Source: Pseudoduganella albidiflava
Lineage (GTDB): Bacteria > Pseudomonadota > Gammaproteobacteria > Burkholderiales > Burkholderiaceae_D
Reading direction: 5' to 3'
Assembly: GCF_004322755.1 (NCBI RefSeq)
Contig: NZ_CP036401.1
Location: 6,882,001-6,946,000 of the forward strand
Length of the DNA: 64,000 nucleotides
Below are positions 1 to 64,000 of the stretch, piece after piece (positions within the stretch are counted from its first letter, which is position 1; every line of letters begins with the position of its first letter). Below the pieces are notes generated by a model that saw nothing but the letters and a program-made list of their open reading frames with translations, made no database searches and was not told where the DNA came from. Position numbers and translations under genes: made by a program.

Positions 1-1860
1 ACACGCCGCCCACCGTCAGCACGGCGCTCTCGGGATTCTCCACCAGCGCGTCGTCGATCGTCGGCAGCGTGACCGTGAAACCGGTGACGCCAGCCGGAAC
101 GATGACGATGCCGCTCGACGCGGTACCGTTCTGCCACGCCACGCCATCGCTGAACGACAGGCTGCCCAGGTCCTGCGCGGCAGCTGTGCCGCCCAACGCC
201 AGCGCGAACGCGACCGGGCCGGCGCCGGCCATGTTCAGCGTGACCGCGTAGGCCAGCGCCGCGCCCTCCGTGACGCTGGTCGCGCCACTGGACGGTTGCG
301 CCGCGGCGAACGCGGTCACGCCGGCGATGGCCGGCGCGTCGTTGTCCGTCACGGTACCGGAAGCAACGATGCCGCCCAGCGTAATCACGACGTTTTCCGC
401 GGATTCGACGAGCGCGTCGTCCACCGTGGCGACATCGATCGTGAAGCTGGTGACGGCGGCCGGTACGACGACGATGCCGGTAGCGGGGTCGCCGTTTTTC
501 CAGGCCACGCCATCGGAGAAGGTGATCGCGCCCAGGTCCGCGGTGGCGGCGCTGCCGGACAACGCGAGGGCATATTCGCCATCGGCCACGCCGGCCGCGC
601 TGACGCTGACGGTATAGCGCAGCGTATTCCCTTCCACCACGGCGTTGTCGACCGGATTGGCACCCACGTTCGCGGCATCCTCGGCCACGATGGCCGAGAT
701 GCTGCGGCTGTCGTTGTCGGCGATCGTACCGGTGGCCGACACGCCGCCCACCGTCAGCACGGCGCTTTCCGCGTTTTCGACCAGCGCATCGTCGACCGTG
801 GGCAGCGTGACCGTGAAACCGGTGACCCCGGCCGGGACGACGACGATGCCGCTCGCCGCGTTGCCGAGCTTCCAGGCCACGCCATGGCTGAACGACAGGC
901 TGCCCAGGTCTTGCGGGGCCGCCGTGCCGCCGAGCGTGAGCGTGTACTCGGTGGCCGCCGGGCTCGCGCCGTTCAGCGCCACCGTGTACACCAGCGTGGC
1001 GCCTTCGGTCACCGCGTTATCGACCGGCGTGGCACCGGTATGCGCGGCATCCTCGGCCAGCACGCTGGCGACGGCCTGGCTGTCGTTGTCCGTGATCGTG
1101 CCGGTGGCGGACAGCCCGCCCACCGCCAGCACGGCCGTTTCCGCCGCTTCGATGACCGCGTCGTCGACCGTGCCGACGGTGACGCCGAACGTCGTGACGC
1201 CCGCCGGCACGACGACGATGCCACTGCCGGCATTGCCGTTCTTCCAGGTCACGCCCGCAGTGAACGCGAACGACGACGTGTCGCTCACGCCGGCGGTGCC
1301 GGACAGGACCAGCGCGTATTCGGTCGTCACGGGGCTGGCGCCGCTCAGCGTCACGGTGTACAGCAGCGACGCGCCTTCGGCGACGCTGTCGTCGGCCGGC
1401 AGCAGGCCGGGGTGCGCCGCATCCTCGGCCGTGACGGCGGCCACGGCCTGGCTGTCGTTGTCCGTGATCGTGCCGGTCGCGGTCACGCCGCCCACCGTCA
1501 GCACGGCCGTTTCGGCCGATTCGATGGCGCTGTCGTCGACCGTCGGCACGGTGATCTTGAAGCTGCCCACGCCGTTCGGCACGACGACGATGCCCGAAGC
1601 CGGGTTGCCGTTCTTCCAGGTCACGCCGTCGGAAAACGCCAGCGTGCCCAGGTCGGCCGTGACGGCACTGCCGCCGTGCACCAGCGCATGCTCGCCGCCG
1701 GTACCGCTGAGTATCACCGTATAGACGAGCGTGCCGCCTTCGCCGACGCTGCTGTCGACAGGCGTGGCGCCCAGGTGCGCGCCGTCTTCGGCCACCACGC
1801 TGGCGACCGTGGCGGCGATGGGCACGGCGCCATCGTTGTCGGTGATCGTCAGCACGCCGG
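1..1860 (-). repeat. Tandem coding repeat, 366-372 bp unit, at least five copies
   Basis: The conserved GCCGCCCACCGTCAGCACGG stretch, or close variants of it, recurs with GCCGCCC or its equivalent at 5, 371, 743, 1115 and 1487. The spacings are 366, 372, 372 and 372 bp, and each unit encodes one 122-124-residue domain of the Calx-beta-type protein. The copies are similar enough at DNA level for recombination between units to change copy number. Confidence 0.85.
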
Positions 1861-2632
1861 TGTTGTCCGTGATGGCGGCGAAGGTGCTGTCGCTCAGCAC
1901 CACGGACACGTGGCGCGCGCCATCGATCGCCGCGGTATCGGTCAGCGGAACCGTGATCGTCTTGCTGGTCTGGCCCGGTGCGAAGGTCAGCGTCCCCGTC
2001 ACCGCGCTGTAGTCGGTTCCGGCCACGGCGCTGCCATCGACGGACGTGTAGCGTACCGTGACGGTATCGCTGCTCGTCTGGCTGAGCGAGACGGTGATCG
2101 TGGCCGTGCCTGCCCCTTCGTCCACGGTGGCGTCACCGACGGTGAGCTTGGGCTGGTTGGCCAGGTAGGCGTTCAAGGTGGAGAGCAGGCCCTGGGTGGC
2201 GGCGTTGCCGCTGACCGACCCGTTCGAGATCGTCAGTGCCTGGCCGTTGAAGGTCAGGCCGATGAAGCTGCGCGGATCGCCATTCGCCTCCGTCCAGGGA
2301 TCGATGAATACCGTGCCGCCTCCTGCCTTCGCCAGCGTGTAGCTGCTGCCCTTGGCATAGAACACCATGGTGCTGACGGTACCGCTGGGCGCGCGCCAGT
2401 TGATCACGCCTTCGATGCGGTGCTGCACGCCGGCCGCGTCTGTGACGAGGATCGTGCCCGACAGGTCGTTGCCCTGGGCGCCGCCAAACTGCCCGTTGTC
2501 CGTGGCCTGTTCGAATTGCAGCTTCGACCAGCCGAGCGTCGAGGCGAGGGAAGCGTTGGTCGCTTCATTGTTCCTGAGGGCGTCGCCGACGAAACCATTG
2601 GCGAACGACACGGATACGGTGGTGATTGGCAT
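1..2632 (-). CDS. Calx-beta repeat large surface/secreted protein (5' part; runs off the window)
   Basis: The first 877 codons of a gene that continues past the left edge. The start at 2632 (MPITTVSVSF) is preceded by an AGGA ribosome site about 7 nt upstream. The N-terminal ~165 residues are unrecognised. They are followed by a Calx-beta-like domain (motifs DEGAGTATITVSLSQ and AGTDYSAVTGTLTFAPGQTS) and then at least five repeats of 122-124 residues with the landmarks VEGxxLxYTVxLSG, VVVPAGVTxF and ATGTITDNDS. No classical signal peptide is visible, so export by a type I system with a C-terminal signal outside the window is plausible; this is inference. Such acidic repeat proteins in related bacteria are usually calcium-binding adhesins or matrix proteins. 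The function is not known from this sequence. Confidence 0.8.
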   Translation of the reverse strand, partial: MPITTVSVSFANGFVGDALRNNEATNASLASTLGWSKLQFEQATDNGQFGGAQGNDLSGTILVTDAAGVQHRIEGVINWRAPSGTVSTMVFYAKGSSYTLAKAGGGTVFIDPWTEANGDPRSFIGLTFNGQALTISNGSVSGNAATQGLLSTLNAYLANQPKLTVGDATVDEGAGTATITVSLSQTSSDTVTVRYTSVDGSAVAGTDYSAVTGTLTFAPGQTSKTITVPLTDTAAIDGARHVSVVLSDSTFAAITDNTGVLTITDNDGAVPIAATVASVVAEDGAHLGATPVDSSVGEGGTLVYTVILSGTGGEHALVHGGSAVTADLGTLAFSDGVTWKNGNPASGIVVVPNGVGSFKITVPTVDDSAIESAETAVLTVGGVTATGTITDNDSQAVAAVTAEDAAHPGLLPADDSVAEGASLLYTVTLSGASPVTTEYALVLSGTAGVSDTSSFAFTAGVTWKNGNAGSGIVVVPAGVTTFGVTVGTVDDAVIEAAETAVLAVGGLSATGTITDNDSQAVASVLAEDAAHTGATPVDNAVTEGATLVYTVALNGASPAATEYTLTLGGTAAPQDLGSLSFSHGVAWKLGNAASGIVVVPAGVTGFTVTLPTVDDALVENAESAVLTVGGVSATGTIADNDSRSISAIVAEDAANVGANPVDNAVVEGNTLRYTVSVSAAGVADGEYALALSGSAATADLGAITFSDGVAWKNGDPATGIVVVPAAVTSFTIDVATVDDALVESAENVVITLGGIVASGTVTDNDAPAIAGVTAFAAAQPSSGATSVTEGAALAYAVTLNMAGAGPVAFALALGGTAAAQDLGSLSFSDGVAWQNGTASSGIVIVPAGVTGFTVTLPTIDDALVENPESAVLTVGGV

Positions 2633-2904
2633 TGGTGCTTCCTGAAAGGATGATCGATGGCCGGCCGGACGGACGACGGATTTCAGGCGGGGATGGGGCG
2701 CAGACGGATGGGGTGCGGCGAGGGCATGGCCGCGGACTCAAGCATACTAGGAAGCAATCCACGTGCAAAACGAAGCAGCTGGCAAGTTGCCAGGGACATA
2801 TGATATTGTGGTTGCTGCACGACAATTGTTCATGCCGCGATGCCGTTGTTACAATGACGGGCGCTCGGTTACACTGTCGGCTGCCATCACCATCGACACC
2901 GACC
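2633..2904. other. Intergenic region between divergent genes
   Basis: A 272-bp gap between the leftward repeat-protein gene and the rightward lipoprotein gene. It must carry both promoters. The only clear structure is the 13-bp palindrome TGGCAAGTTGCCA at 2780-2792, a possible operator. No convincing -35/-10 pair could be assigned. Confidence 0.5.
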
Positions 2905-3462
2905 ATGCGCCGACTCGCGCTCTGCACCCTCCCCCTACTGCTTGCCATGACCGGTTGCGGCGACAGTTACCAGCCCGAACAGCTGTACATGGCCACTACC
3001 CCCGATTGCAACACGTGGGTTGAAGGGTCGACGTTCAATCTCCCGGAAGGCGTCAGTGTTTCCGCCACCAGTCCCGTCACGCTGCGGCAAGGCGGCGCCG
3101 AGTTCGGCATCATCTACCTGGTGCCGCGCGGCGGCCGGGTGCAGTTCGTCACGCGTGCCTTCAACGTCACGCAGCCGAAAGGCGCCACGGTGGCCAAGGC
3201 CAAGGTACTGAGCTATTACCAGCGCGGCACCAACAACCGGGCGGAAATGGTGGAAGTGATCACGGATATCCCCGGCCTGCTGCTGCCCGTCGCCACGGCG
3301 GATGTCACGCAATGGCGCATCCGGCTGGGCGTCGACAGCGGCCTGCCCGACCGGTTCGACCTGGTGCTGTCCGATGTCATCATTGCCGAGAAGCGCTACC
3401 CGGTGCGCACCTTTACCTATCGGTGGTTCCCCGAGCGCAAGGCTTACGGCCTTTGCCGCTAA
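2905..3462 (+). CDS. Putative lipoprotein, unknown function
   Basis: A protein of 185 residues beginning MRRLALCTLPLLLAMTGCGD: a basic n-region, a hydrophobic core and a Cys at residue 18, fitting a lipoprotein signal (lipobox MTGC, slightly atypical). The mature part has no domain I recognise. It has a central run of beta-type sequence and ends RWFPERKAYGLCR. The start was chosen by the signal peptide, because the ribosome site is weak and the frame stays open upstream. It is isolated between the divergent repeat-protein gene and a repeat-rich gap before the ATP synthase terminator. Envelope location is inferred; the role is unknown. Confidence 0.7.
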   Translation: MRRLALCTLPLLLAMTGCGDSYQPEQLYMATTPDCNTWVEGSTFNLPEGVSVSATSPVTLRQGGAEFGIIYLVPRGGRVQFVTRAFNVTQPKGATVAKAKVLSYYQRGTNNRAEMVEVITDIPGLLLPVATADVTQWRIRLGVDSGLPDRFDLVLSDVIIAEKRYPVRTFTYRWFPERKAYGLCR

Positions 3463-3505
3463 CGTCGGCGCGTTGATCGAGACGCCTGGAAATATTTCCA
3501 AAAAT

Positions 3506-3520
3506 CGGGGACTGTCCCCG
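3506..3520. repeat. Short intergenic palindrome (GGGGACTGTCCCC family)
   Basis: CGGGGACTGTCCCCG, flanked by A-rich sequence on the left and TTTT on the right. It belongs to a family also seen at 3620, 38989 and 39160. Confidence 0.75.
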
Positions 3521-3606
3521 TTTTCAGGAAATTTTTCCCGATATCGAGCATGCCGTCCGCGGGCCTGCCCTGCGTGCCGGACGAGCTCCTCTCACATCCG
3601 GGAAAT

Positions 3607-3680
3607 GTTGCCAAAAAATGGGGACTGTCCCCGGTTGTAAAATTGCCGAAAACCGGGGTCAGACCCCGAATTTTGGCAAC
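3607..3680. repeat. Composite nested palindrome element
   Basis: Outer arms GTTGCCAAAA (3607 onward) and TTTTGGCAAC (ending 3680) enclose two inner palindromes: GGGGACTGTCCCC at 3620-3632 and CGGGGTCAGACCCCG at 3654-3668. It appears to join the two inner-palindrome families of the window in one element. Confidence 0.75.
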
Positions 3681-3701
3681 TTTCCAGGCAATGGACGAAA
3701 A

Positions 3702-3729
3702 AAAAAAGCAGCCCGCAGGCTGCTTTTTT
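3702..3729. terminator. Rho-independent terminator of the atp operon
   Basis: Arms AAAAAAGCAGCC and GGCTGCTTTTTT around a CGCA loop. It lies directly after atpC on the minus strand, with a T-run on both strands, so it can act bidirectionally. Confidence 0.85.
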
Positions 3730-3744
3730 CTGGATGCATCCAGA

Positions 3745-4170
3745 TCAGTGCTTGTTCTGGCGCAGCTTGGCGATGGCTGCCAGCTGGCCGATGGCCGCTG
3801 CCAGTTCCGCCTGCGCTTTCGCGTAGTCGATGCCGGTCTGGTTGTTGGCCAGGCTTTCTTCCGCCAGTTTCTTGGCGGCTTGCGCCTTGGCTTCGTCCAG
3901 GTCGCCGCCGCGGATCGCGGTGTCGGCCAGGACCGTCACGGCGTTCGGCTGCACTTCCAGCAGGCCGCCGGCGACGAAGACGAACTCTTCTTCCGACTTG
4001 CCCTGCACCTGGATGCGCACCGCGCCCGGACGGATACGGGTGATCAGCGGCGTGTGCTTCGGGTAGATACCCAGCTCGCCCTGTTCGCCCGGCAACGCGA
4101 CGAAGGTGGCTTCGCCGGAGAAGATCAGCTCTTCCGCGGAGACCACATCGACGTGAATAGTGTTAGCCAT
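3745..4170 (-). CDS. atpC: ATP synthase F1 subunit epsilon
   Basis: A 141-residue protein of the usual family length. The N-terminal beta-sandwich ([20 protein letters not shown], then [20 protein letters not shown]) and the C-terminal helical hairpin (from about residue 88, [12 protein letters not shown]) are both present. Epsilon sits on the central stalk with gamma, links F1 to the c-ring and can inhibit ATP hydrolysis through its C-terminal helices. It is the last gene of the atp operon, separated from atpD by an unusually long 162-bp spacer and followed by a terminator. Confidence 0.97.
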
Positions 4171-4332
4171 AGTTGTCCTATCGGATTCAAAGCAGCACCG
4201 ATAAACCTACTGCGCGTTGCATTTTCGATCTCCGTTGCTCCGCATCGGCGGACCGGCCGTACCAAAGTACGACCTGCTATGGAATCGAAACTGCTACCGC
4301 TCGCTACGGTTTCTCGGGCTGCTTATGCGGTA
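4171..4332 (-). repeat. Hairpin-rich spacer inside the atp operon (atpD-atpC)
   Basis: A 162-bp spacer; the other atp gaps are 2-126 nt. It contains a GTAC-CAAA-GTAC hairpin (4259-4270, extendable outward with one mismatch) next to a TCCG-CATCGG-CGGA hairpin (about 4239-4252). Both lie between TTTCGAT and ATCGAAA arms. It resembles a REP/BIME-type intergenic element rather than an ordinary leader. No coding potential seen. Confidence 0.5.
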
Positions 4333-6641
<2,309 letters not shown>

Positions 6642-6697
6642 GAGTCCTTACTCCTTCTGCGCGAATGGCGGTTCACCAGGGTGAACCGCCGTGCCGC

Positions 6698-8239
<1,542 letters not shown>

Positions 8240-8314
8240 GGTAACTCCTAATTGTGTTCTCTCAGCTTGCGCGAGGGTATAAGGGTCTGCCGCGGCGGAC
8301 GCGATCCTGCCCGA

Positions 8315-8848
8315 TTACGACGTCAGCGCGACGCGCATCTGTTCGAGCCGGGCGCGGACCGAAGTGTCCAGCACTTCGTCACCGACCACCACGCGCACGC
8401 CACCGATCAGCGATGGATCGACCGTGACTTGCGGGTTCAGCTTGCGGCCGAATTTCTTTTCCAGCGTGGCGACCAGGGTGGCGGTTTGCGCGCCATCCAG
8501 ATCGAATGCGCTCGTGATTTCGGCATCCGCCGCACCTTCCACGCCATTCTTCAGGTCGTGGAATTGGGCGCCGATTTCCGGCAGCAATGCGATGCGGCCG
8601 TTTTCGATCAGCGTCGAGAGAAAATTGTTCGCTTCCGCGGTCAGCGGCGACTTCAGCAGGGAGGTGATGGTGGCCAGCAATTCGCTGTCCGTCACCTTCG
8701 GGTTGCGGGCATATGCCAGCACCTCTTCGTGCGAACCGATCTGGGCCAGTTCGGACACCAGATCGGACCACTGCGCGAGGTTGCCAGCCTGGGCTACGCG
8801 GAAGAGGGCTTCCGCGTAAGGACGAGCGACGGTTGCGAGTTCAGCCAT
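8315..8848 (-). CDS. atpH: ATP synthase F1 subunit delta
   Basis: A 177-residue protein beginning [20 protein letters not shown], the classic delta/OSCP N-terminus. It ends with [20 protein letters not shown], the conserved C-terminal element. Delta joins the peripheral stalk (b subunits) to the top of F1. It starts 2 nt after the atpF stop, suggesting translational coupling. Confidence 0.97.
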
Positions 8849-8850
8849 AA

Positions 8851-9321
8851 TTACAGCTCGGTCGCAAGGCGGTTCAGCAGGTCGGCGTGGGCCGACGCGT
8901 TGACTTCGCGCTTCAGGATTTGCTCGGCGCCCTTGACTGCCAGGTCGGCAACCTGGGCACGCAGTTGCTCGCGTGCCTGGGTAACCTGCTGGTCGGCTTC
9001 GGCCTTGGCGGTCGCGATGATGCGGTCCGCTTCAGCCTTGGCGTTGGCCTTGATTTCTTCAGCGATCAGCTGAGCGCGCTTTTCAGCGTCCGCGACGCGC
9101 GACGCAGCTTCGTCACGCGCGGAGGTCAGGGCTTCCGTGGCGCGCTTTTCAGCTGCCGCCATCGAAGCCTGGCCCTGCTCGGCAGCAGCCAGACCGTCCG
9201 CGATACGCTTGGCACGCTCATCCAGCGCAGCATTCAGCGCCGGGAATACGAATTTCATCGAGAACCAAACGAGCACCGCGAAGGTGATCATCTGACCGAT
9301 GAGAGACATATTGATGTTCAT
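8851..9321 (-). CDS. atpF: ATP synthase Fo subunit b
   Basis: A 156-residue protein with one N-terminal membrane helix (about residues 5-28, [20 protein letters not shown]) and a long charged, Ala-rich coiled coil to the C-terminus. Two copies form the peripheral stalk that holds F1 against the torque. It lies between atpE (40-nt gap) and atpH (2-nt gap). Length matches the 156-residue family norm. Confidence 0.97.
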
Positions 9322-9361
9322 ACCTTGCTCCTAAAAAGTTTCCCCTGGTTGGAGCGGTAAA

Positions 9362-9646
<285 letters not shown>

Positions 9647-9760
9647 TTAGATTTCTCCTAAGATTTAAAAAAAACGACAGATACCAGATTTAAAAAACTC
9701 TTTTTACTACATACCGCTCGGCATCCCGCCAGGCCGTCTCCGGCCCGGCGAGGTGCCAAA

Positions 9761-10633
<873 letters not shown>

Positions 10634-11002
10634 TTAAACTGCGAGCAATGAGAACCAATAAGCCAGGGTCGTCACCGCGAAACCTAAAATCAGCCAAACC
10701 GACGCGGCCGATGGAAACAGCACCAGCACCGCAATGAACAGCACTGCTGTAATGAATAATTTCACCATCTCGGCGCGAAAATGACGCCGGAAGATGGCTT
10801 TGGGGTCGCCGTTGGCACGCGTGACGATCAGCGCGTAGACCAGGCTGCCCATCACCGCGATCGCCCCGCCCATGGCGGCGGGCCAGCCTTTTCCCACCCC
10901 GGCGAAGAGCGCGACGAGGGCTGAAAAAAGGACGGCGATGGTTAATTGCAGGGCAACGATGCGAAAGACCGGCCGGGCGATACTTGCTGCAGAATCACTC
11001 AC
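10634..11002 (-). CDS. atpI: ATP synthase assembly protein AtpI
   Basis: A 122-residue membrane protein with about four hydrophobic helices (VALQLTIAVLFSALVALFAG, AMGGAIAVMGSLVYALIV, LFITAVLFIAVLVLF, VWLILGFAVTTLAYWFSLL). It is the first gene of the atp operon, the usual AtpI position. AtpI homologues assist c-ring assembly or ion supply and are not part of the final enzyme. Its stop is immediately next to a possible atpB start. The upstream promoter leaves a short leader. Confidence 0.9.
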   Translation of the reverse strand: MSDSAASIARPVFRIVALQLTIAVLFSALVALFAGVGKGWPAAMGGAIAVMGSLVYALIVTRANGDPKAIFRRHFRAEMVKLFITAVLFIAVLVLFPSAASVWLILGFAVTTLAYWFSLLAV

Positions 11003-11045
11003 TTGCCAACCTTCTTAACGTAGCTTTAAGACCCAAAGACACGGG

Positions 11046-11075
11046 ATTATAGGACTGTTACGTGAGCTGCGTCAA
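11046..11075 (-). promoter_or_regulatory. Sigma-70 promoter of the atp operon
   Basis: On the minus strand, TTGACG (11070-11075) and TATAAT (11046-11051) are separated by 18 nt. The -10 is perfect and the -35 has one mismatch. Transcription would begin near 11039, about 37 nt before the atpI start. Confidence 0.75.
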
Positions 11076-11667
11076 ACGTGATGCACCTCACGGGAGCAAA
11101 TCAGGCAACATTGTGACTAATCCGTCAAGCCCCTGCACCGATGTGGTGCAAGCAACTTGGGCATGGCAGACTTAGCCGGGCCTTAAGCCCTGTTTGCCGC
11201 CTATTCGCCCCTCTTCGCCGTGTGTTTGCCCCGCTTTGGCCGCTTCTTCCCGCTGTCATACCGTATCTTTTGCGCAACGCTCATGCCTGCCGCGCAACCG
11301 CCATCTTACTTCCCAACGCCATATCGGGGCGCTGCAATGGCGAACAATGGCAATACGTTATTCGCGTCGCCGATTTTTTAGAGGTGTTTTTCGAAAAACG
11401 CGGAAATGCTAATGGCAGCATTATCACCAGCGTGGTTTGTTTATAGGAAATCCACTGTGGTTTCGTGAATAACTCAGCCATTTGCAATTGCCGAATAACC
11501 GTCATCGATTATGTGAATAACTTTCGCTGCCAAATCCCGGGCCGGAAGGCGAGAGAAAGTTACCGGCACCTGGATGCCAGGCCGGCCAGTTTGGGGCGTG
11601 CGGCATCGCGCGGGACATGGCTGCGCCGTCCGGAATGCTGTGTCCGCGCCCCGGCCGTCCAGGCAGC
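11052..11667. other. parB-atpI intergenic region, no gene recognised
   Basis: About 620 bp without a credible gene; the short ORFs lack ribosome sites and family resemblance. A DnaA-box match TGTGAATAA lies at 11512-11520 and a one-mismatch word CGTGAATAA at 11464-11472, both in the same orientation. Nothing else stands out apart from the atp promoter at its left end. Confidence 0.5.
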
Positions 11668-12561
11668 TTACTCGCTCGCCGGCTCGCGCAATTTGGCCAG
11701 TACGCCTTCCAGGATCTCCAGGTCGGCGAAGTCGATGATCATCTGACCCTTGCCTTTCGCGCCGATGCGGAACGTGACGGGTGTGGCAAAGCGGTCGGAC
11801 AGTTCTTCTTCCAGGCGCCGGATGTCTCCCGACTTTTCACGCACCCTGGCTTCCGGTGGCGCGTCCTGCTCTTCCTGCGTGCGGGTGACCAGTTTTTCCG
11901 TTTCCCGCACCGACAGGCGTTTTGCGATCACGAGGTTGGCCAGCGTGATCTGCGTGGCGGCATCGACCGCCAGCAGGGCGCGGGCGTGGCCCATGTCGAT
12001 GTCGCCGGCCATCAGCATCGTCTGCACCGGTGCGGCCAGGTTCAGCAGGCGCAGCAGGTTCGATACGGCCGAGCGCGAACGCCCCACGGCGGTGGCCGCC
12101 TGCTCATGCGTGAAGGCGAAGTCGGTGATCAGGCGGTGGATGCCCTGTGCTTCCTCCAGCGGGTTCAAGTCTTCGCGCTGGATGTTTTCGATCAGCGCCA
12201 TGGCCGCGGCGGACGTATCGTCCACTTCGCGCACCAGCACCGGCACGGTGTCGAGGCCGGCGATCAGCGCGGCGCGGAAACGGCGTTCGCCAGCGATGAT
12301 TTCATACCGGATGTCGCCTTGCGCGCCGCCGAGCGGCCGCACGAGGATCGGCTGCATGATGCCCTGCGCCTTGATCGACGCGGCCAGTTCGTTCAGGCTG
12401 CCTTCATCCATCCGCGTACGCGGCTGGTACTTGCCCGGTTGCAATTGGCCGAGCGGCAGTTCGGAGGGATTGCCCGGCTCGACGGGAGCGGGAGAGTCGT
12501 CAGCGCCGCCCAGCAGCGCATCGAGGCCGCGACCCAGGCCTTTGAGTTTTTTGGTTGCCAT
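11668..12561 (-). CDS. parB: Chromosome-partitioning protein ParB
   Basis: A 297-residue parS-binding CTPase clamp. The start MATKKLKGLGRGLDALLGG is the conserved ParB N-terminus that contacts ParA; the open frame runs further upstream but without such signatures. The CTP-binding motif GERRFRAA is at 91-98 and ENIQREDLNP at 125-134, followed by the helix-turn-helix (THEQAATAVGRSRSAVSNLLRL region) and a C-terminal dimer domain ending DFADLEILEGVLAKLREPASE. It lies downstream of parA, with three parS sites 3.7 kb away beyond mnmG. Confidence 0.97.
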   Translation of the reverse strand: MATKKLKGLGRGLDALLGGADDSPAPVEPGNPSELPLGQLQPGKYQPRTRMDEGSLNELAASIKAQGIMQPILVRPLGGAQGDIRYEIIAGERRFRAALIAGLDTVPVLVREVDDTSAAAMALIENIQREDLNPLEEAQGIHRLITDFAFTHEQAATAVGRSRSAVSNLLRLLNLAAPVQTMLMAGDIDMGHARALLAVDAATQITLANLVIAKRLSVRETEKLVTRTQEEQDAPPEARVREKSGDIRRLEEELSDRFATPVTFRIGAKGKGQMIIDFADLEILEGVLAKLREPASE

Positions 12562-12595
12562 TTGTTTTCCAACGCTTACCCCAACAGCAGAGGCC

Positions 12596-12622
12596 GGGGT
12601 CAGACCCGCCGGGTCTGACCCC
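12596..12622. repeat. Perfect 12-bp inverted repeat in the parA-parB spacer
   Basis: GGGGTCAGACCC and GGGTCTGACCCC around a 3-nt loop. The same 27-bp palindrome, with a different loop triplet, occurs at 35174-35200. It is a REP-like dispersed element, not a terminator (no T-run). Confidence 0.85.
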
Positions 12623-12662
12623 AGTTTCTGCACGTGGGTTTTTGTTAAGGGTACCGACCTGC

Positions 12663-13433
12663 TTACATCGTCTTGATGCGCGCCACCATCTCGGCGCCGA
12701 AGGCGATATACGCCTGGGCTCCCTTGGAAGACGGATCGAACGACACCCCTGGCATGCCATACGACGGCGCTTCGGCCAGCCGCACGTTGCGGGGAATGAT
12801 CGTCTTGAAGACCTTGTCGCCGAAATGCTGTTCGAGCTGGGCCGAGACCTGCTGCGACAGCGTCATGCGCGGGTCGAACATCACGCGCAGCAGGCCGATG
12901 ATCTTCAGGTCCTGGTTCAGGTTGGCGTGCACCTTCTTGATGGTGTTGACCAGGTCGGACAAGCCTTCCAGCGCGTAATACTCGCACTGCATCGGAATGA
13001 TCACGCCGTGTGCCGCGCACAAGCCGTTCAGCGTGAGCATCGACAGCGCCGGAGGGCAATCGATCAGGATGAAGTCGTAATCCTGGTCGACCAGCGCCAG
13101 CGCATCCTTCAGGCGCTTTTCCCGGTTATCCAGCTCGACCATCTCCACTTCGGCGCCGGCCAGTTCCCGGTTGGCCGGCAGCACGTCGAAGCGGCCGGAT
13201 TCGGAACGCTGGCGCGCGCTGGCGACATCGGCACTGCCCAGCATGACTTCATAGGTGGATGCGGCCAGGCCGGCCTTGTTGATACCCGCCCCCATCGTCG
13301 CATTGCCTTGCGGGTCCAGGTCGACCAGCAATACGCGCTGGTTCAATTTGGCAAGGCCGGCGGAGAGGTTCACCGTCGTGGTCGTCTTGCCCACTCCGCC
13401 CTTCTGGTTCGCTACGCAGAATATCTTTGCCAT
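12663..13433 (-). CDS. parA: Chromosome-partitioning ATPase ParA
   Basis: A 256-residue ParA/Soj-type protein with the deviant Walker A motif KGGVGKTTTT at 11-20 (signature lysine before the GK), and LLVDLDPQGNAT and DFILIDCPPALSMLTLN as further nucleotide-binding motifs. It lacks an N-terminal helix-turn-helix, so it is the chromosomal short type. It forms DNA-bound ATP dimers that move ParB-parS complexes. It lies upstream of parB in the rsmG-mnmG cluster. A 9-bp tandem repeat starts 40 bp upstream of its start codon. Confidence 0.97.
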   Translation of the reverse strand: MAKIFCVANQKGGVGKTTTTVNLSAGLAKLNQRVLLVDLDPQGNATMGAGINKAGLAASTYEVMLGSADVASARQRSESGRFDVLPANRELAGAEVEMVELDNREKRLKDALALVDQDYDFILIDCPPALSMLTLNGLCAAHGVIIPMQCEYYALEGLSDLVNTIKKVHANLNQDLKIIGLLRVMFDPRMTLSQQVSAQLEQHFGDKVFKTIIPRNVRLAEAPSYGMPGVSFDPSSKGAQAYIAFGAEMVARIKTM

Positions 13434-13473
13434 CGGTTTTTTTCTTGTTCGCTTCAGTTCTGGTTTCGATATG

Positions 13474-13572
13474 GTTTATATCGTTTATATTATTTATACG
13501 ATTTATACCGTTTATACTATTTATATAATTTATACCGTATAAACTGTTTATACCGTTTATACGATTTATACG
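13474..13572. repeat. 9-bp tandem repeat (RTTTATAYN), 11 units
   Basis: Eleven consecutive 9-mers such as GTTTATACC, ATTTATACG and GTTTATATT fill the rsmG-parA spacer. One unit (13537-13545, GTATAAACT) is inverted. The last unit overlaps the rsmG stop codon (13566-13568). It is very AT-rich in a GC-rich genome and lies just upstream of parA. Confidence 0.9.
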
Positions 13573-14237
13573 GTTTGTTGGTTATTTACCGCCCTGCCGC
13601 GTTCGACGAAAACCAGGTGCCGTTCCGCATCCAGTCCCGGCACCCGCAAGGCCTGCAAATCGCCCACTTTCCAGTCGCCCGGCAGCCGCTCGCGCTCGTC
13701 CTGCGGTGCGGTGCCTTTCAGTGCGATGAACTTGCCATGTTCCGCCAGCAGGTGATGCGACCACTCGACGAAGTCGGACAGGTCCGCGAAGGCGCGCGAC
13801 GTGATCACGTCGAACGGTTCCTTGACCGCCAGCTCCTGCACCTTCTTCGTGTACACGGTCACGTTCGCCAGGCCCAATTCCACCTTCACCTGTGTCAGGA
13901 AGGCGGTTTTCTTGTGCACCGTATCGATCATCGACACTTTCATGTCCGGCCGTGCGACGGCCAATACGATGCCGGGCAGCCCGCCCCCTGCTCCCACGTC
14001 GAGCACGTTCATGGCCCCGGCAAAGGCCGGAACGGCGGCCAGCGAGTCGAGCAGGTGCAGCGTCATCATCTGCATCGGGTCCCGCACGGACGTCAGGTTG
14101 TAGACGTGGTTCCATTTGTTCAGCAGGGCCAGGTAGTCGAGCAACTGCTCCTGCTGTGCGGACGACAGGTCCAGGCCCAGCTCGGCAACGCCCTGTGCCA
14201 GCACCTGTCCCAGCGCGGTGCGATCGAACCCGGCCAT
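13566..14237 (-). CDS. rsmG: 16S rRNA (guanine-N7) methyltransferase RsmG
   Basis: A 223-residue SAM-dependent enzyme (GidB) that methylates G527 of 16S rRNA. The SAM-binding loop NVLDVGAGGGLPGIVLAVAR and the family motif NKWNHVYNLTSVRDP are clear. The start overlaps the mnmG stop by one base, so translation is likely coupled. The last codons (NNQQTV) run into the 9-bp repeat, so repeat-length changes could alter the extreme C-terminus. Loss of RsmG gives low-level streptomycin resistance in other bacteria. Confidence 0.96.
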   Translation of the reverse strand: MAGFDRTALGQVLAQGVAELGLDLSSAQQEQLLDYLALLNKWNHVYNLTSVRDPMQMMTLHLLDSLAAVPAFAGAMNVLDVGAGGGLPGIVLAVARPDMKVSMIDTVHKKTAFLTQVKVELGLANVTVYTKKVQELAVKEPFDVITSRAFADLSDFVEWSHHLLAEHGKFIALKGTAPQDERERLPGDWKVGDLQALRVPGLDAERHLVFVERGRAVNNQQTV

Positions 14238-16165
14238 CAGGCAGCCTCGTCTTTCAGTGTGACGAAGCCGCCGAAGCCGGCCTTCTTCAGGTGCACCAGC
14301 AGCAGCGAAATCGCCGCCGGTGTTACGCCGGAAATGCGCGACGCCTGTCCCAGCGTTTCAGGACGATGCTTGTTCAACTTTTGCCGCACTTCCACCGACA
14401 GGGCGGCGATGTCCAGGTAGTTGAACCCTTCGGGCAGCTTCAGATTTTCGTAATGCTCGTGCCGTTCCACTTCCTTCAGCTGGCGTTCGATATAGCCGGA
14501 ATACTTCAGCTGGATTTCCACCTGTTCCTGGACGGCCGCGTCCGTTACGCCCGGACCGCCGAGATTGCGGCCGTCCGCGCCCGTCAGCGTCACCAGTGTG
14601 TCGTAGTCGACGTTCGGGCGACGCAGCAAGTCCGCCAGCGAGTATTCGCGTTCGATGGCCTGGCCAATCACCCGTTCCGACTCCGCCGCCTCGAGGATGC
14701 GAGGATTGACCCACGTTGCTTTCAGGCGTTCGAGTTCCGCGGCAACCGCATCGCGCTTGCGCTCGAAGGCTTCCCACTGCGCATCGCCCACCACGCCCAG
14801 CTTGCGGCCGATTTCCGTCAGGCGCATGTCGGCATTGTCTTCGCGCAGCGACAGGCGGTACTCGGCGCGGCTGGTGAACATGCGATACGGCTCTTGCACG
14901 CCTTGTGTGACCAGGTCGTCCACCAGCACGCCGAGGTAGGCTTCCGAACGGGCCGGCGTCCAGGCTTCCTTGCCCTGGGTTTGCAGCGCGGCGTTCAGGC
15001 CGGCCAGCAAGCCCTGTGCGGCGGCTTCCTCGTAGCCGGTGGTGCCGTTGATCTGTCCGGCAAAGTACAGGCCGGCGATGGCCTTGGTTTCCAGCGATGC
15101 CTTCAAGCCGCGCGGGTCGAAGTAGTCATATTCGATCGCATAGCCGGGGCGCAGGATGTGCGCGTTCTCCAGGCCCTTCATCGAACGCACCAGGGCGATC
15201 TGCACGTCGAATGGCAGGCTGGTGGAAATGCCGTTCGGGTAGAACTCGTGCGTCGTCAAACCTTCCGGTTCCAGGAAGATCTGGTGCGATTCCTTGGCCG
15301 AGAAGCGGTGGATCTTGTCTTCGATCGACGGGCAATAGCGCGGGCCGACGCCTTCGATGACGCCGGTGTACATCGGGCTACGGTCCAGGCCGCCACGGAT
15401 GATGTCGTGGGTTTGCTGGTTCGTGTGCGTGACCCAGCACGGCAACTGTTTCGGATGCATGGCCGTGTTGCCCATGAACGAAAACACCGGCACCGGATCG
15501 AGGTCGCCCGGCTGTTCGGTCATCTGGGAAAAGTCGATGCTGCGGCCATCGATGCGCGGCGGCGTGCCTGTCTTCAGGCGGCCTTGCGGCAGCTTCAGTT
15601 CTTTCAGGCGCGCGGACAGCGACAACGCAGGGGGATCGCCAGCACGGCCGGCCGAGTAATTTTGCAAGCCGACGTGGATCTTCCCGTCGAGGAAAGTCCC
15701 GGCGGTCAAGACCACGGCGCGCGACTTGAACTTCAAGCCGATCTGCGTCACGGCGCCGACGACACGGTCGCCCTCCACCATCAAGTCGTCCACGGCCTGT
15801 TGGAACAGCCACAGGTTAGGCTGGTTTTCCAGGCGCGAGCGGATGGCGGCCTTGTACAGGATGCGGTCAGCCTGGGCCCGCGTGGCACGCACGGCCGGGC
15901 CCTTCGACGAGTTCAGAATGCGGAACTGGATACCGGCTTCGTCCGTGGCGATCGCCATCGCGCCACCCAGCGCATCTACCTCCTTGACGAGGTGGCCTTT
16001 GCCGATACCGCCAATCGACGGATTGCACGACATTTGGCCAAGCGTTTCGATATTGTGGGTCAACAGCAGGGTCTTCTGACCCATGCGGGCCGACGCCAAT
16101 GCAGCTTCGGTGCCGGCATGGCCGCCGCCAACGACGATGACGTCGAATTCAGTAGGAAATAACAT
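14237..16165 (-). CDS. mnmG: tRNA uridine-5-carboxymethylaminomethyl modification enzyme MnmG
   Basis: A 642-residue FAD enzyme (GidA) that with MnmE modifies U34 of certain tRNAs. The dinucleotide-binding motif is [17 protein letters not shown] from residue 13. The signatures [20 protein letters not shown] and [11 protein letters not shown] follow, and the C-terminal MnmE-binding domain is complete. It is first in the mnmG-rsmG-parA-parB group, typical of origin-proximal DNA. Upstream lie three parS sites. Confidence 0.98.
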
Positions 16166-16249
16166 GGTGGAAAGAGAAGCAGAGGGATGAACCCAGATTA
16201 TAGAGTTTTTTGCGGACTGCGAATTTTTTAGGCAGAAATATTCCAGGGA

Positions 16250-16265
16250 TGTTTCACGTGGAACG
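16250..16265. promoter_or_regulatory. parS site 1
   Basis: TGTTTCACGTGGAACG, 15 of 16 bases fitting the palindromic parS consensus TGTTYCACGTGRAACA (last base differs). It is a ParB loading site, upstream of mnmG. Confidence 0.9.
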
Positions 16266-16324
16266 TCGTTTTGTTGAGATGTTTTGGTAAAAAAAAATTG
16301 CGATGAATGCGCTCGTTAACGCAA

Positions 16325-16340
16325 TGTTCCACGTGAAACA
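16325..16340. promoter_or_regulatory. parS site 2
   Basis: TGTTCCACGTGAAACA, a full match to the parS consensus, 75 bp from site 1. Confidence 0.95.
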
Positions 16341-16343
16341 AAA

Positions 16344-16360
16344 GCCCGGCAGTGCCGGGC
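16344..16360 (-). terminator. Terminator of the TSUP permease gene
   Basis: Stem GCCCGGC-AGT-GCCGGGC, followed by TTTTG on the minus strand. It lies between parS sites 2 and 3, just downstream of the gene ending at 16395. Confidence 0.65.
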
Positions 16361-16377
16361 CGTTGCGTTACCGTGCG

Positions 16378-16393
16378 TGTTCCACGTGGAACA
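16378..16393. promoter_or_regulatory. parS site 3
   Basis: TGTTCCACGTGGAACA, a perfect 16-bp palindrome matching parS. It lies one base beyond the stop codon of the TSUP gene. Confidence 0.95.
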
Positions 16394-16394
16394 A

Positions 16395-17159
16395 TCACCA
16401 GCGCTGCCAGGCATCCCACGATGTCTTCACGATCAAGATCGTCACGACCACGAGGAAAACCCTGCGCACAAAACCGCTGCCGTGGCGCATCGCCAACTTG
16501 GTGCCGATCAGCGAACCGGCTACCTGGCAGACGGCCATCATCAGGCCGAGCTGCCACAGCAGGTGCCCGCTATAGCCAAACCACATCAGCGCAGACAAAT
16601 TGCACGCCACGTTGACGACCTTGGCCACGGCGGACGCACCCAGGAAATCGAACCCGAACAGCCGCACGAACAGGAAGACCAGGAAGCTGCCGGTCCCCGG
16701 ACCGAAGAAGCCATCATAGAATCCGATACAGGCGCCGATCACAACCGCCAGCAAGCGCTCCTTCAATCCGCTGTGCAGCGGCGCATGGATACTGCCCAGG
16801 TCCTTGCGCCGGAACGTATAGACCGCGACGGCGACTAGCACGAAGGGCAACAGCGTGCGCATGAAATCGGCGGGAATCTTGGTGACGGTGTACGCGCCAA
16901 AGAACGCGAACAGGAAGGCGGCAAAGGCGGCCGGCGCCGCCGTGGTCCAGGCGATCGACACGCGCCGCGCGTAGTTGACCGCGGCGGCGGCGGTCCCGAA
17001 AATGCCCGCCAGTTTGCTGGTACCCAGGAGCGTTGCCGGGGCGGTATTGCCGAAAGTGGAGAACAAGACGGGAATCTGGATCAGCCCTCCCCCGCCCACC
17101 ACCGCATCCACCAGGCCGGCCGCGAAGGCCGCCACTCCCAACACCGCGATATCCAGCAT
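16395..17159 (-). CDS. TSUP family (TauE/SafE) membrane transporter
   Basis: A 254-residue integral membrane protein with about eight hydrophobic segments. The family signatures are GLVDAVVGGGGLIQIPVLF near the N-terminus and GFYDGFFGPGTGSFLVFLFV in the second half, which mark the two TSUP repeats. Members export or import sulfite, sulfoacetate, taurine-derived anions or other organic anions; the substrate cannot be told here. It is a single gene divergent from an alcohol dehydrogenase, with a parS site right after its stop. Confidence 0.9.
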   Translation of the reverse strand: MLDIAVLGVAAFAAGLVDAVVGGGGLIQIPVLFSTFGNTAPATLLGTSKLAGIFGTAAAAVNYARRVSIAWTTAAPAAFAAFLFAFFGAYTVTKIPADFMRTLLPFVLVAVAVYTFRRKDLGSIHAPLHSGLKERLLAVVIGACIGFYDGFFGPGTGSFLVFLFVRLFGFDFLGASAVAKVVNVACNLSALMWFGYSGHLLWQLGLMMAVCQVAGSLIGTKLAMRHGSGFVRRVFLVVVTILIVKTSWDAWQRW

Positions 17160-17334
17160 CCGATCTCCCCTGTTCTTACGCCACCGAAGTCACCCCACCA
17201 AACCCGACATTGTACGGAAGAACATTGCCGCCCGCCGGAGCCGCATCGGCTGAGGTATGCTGGTGTGACCGCCAATCACGGAGATGCGGTCAACCATACC
17301 GCCCAGCAGGGCGCCGTATCCGGAGCAAAATCTG

Positions 17335-18504
17335 ATGAACGATTTTTCCTTCAGCACCGTGCCGCACATCGTCTCCACCGTCGGGGCCAGCCGCCGCCTC
17401 GGTGAATATATCCGGGACCGCTTCCCCGCCACCCGCCGCGCGCTGGTTGTGACCGATGCGGGGTTCCTCGCCACCGGCCTGGCTGCGCTACCGATCGCCA
17501 GCCTGGAAAACGCCGGATTCCACGTGAAGACCTACAGCGATGTGATTGCCGATCCACCCGAACACGTCGTGCTCGCGGCCGTCGAGGCAGCGCGCCAGGA
17601 CGGAACCGATCTCGTCGTCGGCCTCGGTGGTGGCAGCTCCATGGATGTCGCGAAGCTCATCGCGGTCCTGGCCGGCAGCCGCCAGCCGCTGGCGGAGGCG
17701 TACGGGATCGGCAACGTGCGCGGTGAGCGATTACCGCTCGTGCAAATCCCGACCACGGCGGGCACCGGCTCGGAAGTCACCAATATCGCGATTGTCACCA
17801 CCGGCTCCACCACGAAGATGGGCGTGGTCGCCCCGCAGCTGTACGCAGACATGGCGATCCTCGACGCGGAACTGACGCTGGGCTTGCCGCCGCCGGTTAC
17901 TGCTGCGACCGGCATCGATGCCATGGTGCACGCGATCGAAGCGTACACGAGCCGGCACAAGAAAAATCCCTTGTCCGACATGCTGGCACGTGAAGCACTG
18001 CGCCTGCTGTGGGCCAATCTGTTGCCGGCCTGCCAGCCCACCCAAGACCGCACCGCCAGCCTGGCAGCCCGGCAAGCGATGCTGCTCGGAGCGTTGCTGG
18101 CGGGCCAGGCATTCGCCAACGCACCCGTCGCCGCGGTACATGCCCTGGCCTACCCGATCGGCGGCATCTTCCACGTCCCGCATGGTTTGTCCAATGCGCT
18201 GGTGCTGCCCCATGTCCTGCGCTTCAATGCGCCGGCGGCGGCCAGCCACTATGCCGAGCTGGCCGAGATCATCGCGCCCGACACTCGTGGCACGGCCGAA
18301 TCCCGGGCGGAGACGTTCGCGGCCGCGATGGCGCAACTGGCCCAACGGACCGGCATCCCCGCCACATTGCGCGAAGTCGGCATTGCCGGGACGGACCTCG
18401 ACCGCCTCGCCGACGATGCGATGCTGCAGACCCGCCTGCTGGGCAACAACCCCCGCGATGTCACGCGCGACGATGCCCGGGCCATTTACGCGGCGGCGCT
18501 GTAG
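17335..18504 (+). CDS. Iron-containing alcohol dehydrogenase
   Basis: A 389-residue group III alcohol dehydrogenase. The NAD-binding motif is GLGGGSSMDVAKLIAVL (about residues 96-112). Metal ligands are expected in GIDAMVHAIEAYTS and HALAYPIGGIFHVPHGLSNA, where the conserved Asp and His residues are present. The start MNDFSFSTVPHI is preceded by GGAG at 8-9 nt. It oxidises alcohols or reduces aldehydes with NAD(P); the substrate is unknown. Monocistronic, facing the 3-hydroxybutyrate oligomer hydrolase. Confidence 0.92.
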   Translation: MNDFSFSTVPHIVSTVGASRRLGEYIRDRFPATRRALVVTDAGFLATGLAALPIASLENAGFHVKTYSDVIADPPEHVVLAAVEAARQDGTDLVVGLGGGSSMDVAKLIAVLAGSRQPLAEAYGIGNVRGERLPLVQIPTTAGTGSEVTNIAIVTTGSTTKMGVVAPQLYADMAILDAELTLGLPPPVTAATGIDAMVHAIEAYTSRHKKNPLSDMLAREALRLLWANLLPACQPTQDRTASLAARQAMLLGALLAGQAFANAPVAAVHALAYPIGGIFHVPHGLSNALVLPHVLRFNAPAAASHYAELAEIIAPDTRGTAESRAETFAAAMAQLAQRTGIPATLREVGIAGTDLDRLADDAMLQTRLLGNNPRDVTRDDARAIYAAAL

Positions 18505-18591
18505 CCGGCGCGGCAGCGGATAGCGTCGGAACGGCCCGGCTACCGAAGGCCCTGTGAGGCCCGCGTGCGGACCGCACGGCACCATAAAAAA

Positions 18592-18611
18592 GGCGGGCCC
18601 GCAGGCCCGCC
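18592..18611. terminator. Terminator between convergent genes
   Basis: GGCGGGCC-CGCA-GGCCCGCC, with an A-run on its left. On the minus strand this gives a T-run, so it mainly serves the hydrolase gene, but it sits between both convergent genes. Confidence 0.75.
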
Positions 18612-18647
18612 CTTCCCTCTCCCGCCATGCCGCAGCGCGGCGCGGGA

Positions 18648-20708
18648 TCAATCCGGCACGTTCACCGTCGTGCCGCTGACCGTGATGGCACTGGTGCCCG
18701 GCACCGCCGAAATCGGCGGCACGTTAGCCACGGTGATCGGTACGGCATTGCTGGCCCGCGTGACCGTATGCACGACCTGCGAGGGCGGCAGCGCCGTCGC
18801 ACTGTTCTTCAGGTTGGCGTACACGGCGTCCAGCGCGCGGAACAGATAGACGTGCAGCGGCACGATCACGGTCGGCAACGCGTTCGCGAAATTGTCGAAG
18901 TGGTTGGCGTTGGTGACTTCCACGTAGCGCAGCTTGCTCGCCGATCCCTCGACGGCCGCATTCAAGCCCACGTAAGCGCGCGAGGCGTGGTTGACCGGGA
19001 TCAGCGCATCGGCCCGTCCCGAGACGATCACCGCCGGCTTGCCGCGCAGGTTGCCGGTCGCCTGCACCTCGGTCATGCCGGCACGCACGCGGGCACTCTG
19101 CGCCGCCCGGTCACCGGTGAGTGGCGCCCCGGTCACCGCGTCGACGCCGGTCGCCAGCGAGCGCAGGCACAGGAAGCCATCGAGCGACTGGTCTTCGATG
19201 CCCGTGGAGCGCGACACGCCCAGGTTGTACAGCTTGGCGCCACCCACCGACTCCTCGTAGATCGGCGTACCCAGGATGCCGTTCTGCGTGGCGAAACTGG
19301 AGGCCCGTGTCGCGGCAGGCAAGGCGACCGGCGAGCCCGTGGTGTCCGCCGTGCCCCAGCTGAAACCGCACACATTGTCCGTCACCGAGAACTTGCCGTA
19401 GGCATTCACGTACGTGACGGCGACGAGAATGTTCGTCAGCGCGTGCGCGGCCTGCAGCGGTTCCGCGTCCGGTGTCCAGCCATACGCGCGCATCTTCGCC
19501 CGTGCATCGGCCTGGCGCGACGCCAGGTCGTTGCCGGTCAACAGCCCTTTCGCCACCAGCGATGCGCAGCGCCCTGCCCCACCGGCGATACATGGCTGGT
19601 ACAACGCGGCGTAGCTCGAGTAGTCGAGCAGCGGCTTGCCTTGCGCCGTGGCCGTGGTGCCGGCCTGCCGAACGGTGTAGCCATCGGTCCGGTTCGGCTG
19701 GATTTGCGGTTCGGTCGCCGCCACCGCATCGATCAGGCCGGTCGTATCCTGTTCGGCGGCCAGCAGGGCCGAGCCGGCACCGTTGGAAATCGATGAAGCG
19801 ATCGTCAGCGTATTGGCGGGCGTGAAGCGAACCAGGCGGTTGGTATTGTCCTTGGCGACGACACCGTACTTCTCATTGAGCACGTAAAAGGCGAATTCAA
19901 TGGCTTGCAGCGTGACCCTGCCCCAGTCCTTTTCCGGATTGCGCTGCGAGTGCGCATGCTTGAAGGCGACGCGCCCGGGGAATTGCTGGGCAAATGCGGT
20001 GCGCTGCGCATCGCTCAATTCGGGCGCGAAATGGGCATCCTTGCCGGCGGACGTGCGCGACGTCCGCACGCCGTTCAAGCCGTTGACGCTGTCGTCGTCG
20101 AACGTGTACAGGCCCGTGCCACTGCCCTTGTCCGCATAGGCGACCGCGCAATTGTTCTTCAGGCCCCACTCGCCGGCGCTGCCGATCGCGCCGTAAATGC
20201 CGCGCGAGCCGCTCGAGGTACCGGTAACGATGCAGGGGTTGACGGGATCGAAGCTGTTCGGCACCTGTACCATCAAGGTCACGTTTTGCCGGCCGGAGCC
20301 GTCGTCCGTGTACGCGAGGTATTCGGTACCCGCCACCATGCCGCTGCCATTGGTGGCCACACCGGCCGCGTTCACGTTCGGCCCGTACAGCGTGCCATAG
20401 CCGCTGTTGGTGGCGATGTCGAGCACGGCCCGGTAATTGGCAAAGATGGCATTGCGGCGCAGTTCGCGCGCGGTGGGATTGGCGGGATCGTTATAGACAG
20501 GTGGCGCGGCGGCGGCCAGCCCGGTGGTCCCCAGGCCTGCCGTCAGCAAGTCGTCCGAGGTGCCGTCGTAGCTGGCGGTCGAGATCGCCCCGAGCCAGGC
20601 GGGCTTCTGGTTCAGTACTTCCGGATCGTCGTCATCGTCGCTTCCACAGCCACCGAGCAACAGTGCCACGGCCAGGGCAAGCGCGGTTTTCGATGTCGTC
20701 ATCTGCAT
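18648..20708 (-). CDS. D-(-)-3-hydroxybutyrate oligomer hydrolase family lipoprotein
   Basis: A 686-residue protein resembling the 3HB-oligomer hydrolases of Ralstonia, which cut poly-3-hydroxybutyrate oligomers to monomers; length is close to the family norm of about 700. The N-terminus has a lipoprotein signal (ALALAVALLLGGCGSDDDDD, lipobox LGGC). The candidate nucleophile is a serine in GTSSGSRGIYG (about residue 168). Other family stretches are AYADKGSGTGLYTFDDD and KHAHSQRNPEKDWG. It would support extracellular or periplasmic use of PHB breakdown products. Monocistronic. Confidence 0.88.
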   Translation of the reverse strand: MQMTTSKTALALAVALLLGGCGSDDDDDPEVLNQKPAWLGAISTASYDGTSDDLLTAGLGTTGLAAAAPPVYNDPANPTARELRRNAIFANYRAVLDIATNSGYGTLYGPNVNAAGVATNGSGMVAGTEYLAYTDDGSGRQNVTLMVQVPNSFDPVNPCIVTGTSSGSRGIYGAIGSAGEWGLKNNCAVAYADKGSGTGLYTFDDDSVNGLNGVRTSRTSAGKDAHFAPELSDAQRTAFAQQFPGRVAFKHAHSQRNPEKDWGRVTLQAIEFAFYVLNEKYGVVAKDNTNRLVRFTPANTLTIASSISNGAGSALLAAEQDTTGLIDAVAATEPQIQPNRTDGYTVRQAGTTATAQGKPLLDYSSYAALYQPCIAGGAGRCASLVAKGLLTGNDLASRQADARAKMRAYGWTPDAEPLQAAHALTNILVAVTYVNAYGKFSVTDNVCGFSWGTADTTGSPVALPAATRASSFATQNGILGTPIYEESVGGAKLYNLGVSRSTGIEDQSLDGFLCLRSLATGVDAVTGAPLTGDRAAQSARVRAGMTEVQATGNLRGKPAVIVSGRADALIPVNHASRAYVGLNAAVEGSASKLRYVEVTNANHFDNFANALPTVIVPLHVYLFRALDAVYANLKNSATALPPSQVVHTVTRASNAVPITVANVPPISAVPGTSAITVSGTTVNVPD

Positions 20709-20774
20709 GGTTGGTCACCTCTTTCTGGAGTCGTTGTACACAGCTTGTTGGGTAAAACCCCTCTGGAAAAAACA

Positions 20775-20794
20775 ACGCCGGAAAATTCCGGCGT
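20775..20794 (-). terminator. Terminator of the liv operon
   Basis: ACGCCGGAA-AA-TTCCGGCGT, followed on the minus strand by GTTGTTTTTTCC. It lies 14 nt beyond the livM stop. Confidence 0.85.
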
Positions 20795-20807
20795 CGTCAT
20801 CTCTGCT

Positions 20808-21782
20808 TCACGCTGGTTTTCTTCGGCCCAGCGCCGCCACGATTTCGCCGACGATACCGCGCCGGAACAGCAGCACGCACGCCACGAAGATCAAGCCCGT
20901 GACCATGCTGACGGCTTCGCCCAGTGTGTTGAACCATTCGATGCCGGTACCGCTGGCGACTGCCGTGCCGAAGTCGCCCAGCTTGTTTTCCAGCGCGATG
21001 ATGATCACGGCGCCCAGCAACGGACCGGCCAGCGTGCCCATGCCGCCGACCAGGGTCATCAGGATGACGAGGCCGGACATCGTCCAGTGCACGTCCGTCA
21101 GCGTCTCGAAACCCAGTACCACGGTCTTCAGGGCACCGGCCAGGCCGGCCAGTGCGGCGGACAGTACGAACGCCATCAGCTTGTACTTGTCCACGTCGTA
21201 GCCCAGCGAGATGGCACGCGGTTCGTTCTCCTTGATCGCTTTCAGCACCTGCCCGAACGGCGAGTGGACGGTCCGTACGATCAGCGCGAACGCCACCACG
21301 CAGCAGGCGAGAACGACGAAGTACAGGGTCAGGTCGCTCGACAGGTCGATCGTGCCCAGCAGCCGCCCGCGCGGCACGCCCTGCAGGCCATCTTCGCCGC
21401 CCGTGAAATCGGTGTAGCGCAGCGCGAAGAAATACACCATCTGCGCCAGCGCCAGCGTGATCATCGAGAAATAGATGCCGGAGCGGCGGATCGCCAAGCC
21501 GCCGATCAGGAAGCCGACCAGTGCCGCGGCGACCACGCCGGCCACGAGGCCAAGCTCGACAGGCATGCCCCAGTTCTTCAAGGCATTCCCCGCAACGTAG
21601 CCCGCCGTGCCGAAGAACGCGGCATGGCCGAACGACAGCAGGCCGGTGAAGCCGATCAGCAGGTTGAAGGCGCTGGCGAACAGCGCGAAGCACAGCAATT
21701 TCATCAGGAATACCGGGTAGCCGATGAACGGCGCCACCAGTGCCGCCGCCAGCAGCAGGCCGTAGCCGATTGTCTTGTTCAT
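20808..21782 (-). CDS. livM: Branched-chain amino acid ABC transporter permease LivM
   Basis: A 324-residue permease with about nine membrane helices, beginning MNKTIGYGLLLAAALVAPFIGYPVFLMKLLCFALFASAFN in outline. The LivM signatures LLIGFTGLLSFGHAAFFGTAGY and the EAA-like cytoplasmic loop AIKENEPRAISLGYDVDKYK are present. It pairs with LivH in the membrane to import leucine, isoleucine, valine or related compounds. It is the last of five genes; the livH stop lies 10 nt upstream of its start. Confidence 0.95.
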   Translation of the reverse strand: MNKTIGYGLLLAAALVAPFIGYPVFLMKLLCFALFASAFNLLIGFTGLLSFGHAAFFGTAGYVAGNALKNWGMPVELGLVAGVVAAALVGFLIGGLAIRRSGIYFSMITLALAQMVYFFALRYTDFTGGEDGLQGVPRGRLLGTIDLSSDLTLYFVVLACCVVAFALIVRTVHSPFGQVLKAIKENEPRAISLGYDVDKYKLMAFVLSAALAGLAGALKTVVLGFETLTDVHWTMSGLVILMTLVGGMGTLAGPLLGAVIIIALENKLGDFGTAVASGTGIEWFNTLGEAVSMVTGLIFVACVLLFRRGIVGEIVAALGRRKPA

Positions 21783-21792
21783 GGTTGTCCTC

Positions 21793-22677
21793 TCACTTTT
21801 CTTTGCCGAACAGGCCGGCGGGACGCACCAGCAGCACGATGACCATCACGAGGAACACCACGGTCGACGAGAATTCCGGATAGAACACCCGTGTCAGGCC
21901 CTCGATGACGCCGAGGCCCAGCCCGGTGACGATCGATCCCAGGATCGACCCCATGCCGCCGATCACCACCACGGCGAACACGACAATGATCAGGTTCGAG
22001 CCCATCAGCGGCGACACCTGGATGATCGGCGCCGCCAGTACGCCGGCGAAACCGGCCAGCGCCACGCCGAAGCCATACGTCAGCGTGACCATCAGCGGCA
22101 CGTTGATGCCGAACGCCTCGACCAGTTTCGGGTTTTCCGTGCCGGCGCGCAGGTAGGCGCCCAGCCGAGTTTTCTCGATGACGAACCAGGTGGCGAAGCA
22201 GACGATCAGCGACGCCACGACGACCCAGCCGCGGTAGTTCGGCAAGATCATGAAGCCCAGGTCGGTGGCACCCTGCAGCTGTTCCGGCGTGTCGAATGGC
22301 TGGCCGGACACGCCGTAGAACGAGCGGAAGATCCCTTCCACGAGCAAGGTGATGCCGAACGTCAGCAGCAAGCCGTACAGGTGGTCCAGCTTGTACAGCC
22401 AGCGCAGCATGGTTTTCTCGATGACGACGCCGAGGATGCCGACGATGAACGGCGCGGCGATCAGCATGACCCAATAGCTCACGCCGAGATAGGACATGCC
22501 CATCCAGGCCAGGAAGGCGCCCATCATGTACATCGCGCCGTGCGAGAAATTAATGACGTTCAACAGGCCGAAGATGATGGCCAGCCCGAGCGACAGCATC
22601 GCGTAGAACGAGCCGTTGACGAGTCCCAGCAGCAGCTGGCTCATCATGGCTGGCAGGGGAACGCCGAAAATTTCCAT
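21793..22677 (-). CDS. livH: Branched-chain amino acid ABC transporter permease LivH
   Basis: A 294-residue permease. The start MEIFGVPLPAMMSQLLLGLV is preceded by a GAAGG ribosome site; the frame stays open further upstream without similarity. LivH motifs include NGSFYAMLSLGLAIIFGLLN, NFSHGAMYMMGAFLAW and the loop AGTENPKLVEAFGINV. It partners LivM. A 514-bp non-coding gap separates it from the binding-protein gene, so it may have its own promoter or rely on read-through. Confidence 0.95.
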   Translation of the reverse strand: MEIFGVPLPAMMSQLLLGLVNGSFYAMLSLGLAIIFGLLNVINFSHGAMYMMGAFLAWMGMSYLGVSYWVMLIAAPFIVGILGVVIEKTMLRWLYKLDHLYGLLLTFGITLLVEGIFRSFYGVSGQPFDTPEQLQGATDLGFMILPNYRGWVVVASLIVCFATWFVIEKTRLGAYLRAGTENPKLVEAFGINVPLMVTLTYGFGVALAGFAGVLAAPIIQVSPLMGSNLIIVVFAVVVIGGMGSILGSIVTGLGLGVIEGLTRVFYPEFSSTVVFLVMVIVLLVRPAGLFGKEK

Positions 22678-23191
22678 GCCTTCTTCTCCTCGAAGAGTGA
22701 TAACAAATAATCGAATGGTGCAGACAGCGATGACGACAGAGATGACAACAGCGATGACGACGGTGATGAAAGACGGCGGATGCGGTAGCAACCAGGGTCG
22801 CAACCAGGCGTCGTGGCCTGGACAGCAGCCGGACAGCAGACGCATGACGCGGCGGACGCGGACGCTACGTCGCAGCCGCTGGACACCGGCGCCGGCACAG
22901 GCGGCTGTGGGGAACCCGGTACACGGTGCGCAGGGCCGGTAGCCAACCACGGGCAGGCGGCAATCAACAACCACTCAGCAACCACCCAGCGGCCATCAGC
23001 CATCAGCCCAATAGTCCAGCAGCCATCAGCCTGTATTGCCGCCCTGCTCCCCGCCAGATCGACCGAATCCACCGCGACGCGCACTGCGACGCCGTTCGCG
23101 TCCAGGGCACGTCCAGGGCCGGCGGAGCGAACCGCCGGCCCGTTTCAACGCTCCGGAAAAACCGCTGCGCGCTGCGAACCGCTCTGCCTGC
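22678..23191. other. Gap within the liv gene group, with a 12-bp tandem repeat
   Basis: No gene is recognised in 514 bp. It holds four 12-bp units of the GACAGCGATGAC type at 22723-22770 and imperfect CAGCCATCAGCC-like repeats near 22990-23030. Unusually long for a spacer inside a transporter operon. Confidence 0.55.
22723..22770. repeat. 12-bp tandem repeat, four units
   Basis: Units GACAGCGATGAC, GACAGAGATGAC, AACAGCGATGAC and GACGGTGATGAA, just upstream of livH. Confidence 0.75.
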
Positions 23192-24412
23192 TTACTTCCA
23201 CAACGAACACTTGGTCTCGGCCTTTTTCATGTAGGCCTGTTCGCCGGGGATGGTGGCCACCACCTTGTAGTAATCCCACGGGTACTTCGATTCCGCCGGT
23301 TTTTTCACTTCCATCAGGTACATGTCGTGCACCATGCGGCCGTCCGGGCGGATCACGCCATTCTTCGTGAACATGTCGTTGATCGGGGTTTTCTTCAGGT
23401 GCGCCATCACCTTGTCCGAATCGTCGGTGCCCAGTGCCTTCACGGCCTTCAGGTAGTTGGACGCGGCGGAATAGTCGGCCGCCTGCAGCATCGACGGTTC
23501 CTTCTTCATCTTCGCGAAGTAGCGCTTCGACCAGGCGCGCGTGTCGGCGTTCAGGTCCCAGTACCAGCCATCCGTCAGGTACATGCCCTGCGTGGTGTTC
23601 AGGCCCAGGGAATGGATATCGTTGATGAAGATCAGCAAGCCGGCCAGCTTCATCTTCTTCGAGATACCGAACTCGTTGGCGGCCTTGATCGAGTTGATCG
23701 CGTCGCCACCGGCGTTGGCCAGGCCCAGGATCTGCGCCTTCGATGCCTGCGCCTGCAGCAGGAACGACGAGAAGTCGGAGGCCGACAGCGGGTGCTTCAC
23801 CGAACCCAGTACGCGGCCCCCACCGGTCTTCACGACAGCCGCGGTGTCCGCCTCCAGCGACTGGCCGAAGGCATAATCGGCCGTCATGAAGTACCAGTCC
23901 TTGCCACCCTGCTTGACGATCGCGCCGCCCGTGCCACGGGCCAGCGCCACGGTGTCATACGCGTAATGCACCGTGTACGGCGTGCACTCCTCGTTGGTCA
24001 GGCGCGATGAACCGGCGCCGATCGAGATGAAAATCTTCTTCTTTTCGGCCGCCACCTTGGCCATCGCCAGGTTGGCGCCGGAATTGGTACCGCCGATCAG
24101 CATGTCGACGCCCTGCTGGTCGAACCATTCACGCGCCTTGGAGGCGGCGATGTCCGCCTTGTTCTGGTGGTCGGCGGAGATGAATTCGACTTTCTTGCCG
24201 GCGATGACGGTACCGGCATCGGCGATCGCCATCTTGATCGCCTCGGCGCCGCCGGCGCCATCGATGTCCGTGTACAGGCCGGACATGTCGGTGATGAAAC
24301 CGATCTTGATCGTGTCGCCCGAAACCTGAGCAGACGCGGTACCGGACAGGCCGATGGCGCAGACAGCGGTGGCTGCCATGGCGATTGCGTTACGCTGGAT
24401 AGTCGATTTCAT
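23192..24412 (-). CDS. Branched-chain amino acid ABC transporter substrate-binding protein
   Basis: A 406-residue periplasmic binding protein of the LivJ/LivK (HAAT) type. The start MKSTIQRNAIAMAATAVCAI has GGAG 7-8 nt upstream; an in-frame ATG five codons earlier is less likely. The signal peptide should be cleaved after ...GTASA. The mature start VSGDTIKIGFITDMSGLYTD and GQSLEADTAAVVKTGGG fit the family. The exact ligand (amino acid, amide or aromatic acid) cannot be told. It lies between livF and livH, in the same orientation. Confidence 0.92.
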   Translation of the reverse strand: MKSTIQRNAIAMAATAVCAIGLSGTASAQVSGDTIKIGFITDMSGLYTDIDGAGGAEAIKMAIADAGTVIAGKKVEFISADHQNKADIAASKAREWFDQQGVDMLIGGTNSGANLAMAKVAAEKKKIFISIGAGSSRLTNEECTPYTVHYAYDTVALARGTGGAIVKQGGKDWYFMTADYAFGQSLEADTAAVVKTGGGRVLGSVKHPLSASDFSSFLLQAQASKAQILGLANAGGDAINSIKAANEFGISKKMKLAGLLIFINDIHSLGLNTTQGMYLTDGWYWDLNADTRAWSKRYFAKMKKEPSMLQAADYSAASNYLKAVKALGTDDSDKVMAHLKKTPINDMFTKNGVIRPDGRMVHDMYLMEVKKPAESKYPWDYYKVVATIPGEQAYMKKAETKCSLWK

Positions 24413-24475
24413 TGTCGTCTCCTTCACTGGGTGTTATGGGGCCGCCACGGGCGCGGCGGCACACTGATGCCTGAT

Positions 24476-24511
24476 GATTTACGCTGTTATTTGCGCGATT
24501 ACTTGCGTGAT
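24476..24511. repeat. 12-bp tandem repeat, three units
   Basis: GATTTACGCTGT, TATTTGCGCGAT and TACTTGCGTGAT fill the short spacer between livF and the binding-protein gene. Confidence 0.6.
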
Positions 24512-24517
24512 GACTAG

Positions 24518-25273
24518 CTATACGCCCAGCAGCTCGGTGAGCACCGGCATCTTGGCGTTCAATTCGGATGCGGCAAAGGTCTCGACGATCTGGCCATGTT
24601 CCATCACGTAGAAGCGGTCCGCCAGGGGTGCGGCGAAGCGGAAATTCTGCTCCACCATGACGATCGTGTAACCCTTGGATTTCAGCGTGCGGATCATGCG
24701 GGCCAGGCCCTGGACGATGACGGGCGCCAGCCCTTCGGAAATTTCATCGAGCAGCAGCAGGCGCGCGCCGGTGCGCAGGATGCGGGCAACGGCCAGCATT
24801 TGCTGCTCGCCGCCGGACAGGCGGGTGCCCTGGCTGTTGCGGCGCTCCTTCAGGTTCGGGAACATGTCGTAGATCTCGTCGAGCGACATGCCTTTTTCGC
24901 CGGTTTTCAGGGTAGGCGGCAGCAGCAGGTTTTCCTCGGTCGACAGCGACGAGAAAATGCCCCGCTCTTCCGGGCAGTAGCCGACACCGAGGTGGGCGAT
25001 CCGGTGCGTGGGCATGCTGATCGCTTCCTGCCCGTTGATGCGGATCGATCCCTTGCGCGCGCCCGTCAGGCCCATGATCGCGCGCAGGGTCGTCGTGCGG
25101 CCGGCGCCATTGCGGCCCAAAAGCGTGACGACTTCGCCTTGCCGCACCGTGATGTTCACGTTGTGCAGGATGTGCGACTCGCCATACCAGGCTTGCAGGT
25201 CGGCGATTTCCAGCGCCGCCTGCGCCGGCTGGCTGGCCGGCATGTGGACGTTCGAGGTGGCCGGCGCGTTCAT
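24518..25273 (-). CDS. livF: Branched-chain amino acid ABC transporter ATP-binding protein LivF
   Basis: A 251-residue ATPase. Walker A reads GRNGAGRT (53-60), so the usual P-loop lysine is an arginine (R59). The rest is normal: signature LSGGEQQMLAVARIL, Walker B LLLLDEISEGLAP and the LivF C-terminus ASELNAKMPVLTELLGV. It energises the LivHM permease together with LivG. Its start overlaps the livG stop by one base. I have seen this Arg variant in related LivF proteins, so it probably remains functional, but that is recollection. Confidence 0.94.
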   Translation of the reverse strand: MNAPATSNVHMPASQPAQAALEIADLQAWYGESHILHNVNITVRQGEVVTLLGRNGAGRTTTLRAIMGLTGARKGSIRINGQEAISMPTHRIAHLGVGYCPEERGIFSSLSTEENLLLPPTLKTGEKGMSLDEIYDMFPNLKERRNSQGTRLSGGEQQMLAVARILRTGARLLLLDEISEGLAPVIVQGLARMIRTLKSKGYTIVMVEQNFRFAAPLADRFYVMEHGQIVETFAASELNAKMPVLTELLGV

Positions 25274-26043
25274 CAGTGCGCTCCCACCAGTTCGCTTGCT
25301 TCCGTGCCCATGTAAGCCTCCATCACCTGGGGATTTTTCGACACCTCGGCGTAGCTGCCTTCGGCCAGCATCGCGCCGCGCTGCAGCACGGAGATCCGGT
25401 CGCAGATGCCCGATACCACGCTCATATTGTGTTCCACCATCAAGATGGTGCGGCCGTTCGAGACTTTCTTGATCAGCTCCGTGACCCGGTGCACATCCTC
25501 GTGGCCCATGCCTTGGGTCGGTTCGTCGAGCAGCATGAGTTCCGGTTCCATCGCCAGCGTGGTGGCGATCTCCAGCGCGCGCTTGCGGCCGTAGGGCATG
25601 TCCGCCGTGATCGTGTCCGCGAACTGGGTGAGATCGACTTCGGCCAGCAGCGCCATGGCCCGGGCGTTCAGCTGATCCAGCGTGCGTTCGCTGCGCCAGA
25701 AATGAAACGTGGTGCCCAGCTGGCGCTGCAGGCCGATGCGCACGTTCTGCAACACCGTCAGGTGCGGGAAAACAGCGGAGATCTGGAACGAACGGATCAC
25801 GCCCATGCGGGCGATTTCCGCCGGCTTGGCGGAAGTGATGTCCTTGCCGTTGAAAAGGATCTGGCCCGAGGTCGGCACCAGGAATTTCGTCAGCAGGTTG
25901 AAGCAGGTTGTCTTGCCGGCGCCGTTCGGGCCGATCAAGGCATGAATATGACCACGTTGAACCCGCAGGTTTACGTCATTAACAGCAGTGAAACCCTTGA
26001 ACTCCTTGGTCAAATTCCTTGTTTCCAAGATGAAGTTTGACAT
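25273..26043 (-). CDS. livG: Branched-chain amino acid ABC transporter ATP-binding protein LivG
   Basis: A 256-residue ATPase with an intact Walker A (GPNGAGKTTCFN, from 38), LivG landmarks (ARMGVIRSFQISAVFPHLTV) and Walker B LMLLDEPTQGMGHED. The canonical signature motif LSGGQ region reads MPYGRKRALEIATTLA, typical of LivG. It is the first gene of the liv cluster on the minus strand and overlaps livF by one base. The promoter should lie in the AT-rich 26044-26325 gap. Confidence 0.95.
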   Translation of the reverse strand: MSNFILETRNLTKEFKGFTAVNDVNLRVQRGHIHALIGPNGAGKTTCFNLLTKFLVPTSGQILFNGKDITSAKPAEIARMGVIRSFQISAVFPHLTVLQNVRIGLQRQLGTTFHFWRSERTLDQLNARAMALLAEVDLTQFADTITADMPYGRKRALEIATTLAMEPELMLLDEPTQGMGHEDVHRVTELIKKVSNGRTILMVEHNMSVVSGICDRISVLQRGAMLAEGSYAEVSKNPQVMEAYMGTEASELVGAH

Positions 26044-26325
26044 CGCGTCTCCCTGAGGATTCTTTACATACTGCTAAAATTTTTTGTCGATCATACCCAG
26101 AACAAATATGCCTAACAATACCGTATAACTACCATAAACTTTTGTCAAACTACTACTGAACCAAATGAGATTTGTGCTTTGCGCAACAAGCCTAAAATCG
26201 GCGAATTGCATTCTGCATGGAGACTTTGTTTTTCAACTGCCGCTATCATTGAGCAACTTACTACAACATTTTGCATTTTTTGATGCGCTGCAGCACAACA
26301 AAAAAGTCCGATCTGAACATATCAA
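26044..26325. other. AT-rich intergenic region upstream of livG
   Basis: 282 bp, notably AT-rich for this genome, between the nitronate monooxygenase stop and the livG start. It probably carries the liv promoter and the end of the monooxygenase transcript. I could not fix a promoter or terminator. Confidence 0.4.
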
Positions 26326-27375
26326 TTAATTAATGGAACGGTGCCCTGCCATTTCAGCCACCAGGGTCTCTACCAGCTTGGCTGCGCACATGCGGCGGGC
26401 TCGCGCGACGCCCGTGCCGCACCATAAGGACATCAGTTCGGTATCGCCCCGCTTGGCCGCCTCGAAGCGGATCGGCCCGGTCAAGGCATTTTGTACGGGA
26501 TACGGCGGTAACTGGTCTTCCACCGCTTCCATCTGTTCCATGAAACGGTTCACCAGACCGCGTGCATAGCGGCCGGAAAACGCCCGCGTCAGGCGGGTCG
26601 GCGCGTTGCCGGCAATCTGCAGCCGGTGCTTATAGGCGGGATGGATGCCTGCTTCATCGGTAACCAGGAACGCCGTCCCCATTTGCACTGCGGCGGCACC
26701 GAGGTTCAGCCGATCGCGCACGTCCGCCCCGGTCATGATATTGCCCGCTGAAATCACGGGAATCGTGACCTCGGCCACCACCGCCTTCAACAGCGCAAGC
26801 GCATCGAGCGTGGCGTCGCGCTGGTCGCCGATGAACGTGCCGCGGTGGCCGCCGGCTTCGGTGCCCGACGCGATCACCGCGTCGGCGCCCACGTTCTGCC
26901 AGGCCAGCGCTTCATCCACGCGCGTCGCGGTGCCGATCACATAGATGCCCGCGGCATGCAACTGCTGTACTTGTGCTGCGGAAAGTATGCCGAACGTAAA
27001 ACTGGCCACGGCCGGCTTCAATTCCAGCAGCACGGCGAACTGGGCGGCAAAGTCTTCGCACCATTTGAACGGCAGCGCCAGCTCGGACCAGCCCAGCGAC
27101 GACCACACGGGTTTCAGCAATTTCACCGCCCGCGCCACCTCCTCGGCACTGGGATGCGGCGGATCCTGGACGAAAAAGTTCAGCATGAAAGGCTTGTCGG
27201 TCAGCTGGCGGGTGTCCGCTACCTGGCGGCGGATCGCATCCGGCGCCAGCAAGGAACACGCCATCGAACCGAGGCCGCCGGCATTCGACACGGCGGCGAT
27301 CAGCGCGGGTGTCGTGCATCCGCCCGCCATCGGGCCCTGGATGATTGGATGGGGGAACAGCGATTGCAGCGTCAT
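26326..27375 (-). CDS. Nitronate monooxygenase (2-nitropropane dioxygenase family)
   Basis: An FMN-dependent TIM-barrel protein of about 349 residues. It begins MTLQSLFPHPIIQGPMAGGC, and the family signatures are SNAGGLGSMACSLL and the FMN-phosphate loop SGTEAGGHRGTF with VISAGNIMTG. It would oxidise nitronates such as propionate-3-nitronate to keto acids; NMO paralogues include reductases, so activity is inferred. The second of two adjacent ATGs (27375) lies 5 nt from GGAG and is preferred. A DnaA-box-like word lies 30 bp upstream. Confidence 0.88.
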   Translation of the reverse strand: MTLQSLFPHPIIQGPMAGGCTTPALIAAVSNAGGLGSMACSLLAPDAIRRQVADTRQLTDKPFMLNFFVQDPPHPSAEEVARAVKLLKPVWSSLGWSELALPFKWCEDFAAQFAVLLELKPAVASFTFGILSAAQVQQLHAAGIYVIGTATRVDEALAWQNVGADAVIASGTEAGGHRGTFIGDQRDATLDALALLKAVVAEVTIPVISAGNIMTGADVRDRLNLGAAAVQMGTAFLVTDEAGIHPAYKHRLQIAGNAPTRLTRAFSGRYARGLVNRFMEQMEAVEDQLPPYPVQNALTGPIRFEAAKRGDTELMSLWCGTGVARARRMCAAKLVETLVAEMAGHRSIN

Positions 27376-27402
27376 CATGGCTCCATCGTTGGTGGATGAG
27401 AG

Positions 27403-27640
27403 CCTGTGGATAAGCTTATGGATATCCACAGGCACCGTTTGTGCGTAAACCGCGCATCAGCGTGACCGCCTATTTTTGTCCAAAAACCGTTCCTCGGCCA
27501 TACAAGGTTTACGCGTGCGGTTGTGCAGCCCGTAAACCGTTGATTTCACTGTGCCCGGATGACTTATCCACAGAAAGTGCAAACTGTTAACAACCACTAC
27601 TAGCTTGTATACATACTTATTCTTGTAAACCGACGCCGCT
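27403..27640. repeat. DnaA-box/GTAAACC module, copy A
   Basis: Holds TGTGGATAA (27405-27413), ATATCCACA (27422-27430), GTGCGTAAACC (27441-27451), CGTAAACC near 27531, the perfect DnaA box TTATCCACA (27564-27572), CTACTA (27597-27602) and TTCTTGTAAACC (27620-27631). The same elements in the same order recur 507-512 bp later as copy B. Confidence 0.8.
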
Positions 27641-27913
27641 TCGCGCCGCCGGCGGGACCCCGGCGTGCTGAACGAAATAATTCCGTCCAGCGACATCGCC
27701 CCAAAAAAACGTTTTGCAAAAAAAAGCTCGCCAATACGAAGCCAGGACGGCCCCGTACATTGCAGACATGGTTCGACAGGATTCGATCCATGGTCTGGCA
27801 GACCATTCAGTCATGGCGAAGACGAGCCGAGACATGTCACTGCTGACTGTTTTTTCTGAATTGCACGGCTTGCCGCCAGGCTGGAGGCCATAAAAAGGCC
27901 AAATTTGCAGGTG
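27641..27913. other. Non-coding spacer between the two DnaA-box modules
   Basis: About 270 bp without a credible gene. It contains an A-rich stretch (27701-27725) and no DnaA-box match. A 107-codon minus-strand ORF crosses it but resembles nothing. Confidence 0.45.
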
Positions 27914-28152
27914 TCTGTGGATAAGGTGCTGCATATCCACAGGAGCGGATGTGCGTAAACCAAGCGGGAGGGGTCTACGGGATTTTTTGTTCAGAACTCA
28001 TCCGGCTCGGATACAATCCTTGTCCTAGTGGTTACTGGACACGTAAATAACTGATTTTGTGGATGTTAACAGCGTTATCCACAGTTAAGTCGATGTTTAC
28101 TATCTACTACCAGCTTAAATATTTATTCTTATTCTTGTAAACCAACGGCGCG
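27914..28152. repeat. DnaA-box/GTAAACC module, copy B
   Basis: Holds TGTGGATAA (27916-27924), ATATCCACA (27933-27941), GTGCGTAAACC (27951-27961), CGTAAATAA near 28042, TTATCCACA (28075-28083), CTACTA (28104-28109) and TTCTTGTAAACC (28132-28143). The three DnaA-like boxes are each exactly 511 bp from their partners in copy A, while the sequence between them has diverged. Confidence 0.8.
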
Positions 28153-28223
28153 AAAGCAGCAGAAGCAGCAGCAAAAGAAGCAGGCAAAGCAACAGAAAAG
28201 CGCTGTCCAGTATCCTGGAATCC

Positions 28224-28979
28224 ATGCATATCTTTCAAAGCCACGACAAAAATTCGAGCAAAAACAAGCGCTTGGGAATCATTTCCGCCCTGGCGGAAGA
28301 ACAGGAAGGCCTGATCCAGGCGATGCAGCACCCTGAACGGCACGTGCACGGCATGCGCGAATACACGGTGGGCAGCTTGTGGAACGTGGAAGCGGTGGCC
28401 GTGCTGTCGCGCATCGGCAAGGTGGCTGCGGCGATGACGGCTGCCCTGCTTGTGGAAAGGTTCGGAGTTACCCACATCCTCTTTACCGGCGTGGCCGGCA
28501 GCGCCGATGCCAATGTGCGGGTCGGCGATGTGGTCATTGCCGAATCGCTGGTACAGCACGACATGGATGCCGCGCCCCTGTTTCCCCGCTTCGAGGTTCC
28601 GCTGACCGGCCTGGCGCACCTGCCCAGCGACCTGGCCATGAGTTCACGGCTGGCTGGCGCGGCCAGTACCTTCCTGGAAGGCGAGAACGGCGCCACGCTG
28701 CATCGCGGGCTGATCGGTAGTGGCGACCAGTTCATCAACGACGGCATGCGCCTGGCGGCCCTGAAAAGCGCCTTGCCGGGGCTGTTGGCGGTGGAGATGG
28801 AAGGTGCCGCGGTGGCTCAGGTGTGTTTCGAGCTGGGCATTCCGTTCGCCGTGATCCGCACCATCTCGGACAATGCCAACGAAACCGCCGCGACCGATTT
28901 CATGGCATTCGTGAAGACCGTGGCTTCCCGCTACGCGTTCGGCATCATCGAAAATTATTGCCGGAACCATGGGGCATGA
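28224..28979 (+). CDS. mtnN: 5'-methylthioadenosine/S-adenosylhomocysteine nucleosidase
   Basis: A 251-residue MTAN/Pfs-type enzyme that removes adenine from methylthioadenosine and S-adenosylhomocysteine in SAM recycling. The family landmarks are GIISALAEEQ (catalytic Glu region), GVAGSADANVRVGDVVIAE, GDQFI, EMEGAAVAQVC and the catalytic Asp in RTISDNAN. The first ~15 residues (MHIFQSHDKNSSKNK) are extra, but no later Met fits. It stands alone just right of the duplicated DnaA-box modules and is convergent with putA. Confidence 0.9.
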   Translation: MHIFQSHDKNSSKNKRLGIISALAEEQEGLIQAMQHPERHVHGMREYTVGSLWNVEAVAVLSRIGKVAAAMTAALLVERFGVTHILFTGVAGSADANVRVGDVVIAESLVQHDMDAAPLFPRFEVPLTGLAHLPSDLAMSSRLAGAASTFLEGENGATLHRGLIGSGDQFINDGMRLAALKSALPGLLAVEMEGAAVAQVCFELGIPFAVIRTISDNANETAATDFMAFVKTVASRYAFGIIENYCRNHGA

Positions 28980-29140
28980 CGAACGCCGGGCCTCCTGATG
29001 CCCTGGAACGCTCCAGATGAGGCTGTAGCCGGTTCAGGGCGATGCGGCGCCACGGACACGAATCGCGTCATAAAACGCCGGCAAGGGCCCTCGGAAGCCT
29101 TCCTGGGGGCATCCTGCCTGCTTCTGCACCGGCAAGACGA

Positions 29141-29168
29141 AAAAAATGGCGCCGCAGCGCCATTTTTT
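29141..29168. terminator. Bidirectional terminator between mtnN and putA
   Basis: AAAAAATGGCGC-CGCA-GCGCCATTTTTT, a strong 12-bp stem with A- and T-runs on both sides. Confidence 0.88.
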
Positions 29169-29189
29169 GTTTTCAATGCATCGAACCCG

Positions 29190-32100
29190 TCAGGCGCCCA
29201 ATGTCATCAGGCTGGCGTTGCCGCCCGCCGCCGTCGTGTTGACGCATAACGCCCGTTCGGCAATCAGCCGCCACAGCGGGATCACGCCTTCCGGCGTCGT
29301 GTCGATGACGCCGACCACCGCGCCATCGCGCTCGGCCAGCGGCACCCTCACCTGCGCCGCCAGCGACGATTCCACCAGGGCGATCTGGAAGCTGTCCTTC
29401 AGCGCCTCCAGGCTGCCGACGACCTGTACGCGGTCTTCCACGGCGGGCGGCAAGTCCGCGGGCACGAGTGAAGTCGCATGCGCCACGATCACGGCACGGT
29501 TGCCGGTCGCGAGCGTGGCCGCCAGCTGGTTCAGCAACGCGTCCTGGGTGTCGGCAAAGCAGGCGATCGTGCCGCGCGCCTCGTAGCGCAGCGTATTGCG
29601 CTCGCCGGTCGGGCCCGGCAGCACGATCTCGGTGCCGAGCGGTGTCGACCGCACGTATTGCTCGGCCAGCGTGGCCAGCGCCTCCTTGCCCTTGGCGCGC
29701 AGCCACACGGCCAGCGCATCCACGCTGGGCGTCGATTGCCGCGCATGTGTCTCGAGCGGCGCCGCGCCCCGCTGCAGCCGTTTCAGGTACAGCGGCCCGC
29801 CCGCCTTCGGGCCGGTACCGGATTTGCCTTCGCCACCGAACGGCTGCACGCCGACGACCGCGCCGACGATGTTGCGGTTCACATAGATATTGCCCACGTG
29901 CGCACGCTGCGCGATGTAGTCGATCGTCTCGTCGATGCGCGAGTGAACGCCCAGCGTCAGGCCGAAACCGCTGGCGTTGATCTGGTCGATCACCTTGGGC
30001 AGGTCGGCGCGCCCGTAGCGGATCACGTGCATTACCGGTCCGAACACTTCCTTGGTCAGCTCCGCCAGCGAACGGATTTCCAGCACGGTCGGCGGCACGA
30101 ACGTGCCCTGGGCGGCATCGGGCAAGCCCAGCGAGAAATGCGCGACACAGGTGCGCTTGGTGCGTTCGATGTGCGCCAGCAGGTTTTGCTGGGCCTCGGC
30201 ATCGATGACGGGCCCGATATCGGTCACCAGCCGGTCCGGGCTGCCGATCCTCAGTTCGCTCATGGCGCCCTTCAGCATGCGGATCGTCTTGTCGGCGATA
30301 TCGTCTTGCAGGAACAGCACGCGCAGCGCGGAACAGCGCTGGCCGGCACTGTCGAACGCCGACGAGATCGCATCCTGCACCACCTGCTCGGGCAAGGACG
30401 AGGAATCGACGATCATCGCGTTCTGGCCGCCCGTTTCGGCGATCAGCGGGATATCGCAGTGCTCCGCCACCGCCCGCTGCGCCAGTACGCGATTGATCAG
30501 CTGCGCCACTTCCGTCGAGCCCGTGAAGATCACGCCCTTGACGCGAGAATCGCTGCACAGGGCGGCGCCGACTACGTCGCCGCGGCCAGGCAGGTATTGC
30601 AGCGCCACGCGGGGGATGCCCGCTTCATGCAGCAGTTCCACGGCGCGGTGCGCGATCAGGGGCGTCTGCTCGGCCGGTTTGGCCAGCACCACGTTGCCGG
30701 CCGCCAGCGCCGCCGCCACCTGCCCCGTGAAAATCGCCAGCGGGAAGTTCCACGGGCTGATGCAGGTCACCGGCCCCAGCGCCAGCACGTTTTTCTCGTG
30801 GCGGATCTGCTGCGCGTAGTAGCGCAGGAAATCGACCGCTTCGCGCACCTCGGCAATGGCGTTCGGCAGCGACTTGCCGGCTTCGCGGATGGCCAGCGCC
30901 ATCAGTTCGAGCTTGTTGGCTTCGAACAGGTCCGCCGCGCGCATCAGCGCATCGGCGCGCGCCGACGGTTCCACCGTCTGCCAGTCCATCGCCGCATGGC
31001 TGGCGCTGGCCAGCGCGCGGGCCACGTCGGCGGCGGTGGCTTCGGTCACCTGGCCCACCAGATCGCCGTGATGTGCCGGGTTGCATACCGGCTGGACCGG
31101 CTGGACCGGCTGCTCCGCCGGCGCAGGACCCGCCAGCAGCGGTGCCGCCGTCCAGGTGCGCGCCGGAGCCAGCGCCGCGGCGACCTCGCGCAGCACATCC
31201 TCGTTCGACAGGTCGATGCCTTCGGAATTGCCGCGCTCGGTGCCGAACATGTCGCGCGGCAGTGCGATGGCCGGGTGCGGCGCACCGCCCTGCCGGCGCG
31301 CCAGGTCCAGCGGATCCTGGATCAGCGTGTCGACGGGAATGGCTTCATCGACGATCTGGCTGACGAACGAGGAATTGGCGCCGTTTTCCAGCAGCCGGCG
31401 CACCAGGTAGGCCAGCAGCGTTTCATGGGTGCCCACCGGTGCGTAGATGCGGCAGGCCTTGTCCAGCTTGTCCTTGCCCACCACCTGGTCGTACAGTGTT
31501 TCGCCCATGCCGTGCAGGCACTGGAATTCATAGTCGTCGATGCCGTCGCGTTTGGCCCACGTGTAGATGGTCGACAGCGTCTGTGCATTGTGCGTGGCGA
31601 ACTGCGGATACAGGACGTCGGTGCTGGCCAGCAGGCGCTGCGCACACGCCAGGTACGAGACGTCCGTGTACACCTTGCGCGTGTAGACCGGATAACCCGG
31701 CATGCCGTCGACCTGGGCGCGCTTGATCTCGGCATCCCAGTACGCTCCCTTGACCAGCCGGACCATGAACTTGCGGCCGCTGCGGCGTGCCAGGTCGGCC
31801 AGGTAATCGATGACGAACGGGCAACGTTTCTGGTAAGCCTGCACCACGAAGCCGATGCCCTCGAAGCCGGCCAGGTCCGGGTCCTGCGCCAGCGCTTCCA
31901 TCAGGTCCAGCGACAGTTCCAGGCGGTCGGCCTCTTCCGCGTCGATGTTCAGGCCGATGTCGTAGCCTTTCGCCAGCAGGATCAGGGCACGCAGGCGCGG
32001 CAGCAGTTCCGCCATCACGCGCTCGCGCTGGGCGCGGCTGTAGCGCGGATGCAGGGCCGACAGCTTGACGGAGATACCGGGACCATTGCGGATGCCGCGG

Positions 32101-32834
32101 CCATTCGAGGCGCGGCCGATCGCATGGATCGCCTGTTCATAGCTGGCGTAATACTTGGCCGCATCGGCTTCCGTCAGCGCGGCTTCGCCCAGCATGTCGT
32201 AGGAATAACGGTAGCCGCGCGCTTCGTTGTCGCGGCCATTGCGGATCGCCTCGTCGATCGTCTGCCCCGTCACGAACTGGTTACCCAGCATGCGCATCGC
32301 CAGGTCCACGCCCTTGCGGATCAGCGGTTCGCCGCCCTTGGCGATCAGCCGCGTGATGGCCGAGCCCAGCTTCTCTTCGCTGGACGAACCGACCAGCTTG
32401 CCCGTGACGAGCAGGCCCCAGGTGGCCGCGTTGACGAACAGCGACGGCGATTCGCCCAGGTGCTTGCGCCAGTCGCCCTTGCTGATCTTGTCGGCGATCA
32501 GGCGGTCGGCCGTGGCCTGGTCGGGAATGCGCAGCAGCGCCTCGGCCAGGCACATCAACGCTACCCCTTCATCGGACGACAGCGAAAACTGGTGCATCAG
32601 CGCGTCCACGCCCGAGGCGCGGGTGCGCTTTTCACGCACCGCCGTCACCAGGCGGCGCGCCAGCGCCTGGGCGTCCTGGGTAACGGCATTGCCGCGGTCG
32701 CGGATCTGGGCCAGCAGCCATTGCACGGCGGTGCGTTCGTCGCGCCGGTAAGCGGCCGTGATCGCCGCGCGCAGCGGAGACGGGTCGCGCAGGATTTCGG
32801 CCTGCAAGGCGCTGAAGGGAACTGGGGCATTCAT
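29190..32834 (-). CDS. putA: Bifunctional proline dehydrogenase / glutamate-semialdehyde dehydrogenase PutA
   Basis: A 1214-residue enzyme that converts proline to glutamate. The FAD-dependent proline dehydrogenase domain occupies roughly residues 80-510 (VKLSALHPRYSRAQRERVM, RLVKGAYWDAEIK). The aldehyde dehydrogenase domain (about 610-1010) has the catalytic Cys C834 in SAGQRCSALR and Glu in ETGGQNAM. A C-terminal ALDH-fold-like domain follows. The N-terminal ribbon-helix-helix repressor domain of E. coli PutA (1320 residues) is absent, so this is a non-regulatory (type B) PutA. The divergent Lrp-type gene probably supplies regulation. Confidence 0.97.
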   Translation of the reverse strand: MNAPVPFSALQAEILRDPSPLRAAITAAYRRDERTAVQWLLAQIRDRGNAVTQDAQALARRLVTAVREKRTRASGVDALMHQFSLSSDEGVALMCLAEALLRIPDQATADRLIADKISKGDWRKHLGESPSLFVNAATWGLLVTGKLVGSSSEEKLGSAITRLIAKGGEPLIRKGVDLAMRMLGNQFVTGQTIDEAIRNGRDNEARGYRYSYDMLGEAALTEADAAKYYASYEQAIHAIGRASNGRGIRNGPGISVKLSALHPRYSRAQRERVMAELLPRLRALILLAKGYDIGLNIDAEEADRLELSLDLMEALAQDPDLAGFEGIGFVVQAYQKRCPFVIDYLADLARRSGRKFMVRLVKGAYWDAEIKRAQVDGMPGYPVYTRKVYTDVSYLACAQRLLASTDVLYPQFATHNAQTLSTIYTWAKRDGIDDYEFQCLHGMGETLYDQVVGKDKLDKACRIYAPVGTHETLLAYLVRRLLENGANSSFVSQIVDEAIPVDTLIQDPLDLARRQGGAPHPAIALPRDMFGTERGNSEGIDLSNEDVLREVAAALAPARTWTAAPLLAGPAPAEQPVQPVQPVCNPAHHGDLVGQVTEATAADVARALASASHAAMDWQTVEPSARADALMRAADLFEANKLELMALAIREAGKSLPNAIAEVREAVDFLRYYAQQIRHEKNVLALGPVTCISPWNFPLAIFTGQVAAALAAGNVVLAKPAEQTPLIAHRAVELLHEAGIPRVALQYLPGRGDVVGAALCSDSRVKGVIFTGSTEVAQLINRVLAQRAVAEHCDIPLIAETGGQNAMIVDSSSLPEQVVQDAISSAFDSAGQRCSALRVLFLQDDIADKTIRMLKGAMSELRIGSPDRLVTDIGPVIDAEAQQNLLAHIERTKRTCVAHFSLGLPDAAQGTFVPPTVLEIRSLAELTKEVFGPVMHVIRYGRADLPKVIDQINASGFGLTLGVHSRIDETIDYIAQRAHVGNIYVNRNIVGAVVGVQPFGGEGKSGTGPKAGGPLYLKRLQRGAAPLETHARQSTPSVDALAVWLRAKGKEALATLAEQYVRSTPLGTEIVLPGPTGERNTLRYEARGTIACFADTQDALLNQLAATLATGNRAVIVAHATSLVPADLPPAVEDRVQVVGSLEALKDSFQIALVESSLAAQVRVPLAERDGAVVGVIDTTPEGVIPLWRLIAERALCVNTTAAGGNASLMTLGA

Positions 32835-33060
32835 GGGGAATCTTTATCGAAGAATGGTTGAGAGAACGGCCGCCCCCTAACAAAACACGCCCGGCAAACA
32901 GGGTCTGCGGAGCGTGCGGTGGTCGGTTCTTGCGGCGATTGCCAATGATTCGATTGTATGCGGGATTCTTCTGGATTAATTCTGGTAATGCTGGGGGCTA
33001 GCCATACAACATTTTTGATGAGAGAATTTAACCAAATAAAATTAAAGGTGGGGATAGACG

Positions 33061-33516
33061 ATGCTGGACAAGATCAGTAAAAAGATCCTGATGGAATTGC
33101 AGAGCGATGGCCGCATCAGCAACGTGGAGCTGGCGGCGCGGGTGAACCTGTCGCCGGCGGCCTGCCTGGAGCGGGTGCGCAAGCTGCACGATTCAGGCTA
33201 CATCCTGGGTTATACCGCCCAGCTGAACCCGCAACTGCTGGACGTTTCGCTGCTGGTGTTCATCGAAGTGGTGCTGGACCGTACCACACCGGAAGTGTTC
33301 GACGCCTTCAAGCATAGCGTACAACTGATTCCCGAGGTGCTCGAATGTCACATGGTGGCCGGCGGTTTCGACTACCTGGTGAAGGCGCGCGTGAAGGACA
33401 TGGCCGCCTACCGGGAGTTCCTTGGGAAAACATTGTTGCAAAAAGGCGTGCGGGAAACGCATACTTATGCGGTAATGGAAGAAGTCAAGAATACCAGCAA
33501 GTTGCCCATCAAATGA
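33061..33516 (+). CDS. putR: Lrp/AsnC family regulator, likely PutR
   Basis: A 151-residue regulator with an N-terminal helix-turn-helix ([20 protein letters not shown], then [20 protein letters not shown]) and a C-terminal RAM ligand domain ([20 protein letters not shown]). It is divergent from putA across 226 bp. By analogy with PutR/BkdR it probably activates putA in response to proline. Function from position plus family, not proven. Confidence 0.85.
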
Positions 33517-33556
33517 GCACGGCCCGTCTCCCCGGCGCCGCGCCGGAGGAGACGAG

Positions 33557-35107
33557 ATGCAGCGCGCAGCATTGCAACAAGCGGGATGGGCCGTTGGCGC
33601 CATCGTGGCGGGCGTTGGTTGCGCCTGGCTGGTGTTTGGCACGGCGGCGCTCTGGCCGGCCTTGCTGGCCGCACTGATCGCGGTACTGGCCCTCCACCTT
33701 GCCCGCCTTGCCGGCACCAGCGGCCGGGATGACGGACCACGGCGCTTCGCCGCCACCGTGGGCAACGAGATCGATGCCATCATGATCGGCGCCGCGGAAA
33801 CCTCGTATTTCATCGACTCGATCAAGAAAAAGATCGGCGACGACGTCGACACGGCCGGCAGCATCGCCACCGCGACGCGCCAGAATGCCGCCACCACCGA
33901 CCAGATCGCCGCCAATGCCGAGCGGGCCGCCGTGGTGGCACACCGCGTCCGCGAGGAAACGGTGGCCGGCCGTGCCGAGGCGGACAACGGGCTGTCGCGC
34001 ATTTCCGGTGCCAGCACGGCCGCGCGGACAGCGGCGGACACGATGGCCGCGCTGCGCCAGAAGGCAGGCCGCATCGCCGGTTTCACGGACGCGATTTCCG
34101 AGATTTCCGCACGCACCAACCTGCTGGCGCTGAATGCCGCCATCGAAGCGGCGCGCGCGGGCGAACAGGGGCGTGGCTTCGCCGTCGTGGCGGGCGAAGT
34201 GCGCCAGCTGGCGCAGCGCACCAAGGCCGCCACCGACGAGATCAGCCAGATGGTGCGCGAGATCAACGATGAAGCGGAAAAGGCCAGTACCGGCATGACC
34301 TCGCTGGCCGATGCCGTCACCGGCGCGGCCGGCAATGTGCGCACCGTGCACGGCCTGCTGGCGGCGATCGAACAGTCGTCCGGCAGCGCGGAGCAGGAAA
34401 TCGATGAAATCGCCCGGGCGTCACGCGAACAGGTGGCGACCGCCCAGGTGATCGCCGATGCGATCGCGCGCATCCGCGACGGCATGCTGTCCACCGACCG
34501 CGATCTGCCGCGCGTGGCGGCGTCCGCGATGGCGCTGGCCGACCGCGCCGAGATCATTGCCGGCGCACTGGCCGAGGCGGATGTGCCGACGTCGCATGAC
34601 GCGGTGCGCGCCGCGGCCCAGCGCGCGGCAGCCGAGGTGGGGCGGATTTTCGAGGACGCGCTGGCCAAGGGCCAGATCACGCGCGAAGCCCTGTTCGACC
34701 GCCGCTACCAGCCGATTCCCAATACCAATCCCCCCAAGTACACCACCCGCTTCGACAGTTTCACGGATAGGGTGCTGCCACCGCTGCAGGAAGGTTTGCT
34801 GGCCGCGATGCCGCAGCTGGCCTACGCCGGGGCGGTCGACGATGGCGGCTATTTCCCGACGCACAACAAGAAATATTCGCAGCCGCTGACCGGCAACTAC
34901 GACGTGGACATCGTCAACAACCGGACCAAGCGCATCTTCACCGACCGCACCGGCAAGCGCTGCGGCAGCAATACGCGGCCGTTCCTGCTGCAGACCTACA
35001 AGCGGGATACGGGAGAAGTGATGCACGACCTGTCCGCGCCGATCTACGTGCAAGGCAAGCACTGGGGCGGGTTCCGGATCGGGTACAAGTCGGCGGAGAA
35101 GGGGTGA
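33557..35107 (+). CDS. Methyl-accepting chemotaxis-like signalling protein with C-terminal extra domain
   Basis: 516 residues. Two close hydrophobic segments at about 8-52 ([35 protein letters not shown]) form a short membrane hairpin; there is no periplasmic sensor and no HAMP. The conserved signalling tip [30 protein letters not shown] is at about 185-215, so it should dock with CheA/CheW. After about residue 375 comes a ~140-residue soluble domain ([51 protein letters not shown]), probably a Cache/PAS-like ligand sensor. Sensing would be cytoplasmic. Confidence 0.85.
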
Positions 35108-35173
35108 AGCGTTTGGCTCAAGCAGGGACAGACGCTATTGCCGTTTAGATAGTCCACCCCAGATGCAAAATCA

Positions 35174-35200
35174 GGGGTCAGACCCGGCGGGTCTGACCCC
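35174..35200. repeat. Perfect 12-bp inverted repeat (GGGGTCAGACCC family)
   Basis: GGGGTCAGACCC-GGC-GGGTCTGACCCC between the chemoreceptor and the LysR gene. Same arms as at 12596-12622. Confidence 0.85.
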
Positions 35201-35305
35201 AGCCCTTTGCTGTTGGGGTGAATGCATGCGCTTTCAATGCGTTGAGTAGCGCTTAACTTAAACGCGCCAGGGAGAAGACACTGTTGTTGAGGCAGTTCCT
35301 CGCGG

Positions 35306-36274
35306 TCAGTGCGTATCGGCCTTCGGCAAAGTGCCGGGCGCCAGCCGCTGCGCGCCCTGCTGCATGCTTTCCAGCTGCGCGCGCAGCCATTTGTGGGCGG
35401 GGCTGCGGGCATCGCGTTCGTGCCACAGCATGTCCAGGTGCACGGCGGGCAGCGTGAACGGCAATTCCTTGTACACCAGCGCATCGGTCATGCCGGTGGA
35501 AGCGATCAGGTGCTTCGGCAGCACGGTGATCAGGTCCGAGTTGGCGACCACGCGGCCGGCCGTGAAGAACTGGTTCACCGTCAGCAGGATGCGGCGTTCG
35601 CGCTGCAGCTGCGCCAGCGCTTCGTCGACCAGGCCATGCGCGCGGCCGGAGAAGCTCACCAGCAGGTGGTTCGCTTCACAGTAGTTGTCCAGCGTCAGTT
35701 CTTCCTTGGCCAGCGGGTGGTTGCGGCGCATCACGCACACATAGATCCCGGAATACAGCCGCTCGTGGCGGATCGGCGATGCCGTTTCATACGACAGCTG
35801 TGCCGCCACGCCGGGGAAGAAGCCGACGGCCAGGTCGATATCGCCACGCAGCAGCATCGGACGCGGTTCGCGGGTGGTCAGCGGCACCATGCGCACATTG
35901 ATGCCGGGCGCTTCCGCCTCGATCGAGCGCATCAGCGACGGCAGGAAGAACGCCGCGGTGGCATCGGCCATGGCGAGGCGGAACGTGGCGTGGGCTTTCG
36001 ACACATCGAACGATCCCGGCGCCACCGCCGCTTCGAGCGATGCGAGGGCACTGCGCACCGACGGCCACAGCGCTTCCGCACGCGGCGTGGGCTTCACGCC
36101 ATAGGCGGTACGGATCAGCAATTCATCCCCCAGGCTCTCGCGCAGGCGCTTGATGGCGTTCGAGACGGCCGGTTGCGTCATGGCCAGGTGGCCGGCGGCC
36201 CGGGTCAGGTTTTGCTCCGTCATCACGGCATCGAAAACACGCAGCAGGTTCAAATCGAGTGTCAGGAAGCTCAT
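35306..36274 (-). CDS. LysR family transcriptional regulator
   Basis: A 322-residue regulator. The N-terminal winged helix begins LDLNLLRVFDAVMTEQNLTR, with the recognition helix in AMTQPAVSNAIKRLRESLGD. The C-terminal periplasmic-binding-like effector domain (about residues 95-300) is complete. The variant LDLNLLRVFDAV resembles the NodD/LeuO-like subgroup. The divergent neighbour is a small membrane protein gene; the target and effector are unknown. Confidence 0.92.
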   Translation of the reverse strand: MSFLTLDLNLLRVFDAVMTEQNLTRAAGHLAMTQPAVSNAIKRLRESLGDELLIRTAYGVKPTPRAEALWPSVRSALASLEAAVAPGSFDVSKAHATFRLAMADATAAFFLPSLMRSIEAEAPGINVRMVPLTTREPRPMLLRGDIDLAVGFFPGVAAQLSYETASPIRHERLYSGIYVCVMRRNHPLAKEELTLDNYCEANHLLVSFSGRAHGLVDEALAQLQRERRILLTVNQFFTAGRVVANSDLITVLPKHLIASTGMTDALVYKELPFTLPAVHLDMLWHERDARSPAHKWLRAQLESMQQGAQRLAPGTLPKADTH

Positions 36275-36319
36275 GATTCAGTCATTCAGGAAAGTGATGA
36301 TTTATATTGGGAAACGAAA

Positions 36320-36349
36320 TTGGATTGATATGTTGCGCTGCACTATAGT
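36320..36349 (+). promoter_or_regulatory. Possible promoter of the small membrane protein gene
   Basis: TTGGAT (36320-36325) and TATAGT (36344-36349) with an 18-nt spacer, about 34 bp upstream of the start at 36383. Only a fair match. Confidence 0.4.
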
Positions 36350-36382
36350 TACGGTAGATTCTATACGTAAACCGAGAAAAAC

Positions 36383-36670
36383 ATGTTCAATTTCGTTTCC
36401 GCAACCCAATTCTTGCCGCTGAGTGTAGGCGACGCGCTGCAAGTATTGATGGTGTGTGCGCTGGCTGTCGGCTTCCTGGTGCTGTTCAAGCCCCTGCTGC
36501 GCGGGCTGGCGCTGGCTGCCGTGCTGGTCGTGAAGCCGAAACTGACGAAGGAACAACGCCTGCAGCGCCGCCAGATGCGCGATGCCGCCATGCTCAAGCG
36601 CATGATGAATTCGCAAAAAGCGTCTCCCAGCGAGGCGGCCGAACTGCAAGCCCTCGCTTCGCGCGCTTAA
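36383..36670 (+). CDS. Small membrane protein, unknown function
   Basis: 95 residues. One or two hydrophobic segments (ALQVLMVCALAVGFLVLF, LLRGLALAAVLVV; about 18-52) are followed by a basic amphipathic tail (KLTKEQRLQRRQMRDAAMLK). A strong terminator follows, and a promoter-like sequence precedes it. I do not recognise the family; similar short proteins are common in Oxalobacteraceae by my recollection. Probably a real, independently transcribed gene. Confidence 0.7.
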   Translation: MFNFVSATQFLPLSVGDALQVLMVCALAVGFLVLFKPLLRGLALAAVLVVKPKLTKEQRLQRRQMRDAAMLKRMMNSQKASPSEAAELQALASRA

Positions 36671-36710
36671 TCAAAGCTGAGTATCGGCGTCCGAGCCAGG
36701 CGCTCAAGCA

Positions 36711-36748
36711 AAAACCCGGGACCGCGCCCTGCCGCGGTCCCGGGTTTT
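36711..36748. terminator. Strong bidirectional terminator
   Basis: 16-bp arms (AAAACCCGGGACCGCG and its complement) around CCCTGC, with TTTTTT on the plus side. It serves both the small membrane protein gene and the convergent chalcone isomerase-type gene. Confidence 0.9.
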
Positions 36749-36759
36749 TTCATGGCCGG

Positions 36760-37347
36760 TCAGCCGCCCAGCAGTTTCGGCTTCAGGCCCGTGTCGGCCG
36801 GGTCGTTGCCGATCCAGATGCGCAGGATCGCGTTATGGAATGCCACGTCCGGCACCGTTTCGCCGATCTTCCGGCCATTGAGCGTGCAGACCGTGCCGGT
36901 GCCGGGAATCCAGTCCACCAGCAGCACGTCGCCTTTCTTCAGGCCGGGAATGGCCGCGAACATTTCGCCGAACGTCTTGGTCTGCGGCAGCAGGCGCGTG
37001 CGTTCAGCGGCGTCCGTGTTCGCGTTCAGGCCTTTCATGAACGCATCGCCGAAGTCCTGCGACGTCAGGTCGCGCAGGCTGACGATCTGGATGCGGCGCG
37101 GTCCCTGGGTCGCCAGGATATCGGCCACCGAGGTCTTCTTTTCCGGCAGGTACAGGCCCAGCGCGTAGACCTTGAAGATGACCTTGGTGCGCACGCCGGC
37201 ACCGTTCAGCTTCAAGGGTTGGCCATTGACCGTGGCGGTGTCGTCGAACTTCACGCCGGCCACGTCGGTGGCGGCAACGGCGGGCAAGGCGGCGGCCAGC
37301 AGCAGCGCACAGGCGCCGTGCAAGACCAGTCTGCGGGAAGAATTCAT
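36760..37347 (-). CDS. Chalcone isomerase family periplasmic protein
   Basis: A 195-residue protein with a cleavable signal peptide (RRLVLHGACALLLAAALPAVAA, about 5-26). The mature part has the bacterial chalcone-isomerase-like pattern: VAGVKFDDTATVNGQPLKLN, then RTKVIFKVYALGLYLPEKKT and a C-terminal NAILRIWIGNDPADTGLKPK. The start was chosen by GGAG 6 nt upstream and by the signal peptide. Bacterial members of this fold are not flavonoid enzymes as far as is known; the role is unclear (possibly lipid-related binding). Confidence 0.85.
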   Translation of the reverse strand: MNSSRRLVLHGACALLLAAALPAVAATDVAGVKFDDTATVNGQPLKLNGAGVRTKVIFKVYALGLYLPEKKTSVADILATQGPRRIQIVSLRDLTSQDFGDAFMKGLNANTDAAERTRLLPQTKTFGEMFAAIPGLKKGDVLLVDWIPGTGTVCTLNGRKIGETVPDVAFHNAILRIWIGNDPADTGLKPKLLGG

Positions 37348-37453
37348 CGTGTCTCCGGATCGGTGTTGTGGAAGTGCCGTTGCACTATACCACTGCCCTG
37401 TCCGGCTCACGCACGATCATGCTTTTTCGTGGCGGCGCCGCTTCACGCGCGTT

Positions 37454-39029
<1,576 letters not shown>

Positions 39030-39146
39030 TTAGCCAACATTTAGTAGTGGGGAGTGCCACAAAACCACGGTTTGTGAACCGGTCACTCGCTGGCCTTGTA
39101 CCCCTGGCGTACCCGCGTACTCTGGTGAATGCCCACATTGTTAAAT

Positions 39147-39184
39147 GTTGCCAAAAAATGGGGACTGTCCCCTTTTTTGGCAAC
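39147..39184. repeat. Nested palindrome element, intact 38-bp copy
   Basis: Outer arms GTTGCCAAAAAA (39147-39158) and TTTTTTGGCAAC (39173-39184) and inner arms GGGGAC and GTCCCC with single-base loops. This is the most complete copy and is 26 bp past the end of the HAD-Nudix gene. Its T-run could double as a terminator. Confidence 0.8.
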
Positions 39185-39209
39185 AGTTGACTTGTCCGTG
39201 CTTGAGTGC

Positions 39210-40514
39210 TCAGTCGCACAAGGTGGGCAAGTCCGGGTTTTCCGCGAAGGCGAACAGCGTTTCCAGCTGCGACAGCGTGACCCGGTCGACCGACAGATGC
39301 AGCCCGGGCAGCTCATGGCGCGAGACCCACCGTACCTCGCTTGTCTCAGGAGTGTCCGCCAGCAGCGCGCCGCCAGTGGGCCGGCACAGCACGAACGCCT
39401 TGTACACGTACCACGCCTGGGGCGGATGCGGGTGCACGCGCTTGTCCCACAGGGCCAGCAGCCGCACGGCTTCCGTGTCCAGGCCGGTTTCCTCGCGCAC
39501 TTCCTTGACCGCCACCTCGAACGGCGTGCAGCCGACGTCCGCCCAGCCGCCCGGCAGCGACCAGCGCCCGCCGTCGTGCTTTTCACGCGCCATCAGCACC
39601 TGGTCGGTACCGTTGAACAGCACCGCGCGGATGTCGACCTTCGGTGTCGGATAACCGCGCTCGAGCGCGATGGCATCCCGCAGCTGGGCGACGGGCTGGC
39701 CCGTCAGGTGGCTCAGCATCTGCTGGCTCAGCGCCAGCACTTCCTGGTAGCGCTCGGCATCGAATACGTGGGGATCGTAGGCCAGCCCGGCCTGTGCGAG
39801 CGCCTGCAGGCGTTGGGCGATGCCCAGCCACATGCCGCCCGCGGCGGCGCCAGCGTGCAAGCGCGGCCATAGCCAGGAGCGCAATTCGCCGACGGAATCG
39901 GCCAGCAGGTCAGGCGCCATCGCACGCAATGTCGCAGTGTCCGCGGTCTCCGCCCATGCCGCGGAGACGATGGGCATGCCCACCGCGCGGGCGGCGGTGA
40001 TGTCGCTCGGCGCGTCGCCGATGTACACCGCGTCCGCCGGCAACAGCTGCCAGGCCGCCAGCACGTCGCGCAGCGCCTCGGCCTTGCGCGGACCCTGCGG
40101 CGAGCCCGTCTCGATCACGTCGAACATGTTTTCCAGCCCGAACTGGCGCAGCGATAAACGCGTGCTTTCCGCGCCCTTGCCCGTCACCATGCCCAGGCGC
40201 ACGCCGCGCTGGCGCAACGCATGCAGCAATTCGGCCATGCCCTCGAATACGGCGGGATAGTCGGCATGCTTCGTTGCGTAGTGGCGCAGGTAGGCTGCCA
40301 GGCATTCGTCGTACTGCTGCGGTGCCAGCGCACGGATCGTGCCTTCTTCGGAAGGGCCGAACGTGGCGACAATCTCCGCATCGCTCAACGTGCGACCGGC
40401 CACCGGTTCGATGGCGCTACGAAAGGCTTCGATGCACAGGGGAAGCGTGTTGGCCAGTGTGCCGTCCAGATCGAACAGCACGGCGCGGAAAGGGCCGGGT
40501 GTAAGCGTCATCAT
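39210..40514 (-). CDS. HAD phosphatase - Nudix hydrolase fusion protein
   Basis: About 434 residues. The N-terminal half (to ~225) is a HAD phosphatase of the phosphoglycolate phosphatase/pyrophosphatase PpaX type: nucleophile motif VLFDLDGTLANT at 12-23, GMVTGKGAESTR, and YIGDAPSDITAARAVGM. The C-terminal half starts with a Nudix N-terminal helical domain (LQALAQAGLAYDPHVFDAER) and ends in a Nudix fold, with the box GCTPFEVAVKEVREETGL where the first conserved Glu is Cys. The start has GGAA upstream. It is divergent from a DeoR regulator across an inverted repeat. Two hydrolases in one chain suggest stepwise handling of a nucleotide-linked metabolite. Confidence 0.88.
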   Translation of the reverse strand: MMTLTPGPFRAVLFDLDGTLANTLPLCIEAFRSAIEPVAGRTLSDAEIVATFGPSEEGTIRALAPQQYDECLAAYLRHYATKHADYPAVFEGMAELLHALRQRGVRLGMVTGKGAESTRLSLRQFGLENMFDVIETGSPQGPRKAEALRDVLAAWQLLPADAVYIGDAPSDITAARAVGMPIVSAAWAETADTATLRAMAPDLLADSVGELRSWLWPRLHAGAAAGGMWLGIAQRLQALAQAGLAYDPHVFDAERYQEVLALSQQMLSHLTGQPVAQLRDAIALERGYPTPKVDIRAVLFNGTDQVLMAREKHDGGRWSLPGGWADVGCTPFEVAVKEVREETGLDTEAVRLLALWDKRVHPHPPQAWYVYKAFVLCRPTGGALLADTPETSEVRWVSRHELPGLHLSVDRVTLSQLETLFAFAENPDLPTLCD

Positions 40515-40553
40515 AAAGATTCCGGAAGTGTCAATGATGCCAAGCCTACCATT

Positions 40554-40575
40554 TTCTTGCAGATTATTGCAAGAA
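40554..40575. promoter_or_regulatory. Inverted repeat operator candidate between HAD-Nudix and deoR-type genes
   Basis: TTCTTGCA-GATTAT-TGCAAGAA, perfect 8-bp arms, in the 89-bp divergent gap. TGCAA words repeat just to its right (CTGCAAAATGCCGCAAAA). Probably bound by the adjacent DeoR-family regulator. Confidence 0.6.
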
Positions 40576-40603
40576 GCTGCAAAATGCCGCAAAAACTCTT
40601 CTC

Positions 40604-41362
40604 ATGCATGCCATGCTCAAGCACGAACGTTTCCGCCGCATCCTCGACCAACTGCAACGCCACGGCCAGGTGCAGCTAGGCGAACTCGGCACAGCGCTGG
40701 ACGTGTCCGAGGATACGATCCGCCGCGATATCGACGAACTGGCCCGCCAGGGCGCACTGACGCGTATCCGCGGCGGCGCGCTGCTGCCCTCGCCGATCCC
40801 GAACGCCTACCAGGCCCGCGAACAGCACGACGCGGTGGCCAAGCAGGACATCGCCCGGAAAGCACTGGCGCTGGTGGCCGAGGGGCAGCTGGTCATTCTC
40901 GATGGCGGCACCACGGCGGGATGGCTGGCGCGCCAGTTGCCCGCCATGGGCAAGCTGACGGTGGCCACGCACAGCCTGCCGGCCGCGCTGGCGCTGCTCG
41001 ATCACCCGGCCATCGAGGTACGCATGGCCGGCGGCCGCGTGCACGCGCAGTACCGCGTCAACCTGGGCGCGGAAACGGTGGATTTCTATCGGCACTTGCT
41101 GGCCGATGTCTGCTTCATCGGCACCTATGGCTTGCACCCGTCAGCTGGCCTGACCGTCGCCGATGCGGAGGAAGCGGCCGTCAAGCGCGCCATCGTCAAC
41201 GCATCGAAGCACGTGGTGGCGCTGGTAACGCCGCAGAAACTGGGCACGGCCGCCTCGTACGTGGTGTGCGAGGCGGGCCGCATCGATACGCTCGTCACGG
41301 CCGGACCGGTGCCCGATGCCGAACTGGCGCCTTATCGCGACCTGGGGATTCGCGTGCTGTGA
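40604..41362 (+). CDS. DeoR/GlpR family transcriptional regulator
   Basis: A 252-residue regulator. The N-terminal winged helix (LKHERFRRILDQLQRHGQVQ, then LDVSEDTIRRDIDELARQGA) carries the DeoR recognition helix. The C-terminal sugar-phosphate-binding domain has ILDGGTTAGWLARQLP and DAEEAAVKRAIVNASKHVV. The ligand is expected to be a phosphorylated sugar. It is divergent from the HAD-Nudix fusion and converges with a lipoprotein gene only 4 nt away. It probably controls the fusion gene and itself. Confidence 0.92.
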   Translation: MHAMLKHERFRRILDQLQRHGQVQLGELGTALDVSEDTIRRDIDELARQGALTRIRGGALLPSPIPNAYQAREQHDAVAKQDIARKALALVAEGQLVILDGGTTAGWLARQLPAMGKLTVATHSLPAALALLDHPAIEVRMAGGRVHAQYRVNLGAETVDFYRHLLADVCFIGTYGLHPSAGLTVADAEEAAVKRAIVNASKHVVALVTPQKLGTAASYVVCEAGRIDTLVTAGPVPDAELAPYRDLGIRVL

Positions 41363-41366
41363 CCGC

Positions 41367-42239
41367 TCACTTGACTTCGGCCGCCAGGGTATTGAAGTCG
41401 TTGATCCAGCCCTGCATGCGTTTTTGCGCGTGGGCTTTCTGCTCCGGCGTGGCGATGCCGATCACCGTGTGCACCAGGCCGATCGATGCATTGGTATTGG
41501 CTTCATAGAAGGCCTTGCGCTCGGAGTTGTCCAGGCGCGCGAAGCTTTCCCGGATCAGGCTCTGGATCTGCGCGACTGCCTGTTCTCGCGAAGGCTTTTC
41601 CTGCATGATCCGGCGCGCCAGGGCCAGTACGTTGCGCTGGCGGCGCATGCGTTCGTCGAGCCAGATCGCGTTATCGAGTGGCCGCGCATCCGATGCCTTG
41701 CGGATGATCTCCTTCTGCTCGCGCGAGAAGCTGCCGAACCACAGTTCGAACTGCTCCATCGATTTCTTGTAGCGGAATTCGTTCTGGTCTTCGCGATCGC
41801 CCTTCATGTTCTCGCGGCGGAACTTGTCGTTATTCTTGGCGAACTTCTTTTCCATCTGCGCCAGCTGCTCGGGCTTCAGCGACAGCGCCAGGTCGGCGAT
41901 GTCCGGCGCCGCCTTCAGCAACAGCGCCTGGGTGCGGGCGCGGATATCGTCATAGTCGGCGCGCAGGTCCGCCGGCGTGGGATTGCCCCGCAACTGTTGC
42001 TGGGCGCGCTGCAGCACGTGCACGTAATCCTGCAACTGGGTCTTGCGGTGCCAGCGGAACAGGTCGTTGATGTCCTTCTTGACCTGGTCGCTCTGTTCGT
42101 CATCGAAGTCGACATAGTTGTCCAGCCACCAGTACAGCAGCGTGTCGCCATTGTTATAGGCCAGTTTCAGTGAACTGCACGCCGCGACAAGCGCCAGCAG
42201 GGCAACCAGGAACCACGTACGGTAGGACGATGTCTGCAT
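41367..42239 (-). CDS. DUF6279 family lipoprotein
   Basis: 290 residues with a lipoprotein signal (TWFLVALLALVAACSSLKLA; Cys at 21). The mature part is helical and charged (LYWWLDNYVDFDDEQSDQVK is the family landmark). I assign it to DUF6279 by resemblance. These envelope lipoproteins have no established role. Its stop is 4 nt from the DeoR stop on the other strand, and it is divergent from glmU across 40 bp. Confidence 0.82.
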   Translation of the reverse strand: MQTSSYRTWFLVALLALVAACSSLKLAYNNGDTLLYWWLDNYVDFDDEQSDQVKKDINDLFRWHRKTQLQDYVHVLQRAQQQLRGNPTPADLRADYDDIRARTQALLLKAAPDIADLALSLKPEQLAQMEKKFAKNNDKFRRENMKGDREDQNEFRYKKSMEQFELWFGSFSREQKEIIRKASDARPLDNAIWLDERMRRQRNVLALARRIMQEKPSREQAVAQIQSLIRESFARLDNSERKAFYEANTNASIGLVHTVIGIATPEQKAHAQKRMQGWINDFNTLAAEVK

Positions 42240-42279
42240 GTTAAACTTTTACATATTATTAACTTAACGAATTCAGCTT

Positions 42280-43656
42280 ATGAACGTTGTCATTCTCGCT
42301 GCCGGCATGGGCAAGCGCATGCAATCGGCCCTGCCCAAGGTACTGCACCCGGTGGCAGGCAAGCCGTTGCTGGCGCACGTGATCGATACGGCGCGTGGCC
42401 TTGCCCCGGCTAAATTATGTGTGATTTACGGGCATGGGGGCGCCACGGTGCTGTCCGCTCTCGAGGAGCAGAAGGCACGCGGCGGCGTTGAAATCTCCGC
42501 GGCGCTGCAAGAACCGCAACTGGGCACCGGCCATGCGGTGATGCAGGCGCTGCCCGTGCTGGATGAAGCGGTACCCACGCTGGTGCTGTATGGCGACGTG
42601 CCGCTGACCACCACTTCTTCGCTGCAGCGCCTGGTCGATGCGGCCGGTGCCGACAAGCTGGGCATCCTCACGGTGGTGCAGGAAAATCCGTTCGGCCTGG
42701 GGCGCATCGTTCGCGAGGATAATCGCATCGTGCGCATTGTCGAAGAAAAGGATGCAACGGAAGAAGAGCGCGCCATCAAGGAAATCAATTCCGGCATCAT
42801 GTGCATCCCCACCGGCCACTTGAAAAAATGGCTGGCGTCGCTGGAAAACAAGAACGCGCAAGGCGAGTACTACCTGACGGACATCGTGGCGCGCGCCGTC
42901 GCCGATGGCGTCGAGGTCGTGTCCGCGCATCCGTCCGCGGAATGGGAAGTACTGGGCGTGAACAGCAAGGTGCAGCTGGCGGAGCTGGAACGGATCCACC
43001 AGAACAACCTGGCGCGCACGCTGCTGGAAAAAGGCGTGACCGTGCTGGACCCGGCCCGCATCGATATCCGCGGCGAACTGGTTTGCGGCCGCGATGTGAC
43101 GATCGATGTCGGTTGCGTCTTCGAAGGCAAGGTCACGCTGGCCGATGGCGTGACGGTCGGCGCGCACAGCGTGATCGTCGACGCGACGATCGAAGCCGGT
43201 GCGCAGATCAAGCCGTTCTGCCACATCGAGGGCGCCACCGTCGGCCCGAAATCGCTGATCGGGCCCTATGCGCGGCTGCGCCCCGGCACCACGCTGGGCG
43301 AGGATGTCCACGTCGGCAACTTCGTTGAAATCAAGAACAGCCAGGTGGCCGCGCACAGCAAGGCCAACCACCTGGCCTACGTGGGCGACTCGGAAGTGGG
43401 CTCGCGCGTCAACATCGGTGCCGGCGTCATCACCTGCAATTACGACGGCGCCAACAAGTTCCGCACCATCATCGAGGACAACGCCTTCATCGGCAGCGAC
43501 AGCCAGCTGGTGGCCCCGGTAACGGTGGGCGCCGGCGCCACGATCGGTGCCGGTACCACGCTGACGAAGAACGCCCCGGCCGGCATGCTGACGATTTCCC
43601 GGCCGAAGCAGGTCACGATCGAAGGCTGGCAGCGTCCGGTCAAGGCCAAGAAGTAA
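42280..43656 (+). CDS. glmU: Bifunctional UDP-GlcNAc pyrophosphorylase / GlcN-1-P acetyltransferase
   Basis: 458 residues. The N-terminal uridyltransferase domain begins [20 protein letters not shown] (pyrophosphorylase signature). The C-terminal left-handed beta-helix acetyltransferase has hexapeptide repeats and the active-site stretch [20 protein letters not shown] with NCNYDG-like [12 protein letters not shown]. It makes UDP-GlcNAc for peptidoglycan and lipopolysaccharide. The partner enzyme glmS lies 2 kb downstream on the same strand, with two unrelated minus-strand genes in between. Confidence 0.98.
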
Positions 43657-43708
43657 GCAACAGGCAGGTACGGCAGCCTGGCAGTCATTGGCCAGGCACG
43701 CCGCCAAG

Positions 43709-43778
43709 CAAGCAGCTCCAGGCAAGCAGCTATAAGTACGCAGTTCTAGGCAAGCAGCTCCAGGCAAGCAGTTCTAGG
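43709..43778. repeat. 14-bp tandem repeat, five units
   Basis: Units CAAGCAGCTCCAGG, CAAGCAGCTATAAG, TACGCAGTTCTAGG, CAAGCAGCTCCAGG and CAAGCAGTTCTAGG, with a partial sixth. The array lies between glmU and the stop of the convergent ACP phosphodiesterase gene and includes that stop codon. Confidence 0.85.
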
Positions 43779-44370
43779 CAAGCAGCAGTTGCGCCCTGCG
43801 CTCTTCCGCGAACCGCACCAGGTCGGGGAAGAAGCGCTCGAAACCTGCCGCGATGGCGTCGCGGTGCCGCACCAGGTCCTGCACGCCGTCGCGCAGCAAT
43901 TCGCCATTGCGGCTCAGGCGGCGCGATACCCGCGCGATCGTCCCTTCCACGCCATCGAACGTGGCGTAACCCCCCAGCCAGTCTTGCCGCACCAGGTAGG
44001 GCAGCATCTCGCGCAGCCGCGGCGGCAGCATCGGCTCGTGCGCCGCCAGCGCGTCATAGAAGCGGGCGATCAGCAGCGCGCGCGGCACGTCGCACCACTG
44101 GTGCCAGTGCCGGCTCAATTCATGGTCGTAGAACACATCGAGCACGATGCCCGCATAGCGGCGCCGGCCTTCGCCGAACAATTCCTTCGACGCCAGCACG
44201 GCCGGATGGCTGTCCGTATAGCTGTCGATATGACGGTGCAGCGTGATTTCGCGCGCGATCTCGGGCGGGTACGCCGCGACATCGTTCGCCTTGACGAAGT
44301 CGCCCAGCATCGCGCCGACCATCGCCGCATCGGTATGCCGGGCCAGGTACACGTGGGCCAGGTAATTCAT
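43774..44370 (-). CDS. acpH: Acyl carrier protein phosphodiesterase family protein
   Basis: 198 residues of the AcpH type, which removes phosphopantetheine from ACP. The start MNYLAHVYLARHTDAAMVGA matches the family N-terminus, followed by GDFVKAND and HRHIDSYTDSHPAVLASK, and IVLDVFYDHELSRHWHQW with likely metal-binding His/Asp residues (HD-like). Its C-terminal codons (AQLLLA) overlap the 14-bp repeat. The upstream region is an unusual array of DnaA-box-like words. Confidence 0.88.
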   Translation of the reverse strand: MNYLAHVYLARHTDAAMVGAMLGDFVKANDVAAYPPEIAREITLHRHIDSYTDSHPAVLASKELFGEGRRRYAGIVLDVFYDHELSRHWHQWCDVPRALLIARFYDALAAHEPMLPPRLREMLPYLVRQDWLGGYATFDGVEGTIARVSRRLSRNGELLRDGVQDLVRHRDAIAAGFERFFPDLVRFAEERRAQLLLA

Positions 44371-44394
44371 GCGCCATTCTAGCCCCTGCCGCCC

Positions 44395-45030
44395 GGCCCC
44401 GCTGTGGACAAGCGTGTGCACAAGCCCAGGTAAAACCGGTGGGCAGCCAGTGTGCAATGTCGTACGCAGGCTGGAATCGCCGGTAAACATGCTATCGATG
44501 CCCGTATGGGGATAAGGTTGTGGGCAAGCCTGAGCAAAAGGCCGGGATAAGCCGTGGATAGCCCTGTATGGCTTGTAAATCGGTGTTTTTGATGTGGCGG
44601 CAGCGCTGGATAAGTTTGTGGAAAAGCCCTGGGAAAACATGTGGGCAGGTGGCTTTCAAACGTTCCCGCAAGCTGCCTTGCCTGCTCATTTGGCACGACG
44701 AGCGTCTGTCGTGTCTCCAGGATGGAGGTGGCGGCGTGGTCTCCGGGCGTCGGGGAATAACCACCCCATTTACGCACAGCCGAAAATTCCTGGGGCCCTT
44801 GCCCGGCATACGGGTGCACGCGGCTGCAGCAATGCCGCGCCCCATGGCCTGGCAGCCAAGGACCGGTGCACACGGCTGTGGGAAACTTTGTGGAAAACCT
44901 TGTGATCAAGCCGGTATAAGGGCCTGCATAACCTTGTATAAGCTGGAGATAACCGGGGTATCAGCAGTGGAAAAGGCGGTGGACAAGCACGTGCGCAGCC
45001 TGTGGATGGCGGTGGATAACCATGGATAAA
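44395..45030 (+). repeat. Degenerate TGTGGATAA-like word array
   Basis: About 20 words resembling TGTGGATAA, all in the same orientation: for example TGTGGACAA (44403), TGTGCACAA (44415), TGGATAAG (44608), TGTGGAAAA (44617 and 44889), GTGGACAAG (44980), TGTGGATGG (45001), GTGGATAAC (45011) and ATGGATAAA (45022). A 210-bp stretch (about 44656-44870) interrupts the array. No exact DnaA box is present and no gene is recognised. Confidence 0.6.
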
Positions 45031-45039
45031 GCCGGCCGG

Positions 45040-45504
45040 TCAAACGGCGATGCGGGTCTCGAATTTGCTGCGGAACGTGGAGAAATACGCCTTCACGTTG
45101 CGCACATTGGCATGGCTCGTGAACAGGCGATGGGCCAGCGCGTGATAGGCTGGCATGTCGCCGACCTGCACGACCAGCACGAAATCGGGTCCGGGCGACA
45201 CCCGGTAGCACTGCAGTACCGCCGCTTCCTGCGCCACCAGCAGCTCGAACTCGGCCATCCTGTCCGCCGCCTGCACGTCCAGCGTGACTTCGGCGATGGC
45301 CGTCAAGCGCGAGCCTACCTTGTCGGGCGCCACGATGGCCACCTGGCGCTCGATGATGCCGGCATCGCGCAGCGCCTTGACGCGGCGCAGGCAGGTCGGG
45401 GCGGACACATGCACGACCTGCGCCAGTTCCGCATTGGTGATGGCGGCGTCTTCCTGCAACGCATTCAGGATGCGGCGGTCCAGCTCATCCAGTGAAATCT
45501 CCAT
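45040..45504 (-). CDS. Lrp/AsnC family transcriptional regulator
   Basis: A 154-residue regulator. The N-terminal helix-turn-helix reads LDELDRRILNALQEDAAITN and VSAPTCLRRVKALRDAGIIE, and the C-terminal RAM domain follows (VLQCYRVSPGPDFVLVVQVG). Ligand unknown, probably an amino acid. It is divergent from glmS across a 193-bp AT-rich region with a clear inverted repeat, so autoregulation is likely; control of glmS is only a guess. Confidence 0.92.
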   Translation of the reverse strand: MEISLDELDRRILNALQEDAAITNAELAQVVHVSAPTCLRRVKALRDAGIIERQVAIVAPDKVGSRLTAIAEVTLDVQAADRMAEFELLVAQEAAVLQCYRVSPGPDFVLVVQVGDMPAYHALAHRLFTSHANVRNVKAYFSTFRSKFETRIAV

Positions 45505-45574
45505 GTCTTCCTTTCTGTATCGATATGCCAGAGGCTGCGTGAGAAATATAAGAACAGAATTCGGGTTTGGACGG

Positions 45575-45612
45575 AATAATATTTCATGACTAGTTAATGA
45601 CGAAATATTATT
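45575..45612. promoter_or_regulatory. Inverted repeat operator candidate, Lrp-glmS intergenic region
   Basis: AATAATATTTC (45575-45585) and GAAATATTATT (45602-45612), perfect 11-bp arms around 16 nt, with ATTTCAT words nearby. AT-rich as Lrp-type operators usually are. Confidence 0.6.
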
Positions 45613-45697
45613 TCATATATCGACATAATAAGTAAGCATATTTCCATCCCAGTGGACTACCATTGTCGACATATCAACATTCACTGTAGAGGTCACC

Positions 45698-47527
45698 ATG
45701 TGCGGCATCGTCGGCGCGGTAGCGCAACGTAATATCACCCCGATCCTGATCGAAGGCCTGAAGCGCCTGGAATACCGTGGCTACGATTCCTGTGGCGTCG
45801 CGCTGCACACGGATGGCCGCCTGCAGCGTTCGCGCAGCACGTCGCGCGTGGCGGAACTGGAAAAGCAGATGCAGGAAGTCGGCCTGCAAGGTTTCACCGG
45901 TATCGCCCACACCCGCTGGGCCACGCACGGCGCGCCGGCCTCGCACAATGCCCACCCGCACTTCTCGCCCAATTCCGATAACGCCCGCATCGCGCTGGTC
46001 CACAACGGCATCATCGAAAACCACGACGAACTGCGCGCCGAGCTGACGGCACTGGGCTACGTGTTCCAGAGCCAGACCGACACCGAAGTGATCGCCCACC
46101 TGGTCGATCACCTGTACACCGGCGACCTGTTCGAGACCGTGCAGCAGGCCGTCAAGCGCCTGCATGGCGCCTATGCGATCGCCGTGTTCTCCCGCGAAGA
46201 ACCGCACCGCGTGGTGGCTGCGCGCCAAGGCTCGCCGCTGATCGTCGGCCTTGGCAAGGGCGAGAACTTCGTCGCATCGGACGCAATGGCGCTGGCCGGC
46301 ACCACCGACCAGATCATCTACCTGGAAGAAGGCGACGTGGTTGACCTGCAACTGGGCCGCGCCTGGATCGTCGACGTGAACGGCAAGCAGGTGGAGCGTG
46401 AAGTGAAAACCGTGCACGCGCACACCGGCGCCGCGGAACTGGGCCCGTACCGCCACTACATGCAGAAGGAAATCTTCGAGCAGCCGCGCGTGGTGGGCGA
46501 TACGCTGGAAGGCGTGACCGGCATCATGCCCGAGCTGTTCGGCGACGGCGCCCACAAGGTCTTCAAGGAAATCGACCGCGTGCTGATCCTGGCCTGCGGC
46601 ACCAGCTACTACTCGGGCCTGACGGCCAAGTACTGGATCGAATCGATCGCCAAGGTGCCGGTCAGCGTGGAAATCGCCAGCGAATACCGCTACCGCGACA
46701 GCGTGCCGAATCCGTCCACGCTGGTGGTGACGATTTCCCAGTCCGGCGAAACGGCCGACACGATCGCCGCGCTGAAGCATGCCCGCTCGCTGGGCATGGA
46801 AAACACGCTGACGATCTGCAACGTGGCCACCAGCGCGATGGTGCGCGAGTGCAAGCTGGCGTACATCACCCGCGCCGGCGTCGAAGTGGGCGTGGCGTCC
46901 ACCAAGGCCTTCACCACGCAGCTGTCCGCCCTGTTCCTGCTGACGCTGTCGCTGGCGCAAGTCAATGGCCGCCTCACCGACGAAGAAGAAGCCGCGCACC
47001 TGAAGGACATGCGCCACCTGCCTTCGGCGATCTCCGCCGTGCTGGCGCTGGAACCGCAGATCATTGCTTGGGCCGAGGATTTCGCCCGCAAGGAAAACGC
47101 GCTGTTCCTGGGCCGCGGCATGCACTACCCGATCGCCCTGGAAGGCGCCCTGAAGCTGAAGGAAATTTCGTACATCCATGCCGAAGCCTACCCGGCCGGT
47201 GAACTGAAGCACGGCCCGCTGGCGCTGGTGACGGAAGAGATGCCGGTGGTGACGATCGCCCCGAACGATGCGCTGATCGAGAAGCTGAAATCGAACATGC
47301 AGGAAGTGCGTGCCCGCGGCGGCCAGCTGTACGTGTTCGCCGACGTCGATTCGCGCATCACCTCTGGCGAAGGCGTGCACGTGATCCGCATGCCGGAACA
47401 CTACGGCTGCCTGTCGCCGATCCTGCACGTGGTGTCGTTGCAGCTGCTGGCGTATCACACCGCGCTGGCACGGGGCACGGATGTGGACAAGCCGCGGAAC
47501 CTGGCGAAATCGGTGACGGTGGAGTAA
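45698..47527 (+). CDS. glmS: Glutamine-fructose-6-phosphate aminotransferase (isomerizing)
   Basis: 609 residues. The glutaminase domain starts [20 protein letters not shown] (Cys2 nucleophile) with [12 protein letters not shown] and [15 protein letters not shown]. Two SIS isomerase domains follow ([60 protein letters not shown]), ending NLAKSVTVE. It makes glucosamine-6-P, the first step to UDP-GlcNAc finished by GlmU. I looked for a glmS ribozyme in the leader and did not find one. Confidence 0.98.
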
Positions 47528-48063
47528 GGGCGGTTTCCGCTGTGACTAGCGCGAATACGGTTGGTCGGGGCGGAATCAGGTTGGTCGGAGCGGGCCTTGC
47601 CAGCCACCAGCCCAAGGGTGGCGGCAACAGGGATGCCCATGTACAGTGAACGCTGCGACTGGCCGCTTCCGGCTGCGGGAAGCGGCCGTTACTCCGACCA
47701 GCTTATTGTTTGCGGATCGGGACACGGCCCGAGCAACTCAGCGCCGTGTTTTTCGCCCCACACATACATGAACCCTCTGATGCGCCGGCACGTTACGCGA
47801 CCTGCGCCGCCTCATTGTTGAACTGCTGAACCCAGTCCATCTGCGCTGCTGGCGGCCACCTGCCTTCTTGCCCCCTCAGCACACGGATGTAGAGGACACG
47901 CCAGCCGGGCACACGCCAACCTCGCCCGGCGCATCCGGCCTGCAGCACCCCTCCGATCCCGCCACCACCACCTCCCCCTGCCGCGCGTGCTAACATCGCC
48001 GCACCAAGGTCCGGCAATGCGGGCCACCGTCGGGCTGGTTCCTTCAATGAAGAGGAGCATGTC
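47528..48063. other. Intergenic region after glmS, no gene recognised
   Basis: 536 bp. It contains a direct repeat of GGTTGGTCGG (47562 and 47579 area), and a 10-bp hairpin GGCCGCTTCC/GGAAGCGGCC at 47661-47687 without a T-run, which may end the glmS transcript. The right end supplies the GAGGAG ribosome site for the next gene. Confidence 0.45.
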
Positions 48064-49617
48064 ATGCTGGCACTGGAACAGAAAAAATCATCGGGCGGCC
48101 GTACCGGCGGTCCTCTCGTACAGCGCCACGCGGCCCCAGCACCTGTCACTCAACCTGAACGCATCCCGGCGCCACCGCATTCGTGTGCATGCGGCGGTTC
48201 GTGTCCCCGCTGCCAGGCCAGATCCAGCCTTGCCATCGGTGTCGTGGGCGCGCAACGGCCAGCCAGCGCGGCGCCCGTTCATGTATTTCGTCAACCGCGT
48301 ATCGCCACGTCGCCCATGCCCGTGGCACCGCATGGCCGCCCTTCATCCGGAACGGTTGCGCCGGGCCAGGCCGACGCCGCTGCCAGCGTCGCCAGCGTGC
48401 TGCGCGCGCCGGGCCAGTCGCTGGACACTGCCACGCGGGCCCGCATGGAGGCAGGCTTTGGCCATGACTTCGGCCATGTCCGGGTGCATACGGATCGCCA
48501 CGCGGCGGAATCGGCCCGGGCCGTTTCCGCCCACGCCTACACGGTTGGCCGGAATATCGTCTTCAACGCAGGCCAGTTTGCGCCGGGTACCGCGCACGGC
48601 GCCCGCCTGCTGGCGCACGAATTGACGCATGTGGTTCAGCAGGCTGGCGCAGGCCCCACGCCGGGGAACATCATGCTCGGCCGCGCCGGGGACCAGGCAG
48701 AGCACGAAGCCGACCGGGTGACAGCGCAACTGATGCCTGCCCCGGGTTCAGCGGTCCTGGGTGCCGGGGCGGTCCGCGATATCGTGTCGCGGGATGCACT
48801 CCCGGTGCTGCGCCGCTGGAAAACCGACGGCGACACGGCCACGTCGGATAGCGACACCGATACCCTGGGTGGCCTGGCGAAAAAGGCCGGCGCCCATTTC
48901 AACGACTGGAAATGCATTCGGCCGGTCAGCATGCGTGCGGCGACCCTGGCCGCGCCACCGGCCAATTTCAACGCGCGATATGAGCTCTACATCAACAAAG
49001 GCGACCAGTTCGATATCTCGAACCTGACTGCGACCACGGGTTCAACGTTAAGCATCCATCTGTTCGACGCCACTGCCGAGCCTAACCATGCAAACCTTGC
49101 TGCACTGTTTTATCCGGGCAGCGTGTCGAGCACCGAGCCCGATGTGGATCTCGAACTTACTTCCAACGGCGGGGCTTCCCCAATCGCCGACATGGTAATT
49201 TTCGGGCACGCCGGGGGTGGCTCGATGTGGGGTGGCGCCGGCAATTTTGCGCCGGCGGGATTCAATCCTGAAGAACCGCCGCCAACTTACCCGCTGGCGA
49301 ACGCCGGCCTGTTTCCCCGACGTTGCTGGTTCACCCGCAACGCAGCGGTCCGCTCGGTTGGCTGCGACTCGCAGGCGTGGGGAACGGATTTCGCATCCCA
49401 CTATTTGCGGACAGGCGCAAACGTGACCACGACAACAAAATCGGTTCGCCCCAAATGCAGCGCGCCATTGTTTGTCAACGGAACTTGCCAGTCATTCGAC
49501 GGCCTCGATTTTGCCAGCTCATCCCAGATCGGTGCACCGATGCTCGATGGGCCTTTCTGGACGGTAGCCGAGTTCCATGCTGGCAAATTCTGGACGACGA
49601 TCAAAGGAGCGTTGTGA
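48064..49617 (+). CDS. DUF4157 (eCIS core domain) protein with caspase-like C-terminal region
   Basis: 517 residues, GAGGAG 7 nt before the start. Near the N-terminus is CACGGSCPRCQ (residues 42-52), a likely zinc knuckle common in this family. The DUF4157 domain spans about 112-195: GFGHDFGHVRVHTDRHAAES and a metallopeptidase-like HELTH with H185, E186 and H189. After a linker, the C-terminal ~240 residues are not a named family to me. They contain DMVIFGHAGGGSMWG (H382) and RSVGCDSQAWGTDFASHYLR (C434), spaced like the His/Cys pair of clan CD (caspase/gingipain) proteases. No secretion signal. DUF4157 proteins are often effectors or cores of contractile injection systems, but no such genes are in this window. 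Confidence 0.8.
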   Translation: MLALEQKKSSGGRTGGPLVQRHAAPAPVTQPERIPAPPHSCACGGSCPRCQARSSLAIGVVGAQRPASAAPVHVFRQPRIATSPMPVAPHGRPSSGTVAPGQADAAASVASVLRAPGQSLDTATRARMEAGFGHDFGHVRVHTDRHAAESARAVSAHAYTVGRNIVFNAGQFAPGTAHGARLLAHELTHVVQQAGAGPTPGNIMLGRAGDQAEHEADRVTAQLMPAPGSAVLGAGAVRDIVSRDALPVLRRWKTDGDTATSDSDTDTLGGLAKKAGAHFNDWKCIRPVSMRAATLAAPPANFNARYELYINKGDQFDISNLTATTGSTLSIHLFDATAEPNHANLAALFYPGSVSSTEPDVDLELTSNGGASPIADMVIFGHAGGGSMWGGAGNFAPAGFNPEEPPPTYPLANAGLFPRRCWFTRNAAVRSVGCDSQAWGTDFASHYLRTGANVTTTTKSVRPKCSAPLFVNGTCQSFDGLDFASSSQIGAPMLDGPFWTVAEFHAGKFWTTIKGAL

Positions 49618-49774
49618 TTTATAAGCGATAGTCAGCTGATACGCGGTGTGGCGAAACGATGAGTGCGCCACAAACTGAAAATGAGCCACAACGGCAGCGG
49701 GCCATAGAGCAGTAACCCGCTGCCTGCCCTGGGCGACTACGCCGTCAAAAGTCGCCCATCGCGAAAACCATCAT

Positions 49775-51592
49775 TCACTTGGCCTCTGCTATCCAGCGCT
49801 CCACCTTACGCTCCAGCACGGCAAGAGGAAGCGAACCGTCGCCAATCACGACGGCGTGAAAGGCAGGAAGCGAGAAGCGCTTGCCGAAGGCTTCCTCGGC
49901 ACGCTTGCGCAACGCCTGGATCTTCAGTGAACCCACCTTGTAGCCGAGCGCCTGCGCGGGCAACGCCATGTAGCGTTCGATGGCGCTCTTGGCAACCTGG
50001 TCCGTGTAACCGTTCACTTCCTTCAGGTAGTCGATCGCCCGTTCGCGGCTCCACCCTTTCGCGTGCAAACCCGTGTCCACCACGAGGCGTGCCGCGCGCA
50101 GCAGCTCACTGTTGAGGTGCCCGAAATACTGGTCGGGTTCTTCGTACAGGCCCATTTCGCTGCCCAGGGTTTCCGCGTACAGTGCCCAACCTTCCGCAAA
50201 GGCGTTATTGCCGCCGAAGCGGCGGAAGTCCGGCAAGGGTGTTTCCACCTGAAGGGCGACCTGGAAGTGGTGACCAGGCCTGCCCTCGTGCAGGTACAGG
50301 CTGGTCATCTTGGTGCGGTCGTATTCCTTCGCGTCATTCACGACAGACCAGAAAATGCCTGGACGTTTTCCGTCGGTGCTCGGTCCCGTGTAATGATCGG
50401 ACGCTGTTGCCCGCGTCAGTTCGGGCTCCAGGCGCTGCTCCAATGGCGACTTGGGTACCAGCGTAAACAAGGCAGGCAATTTCGATGCCACGGCCACGTC
50501 GAGCTTTCGATACACCTCGAGGATTTCCTGGTCATTCTTGAACGGCCTGTATCGGGACTGGCCCGCTACCCATTTCGGTAGTTCGGCAGCTGGTCCCTGG
50601 TAACCCATCTTCGGACCCACCACAGCGAACTGCTGCTGGATGCGCGCCACCTCGGCCAGTCCCATCGCATGGATCTCGTCCGGCGTCAGCCGGGTCGTGG
50701 TGGCAAAAGCGATATTCTGCTGGTACCACTTTGCGCCATTCGGCAGGTCGGAGAGGCCGGATGTGGAACGTCCTGCCGGCAGGTATTCCTTCTCCATGAA
50801 AGCTGCCAGCCTGGCGAGTGCCGGCTGGAGCCGGTTGGTGATCTCGCTTTGGTACGCTTTCGTGATCCTGGCTTTCTCGGCCGCCGAAAAGTTATCCGGC
50901 AGGTTCTTGATGCCGGCATAGAACGGATTCTTTTCGATGTCGGTCGTGGCAAGGTCGCGGTACTGCGGCAGTGTCGAGACGATCAGCGGCTTTGGCAGGA
51001 CGACACCGGCCTCGATTCCTGCGCGCATATTGGCGATGGCCTGGTCGATCCATGGCGTGAGCTGGACCAGCCGACGCAACAAATTGTCGTAGTGCTTCGG
51101 TGTCGCCAACGGAAGCGCGCCCTTCCCATCCGCCACCATGGCGAGTTCCATCGGAATCGCGCCCATCTGGTTTATCGGCATCAGGTGATCCGGAAACGAC
51201 GCCATGTCCAGCACCGTCTGGATTTCGTACGCCATGATCTCGTGGCTGATCTGGTCTGCTGAGCTGAGCTGGGAGGGTGCGATGGCCTTGAGCCGCGTGG
51301 CAAATCCGCGATAGGCGGCATGGCGCCGGGCTCGCTCGGCAGGCGCGATGCTCAGTCCAAGCTCGTCATCGAAACGGTTATCTCCTGCATAGGTGGCATA
51401 GAGCGGTTCGAACCGGCCGTTGAACTGGTAATAGTCGGCGGCCAGCTTCGCCATGCGTTGCGTCGCCGTCGCGCTCTTTGCTGATTGCGCAGCCTGTGCT
51501 GCCGATGTCGGGCTGGCGCCGAGCAGTGGCGTCGCACTGCATGCCAGGAAAGCGGTTGCGGTGATCAGGCCGAGGCGTTTTATTGAAGTCAT
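49775..51592 (-). CDS. DUF885 family secreted protein
   Basis: 605 residues. The ATG at 51592 (MTSIKRLGLITATAFLACSA) starts a signal peptide ending near LLGASP; an upstream TTG at 51616 is less likely. The DUF885 hallmark is YLHEGRPGHHFQVALQVETP (about residue 440), a metal-binding-like motif, with NAFAEGWALYAETLGSEMG following. Members are thought to be metallopeptidase-like periplasmic enzymes; activity here is unproven. Monocistronic. Confidence 0.88.
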   Translation of the reverse strand: MTSIKRLGLITATAFLACSATPLLGASPTSAAQAAQSAKSATATQRMAKLAADYYQFNGRFEPLYATYAGDNRFDDELGLSIAPAERARRHAAYRGFATRLKAIAPSQLSSADQISHEIMAYEIQTVLDMASFPDHLMPINQMGAIPMELAMVADGKGALPLATPKHYDNLLRRLVQLTPWIDQAIANMRAGIEAGVVLPKPLIVSTLPQYRDLATTDIEKNPFYAGIKNLPDNFSAAEKARITKAYQSEITNRLQPALARLAAFMEKEYLPAGRSTSGLSDLPNGAKWYQQNIAFATTTRLTPDEIHAMGLAEVARIQQQFAVVGPKMGYQGPAAELPKWVAGQSRYRPFKNDQEILEVYRKLDVAVASKLPALFTLVPKSPLEQRLEPELTRATASDHYTGPSTDGKRPGIFWSVVNDAKEYDRTKMTSLYLHEGRPGHHFQVALQVETPLPDFRRFGGNNAFAEGWALYAETLGSEMGLYEEPDQYFGHLNSELLRAARLVVDTGLHAKGWSRERAIDYLKEVNGYTDQVAKSAIERYMALPAQALGYKVGSLKIQALRKRAEEAFGKRFSLPAFHAVVIGDGSLPLAVLERKVERWIAEAK

Positions 51593-51984
51593 GGTGGTTT
51601 TTGGCCGTGGTAACAATGGGATGCATCGCTGGAGGATGTCCAGGTATCAATCGATGTCGACGTGACTATCGAACCATTACAAACCAACAAGTTTGCTTCG
51701 TCCATTGGTTTTCAGGAATTTGATCTACCAGCGCGCCCCTGTCGCGGTGCGGCAACAGGGGCCTGCTTTTCACCCAATGCGCCCAAGCCGGTCCATCGCG
51801 CCAGAAAACGCTATCGCATCCATAGTGATATTTAGCTAGCTATTTGATCGTGCGCGATGTAAAGTGCGTTCACTGGTCTTCCGCCAAACCCGGCAAGCGT
51901 CAAATAAGTAGTGTGCTATGTAATTGCTGGCTACTTAAAAGGCGAGGAGACGAACTTACACCAATCATTTCAAGGAGCCGTACC
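51593..51984. other. Intergenic region between divergent DUF885 and DUF4148 genes
   Basis: 392 bp with a GCCCCTGT/ACAGGGGC hairpin (51735-51762, 12-nt loop) and an AT-rich stretch near 51830-51850. No gene recognised; a short open frame before 51985 reads into the next gene but lacks a start signal. Confidence 0.45.
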
Positions 51985-52347
51985 ATGAAAACCATCGCCG
52001 CCATCGTCGCTACCATCGCCTTGTCCGCTTCCGCCGCCGTGTCGGCCCATGAAGGCGCCAGCATTACCCGTGTCGAGATCGTTGCCGAGCGCAATGCCGC
52101 CGCAGGCTACGCGACTTATGGCGAACAATACGCAGGAAACACGTTCGAGACCGTCTCCACCAAGACACGCGAACAAGTGAAAGCGGAGGTGCTGATCGCC
52201 CGGCAGCGTGGCGAACTGGTCCATGGGGAACAATATCCGGCGCAGCCGATCGACACCGGCGCGCAAGGCAAGACCCGCGCCGAGGTGCGCGCTGAACTGG
52301 TTGCCTACCGCGCCGTGAATCCTGATTCGTACAGCGTCTTCAACTGA
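51985..52347 (+). CDS. DUF4148 domain-containing protein
   Basis: 120 residues with a strong AAGGAG ribosome site and a signal peptide (KTIAAIVATIALSASAAVSA, cleaved about residue 21). The mature part is the DUF4148 pattern with two KTRxxVxAEL-type segments: TKTREQVKAEVLIARQRGEL and GKTRAEVRAELVAYRAVNPD. These small periplasmic proteins are expanded in Burkholderiales; function unknown. Followed by a terminator shared with convergent phoX. Confidence 0.88.
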   Translation: MKTIAAIVATIALSASAAVSAHEGASITRVEIVAERNAAAGYATYGEQYAGNTFETVSTKTREQVKAEVLIARQRGELVHGEQYPAQPIDTGAQGKTRAEVRAELVAYRAVNPDSYSVFN

Positions 52348-52453
52348 CCGGCCGGCGCCGCGGTGAGCGGCGCCTGTCCTGGCAACAATGGCCGCCGCGA
52401 ACGCGGGCTTCATTTGAGCGGGCGGCGAACGAGCGCCCCGAAGCACGACATCG

Positions 52454-52490
52454 AACGAAAAAAAGCCGGCAAGCGCCGGCTTTTTCGTTC
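52454..52490. terminator. Bidirectional terminator between DUF4148 gene and phoX
   Basis: AAAAAGCCGGC-AAGC-GCCGGCTTTTT with outer GAACG/CGTTC pairing. Confidence 0.88.
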
Positions 52491-52504
52491 ACGCCGTGGG
52501 GCGA

Positions 52505-54760
52505 TCAGGTACCGATACGGCCGCCGTCGTTCTTCGTGATGACGATGGTTGCCGAACGGGGACGCTTGCCCGGGCCGTAGCCGGCGTTGCTCGGCCACTG
52601 GCTGGTGTACTTGGTCGGATCGGCGATATTGGCCAGCGACGTGCTTTCGCCCGGGTGCTGGATGTTGACGAACAGCGCCTTGCCGTCCGGGGTTTCCGTG
52701 ATGCCGGTGATTTCCGACCCCACCGGGCCGACCAGGAAGCGCTTCAGCGTGTCCGGAGTCGCCTTCTTGCCCACGAAGGTATCCACAGCCAGCTTGCTGC
52801 CGTCGGCCTTGTCGTACGTCAGCGTGGTCTTGGCGCCGTCGCCCACCTGGCCCGGCAGGGCGGCCAGCATCATGCAGTTCGTCACGTCGGTGTAGGCGCC
52901 ATCGTCGGTCTGGATCCAGCAGATGCCGGTGCTCTTCAGGAACGCCAGGCCGTCCGGGCTGGAGAAGTCCTGGTCGGCGGTCAGCGACGACAGGTTGATC
53001 TTCGTCGCATCCGCGCCGCTCTCGGCGCCGAACAGGTACACATCCCACTGGAAGGTGGTGGCCGCGCCGGCGCCGGTGCCTTCCTTGAAGCGGATGATGT
53101 GGCCGTTCGGATTGCCGTTCTGCGCGCTGCTGCCCTTCATGTCGGTGTAGGCGCGCGGGTTGGCCGCATCCGGTGCCAGTTGCGACGAGCCGCTCGGATT
53201 GACGTTGCGGTTCGAGTTGTTCGTCAGCGTGTAGTAGATCTCGCCGTTGGCCGGGTTGACCGAGCACCACTCCGGGCGGTCCATCCTGGTCGCGCCCACG
53301 GCATCGGCCGCCAGGCGCGCGTTGACCACCACATCGGCCAGGTCGGCGAACTGGTAGGCGGCGTACGCCTTGATCTGCGGATTGTCCATCGACAGTTCGA
53401 TCCACTGGCCGGTACCGTCGGCGTTCAGCTTGGCGACATACAGCTTGCCCGAATCGAGGTACTTGTCGCCGGTGGCGATGCGGTCCGTCGGGGTGGCGTC
53501 GGCGGCGGCCCAGGCGGCGGCCGAAACGAACTTGTAGATGTATTCGTTGCGCGAATCGTCGCCCATGTAGACGGCCAGAGGCTGGCCGGCGGTGGCGATG
53601 CCGAACGCGGCGCTTTCATGCGCGAAGCGGCCCAGCGCGCTGCGCTTCTTGGCCGGCTTGGTCTTGTCGTAGGCATCGACTTCGATGATGTAGCCCTGGC
53701 CATTCATCTCGTTGCGGTAGTCGTCGCTGCCGTTGGCCGAAGCGCCCTTCTTGCTGATGTCCCAGCGCTGGTACTTGTCGTCCGTGCCGGCGGTTTCCCA
53801 GCCGTGGCGCGACGTGGCGCCCTGGTTGCGGCCATAGCGGCGCAGCGAAGCCACGCTCTTGGCGTCGCGGGCGGCATCGTCGGTGGCCGAGCGCGCGAAG
53901 TAGCCGGACCAGTTCTCTTCGCCCGACAGGTAGGTGCCCCACGGCGTGCGGCCGTTGCCGCAGTTGTTCAGGGTACCGCGCGTGCGCGTGCCATCCGGCG
54001 AGTACTTGGTGACCAGCAGCGCGCTGCCGCGTGCCGGGCCGCCGATTTCCACGTCCGTCAGCGGCGTGATGCGGCGGTTGAACGTGGAATCGGTGACCGT
54101 GGCCCAGGTGGTGCCGGTCTTCTTCACTTCGACCACGCTGATGCCGTGGACGGCGACTTCCTTGTCCACTTCGGCGGCCGGGCGCGGCAGGCTGGTGGTG
54201 CCGCCGTTCGCGTGCAGGAAGTGGGACGACAGTTTTTCGTCGGTGGTCGCCTCGTGGTTCATGGCGAGCACGCCGCGGTCCGACGCGGTGGTCGATGGCG
54301 TGCCGGTGGCGGACAGCGCGAAGAATTCCATGCCGTCGTGGTGGTCGCCGGCGCGGTTGTCGAAATCGGCGTCGGTGCCGTCGTTCTTGTAGGCCGGGGT
54401 GCTGGCGCGGAGCGGATCGCCCAGCGCGTACAGCACGGTGGCGGTATAGCCGGCCGGCACGCTGACGCTGTCCGCCAGGCTCTTCGGCACGGCGGCAAAG
54501 CCCAGCAGTTTTTCAGCCGGCGCCGGGGCAGGCGGCGTCGGGCTGGTGGTGGGCGGCATCACGGGATCGTCGTCCGAACCGCCGCAGCCGGCCAGGCCCA
54601 TGCCACCGAGGACCGCGGTGGCTGCCGTGGCAAACCCGCCGCGCAGCATGTTGCGCCGGCTCAGGCGTGCGCTGAGCACGGCGTTGAAGTGATTCGACGA
54701 AGTGCTGTCGGTGTCGTCCGCCGCGATCACTGCGGGCGTCAAGTCGTTCGGCTTGTTCAT
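52505..54760 (-). CDS. phoX: PhoX family alkaline phosphatase
   Basis: 751 residues. The N-terminus has a Tat motif (RLSRRNMLRGG, RR at 35-36) and a lipobox-like LAGC (C59) before a GSDDD linker, so it may be a Tat-exported lipoprotein. PhoX landmarks include GDHHDGMEFFAL, AMNHEAT, NNCGNGRTPWGTYLSGEENW and RMDRPEWCSVNPANGEIYYT; PhoX is a calcium/iron monoesterase. It releases phosphate from organic esters outside the cytoplasm. A PHO box with four repeats lies 55-95 bp upstream, matching PhoB control. Confidence 0.94.
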   Translation of the reverse strand: MNKPNDLTPAVIAADDTDSTSSNHFNAVLSARLSRRNMLRGGFATAATAVLGGMGLAGCGGSDDDPVMPPTTSPTPPAPAPAEKLLGFAAVPKSLADSVSVPAGYTATVLYALGDPLRASTPAYKNDGTDADFDNRAGDHHDGMEFFALSATGTPSTTASDRGVLAMNHEATTDEKLSSHFLHANGGTTSLPRPAAEVDKEVAVHGISVVEVKKTGTTWATVTDSTFNRRITPLTDVEIGGPARGSALLVTKYSPDGTRTRGTLNNCGNGRTPWGTYLSGEENWSGYFARSATDDAARDAKSVASLRRYGRNQGATSRHGWETAGTDDKYQRWDISKKGASANGSDDYRNEMNGQGYIIEVDAYDKTKPAKKRSALGRFAHESAAFGIATAGQPLAVYMGDDSRNEYIYKFVSAAAWAAADATPTDRIATGDKYLDSGKLYVAKLNADGTGQWIELSMDNPQIKAYAAYQFADLADVVVNARLAADAVGATRMDRPEWCSVNPANGEIYYTLTNNSNRNVNPSGSSQLAPDAANPRAYTDMKGSSAQNGNPNGHIIRFKEGTGAGAATTFQWDVYLFGAESGADATKINLSSLTADQDFSSPDGLAFLKSTGICWIQTDDGAYTDVTNCMMLAALPGQVGDGAKTTLTYDKADGSKLAVDTFVGKKATPDTLKRFLVGPVGSEITGITETPDGKALFVNIQHPGESTSLANIADPTKYTSQWPSNAGYGPGKRPRSATIVITKNDGGRIGT

Positions 54761-54812
54761 TGCTGGGTCCTATGCCTGGTGGGTTGCAAAACGACAAGAT
54801 TTTAATGTCGAT

Positions 54813-54854
54813 AAATGACCCTCTCGTGACCGCTTGATGACCGAATGATGACAG
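54813..54854 (-). promoter_or_regulatory. PHO box (PhoB operator), four half-sites
   Basis: GTCAT or GTCAC repeats on the minus strand: plus-strand ATGAC/GTGAC words begin at 54815, 54826, 54837 and 54848, exactly 11 bp apart. This is the spacing of PhoB direct repeats, and the element lies just upstream of phoX. Confidence 0.8.
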
Positions 54855-54885
54855 CGCGGCGAACAGTTGCCGGTGGTGGTCCGAT

Positions 54886-55452
54886 CTAGCCGGCAGCCGT
54901 GCCGGTACCTTGGCCAGGCAGCACCGATACCCGCGCAAAGCGCAGGTTTTCCAGCGTCCGGATGCGGCGTTTCAACGGCCACCAGTCGTAGAGGAAGATC
55001 TGCACGGGTCGCCACATGGCCACCCAGCCGATGATGGTCAGGCTTTCCCGTGCAATCTTCGCGGCGTGTCCGGGGAATGCACCGGAGATCAGCTCGCCAG
55101 CGGTGAGGCAGGCCGCGACGAAGACAAGGCCGATCGCCAGGCTGGCGCGGCCCTGGCTCAGCAATTGGCCCAGTTCTCCGCGCACCAGTTCGATCTTGTA
55201 GCCGTAGTGATTGTGGATGGCATCGGCCAGCAATTCGCCTGCTTCCGCGGCCGAGACAGGCTGCTCGACATGGATGACAAGTTGCAGGCGGCTGTCGAAC
55301 GGCAGGGGCAACGCCCAGTTCTCGATATAGGCCTCGCAGGAGCGATCCAGGTCCCGATTGAGGAAGGGAGTGGGATCCAGTGAATTGAACAGTTGCGGCA
55401 GTTCGCGTACGCGCAATTCGAGGGTATGCGTGGGATGTTGGCCGATGTGCAT
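54886..55452 (-). CDS. Conserved membrane protein, unknown function
   Basis: 188 residues from MHIGQHPTHTLELRVRELPQ. A soluble N-terminal half (LFNSLDPTPFLNRDLDRSCE) is followed by two membrane segments (RASLAIGLVFVAACLTAGEL, ESLTIIGWVAMWRPVQIFLY) and a basic tail. It resembles a conserved hypothetical family whose name I cannot give. The start could be 45 nt earlier (MRTDRPHDF), inside the kinase gene. It lies 22 nt after the histidine kinase stop and may be cotranscribed with it. Confidence 0.75.
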   Translation of the reverse strand: MHIGQHPTHTLELRVRELPQLFNSLDPTPFLNRDLDRSCEAYIENWALPLPFDSRLQLVIHVEQPVSAAEAGELLADAIHNHYGYKIELVRGELGQLLSQGRASLAIGLVFVAACLTAGELISGAFPGHAAKIARESLTIIGWVAMWRPVQIFLYDWWPLKRRIRTLENLRFARVSVLPGQGTGTAAG

Positions 55453-55474
55453 GGCGGCTAGCGTAGCAGGAAAA

Positions 55475-56821
55475 TCATGGGGCCGATCCGTCCTCATTGA
55501 ATCCGACAACGAACACCGCCCCGGCCGGCAGGTTCGGCCGGTAGCGCACGTTCCACCCATGGTTGCGTGCCACTTCGGCCACGATCGCCAGGCCCAGCCC
55601 GGCCCCATCGGTCTGGCGCGCCTGGCTGCGCCAGAAGCGCTCGAACAGGAAGGCCACCTCTTGCGGCGCCACGCCCGGGCCCTGGTCGCTCACCTGCAGG
55701 CGGCCGGCGGCCACTTCCACCGTCACGATGCCGCCCGGCGGGGAATAGCGCAGCGCATTTTCCACCAGGTTCCTGAGCATGCCGAACAGCGCGCCAGGAT
55801 CCGCCGCGAGCACGCAATCCGCGTCTCCGTCCAGTGCCAGCACGATCCGGGAAGATGCCGCCAGCGGCGCCAGGAAATCGCAGACCTCGCGGGCGATCTG
55901 CACCACGTCGACAGGCCGGAACGCGTAGCTGGAGCGCTCCGCCGCTTCGGTCAGCTGCAGCAGTTGCTGGACGATGCGGGCCATCAGGTCGATATCGCGC
56001 AGGTAGCGTTCATGGCCGCGATGGCCATCGAGTTCGATCTCGGCGCGCAGCACGGCCAGTGGCGTCTTCAGTTCGTGGGCGGCGTTGGCAATGAAGCGCT
56101 GCTGGCTGCGGTATCCCTCCTGCACCCGGTCGAGGGCCGCATTGAAGGCGTTCACCAGCGGCGCGATTTCTTCCGGCAGGCCCGCGGTGGGCAGGCGCCG
56201 TTCCATGCTGTCGGGAGAAATGCGCGATGCTTCGATGGAGATGGCCCGCACCGGGCGCAGGGCACGCCGCGTCAGCCAGACCAGCACCACCGACAGGGAC
56301 AGCACGGCCAGGATCGTCACCAGCGCCGCGCTCTGGAATACGGCCGGCGTGATCGCCTCGATGGCCAGGTCGGCGAAGCGGTCGCTGCGCCCGGTCTGGA
56401 TATAGATGCGCTGTCCTTCATGGGTGGCCGGGATGGTGGCGACCGACAGGGCCACGCCGCCTTCGTCGCTGTGGCTGAAGCGCGTGGCATCGGCGGCGGC
56501 GAACGCCATCAGCGGCCGGCCGTCCCGCTCGGAACTCACCAGCACTGCGCCGTGCGCGTCGAGCACCCGGTACTTGAGGTTGCGGTAGAAGGCGTCGTAG
56601 CCCGTCTGCATGGGTTCATGCATGCGTACCTGCAGCTTGCCGTCCGGCCCAGTGCGCAGGTTGTCGAGGATTTCTTCGCCCTGGCCCACCAGGCCATCCT
56701 TCACCATCAGCGATGAATTGTTCAGCACGATCCACTGGAACAGCAGGCCGAAGGCGATGGCGGTGCCGCCCACCGCCAGCAGGATGCCGCTGAGCAGCCG
56801 GCCGGCCAGCGAGCGCCGCAT
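55475..56821 (-). CDS. Two-component sensor histidine kinase
   Basis: 448 residues. Two membrane segments (LAGRLLSGILLAVGGTAIAF at about 5-25, AALVTILAVLSLSVVLVWLT near 180) flank a ~140-residue periplasmic sensor. A HAMP-like region follows, then the H-box FIANAAHELKTPLAVLRAEI, the N-box NLVENALRYSPPGG and the G-boxes DQGPGV and GAGLGLAIV. It belongs to the QseC/TctE type. The start MRRSLAGRLL lies 11 nt after the response regulator stop; an ATG 30 nt earlier would overlap it. The signal is unknown. Confidence 0.93.
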   Translation of the reverse strand: MRRSLAGRLLSGILLAVGGTAIAFGLLFQWIVLNNSSLMVKDGLVGQGEEILDNLRTGPDGKLQVRMHEPMQTGYDAFYRNLKYRVLDAHGAVLVSSERDGRPLMAFAAADATRFSHSDEGGVALSVATIPATHEGQRIYIQTGRSDRFADLAIEAITPAVFQSAALVTILAVLSLSVVLVWLTRRALRPVRAISIEASRISPDSMERRLPTAGLPEEIAPLVNAFNAALDRVQEGYRSQQRFIANAAHELKTPLAVLRAEIELDGHRGHERYLRDIDLMARIVQQLLQLTEAAERSSYAFRPVDVVQIAREVCDFLAPLAASSRIVLALDGDADCVLAADPGALFGMLRNLVENALRYSPPGGIVTVEVAAGRLQVSDQGPGVAPQEVAFLFERFWRSQARQTDGAGLGLAIVAEVARNHGWNVRYRPNLPAGAVFVVGFNEDGSAP

Positions 56822-56831
56822 CGCCGCCAGC

Positions 56832-57506
56832 CTAGCGCCCGGCCAGTGCATAGCCCACGCCCCGCCGTACCACCAGGTCGAGCGGCGCGCCCAGCTTGAG
56901 CAGCTTGGTGCGCAGCCGGTACACCACCACGTCCAGCGCATTGCTGGTGGTAGCAATGCTCAATCCCCAGGCGGCCGCTTCCAGCTGCGAGCGGCGCAGG
57001 AACGTACCGCCGGCGCGCACCAGCGACAGCAGGACCTGGGCTTCCGCCTCGGACAGGCGCAGCGTCTGGCTCCCGTACTGCACGCTGGACTGCGCGGGAT
57101 CGACCTGCAGGCCCTGCCAGCTGGCGACCAGGCTGACCAGGCCGGCGGGCCGGCGCAAGAGCGCACGCACGCGCGCCACCAGCTCCACCATCGAGAACGG
57201 CTTGGCCAGGTAATCATCGGCGCCGTTTTCCAGGCCATCCACCCGGTCGTGCAGCGCATCGCGCGCGGTGAGGATCAGGCACGGCAAGGTATTCCCGGCG
57301 CGGCGCTGGCTGCCGAGCCACGCCAGGCCGTCGCCATCGGGCAAGCCGCGATCGAGCACGATGGCGGAATAGGTGGACAGGCGCAGCGCCGCCGCCCCTT
57401 CCGACGCGGTGGCGGCAATGTCGGCGCTGATGCCGGCGGCGCGCAAGCCGCTGGCCACCAGGGCGGCCATGCGCTCGTTGTCTTCGATGAGGATGACGCG
57501 TTGCAT
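56832..57506 (-). CDS. OmpR family response regulator
   Basis: 224 residues. The receiver domain has E8-D9, phospho-acceptor D52 (IVLDRGLPDGDG) and K102 (DYLAKPF). The C-terminal winged helix has RSQLEAAAWGLSIATTSNAL and VVYRLRTKLLKLGAPLDLVV. It is paired with the kinase downstream and 6 nt after the mipA-type gene. By neighbourhood it may control the MipA protein, but no operator is identified. Confidence 0.94.
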   Translation of the reverse strand: MQRVILIEDNERMAALVASGLRAAGISADIAATASEGAAALRLSTYSAIVLDRGLPDGDGLAWLGSQRRAGNTLPCLILTARDALHDRVDGLENGADDYLAKPFSMVELVARVRALLRRPAGLVSLVASWQGLQVDPAQSSVQYGSQTLRLSEAEAQVLLSLVRAGGTFLRRSQLEAAAWGLSIATTSNALDVVVYRLRTKLLKLGAPLDLVVRRGVGYALAGR

Positions 57507-57512
57507 ATCCGG

Positions 57513-58271
57513 TCAGAAGCGGTACAGGTAGCCGATATTGAGCCGCGGCGAAGCGCCCTTCTCCATCAGGGGACTGTCCTTGATGGCGCCGTCGTAGCGG
57601 CGGTACTTCACGCTGCCGAACACCGTGTGATGGCGGCCCAGGTCGCGGTGCACGTCGACACCGACATCGAGGTTGAACGCGCTGCCCGGGGCATAGGCCG
57701 GGCGGCCGGTGCGCGCTTCGTGCGCCCGCACGCCAAAATAATAGTCCGCGTACTTTGCATTGAAATATTCGACGCCGGCACGCGGCGTGACCGTCCATCC
57801 GCCGACCGTGGCCGGGATGCCATATTGAATGGTCGCATACATGCCTTTGCTGGCGGAAGCGCTTTTCGCCGCACTGTAGTAGATGTTGCCTGGGCCGGCC
57901 CGCAACTGTCCGGCGACACCCACCGCGATGCCGCTCTTGCGTTCCTCCATGCCGTCGAAGATCGCGCCGTCATCCTTGTCGTAGCCGTCGAAACGGTAAT
58001 CCACGCGCAGGCCGATGTAGTTGTCGCGGTCGCCCAGTACGCGATAGGTCAGCTGCGGGCCGAGCACGCGCAAGCGTTCGCCCTGGTAGAAAAATACCGG
58101 CAGCGGCTCGGTTTCGGTGCCGCCATCCTTGTAGCCTTCGTTCTCCACCAGCGCGGCCAGGCCGATGCCGATCTGTGGCGGCCCTTTTTCGCCCACCGTG
58201 GGGAACAGGGTGCTGGCACCGGCCGGGAACACCGCTGCCAGGCCGAGGGCCAATGCTGCATGCTTGATCAT
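57513..58271 (-). CDS. MipA/OmpV family outer membrane protein
   Basis: 252 residues with a signal peptide (HAALALGLAAVFPAGASTLF, cleaved near 20) and beta-barrel strands ending in ...RLNIGYLYRF, the aromatic-terminal outer membrane signature. Internal features match MipA/OmpV: RVLGPQLTYRVLGDRDNYIG, GLRVDYRFDGYDKDDGAIFD. MipA-type proteins scaffold murein enzymes or respond to osmotic or metal stress; the role here is unknown. First gene of the mipA-regulator-kinase group. Confidence 0.9.
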   Translation of the reverse strand: MIKHAALALGLAAVFPAGASTLFPTVGEKGPPQIGIGLAALVENEGYKDGGTETEPLPVFFYQGERLRVLGPQLTYRVLGDRDNYIGLRVDYRFDGYDKDDGAIFDGMEERKSGIAVGVAGQLRAGPGNIYYSAAKSASASKGMYATIQYGIPATVGGWTVTPRAGVEYFNAKYADYYFGVRAHEARTGRPAYAPGSAFNLDVGVDVHRDLGRHHTVFGSVKYRRYDGAIKDSPLMEKGASPRLNIGYLYRF

Positions 58272-58383
58272 ATTGTCGCTCCTTCATGGTTGGAGCGGAG
58301 ATTGTCAGCCGGACTACCTGTCCGCAAACTGACGGCATTTCACCAATTTTTCACCGCCGGCTGCGTATGCTGAGGGCTCGTCC

Positions 58384-60201
58384 TTGTTCGGGTACCCCTT
58401 GAAAACGCTGATCACCCTGCTGGCATTCCTGCTTGCCTTTATTTCGCCAGGCCTGGCACACAATGTGGCACACGGCTCGGCATCGACCTCCCTCGCGCCC
58501 CGGATCGCCGCGCTGCTGCAAGCGCAGCGCCTCGAAGGCACCGTGTGGTCCACCCTCGATACCCATGGCGCCGCCGGCGTCAGCGATGCCCGCAGCCGCG
58601 CGCCGATGCGGGTGGACCATCGCGTGCAGGTGGGCTCCATCGCCAAGACCTTGCTGGCGACCGGCATCCTGCGCCTGGTCACCGAAGGCCGCCTGTCGCT
58701 GGACATGCCCGTGGCGGTACTGCTGCCCGAAATGGTCTTCGACAATCCATGGCAGGCCAGGGACCCGGTACGCCTCCGGCACCTGCTCGATCACACGTCC
58801 GGGCTGGACGATGTCCATTTCTGGCAGGTGTTTACGATGAAGGCGCGGGACGATGCGCCGCTTGCCGCCGCCTTCCCGGCCGGCAGCGGGCTGCTGCGCG
58901 TGCGCCACCGCCCCGGCACGCGGCATTCGTATTCGAACATGGGCTACACGCTGCTCGGCATGGTCATCGAAGCCGTCGTGAAGCAGCGCTACGAGCGCTA
59001 CCTGGACGGGGCCCTGCTGGCGCCACTGGGCATGCGCGACAGCACCTTCGCGTTCGTCACGCAATCCGCCGATCCGCGCCTGGCCATGGGCCACTTCGAG
59101 CACGGCGCCCGCCGCGGGGCGATGCCATCGTATATGCGCCCTGCCGGCCAGTTCACGACCACGGCGGCGGACATGGGCCGCTTCGCCCGCTTCCTGATGG
59201 GCGACGGCAGCATCGGCGGCCGGCGCTTCATCGATCCGGCCCTGCTGCGCCGGATGGGCGAGCCTGCGGGAACCGAGGCGGCACGTGCGGGCCTGCAGGT
59301 CGGCTATGGCCTGGGACTGCGCACCTTCGACCGCCACGGCCTGGTGGCCCGCTGCCACGGCGGCAGCACGGTCGGCTTCAAGGCCATGCTGTGCCTGTTC
59401 CCGGCAGCGCAGAAAGGCTTTTTCATCGCCTTCAATACCGACAACGAAGCGGCCGATTACCAGCGCTTCGATGCGCTGCTGGCGCAGGCACTCGTGCCGG
59501 CCATGGCCACGCCCGCCCCGCGCGTGCCGCCTCCTTTCGATCCGCGCCCTTGGGAGGGATGGTACGTGCCCGCCCCCAACCGTTTCGACAGCCTGCGCTT
59601 CATCGATACCGTGTTTGGCTTCGCGCGGGTGCGCGGCGGCGGCGCGGGCCTCCATCTGGAGCCGTTCCAGGGCCCGGCGGTGGCCCTGGTCCATGCGGGG
59701 AAGGGGCTGTTCCGCGCGCCCGGCAAGGTGCTGCCCTCCCATGCGCTGCTCCTGTCGGCAGAAGGGCAGCGCATCCTCACCACCGGCACGCAAAGCCATG
59801 CACGGGTATCGCTGGTGTACCTGGCATCGCTGTGGTGCAGCGTGGCCGCCGGCCTGCTGGGACTGGCCTGGATCGCGGCGAAGGGATTGGCGCGGCTGGC
59901 ACTGCGGCGCTTGCCGCCGCGCGATCCGCTGGCGATGCCACTGGCGGGCGTGCTGGCGCTGCTGCTGCCGTTGCCGCTGTTTTACCGGCAGTCATTGCTC
60001 CAGCTGGGCGACCTGACGGTGGCCAGTGCCCTGCTGGCGATCGTCACGGCCGCCTTGCCGGTGGCGATGCTGGCCGGCCTGGCGTTGGCGCTGCGGCGCG
60101 GGAGCGGCCGCCGGATCGATGCCCTGGCCATGGCGGCGGTGCTGCAACTGGCGATCGTGCTGGCCGCATGGGACTTGTTGCCGCTGCGCCTGTGGGCTTG
60201 A
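58384..60201 (+). CDS. Serine hydrolase, beta-lactamase family, with C-terminal membrane domain
   Basis: 605 residues. The start is a TTG at 58384 with GAGGG 7 nt upstream; no ATG is available. It is followed by a signal peptide (LKTLITLLAFLLAFISPGLA). The class C-like catalytic residues are S85-K88 (VGSIAKTL), Y183-S-N185 (HSYSNMGY) and HGGS near 322. From about residue 480 there are several hydrophobic helices, so the protein is anchored at its C-terminus. These proteins are esterases or D-amino-acid peptidases; substrate unknown. Divergent from mipA. Confidence 0.88.
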   Translation: MFGYPLKTLITLLAFLLAFISPGLAHNVAHGSASTSLAPRIAALLQAQRLEGTVWSTLDTHGAAGVSDARSRAPMRVDHRVQVGSIAKTLLATGILRLVTEGRLSLDMPVAVLLPEMVFDNPWQARDPVRLRHLLDHTSGLDDVHFWQVFTMKARDDAPLAAAFPAGSGLLRVRHRPGTRHSYSNMGYTLLGMVIEAVVKQRYERYLDGALLAPLGMRDSTFAFVTQSADPRLAMGHFEHGARRGAMPSYMRPAGQFTTTAADMGRFARFLMGDGSIGGRRFIDPALLRRMGEPAGTEAARAGLQVGYGLGLRTFDRHGLVARCHGGSTVGFKAMLCLFPAAQKGFFIAFNTDNEAADYQRFDALLAQALVPAMATPAPRVPPPFDPRPWEGWYVPAPNRFDSLRFIDTVFGFARVRGGGAGLHLEPFQGPAVALVHAGKGLFRAPGKVLPSHALLLSAEGQRILTTGTQSHARVSLVYLASLWCSVAAGLLGLAWIAAKGLARLALRRLPPRDPLAMPLAGVLALLLPLPLFYRQSLLQLGDLTVASALLAIVTAALPVAMLAGLALALRRGSGRRIDALAMAAVLQLAIVLAAWDLLPLRLWA

Positions 60202-60218
60202 AGACGGCAATCCACCGG

Positions 60219-63200
60219 CTATGCAAGGATCGCCCGCAATTCCTCCACGCCGAGCGCTGGCGCCAGTGCCCCCTCGGCATCCAGCACGGCGTTGGCCAGT
60301 TCGCCCTTGCGGCGCTGCATCTCCTGGATTTTTTCCTCCAGCGTGCCGCGTGCGATGAGCTTGTAGACGAACACCGGCCGTTCCTGGCCGATGCGCCAGG
60401 CCCGGTCGGTGGCCTGGTTTTCGCTGGCGGGATTCCACCAGGGATCGTAGTGGATGACCGTATCGGCCGCAGTGAGGTTCAGCCCCACGCCGCCCGCTTT
60501 CAGGCTGATCAGGAACACCGCGGCATTGCCCTCCTGGAAAGCAGCGATCGGCGCGGCGCGGTCGACCGTGTCGCCCGTCAGTAAGGCAAACTCGACAGCG
60601 CGGGCCCGCAGGGCCGCCGCGATCAGCGCCAGCATGCTGGTGAACTGCGAGAACACCAGCACCTTGCGGCCTTCGCTCAGCAGCGTGTCCAGCAGCTCCA
60701 TCAGCGTGTCGAGCTTGGCCGAGCCGGCGCTGGCGGTATCGCGTCCCTTGAGCAGGCGCGGGTCGCAGCATGCCTGGCGCAGCTTGAGCAGCGCGTCCAG
60801 GATCACGATCTGGCTGCGCGCCAGGCCCTTGCGGTCGATCTCGTCGCGCACCTTGCGGTCCATGGCCACGCGCACCGTTTCATACAGGTCGCGCTGCACA
60901 CCCCCCAGTTCCACGGGCAGCACGATCTCCGTCTTCGGCGGCAGCTCGGTGGCCACCTTGTCCTTGGTCCGCCGCAGCATGAACGGCTTCACGCGCCGCG
61001 CCAGCAAGTCCTTGCGCAAGGTGTCGCCCTGCTGTTCGATGGGCTTGCGGAAATGGGCATTGAAGGCTTTTTCGTCGCCCAGCAGGCCCGGCATCAGGAA
61101 ATGGAACTGCGACCACAGTTCGCCCAGATGGTTCTGCACCGGGGTACCGGTCAGGCACAGGCGATGCCGCGCATCGAGCAGGCAGGCCACCTGGGCGGCG
61201 CGGGAACGGCTGTTCTTGATGTATTGCGCTTCGTCCAGGATCAGCAGGTGGTAGCGCCGCTGGCGCAGCACGTCCTCGTCGCGGCCGAGCAATGCATAGG
61301 TTGTCAGCACCAGGTCGGCCTGGCCGATCCCGTCGAACAGCGCGGCCCGGTCCTTGCCATGCAGGAGCAGCACGCGCAGGCCAGGCGCGAAGCGCGCGGC
61401 CTCGGCCTGCCAGTTGCCCATCAGGCTGGTCGGCGCCACCACCAGCGCGGGCGCATCGAGCCGGCCCGCCTCCTTTTCGACCAGGATGTGGGCCAGCGTC
61501 TGGATCGTCTTGCCGAGCCCCATGTCGTCGGCCAGGATGCCGGCGAAATCGTATTCGCGCAGGAACTGCATCCAGGCCAGGCCGTCGAGCTGGTAGGCGC
61601 GCAGCGTGGCGCGCAGGCCGGCCGGCGCAGCGACCGGCATGACGCCGGCGAAGCCGTCGAGTTTCCTGCCCAGTTCGCGCAGGCGCTCGCCGCCCATCCA
61701 GCGCAGCTGCGCGGCCCGTTCCAGTTCCGCCAGCCGGGCGGCGTCCGTCACGGGCAGGCGCAGCGTGCTGCCCAGGCGTTCGGCGAAATACAGTTCGCCC
61801 AGCGTGGCCAGGATCGGCCGGATGCGGCTCCACGGCAGCGCAGCGCGCCGGCCATCGGGCAGGTCGACAAGGATCTCGCTGCCATCCGCGCGCGCGGCCA
61901 GGGCCGTGGCATCGAAGTCGTGCGGCGCTGCGCGGATCAATTGCAGCAGCAGGGGCAGCAGGGCGTGGCGCTGGCCATCGATGACGAAGCCGAGTCCGAG
62001 GGCGAACCAGGCACTGACGCCCTCGCCTTCCTCGTCCAGCTCGGCATACCAGTCTTGCGGATCATCGAAGTCGAAGCGGAAACCGGTGTTCATCGAGACC
62101 TGCCAGCCGGCCGTGCGCAGGCGCGGCAGGCCATGGCGCATGAAGTCGATCCAGTCTTGTGGCGCAGGCAGCCGCATGGAAGGGTATCGCCCCGGTAGCG
62201 ATTTCTCCGTGTCGGCGGCAAATCCCTGGCTGGCGAGCAGGCCCGCAGCCGCCCGTTCGGCTTCCATGTCGCGCGCCACCAGTTCGATCGTGTCCCCCGT
62301 CGTCCGGCGCAATACCGGTCCGGTCTCGCCTTCGGTGGATAGGCCGTCGTAACTGAAATGCAGCAGCGCGTGATCGTCCCACGCCGGCTTGTCGCGGAGG
62401 TTGGCGGCCCGGCTGTCGAGCAGCAGGTGCGGCACCGGTGCAATATCGCTGCGCTGGCGCGTCGCCAGTTCCAGCGGCGCGGGCAGCACCCGGTCCAGGC
62501 CTTGCGCGGCCAGGCGTGCCGCCATGCCGGCGCGCTGCTGAGGTGCCAGTTGCGGTGCGTTCGCGACCAGGTCCAGCAGGTCGGCAAGGGGAAGCACGGC
62601 AAGTTCCCGCGGCAGCGCCAGCTCGCCCAGCATGCCGCCGTCCACGTAGTGTGCCGGCTCCGTGGCCAGCACATGGCCGACCGGCGTGCCGTCGTCGAAG
62701 CGCCAGCCCAGCCGGACCTGGTCATTGCCGGCGTTGTCGGCGTCGTCGGCGTGCCAGCCGAGCGTGGCGCTGCGTCGCGGGCCTTGCCGGACTGATACCA
62801 CATCGCCGTTCTTCAGCCTGGCGGTCGAGTGCGCGAACAGCAGGCGGTTTTCCGCACGCAACTGCTCCAGCAGGCGGGTGCCGATCGGGCCGGCAGGCCG
62901 GATATCGCCGGCAAACATGCTGCCGGTGCGCAGTGCGGACAGCAGACGGACCGGCTCTTCGTCCTCCGGCCGCATGTAGTTCGGCAGCGTGGATAGCAGG
63001 CTGTAGAAGTCGTTGTGGATGGTGGCGGCGACGATGCCGCCATCCTTGCGCAGGCGCGCCTTGCACACGTTCAGCCGCAGCGCGCCGTCCTCGCCGTCCG
63101 GCACCAGCACGTACACCAGGCGGTATTCCGGGCCGCGGGCCGGCACCGCTGGCGTGCTGGCTTGCTTGAACGTGCGCGCAAGGCGTTCCAGCCATCGTTC

Positions 63201-63521
63201 CGCACTGGCCGGCAAGGCTGACGGAGGTGCCGCCGGCGCTGCCTTCTGGTGTTTCATGCTGGCCAGCAGCACCGCGACCACGTGCTTGCAGTTGTAGTCC
63301 ATCGGGCAGGTGCAGGAACCCTTTACCCGCAAGCCGCGCCGGCCTGCTTCCAGGTAAATGCTTTGCACATAGACTTCAGGGCCGCTGCCCTCGACTTCGC
63401 CATACAGGAATGTATCGTCCCACTCGAAGGTGACGACCTTGCGACGGCGTACGTAATCTTCGCCGCGTGCAAAGGTGGCGGTATCGAACTCGTGTGCGAT
63501 CTGGTCGATGGACAAGTGCAT
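60219..63521 (-). CDS. SNF2-type DEAD/DEAH helicase with SWIM zinc finger
   Basis: 1100 residues. The N-terminal SWIM finger is CTCPMDYNCKH (about 70-80), and a long linker domain follows. The SNF2 helicase core has Walker A DDMGLGKTIQT (K671), DEAH-like LLILDEAQYIKNS and the C-terminal helicase motifs VFSQFTSML and ATDRAWRIGQERPVFVYKLI. It probably remodels protein-DNA complexes or acts in recombination; bacterial members are often near stress genes, but its role is not known. No accessory nuclease nearby. Confidence 0.93.
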   Translation of the reverse strand: MHLSIDQIAHEFDTATFARGEDYVRRRKVVTFEWDDTFLYGEVEGSGPEVYVQSIYLEAGRRGLRVKGSCTCPMDYNCKHVVAVLLASMKHQKAAPAAPPSALPASAERWLERLARTFKQASTPAVPARGPEYRLVYVLVPDGEDGALRLNVCKARLRKDGGIVAATIHNDFYSLLSTLPNYMRPEDEEPVRLLSALRTGSMFAGDIRPAGPIGTRLLEQLRAENRLLFAHSTARLKNGDVVSVRQGPRRSATLGWHADDADNAGNDQVRLGWRFDDGTPVGHVLATEPAHYVDGGMLGELALPRELAVLPLADLLDLVANAPQLAPQQRAGMAARLAAQGLDRVLPAPLELATRQRSDIAPVPHLLLDSRAANLRDKPAWDDHALLHFSYDGLSTEGETGPVLRRTTGDTIELVARDMEAERAAAGLLASQGFAADTEKSLPGRYPSMRLPAPQDWIDFMRHGLPRLRTAGWQVSMNTGFRFDFDDPQDWYAELDEEGEGVSAWFALGLGFVIDGQRHALLPLLLQLIRAAPHDFDATALAARADGSEILVDLPDGRRAALPWSRIRPILATLGELYFAERLGSTLRLPVTDAARLAELERAAQLRWMGGERLRELGRKLDGFAGVMPVAAPAGLRATLRAYQLDGLAWMQFLREYDFAGILADDMGLGKTIQTLAHILVEKEAGRLDAPALVVAPTSLMGNWQAEAARFAPGLRVLLLHGKDRAALFDGIGQADLVLTTYALLGRDEDVLRQRRYHLLILDEAQYIKNSRSRAAQVACLLDARHRLCLTGTPVQNHLGELWSQFHFLMPGLLGDEKAFNAHFRKPIEQQGDTLRKDLLARRVKPFMLRRTKDKVATELPPKTEIVLPVELGGVQRDLYETVRVAMDRKVRDEIDRKGLARSQIVILDALLKLRQACCDPRLLKGRDTASAGSAKLDTLMELLDTLLSEGRKVLVFSQFTSMLALIAAALRARAVEFALLTGDTVDRAAPIAAFQEGNAAVFLISLKAGGVGLNLTAADTVIHYDPWWNPASENQATDRAWRIGQERPVFVYKLIARGTLEEKIQEMQRRKGELANAVLDAEGALAPALGVEELRAILA

Positions 63522-63701
63522 GACAGAAGCATTGCAAGGTAGATGGATGCGACATTATCGCCGGTCGCCGTTGCCGATTGTCCGCCGCCGCGCAGGTTTC
63601 CCTCAGGTTCGCTCCGGATGTCCGCCCGTGTCCTGCCTGTTCCTGCTTATACGCTGCTCATGTCTTGCTCATTTCCTGCTCACGGCTTGCTCATGGCTTG
63701 C
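63522..63701. other. Short intergenic region with 11-bp repeats
   Basis: 180 bp between the helicase start and the esterase stop; five TGCTCA-headed 11-bp units occupy its right part. It must hold the helicase promoter; none clear. Confidence 0.4.
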
Positions 63702-63709
63702 TCACGTTC
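63655..63709. repeat. 11-bp tandem repeat TGCTCANNNCT, five units
   Basis: TGCTCA occurs at 63655, 63666, 63677, 63688 and 63699, exactly 11 bp apart, with variable following bases. The last unit overlaps the stop of the esterase gene. Confidence 0.85.
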
Positions 63710-64000
63710 CCGGCTGCACATACGGCACCTTGGCGAAAATCCGCCGTTCGGCGCCGCGCGGATCGTCTTCCAGCCGGGGCGGCACGTCGAAGATCATGGT
63801 CTGACGCCGCGTCATGTCGTAAGGTTCCCAGCGCGGGATGAACCTGCTGTCGGGATCACCGCTGCGCGCGAAGGCGATGAATGCCTCGCTCATCATGTCC
63901 GCCATGGCCTGCGCCTGCGGGCCGATGGCGGTGGCGCCCGGCTTGGCGATGTTGTCGAACACCAGCTGGATGTCCGACGCATGCGGCGCGCCGAACTTGC
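63702..64000 (-). CDS. Carboxylesterase family protein (3' end; runs off the window)
   Basis: The last ~99 codons of a type B carboxylesterase/lipase. KFGAPHASDIQLVFDNIAKP contains the expected catalytic His, and AMADMMSEAFIAFARSGDPD and DMTRRQTMIFDVPPRLEDDP are typical of the C-terminus. Ends at 63702. The serine and acidic residues lie beyond the window, so activity cannot be assessed. Confidence 0.8.
   Translation of the reverse strand, partial: KFGAPHASDIQLVFDNIAKPGATAIGPQAQAMADMMSEAFIAFARSGDPDSRFIPRWEPYDMTRRQTMIFDVPPRLEDDPRGAERRIFAKVPYVQPGT

Follow-up and report, generated by a model that had tools for sequence, protein, structure and literature searches.

Two complete DnaA-box units of the same direction at the very probable chromosomal origin of Pseudoduganella albidiflava

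We analysed a stretch of 64,000 nucleotides (the window), corresponding to positions 6,882,001-6,946,000 of one 7,437,157-bp contig. One of its intergenic gaps carries two diverged copies of a module of DnaA boxes, and this twin-module locus is very probably the chromosomal origin. We further consider it likely that this oriC is a compound origin, composed of two complete DnaA-dependent opening units pointing in the same direction. Textbook origins have one start module.

The initial annotation had reported three DnaA boxes repeated at a distance of 511 bp in a non-coding gap of 848 bp. The boxes TGTGGATAA, ATATCCACA and TTATCCACA are indeed found at 27405/27422/27564 and again at 27916/27933/28075, every pair being offset by 511 bp. 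The gap measures 845 bp by the start codons of the flanking genes (27378 on the minus and 28224 on the plus strand), and the repeat is more extensive than the boxes seen at first: about 225 bp can be aligned, taking in TGTGCGTAAACC, an IHF-like site, a trio tract and an AT-rich tail (Table 1). The two diverged units held by the gap are separated by 284 bp and share one order: DnaA box 1 (minus strand), box 2, box 3, a CTA-repeat tract (GTTAACAA or GTTTACTA) and the AT-rich tail. According to the passage cited, the DnaA-trio is 3′-GAT-5′ (PMC8235120), the complement of which reads CTA on the strand shown. In each unit of the window, duplex stability and position place an AT-rich unwinding element next to the R1-type box and, as judged by the letters only, a DnaA-trio lies between box and unwinding element. 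The IHF-like consensus, which we take to be WATCARNNNNTTR, has three matches in the whole window, two of them in the units. The window's least stable DNA is found away from the putative origin, at 13468-13551, between the ParA-like gene and rsmG.

Clustering of DnaA boxes at the locus exceeds chance expectation as estimated from shuffles and simulated windows. There are 16 matches to TTATCCACA with at most one mismatch in the 64-kb window, compared to 4.05 (sd 1.74) in shuffles. Six of these 16 crowd into one 750-bp stretch, whereas none of 200 first-order simulated windows had more than three. The exact TTATCCACA occurs 13 times genome-wide, four times at the twin-module locus.

Table 1. Features of the twin-module locus and its neighbourhood (positions in the window)
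Feature	Position	Strand	Remark
ORF with ParB protein (TIGR00180)	11668..13059	-	true start further in
ParA-like gene	12663..13433	-	name from reading the sequence; no NCBIfam match at E 1e-40
rsmG (gidB)	13566-14237		
mnmG (gidA)	14237..16165	-	
Cluster of three parS-like sites	16250-16265, 16325-16340, 16378-16393	.	the genome's only ones at <=2 mismatches
FabK-like oxidoreductase gene, left flank	26326..27378	-	adjoins module 1 in 33/35 genus genomes
Putative origin module 1, position-1 type	27404..27630	+	10 nearest modules from three-module loci all position 1
DnaA box 1, module 1, TTATCCACA on the minus strand	27405..27413	-	sequence match
DnaA box 2, module 1, ATATCCACA	27422..27430	+	sequence match
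IHF-like site YAANNNNYTGATW, module 1	27533..27545	-	31 bp 5′ of box 3; putative binding site
DnaA box 3, R1-type, module 1	27564..27572	+	adjoins unwinding element
AT-rich unwinding element 1	27587..27626	.	9th least stable non-overlapping 40-bp stretch of the window
DnaA-trio-like tract CCACTACTA, module 1	27594..27602	+	trio reads CTA on the strand shown
Putative origin module 2, position-3 type	27915..28142	+	10 nearest modules from three-module loci all position 3
DnaA box 1, module 2	27916..27924	-	sequence match
DnaA box 2, module 2	27933..27941	+	sequence match
IHF-like site, module 2	28044..28056	-	31 bp 5′ of box 3
DnaA box 3, module 2	28075..28083	+	sequence match
DnaA-trio-like tract TTTACTATCTACTACCAG, module 2	28096..28113	+	sequence only
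AT-rich unwinding element 2	28096..28135	.	4th least stable non-overlapping 40-bp stretch of the window
mtnN (MTA/SAH nucleosidase), right flank	28224..28979	+	right of last module in 35/35 genus genomes

The left half of Escherichia coli oriC reads unwinding element, R1 box, IHF site and further DnaA sites, and has gidA/gidB and the atp genes nearby. Both the order of the elements and these neighbours are the same here; E. coli has one such unit, whereas here it is repeated and carries a clear trio tract. The locus might work as follows. In each unit, the box 1/box 2 pair and the R1-type box 3, about 141 bp from it, would be occupied by DnaA, and IHF, bending the DNA at its site between the boxes, would bring these DnaA molecules close to each other. 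From box 3 a filament of DnaA would then extend onto the adjoining trio repeats and open the AT-rich tail, at which DnaB helicase would be loaded. The second unit would be retained to provide a further site of opening or loading; alternatively, one of the two units could be inactive or regulatory.

The position of the locus on the chromosome fits the origin that the initial annotation had listed among its candidates. The genome's only dif match (one mismatch) is at 3,194,174 and the point opposite to it is 3.4 kb from the module, while dnaA, at 7.333 Mb, is 424 kb from the module and 420 kb from the point opposite dif. The same comparison could be made in 16 complete genomes out of a set of 20 (10 of the window's genus, five of genus g30 and one of g28), G104, G267 and G077 being left out for their several contigs and G060 because no dif match was obtained with the pattern. 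In all 16 the module is nearer than dnaA to the point opposite dif, from which it is separated by a median of 0.41% of the chromosome (maximum 1.3%), compared to 4.2-9.1% (median 5.98%) for dnaA; the two loci are 292-568 kb apart. That no dnaA was visible nearby, which had been held against an origin, is therefore no objection. Among 29 further genomes, the place of the module was known and a dif match was available in 14 (G092, for one, gave no match), and in 11 of these the distance of the module from the point opposite dif does not exceed 2% of the chromosome. Overall this holds for 27 of 30 complete family genomes, that of P. albidiflava included. The exceptions are G085 (2.4% off), G132 (5.1%; the perfect one of two dif matches was taken) and G315 (19.4%). 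G315, of genus g43, carries a three-unit origin at this 19% offset, perhaps owing to a recent rearrangement.

Strand polarity differs between the two sides of the module. Coarse cumulative GC skew, calculated on 20 stretches, each of 20 kb, is lowest near 6.84 Mb and highest near 3.04 Mb. In the sampled stretches, the KOPS motif GGGNAGGG was counted 6 times forward and 44 times reverse left of the module, and 62 and 19 times right of it (36/12 up to the contig end and 26/7 onward as far as dif). For the part between the module and dnaA the count is 25 forward and 9 reverse, which argues against an origin at dnaA. The GC-skew check proposed in the initial annotation gave a mixed picture: left and right differ in polarity, but the turning point of skew and KOPS is broad and extends up to 130 kb right of the module (6.92-7.04 Mb, KOPS 2 forward/5 reverse). 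A similar displacement is seen in the relative G020, where the turning point is about 80-120 kb right of the module (KOPS 2/14 in the 120 kb to the left, 17/12 in the 280 kb to the right). This offset turning point, the positions in G315, G132 and G085, the presence of the strict IHF consensus in less than half of the modules and the near-identity of the two units of G217 (see below) speak against the compound origin. No exact DnaA box was found from 6.911 to 7.19 Mb of the chromosome. An origin at dnaA itself was rejected: the module profile has no match in 20 dnaA regions, taken from this genome and its relatives, and dnaA misses the point opposite dif by about 6% of the chromosome. Several complete assemblies of the Massilia, Janthinobacterium and Duganella group begin their numbering at dnaA.

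The parS-like cluster, 11 kb from the module, the ParB gene, rsmG, mnmG and, further left, atpA are all within 21 kb of it. These neighbours bear on another proposal of the initial annotation, a DnaA-titration or datA-like locus, which we considered together with DARS-like reactivation sites and with the origin located elsewhere. Dense DnaA boxes with an IHF-like site would suit such a site. Sites of this sort are found apart from oriC and lack an unwinding element, whereas here each unit has a trio plus an unwinding tail, the locus is opposite dif with parS beside it, and neither a second locus in the same genome (module model, E 0.01) nor a match in the 20 dnaA regions was obtained. We regard this explanation as very improbable.

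Within the genus, BLAST detected the region in P. albidiflava itself and in 34 of 35 further genomes, and outside it in none of 24; the one genome without a match, G006 (83% complete), is outside the 35 genomes that were profiled. Profile search over 14-kb stretches of these 35 (16 kb of the present window) yielded 77 units, the pairs G004/G030 and G014/G027 having identical module cores. All 35 genomes carry at least two units (28 two, seven three), of the same direction within each locus. Additional weak matches that suggested a third module in G164, G009, G274, G289 and G020 proved to be reverse-strand overlaps with a real module; one extra weak match in G009 sits on another contig.

The initial annotation had inferred selection from the constant 511-bp spacing and had proposed to look for this spacing in relatives. 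It is not kept: across the 35 genomes, units are 277-3571 bp apart from start to start, so that the 511 bp are incidental, and in two of 27 genomes of the wider family the units are even oppositely oriented. What does hold of the proposed conservation of box order and spacing is the geometry inside each copy, which, in contrast to the distance between copies, is nearly fixed. All 77 genus modules retain TATCCACA in box 2 and TTATCCACA in box 3; box 1 to box 2 measures 17-18 bp (18 bp in all 72 of the 77 modules with both matched), box 2 to box 3 139-142 bp, and the start of box 3 to the trio 20-22 bp. Pairwise identity of the boxes is 0.87-1.00 in position-1 and position-2/3 copies alike. The trio/AT tract reaches 0.88 in position 1 and 0.79 in position 2/3, compared to 0.72 and 0.63 for the rest. 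In a set of 222 modules, obtained after removal of near-duplicate loci, the strict IHF-like site was found in 91, each time exactly 31 bp from box 3, and was missing from the other 131; shuffled modules gave a match in the same interval in 13 of 4840 cases.

These measurements also bear on a bipartite origin of the sort known from Bacillus subtilis and Helicobacter pylori, in which one unit would be opened and the other would be a looped DnaA docking cluster with a relic trio and AT tail. Two close clusters of DnaA boxes are a known form, and the likeness goes further: in the passages cited, the bipartite oriC of both species also has a trio beside an R1-type box and an AT-rich unwinding element (PMC8235120, PMC7561715). 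The same passages describe clusters that flank dnaA and an unwinding element in one subregion (PMC8235120, PMC7561715), whereas here every unit, be there two or three, has a trio and an AT-rich tail, with dnaA at a distance of hundreds of kb. Moreover, trio and tail are conserved in every position, the units are freely spaced, and in two of 27 genomes their relative orientation is free as well. A bipartite origin of this kind is unlikely in our view. The free distance and, in some genera, free orientation point instead to units working separately rather than to one complex of fixed geometry.

In the five long-spacer genomes that were read (G002, G008, G012, G016 and G026), the spacer contains one long ORF. 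In G016 it encodes a dCache-PAS-GGDEF-EAL protein (L120:5497-8463) and lies between units 1 and 2; both stop codons of the gene fall in box 1 of the next unit. We take the long ORF of the other four relatives for the same gene. With only 284 bp between its units, the window has no room for such an ORF.

As the gap separates the starts of two divergent genes, we also considered that it might be a promoter region under DnaA control, present in duplicate and serving mtnN and the FabK-like gene, a duplicated regulatory region having been among the first candidates. In support of it, the flanks are kept in most of the genus (Table 1), the FabK-like gene having no match at the module locus in G019 and G021 among the 35 genomes. 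In the wider family, however, several of 13 loci checked have units with neither mtnN nor the FabK-like gene in the stretch read (for instance G085, G087, G089, G200 and G217), and such a promoter region would leave the dif, KOPS and parS evidence unexplained. We find it hardly credible.

To follow the units beyond the genus, the pattern TATCCACANGN{112,142}TTATCCACA was searched and found in 76 of 245 family genomes; the reversed control gave none among the matches listed. At least 119 stretches were obtained, and those listed belong to Massilia, Duganella, Janthinobacterium, Pseudoduganella, Rugamonas, Telluria, Undibacterium and Burkholderiales MAGs, with three strays: two Bacillota without a profile match and a Nitrospira MAG with a weak one. 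A sequence-only model built from 39 modules matches 275 of 294 family genomes, in 41 of 44 genera, at E 0.001. By hand count, 52 genomes have one match and 223 two or more, the copy numbers being upper bounds as reverse-strand overlaps are possible. When every place was listed, 25 of 27 family genomes (13 of 14 genera) had two or three real units at one locus; the other two, both of genus g31, have a single unit, which adjoins mnmG. The two genomes with oppositely oriented units have them diverging (G186) or converging (G217), each unit with its box, trio and AT-rich tail. Opposite orientation, unlike the same-direction pattern of the genus, is thus seen at L418 and L420 of these genomes, and also at L244 of Massilia solisilvae.

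Relationships between the units were examined with a tree of 242 modules, which was relied on because string classes A, B and C leave 49 of the 242 unclassified. By these classes, 20 genomes of the genus have A and B, eight A and C and seven all three, type A never being missing. Three full units are present at 46 loci (25 of Massilia, eight of Janthinobacterium, 10 of the Duganella-Pseudoduganella-Rugamonas group, two of Telluria and one of another member of Oxalobacteraceae). For 137 of their 138 units, the nearest unit in another locus occupies the same position, which indicates that old paralogues persist next to one another. In the tree, position 1 comes close to forming a clade (48 in, one extra, support 0.85, counted before two loci of genomes entered twice were removed), and positions 2 and 3 do not separate cleanly. 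The two units of the window group with positions 1 and 3, and no unit of position 2 was found there. At least two distinct units have thus probably been retained, as far as the tree of modules tells, since before Massilia, Janthinobacterium and the Duganella group split. Recent duplication or gene conversion was rejected for this group, only two of the 138 units having a sister of the same locus, rather than a unit of the other 45 loci, as their closest relative. Other genera differ. In G217 (genus g47) the two inverted units are 97% identical, hence not old separate paralogues, and in G087 (g53) one unit has an identity of 0.82 to its sister compared to 0.80 and 0.87 to units of other genera; both cases point to copying between units or to later duplication.

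Outside the family the signal fades. When 300 genomes of the order were sampled, 161 gave a match to the model; nine of these are from the window's family, and the remainder match weakly. In other Burkholderiales families, dnaA is directly adjacent at 14 of the 21 best matches, which are weak but significant, as would be expected of an ordinary oriC. These families mostly have one match per genome and a box arrangement partly different from that described here. Within the window's own family, one genome of g51 and one of g53 have dnaA at the contig start and the units about 7 and 48 kb before it. Together with the single unit of g31, these layouts suggest multiplication of an originally single unit, followed by separation of dnaA from the origin, although the order of events is our reconstruction. 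In seven genomes of families f27, f49 and f51 (G471, G506, G565, G594, G519, G536 and G410), pairs of weak matches are about 240-440 bp apart, and tandem units may exist there also. In Cupriavidus metallidurans, a 213-nt region with three perfect boxes is reported in the source cited at a skew transition about 90 kb from dnaA (PMC2864759); it may be a unit of the same kind.

Chromosomes with two origins have been discussed before. Putative double origins computed in DoriC concern four single genomes with two DnaA-box regions per chromosome: in three of them the regions are 150-882 kb apart, and in the fourth dnaA is duplicated (Gao 2015, PMC4403523); unlike the present units, they do not form a family-wide paralogous set. 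It was stated at that time that there was no evidence for two functional origins ever being used on one bacterial chromosome (Gao 2015, PMC4403523). A Vibrio cholerae strain with fused chromosomes, NSCV1, has since been reported, in the part of the source cited, as a natural chromosome with two origins, both active (PMC6284228). There, two origins of different type were brought together by fusion, whereas here DnaA-type paralogues lie side by side. Our search of the literature, mostly outside subscription journals, found no description of tandem complete oriC units and nothing on the origins of the window's family.

We propose, as a tentative generalization, that most of this family might replicate from clusters of two or three separately working DnaA-type origins, which in the Massilia, Janthinobacterium and Duganella group would be old distinct paralogues. 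If so, each round of replication would have several possible sites of opening and helicase loading, for example one per fork or per growth condition, and the rule of a single opening site per bacterial origin would have, in this family, a long-lived exception in nature. The source cited describes the loading of two helicases for two-way replication as incompletely understood (PMC10201431), and the two or three complete units of culturable Janthinobacterium and Duganella make such questions testable. In the Massilia, Janthinobacterium and Duganella genomes measured, the expected place of oriC shifts 292-568 kb from dnaA.

Finally, 16 kb right of the putative origin, a second group of DnaA-box-like sequences occupies 44370-45035, between AcpH-like and Lrp/AsnC-type genes (names read from the sequence). 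It contains 16 DnaA-box-like 9-mers at up to two mismatches, 15 of them on one strand and several arranged as head-to-tail pairs 10 or 12 bp apart. For such 9-mers this array is the densest stretch of the window, surpassing even the putative origin, and it may serve to titrate or reactivate DnaA.
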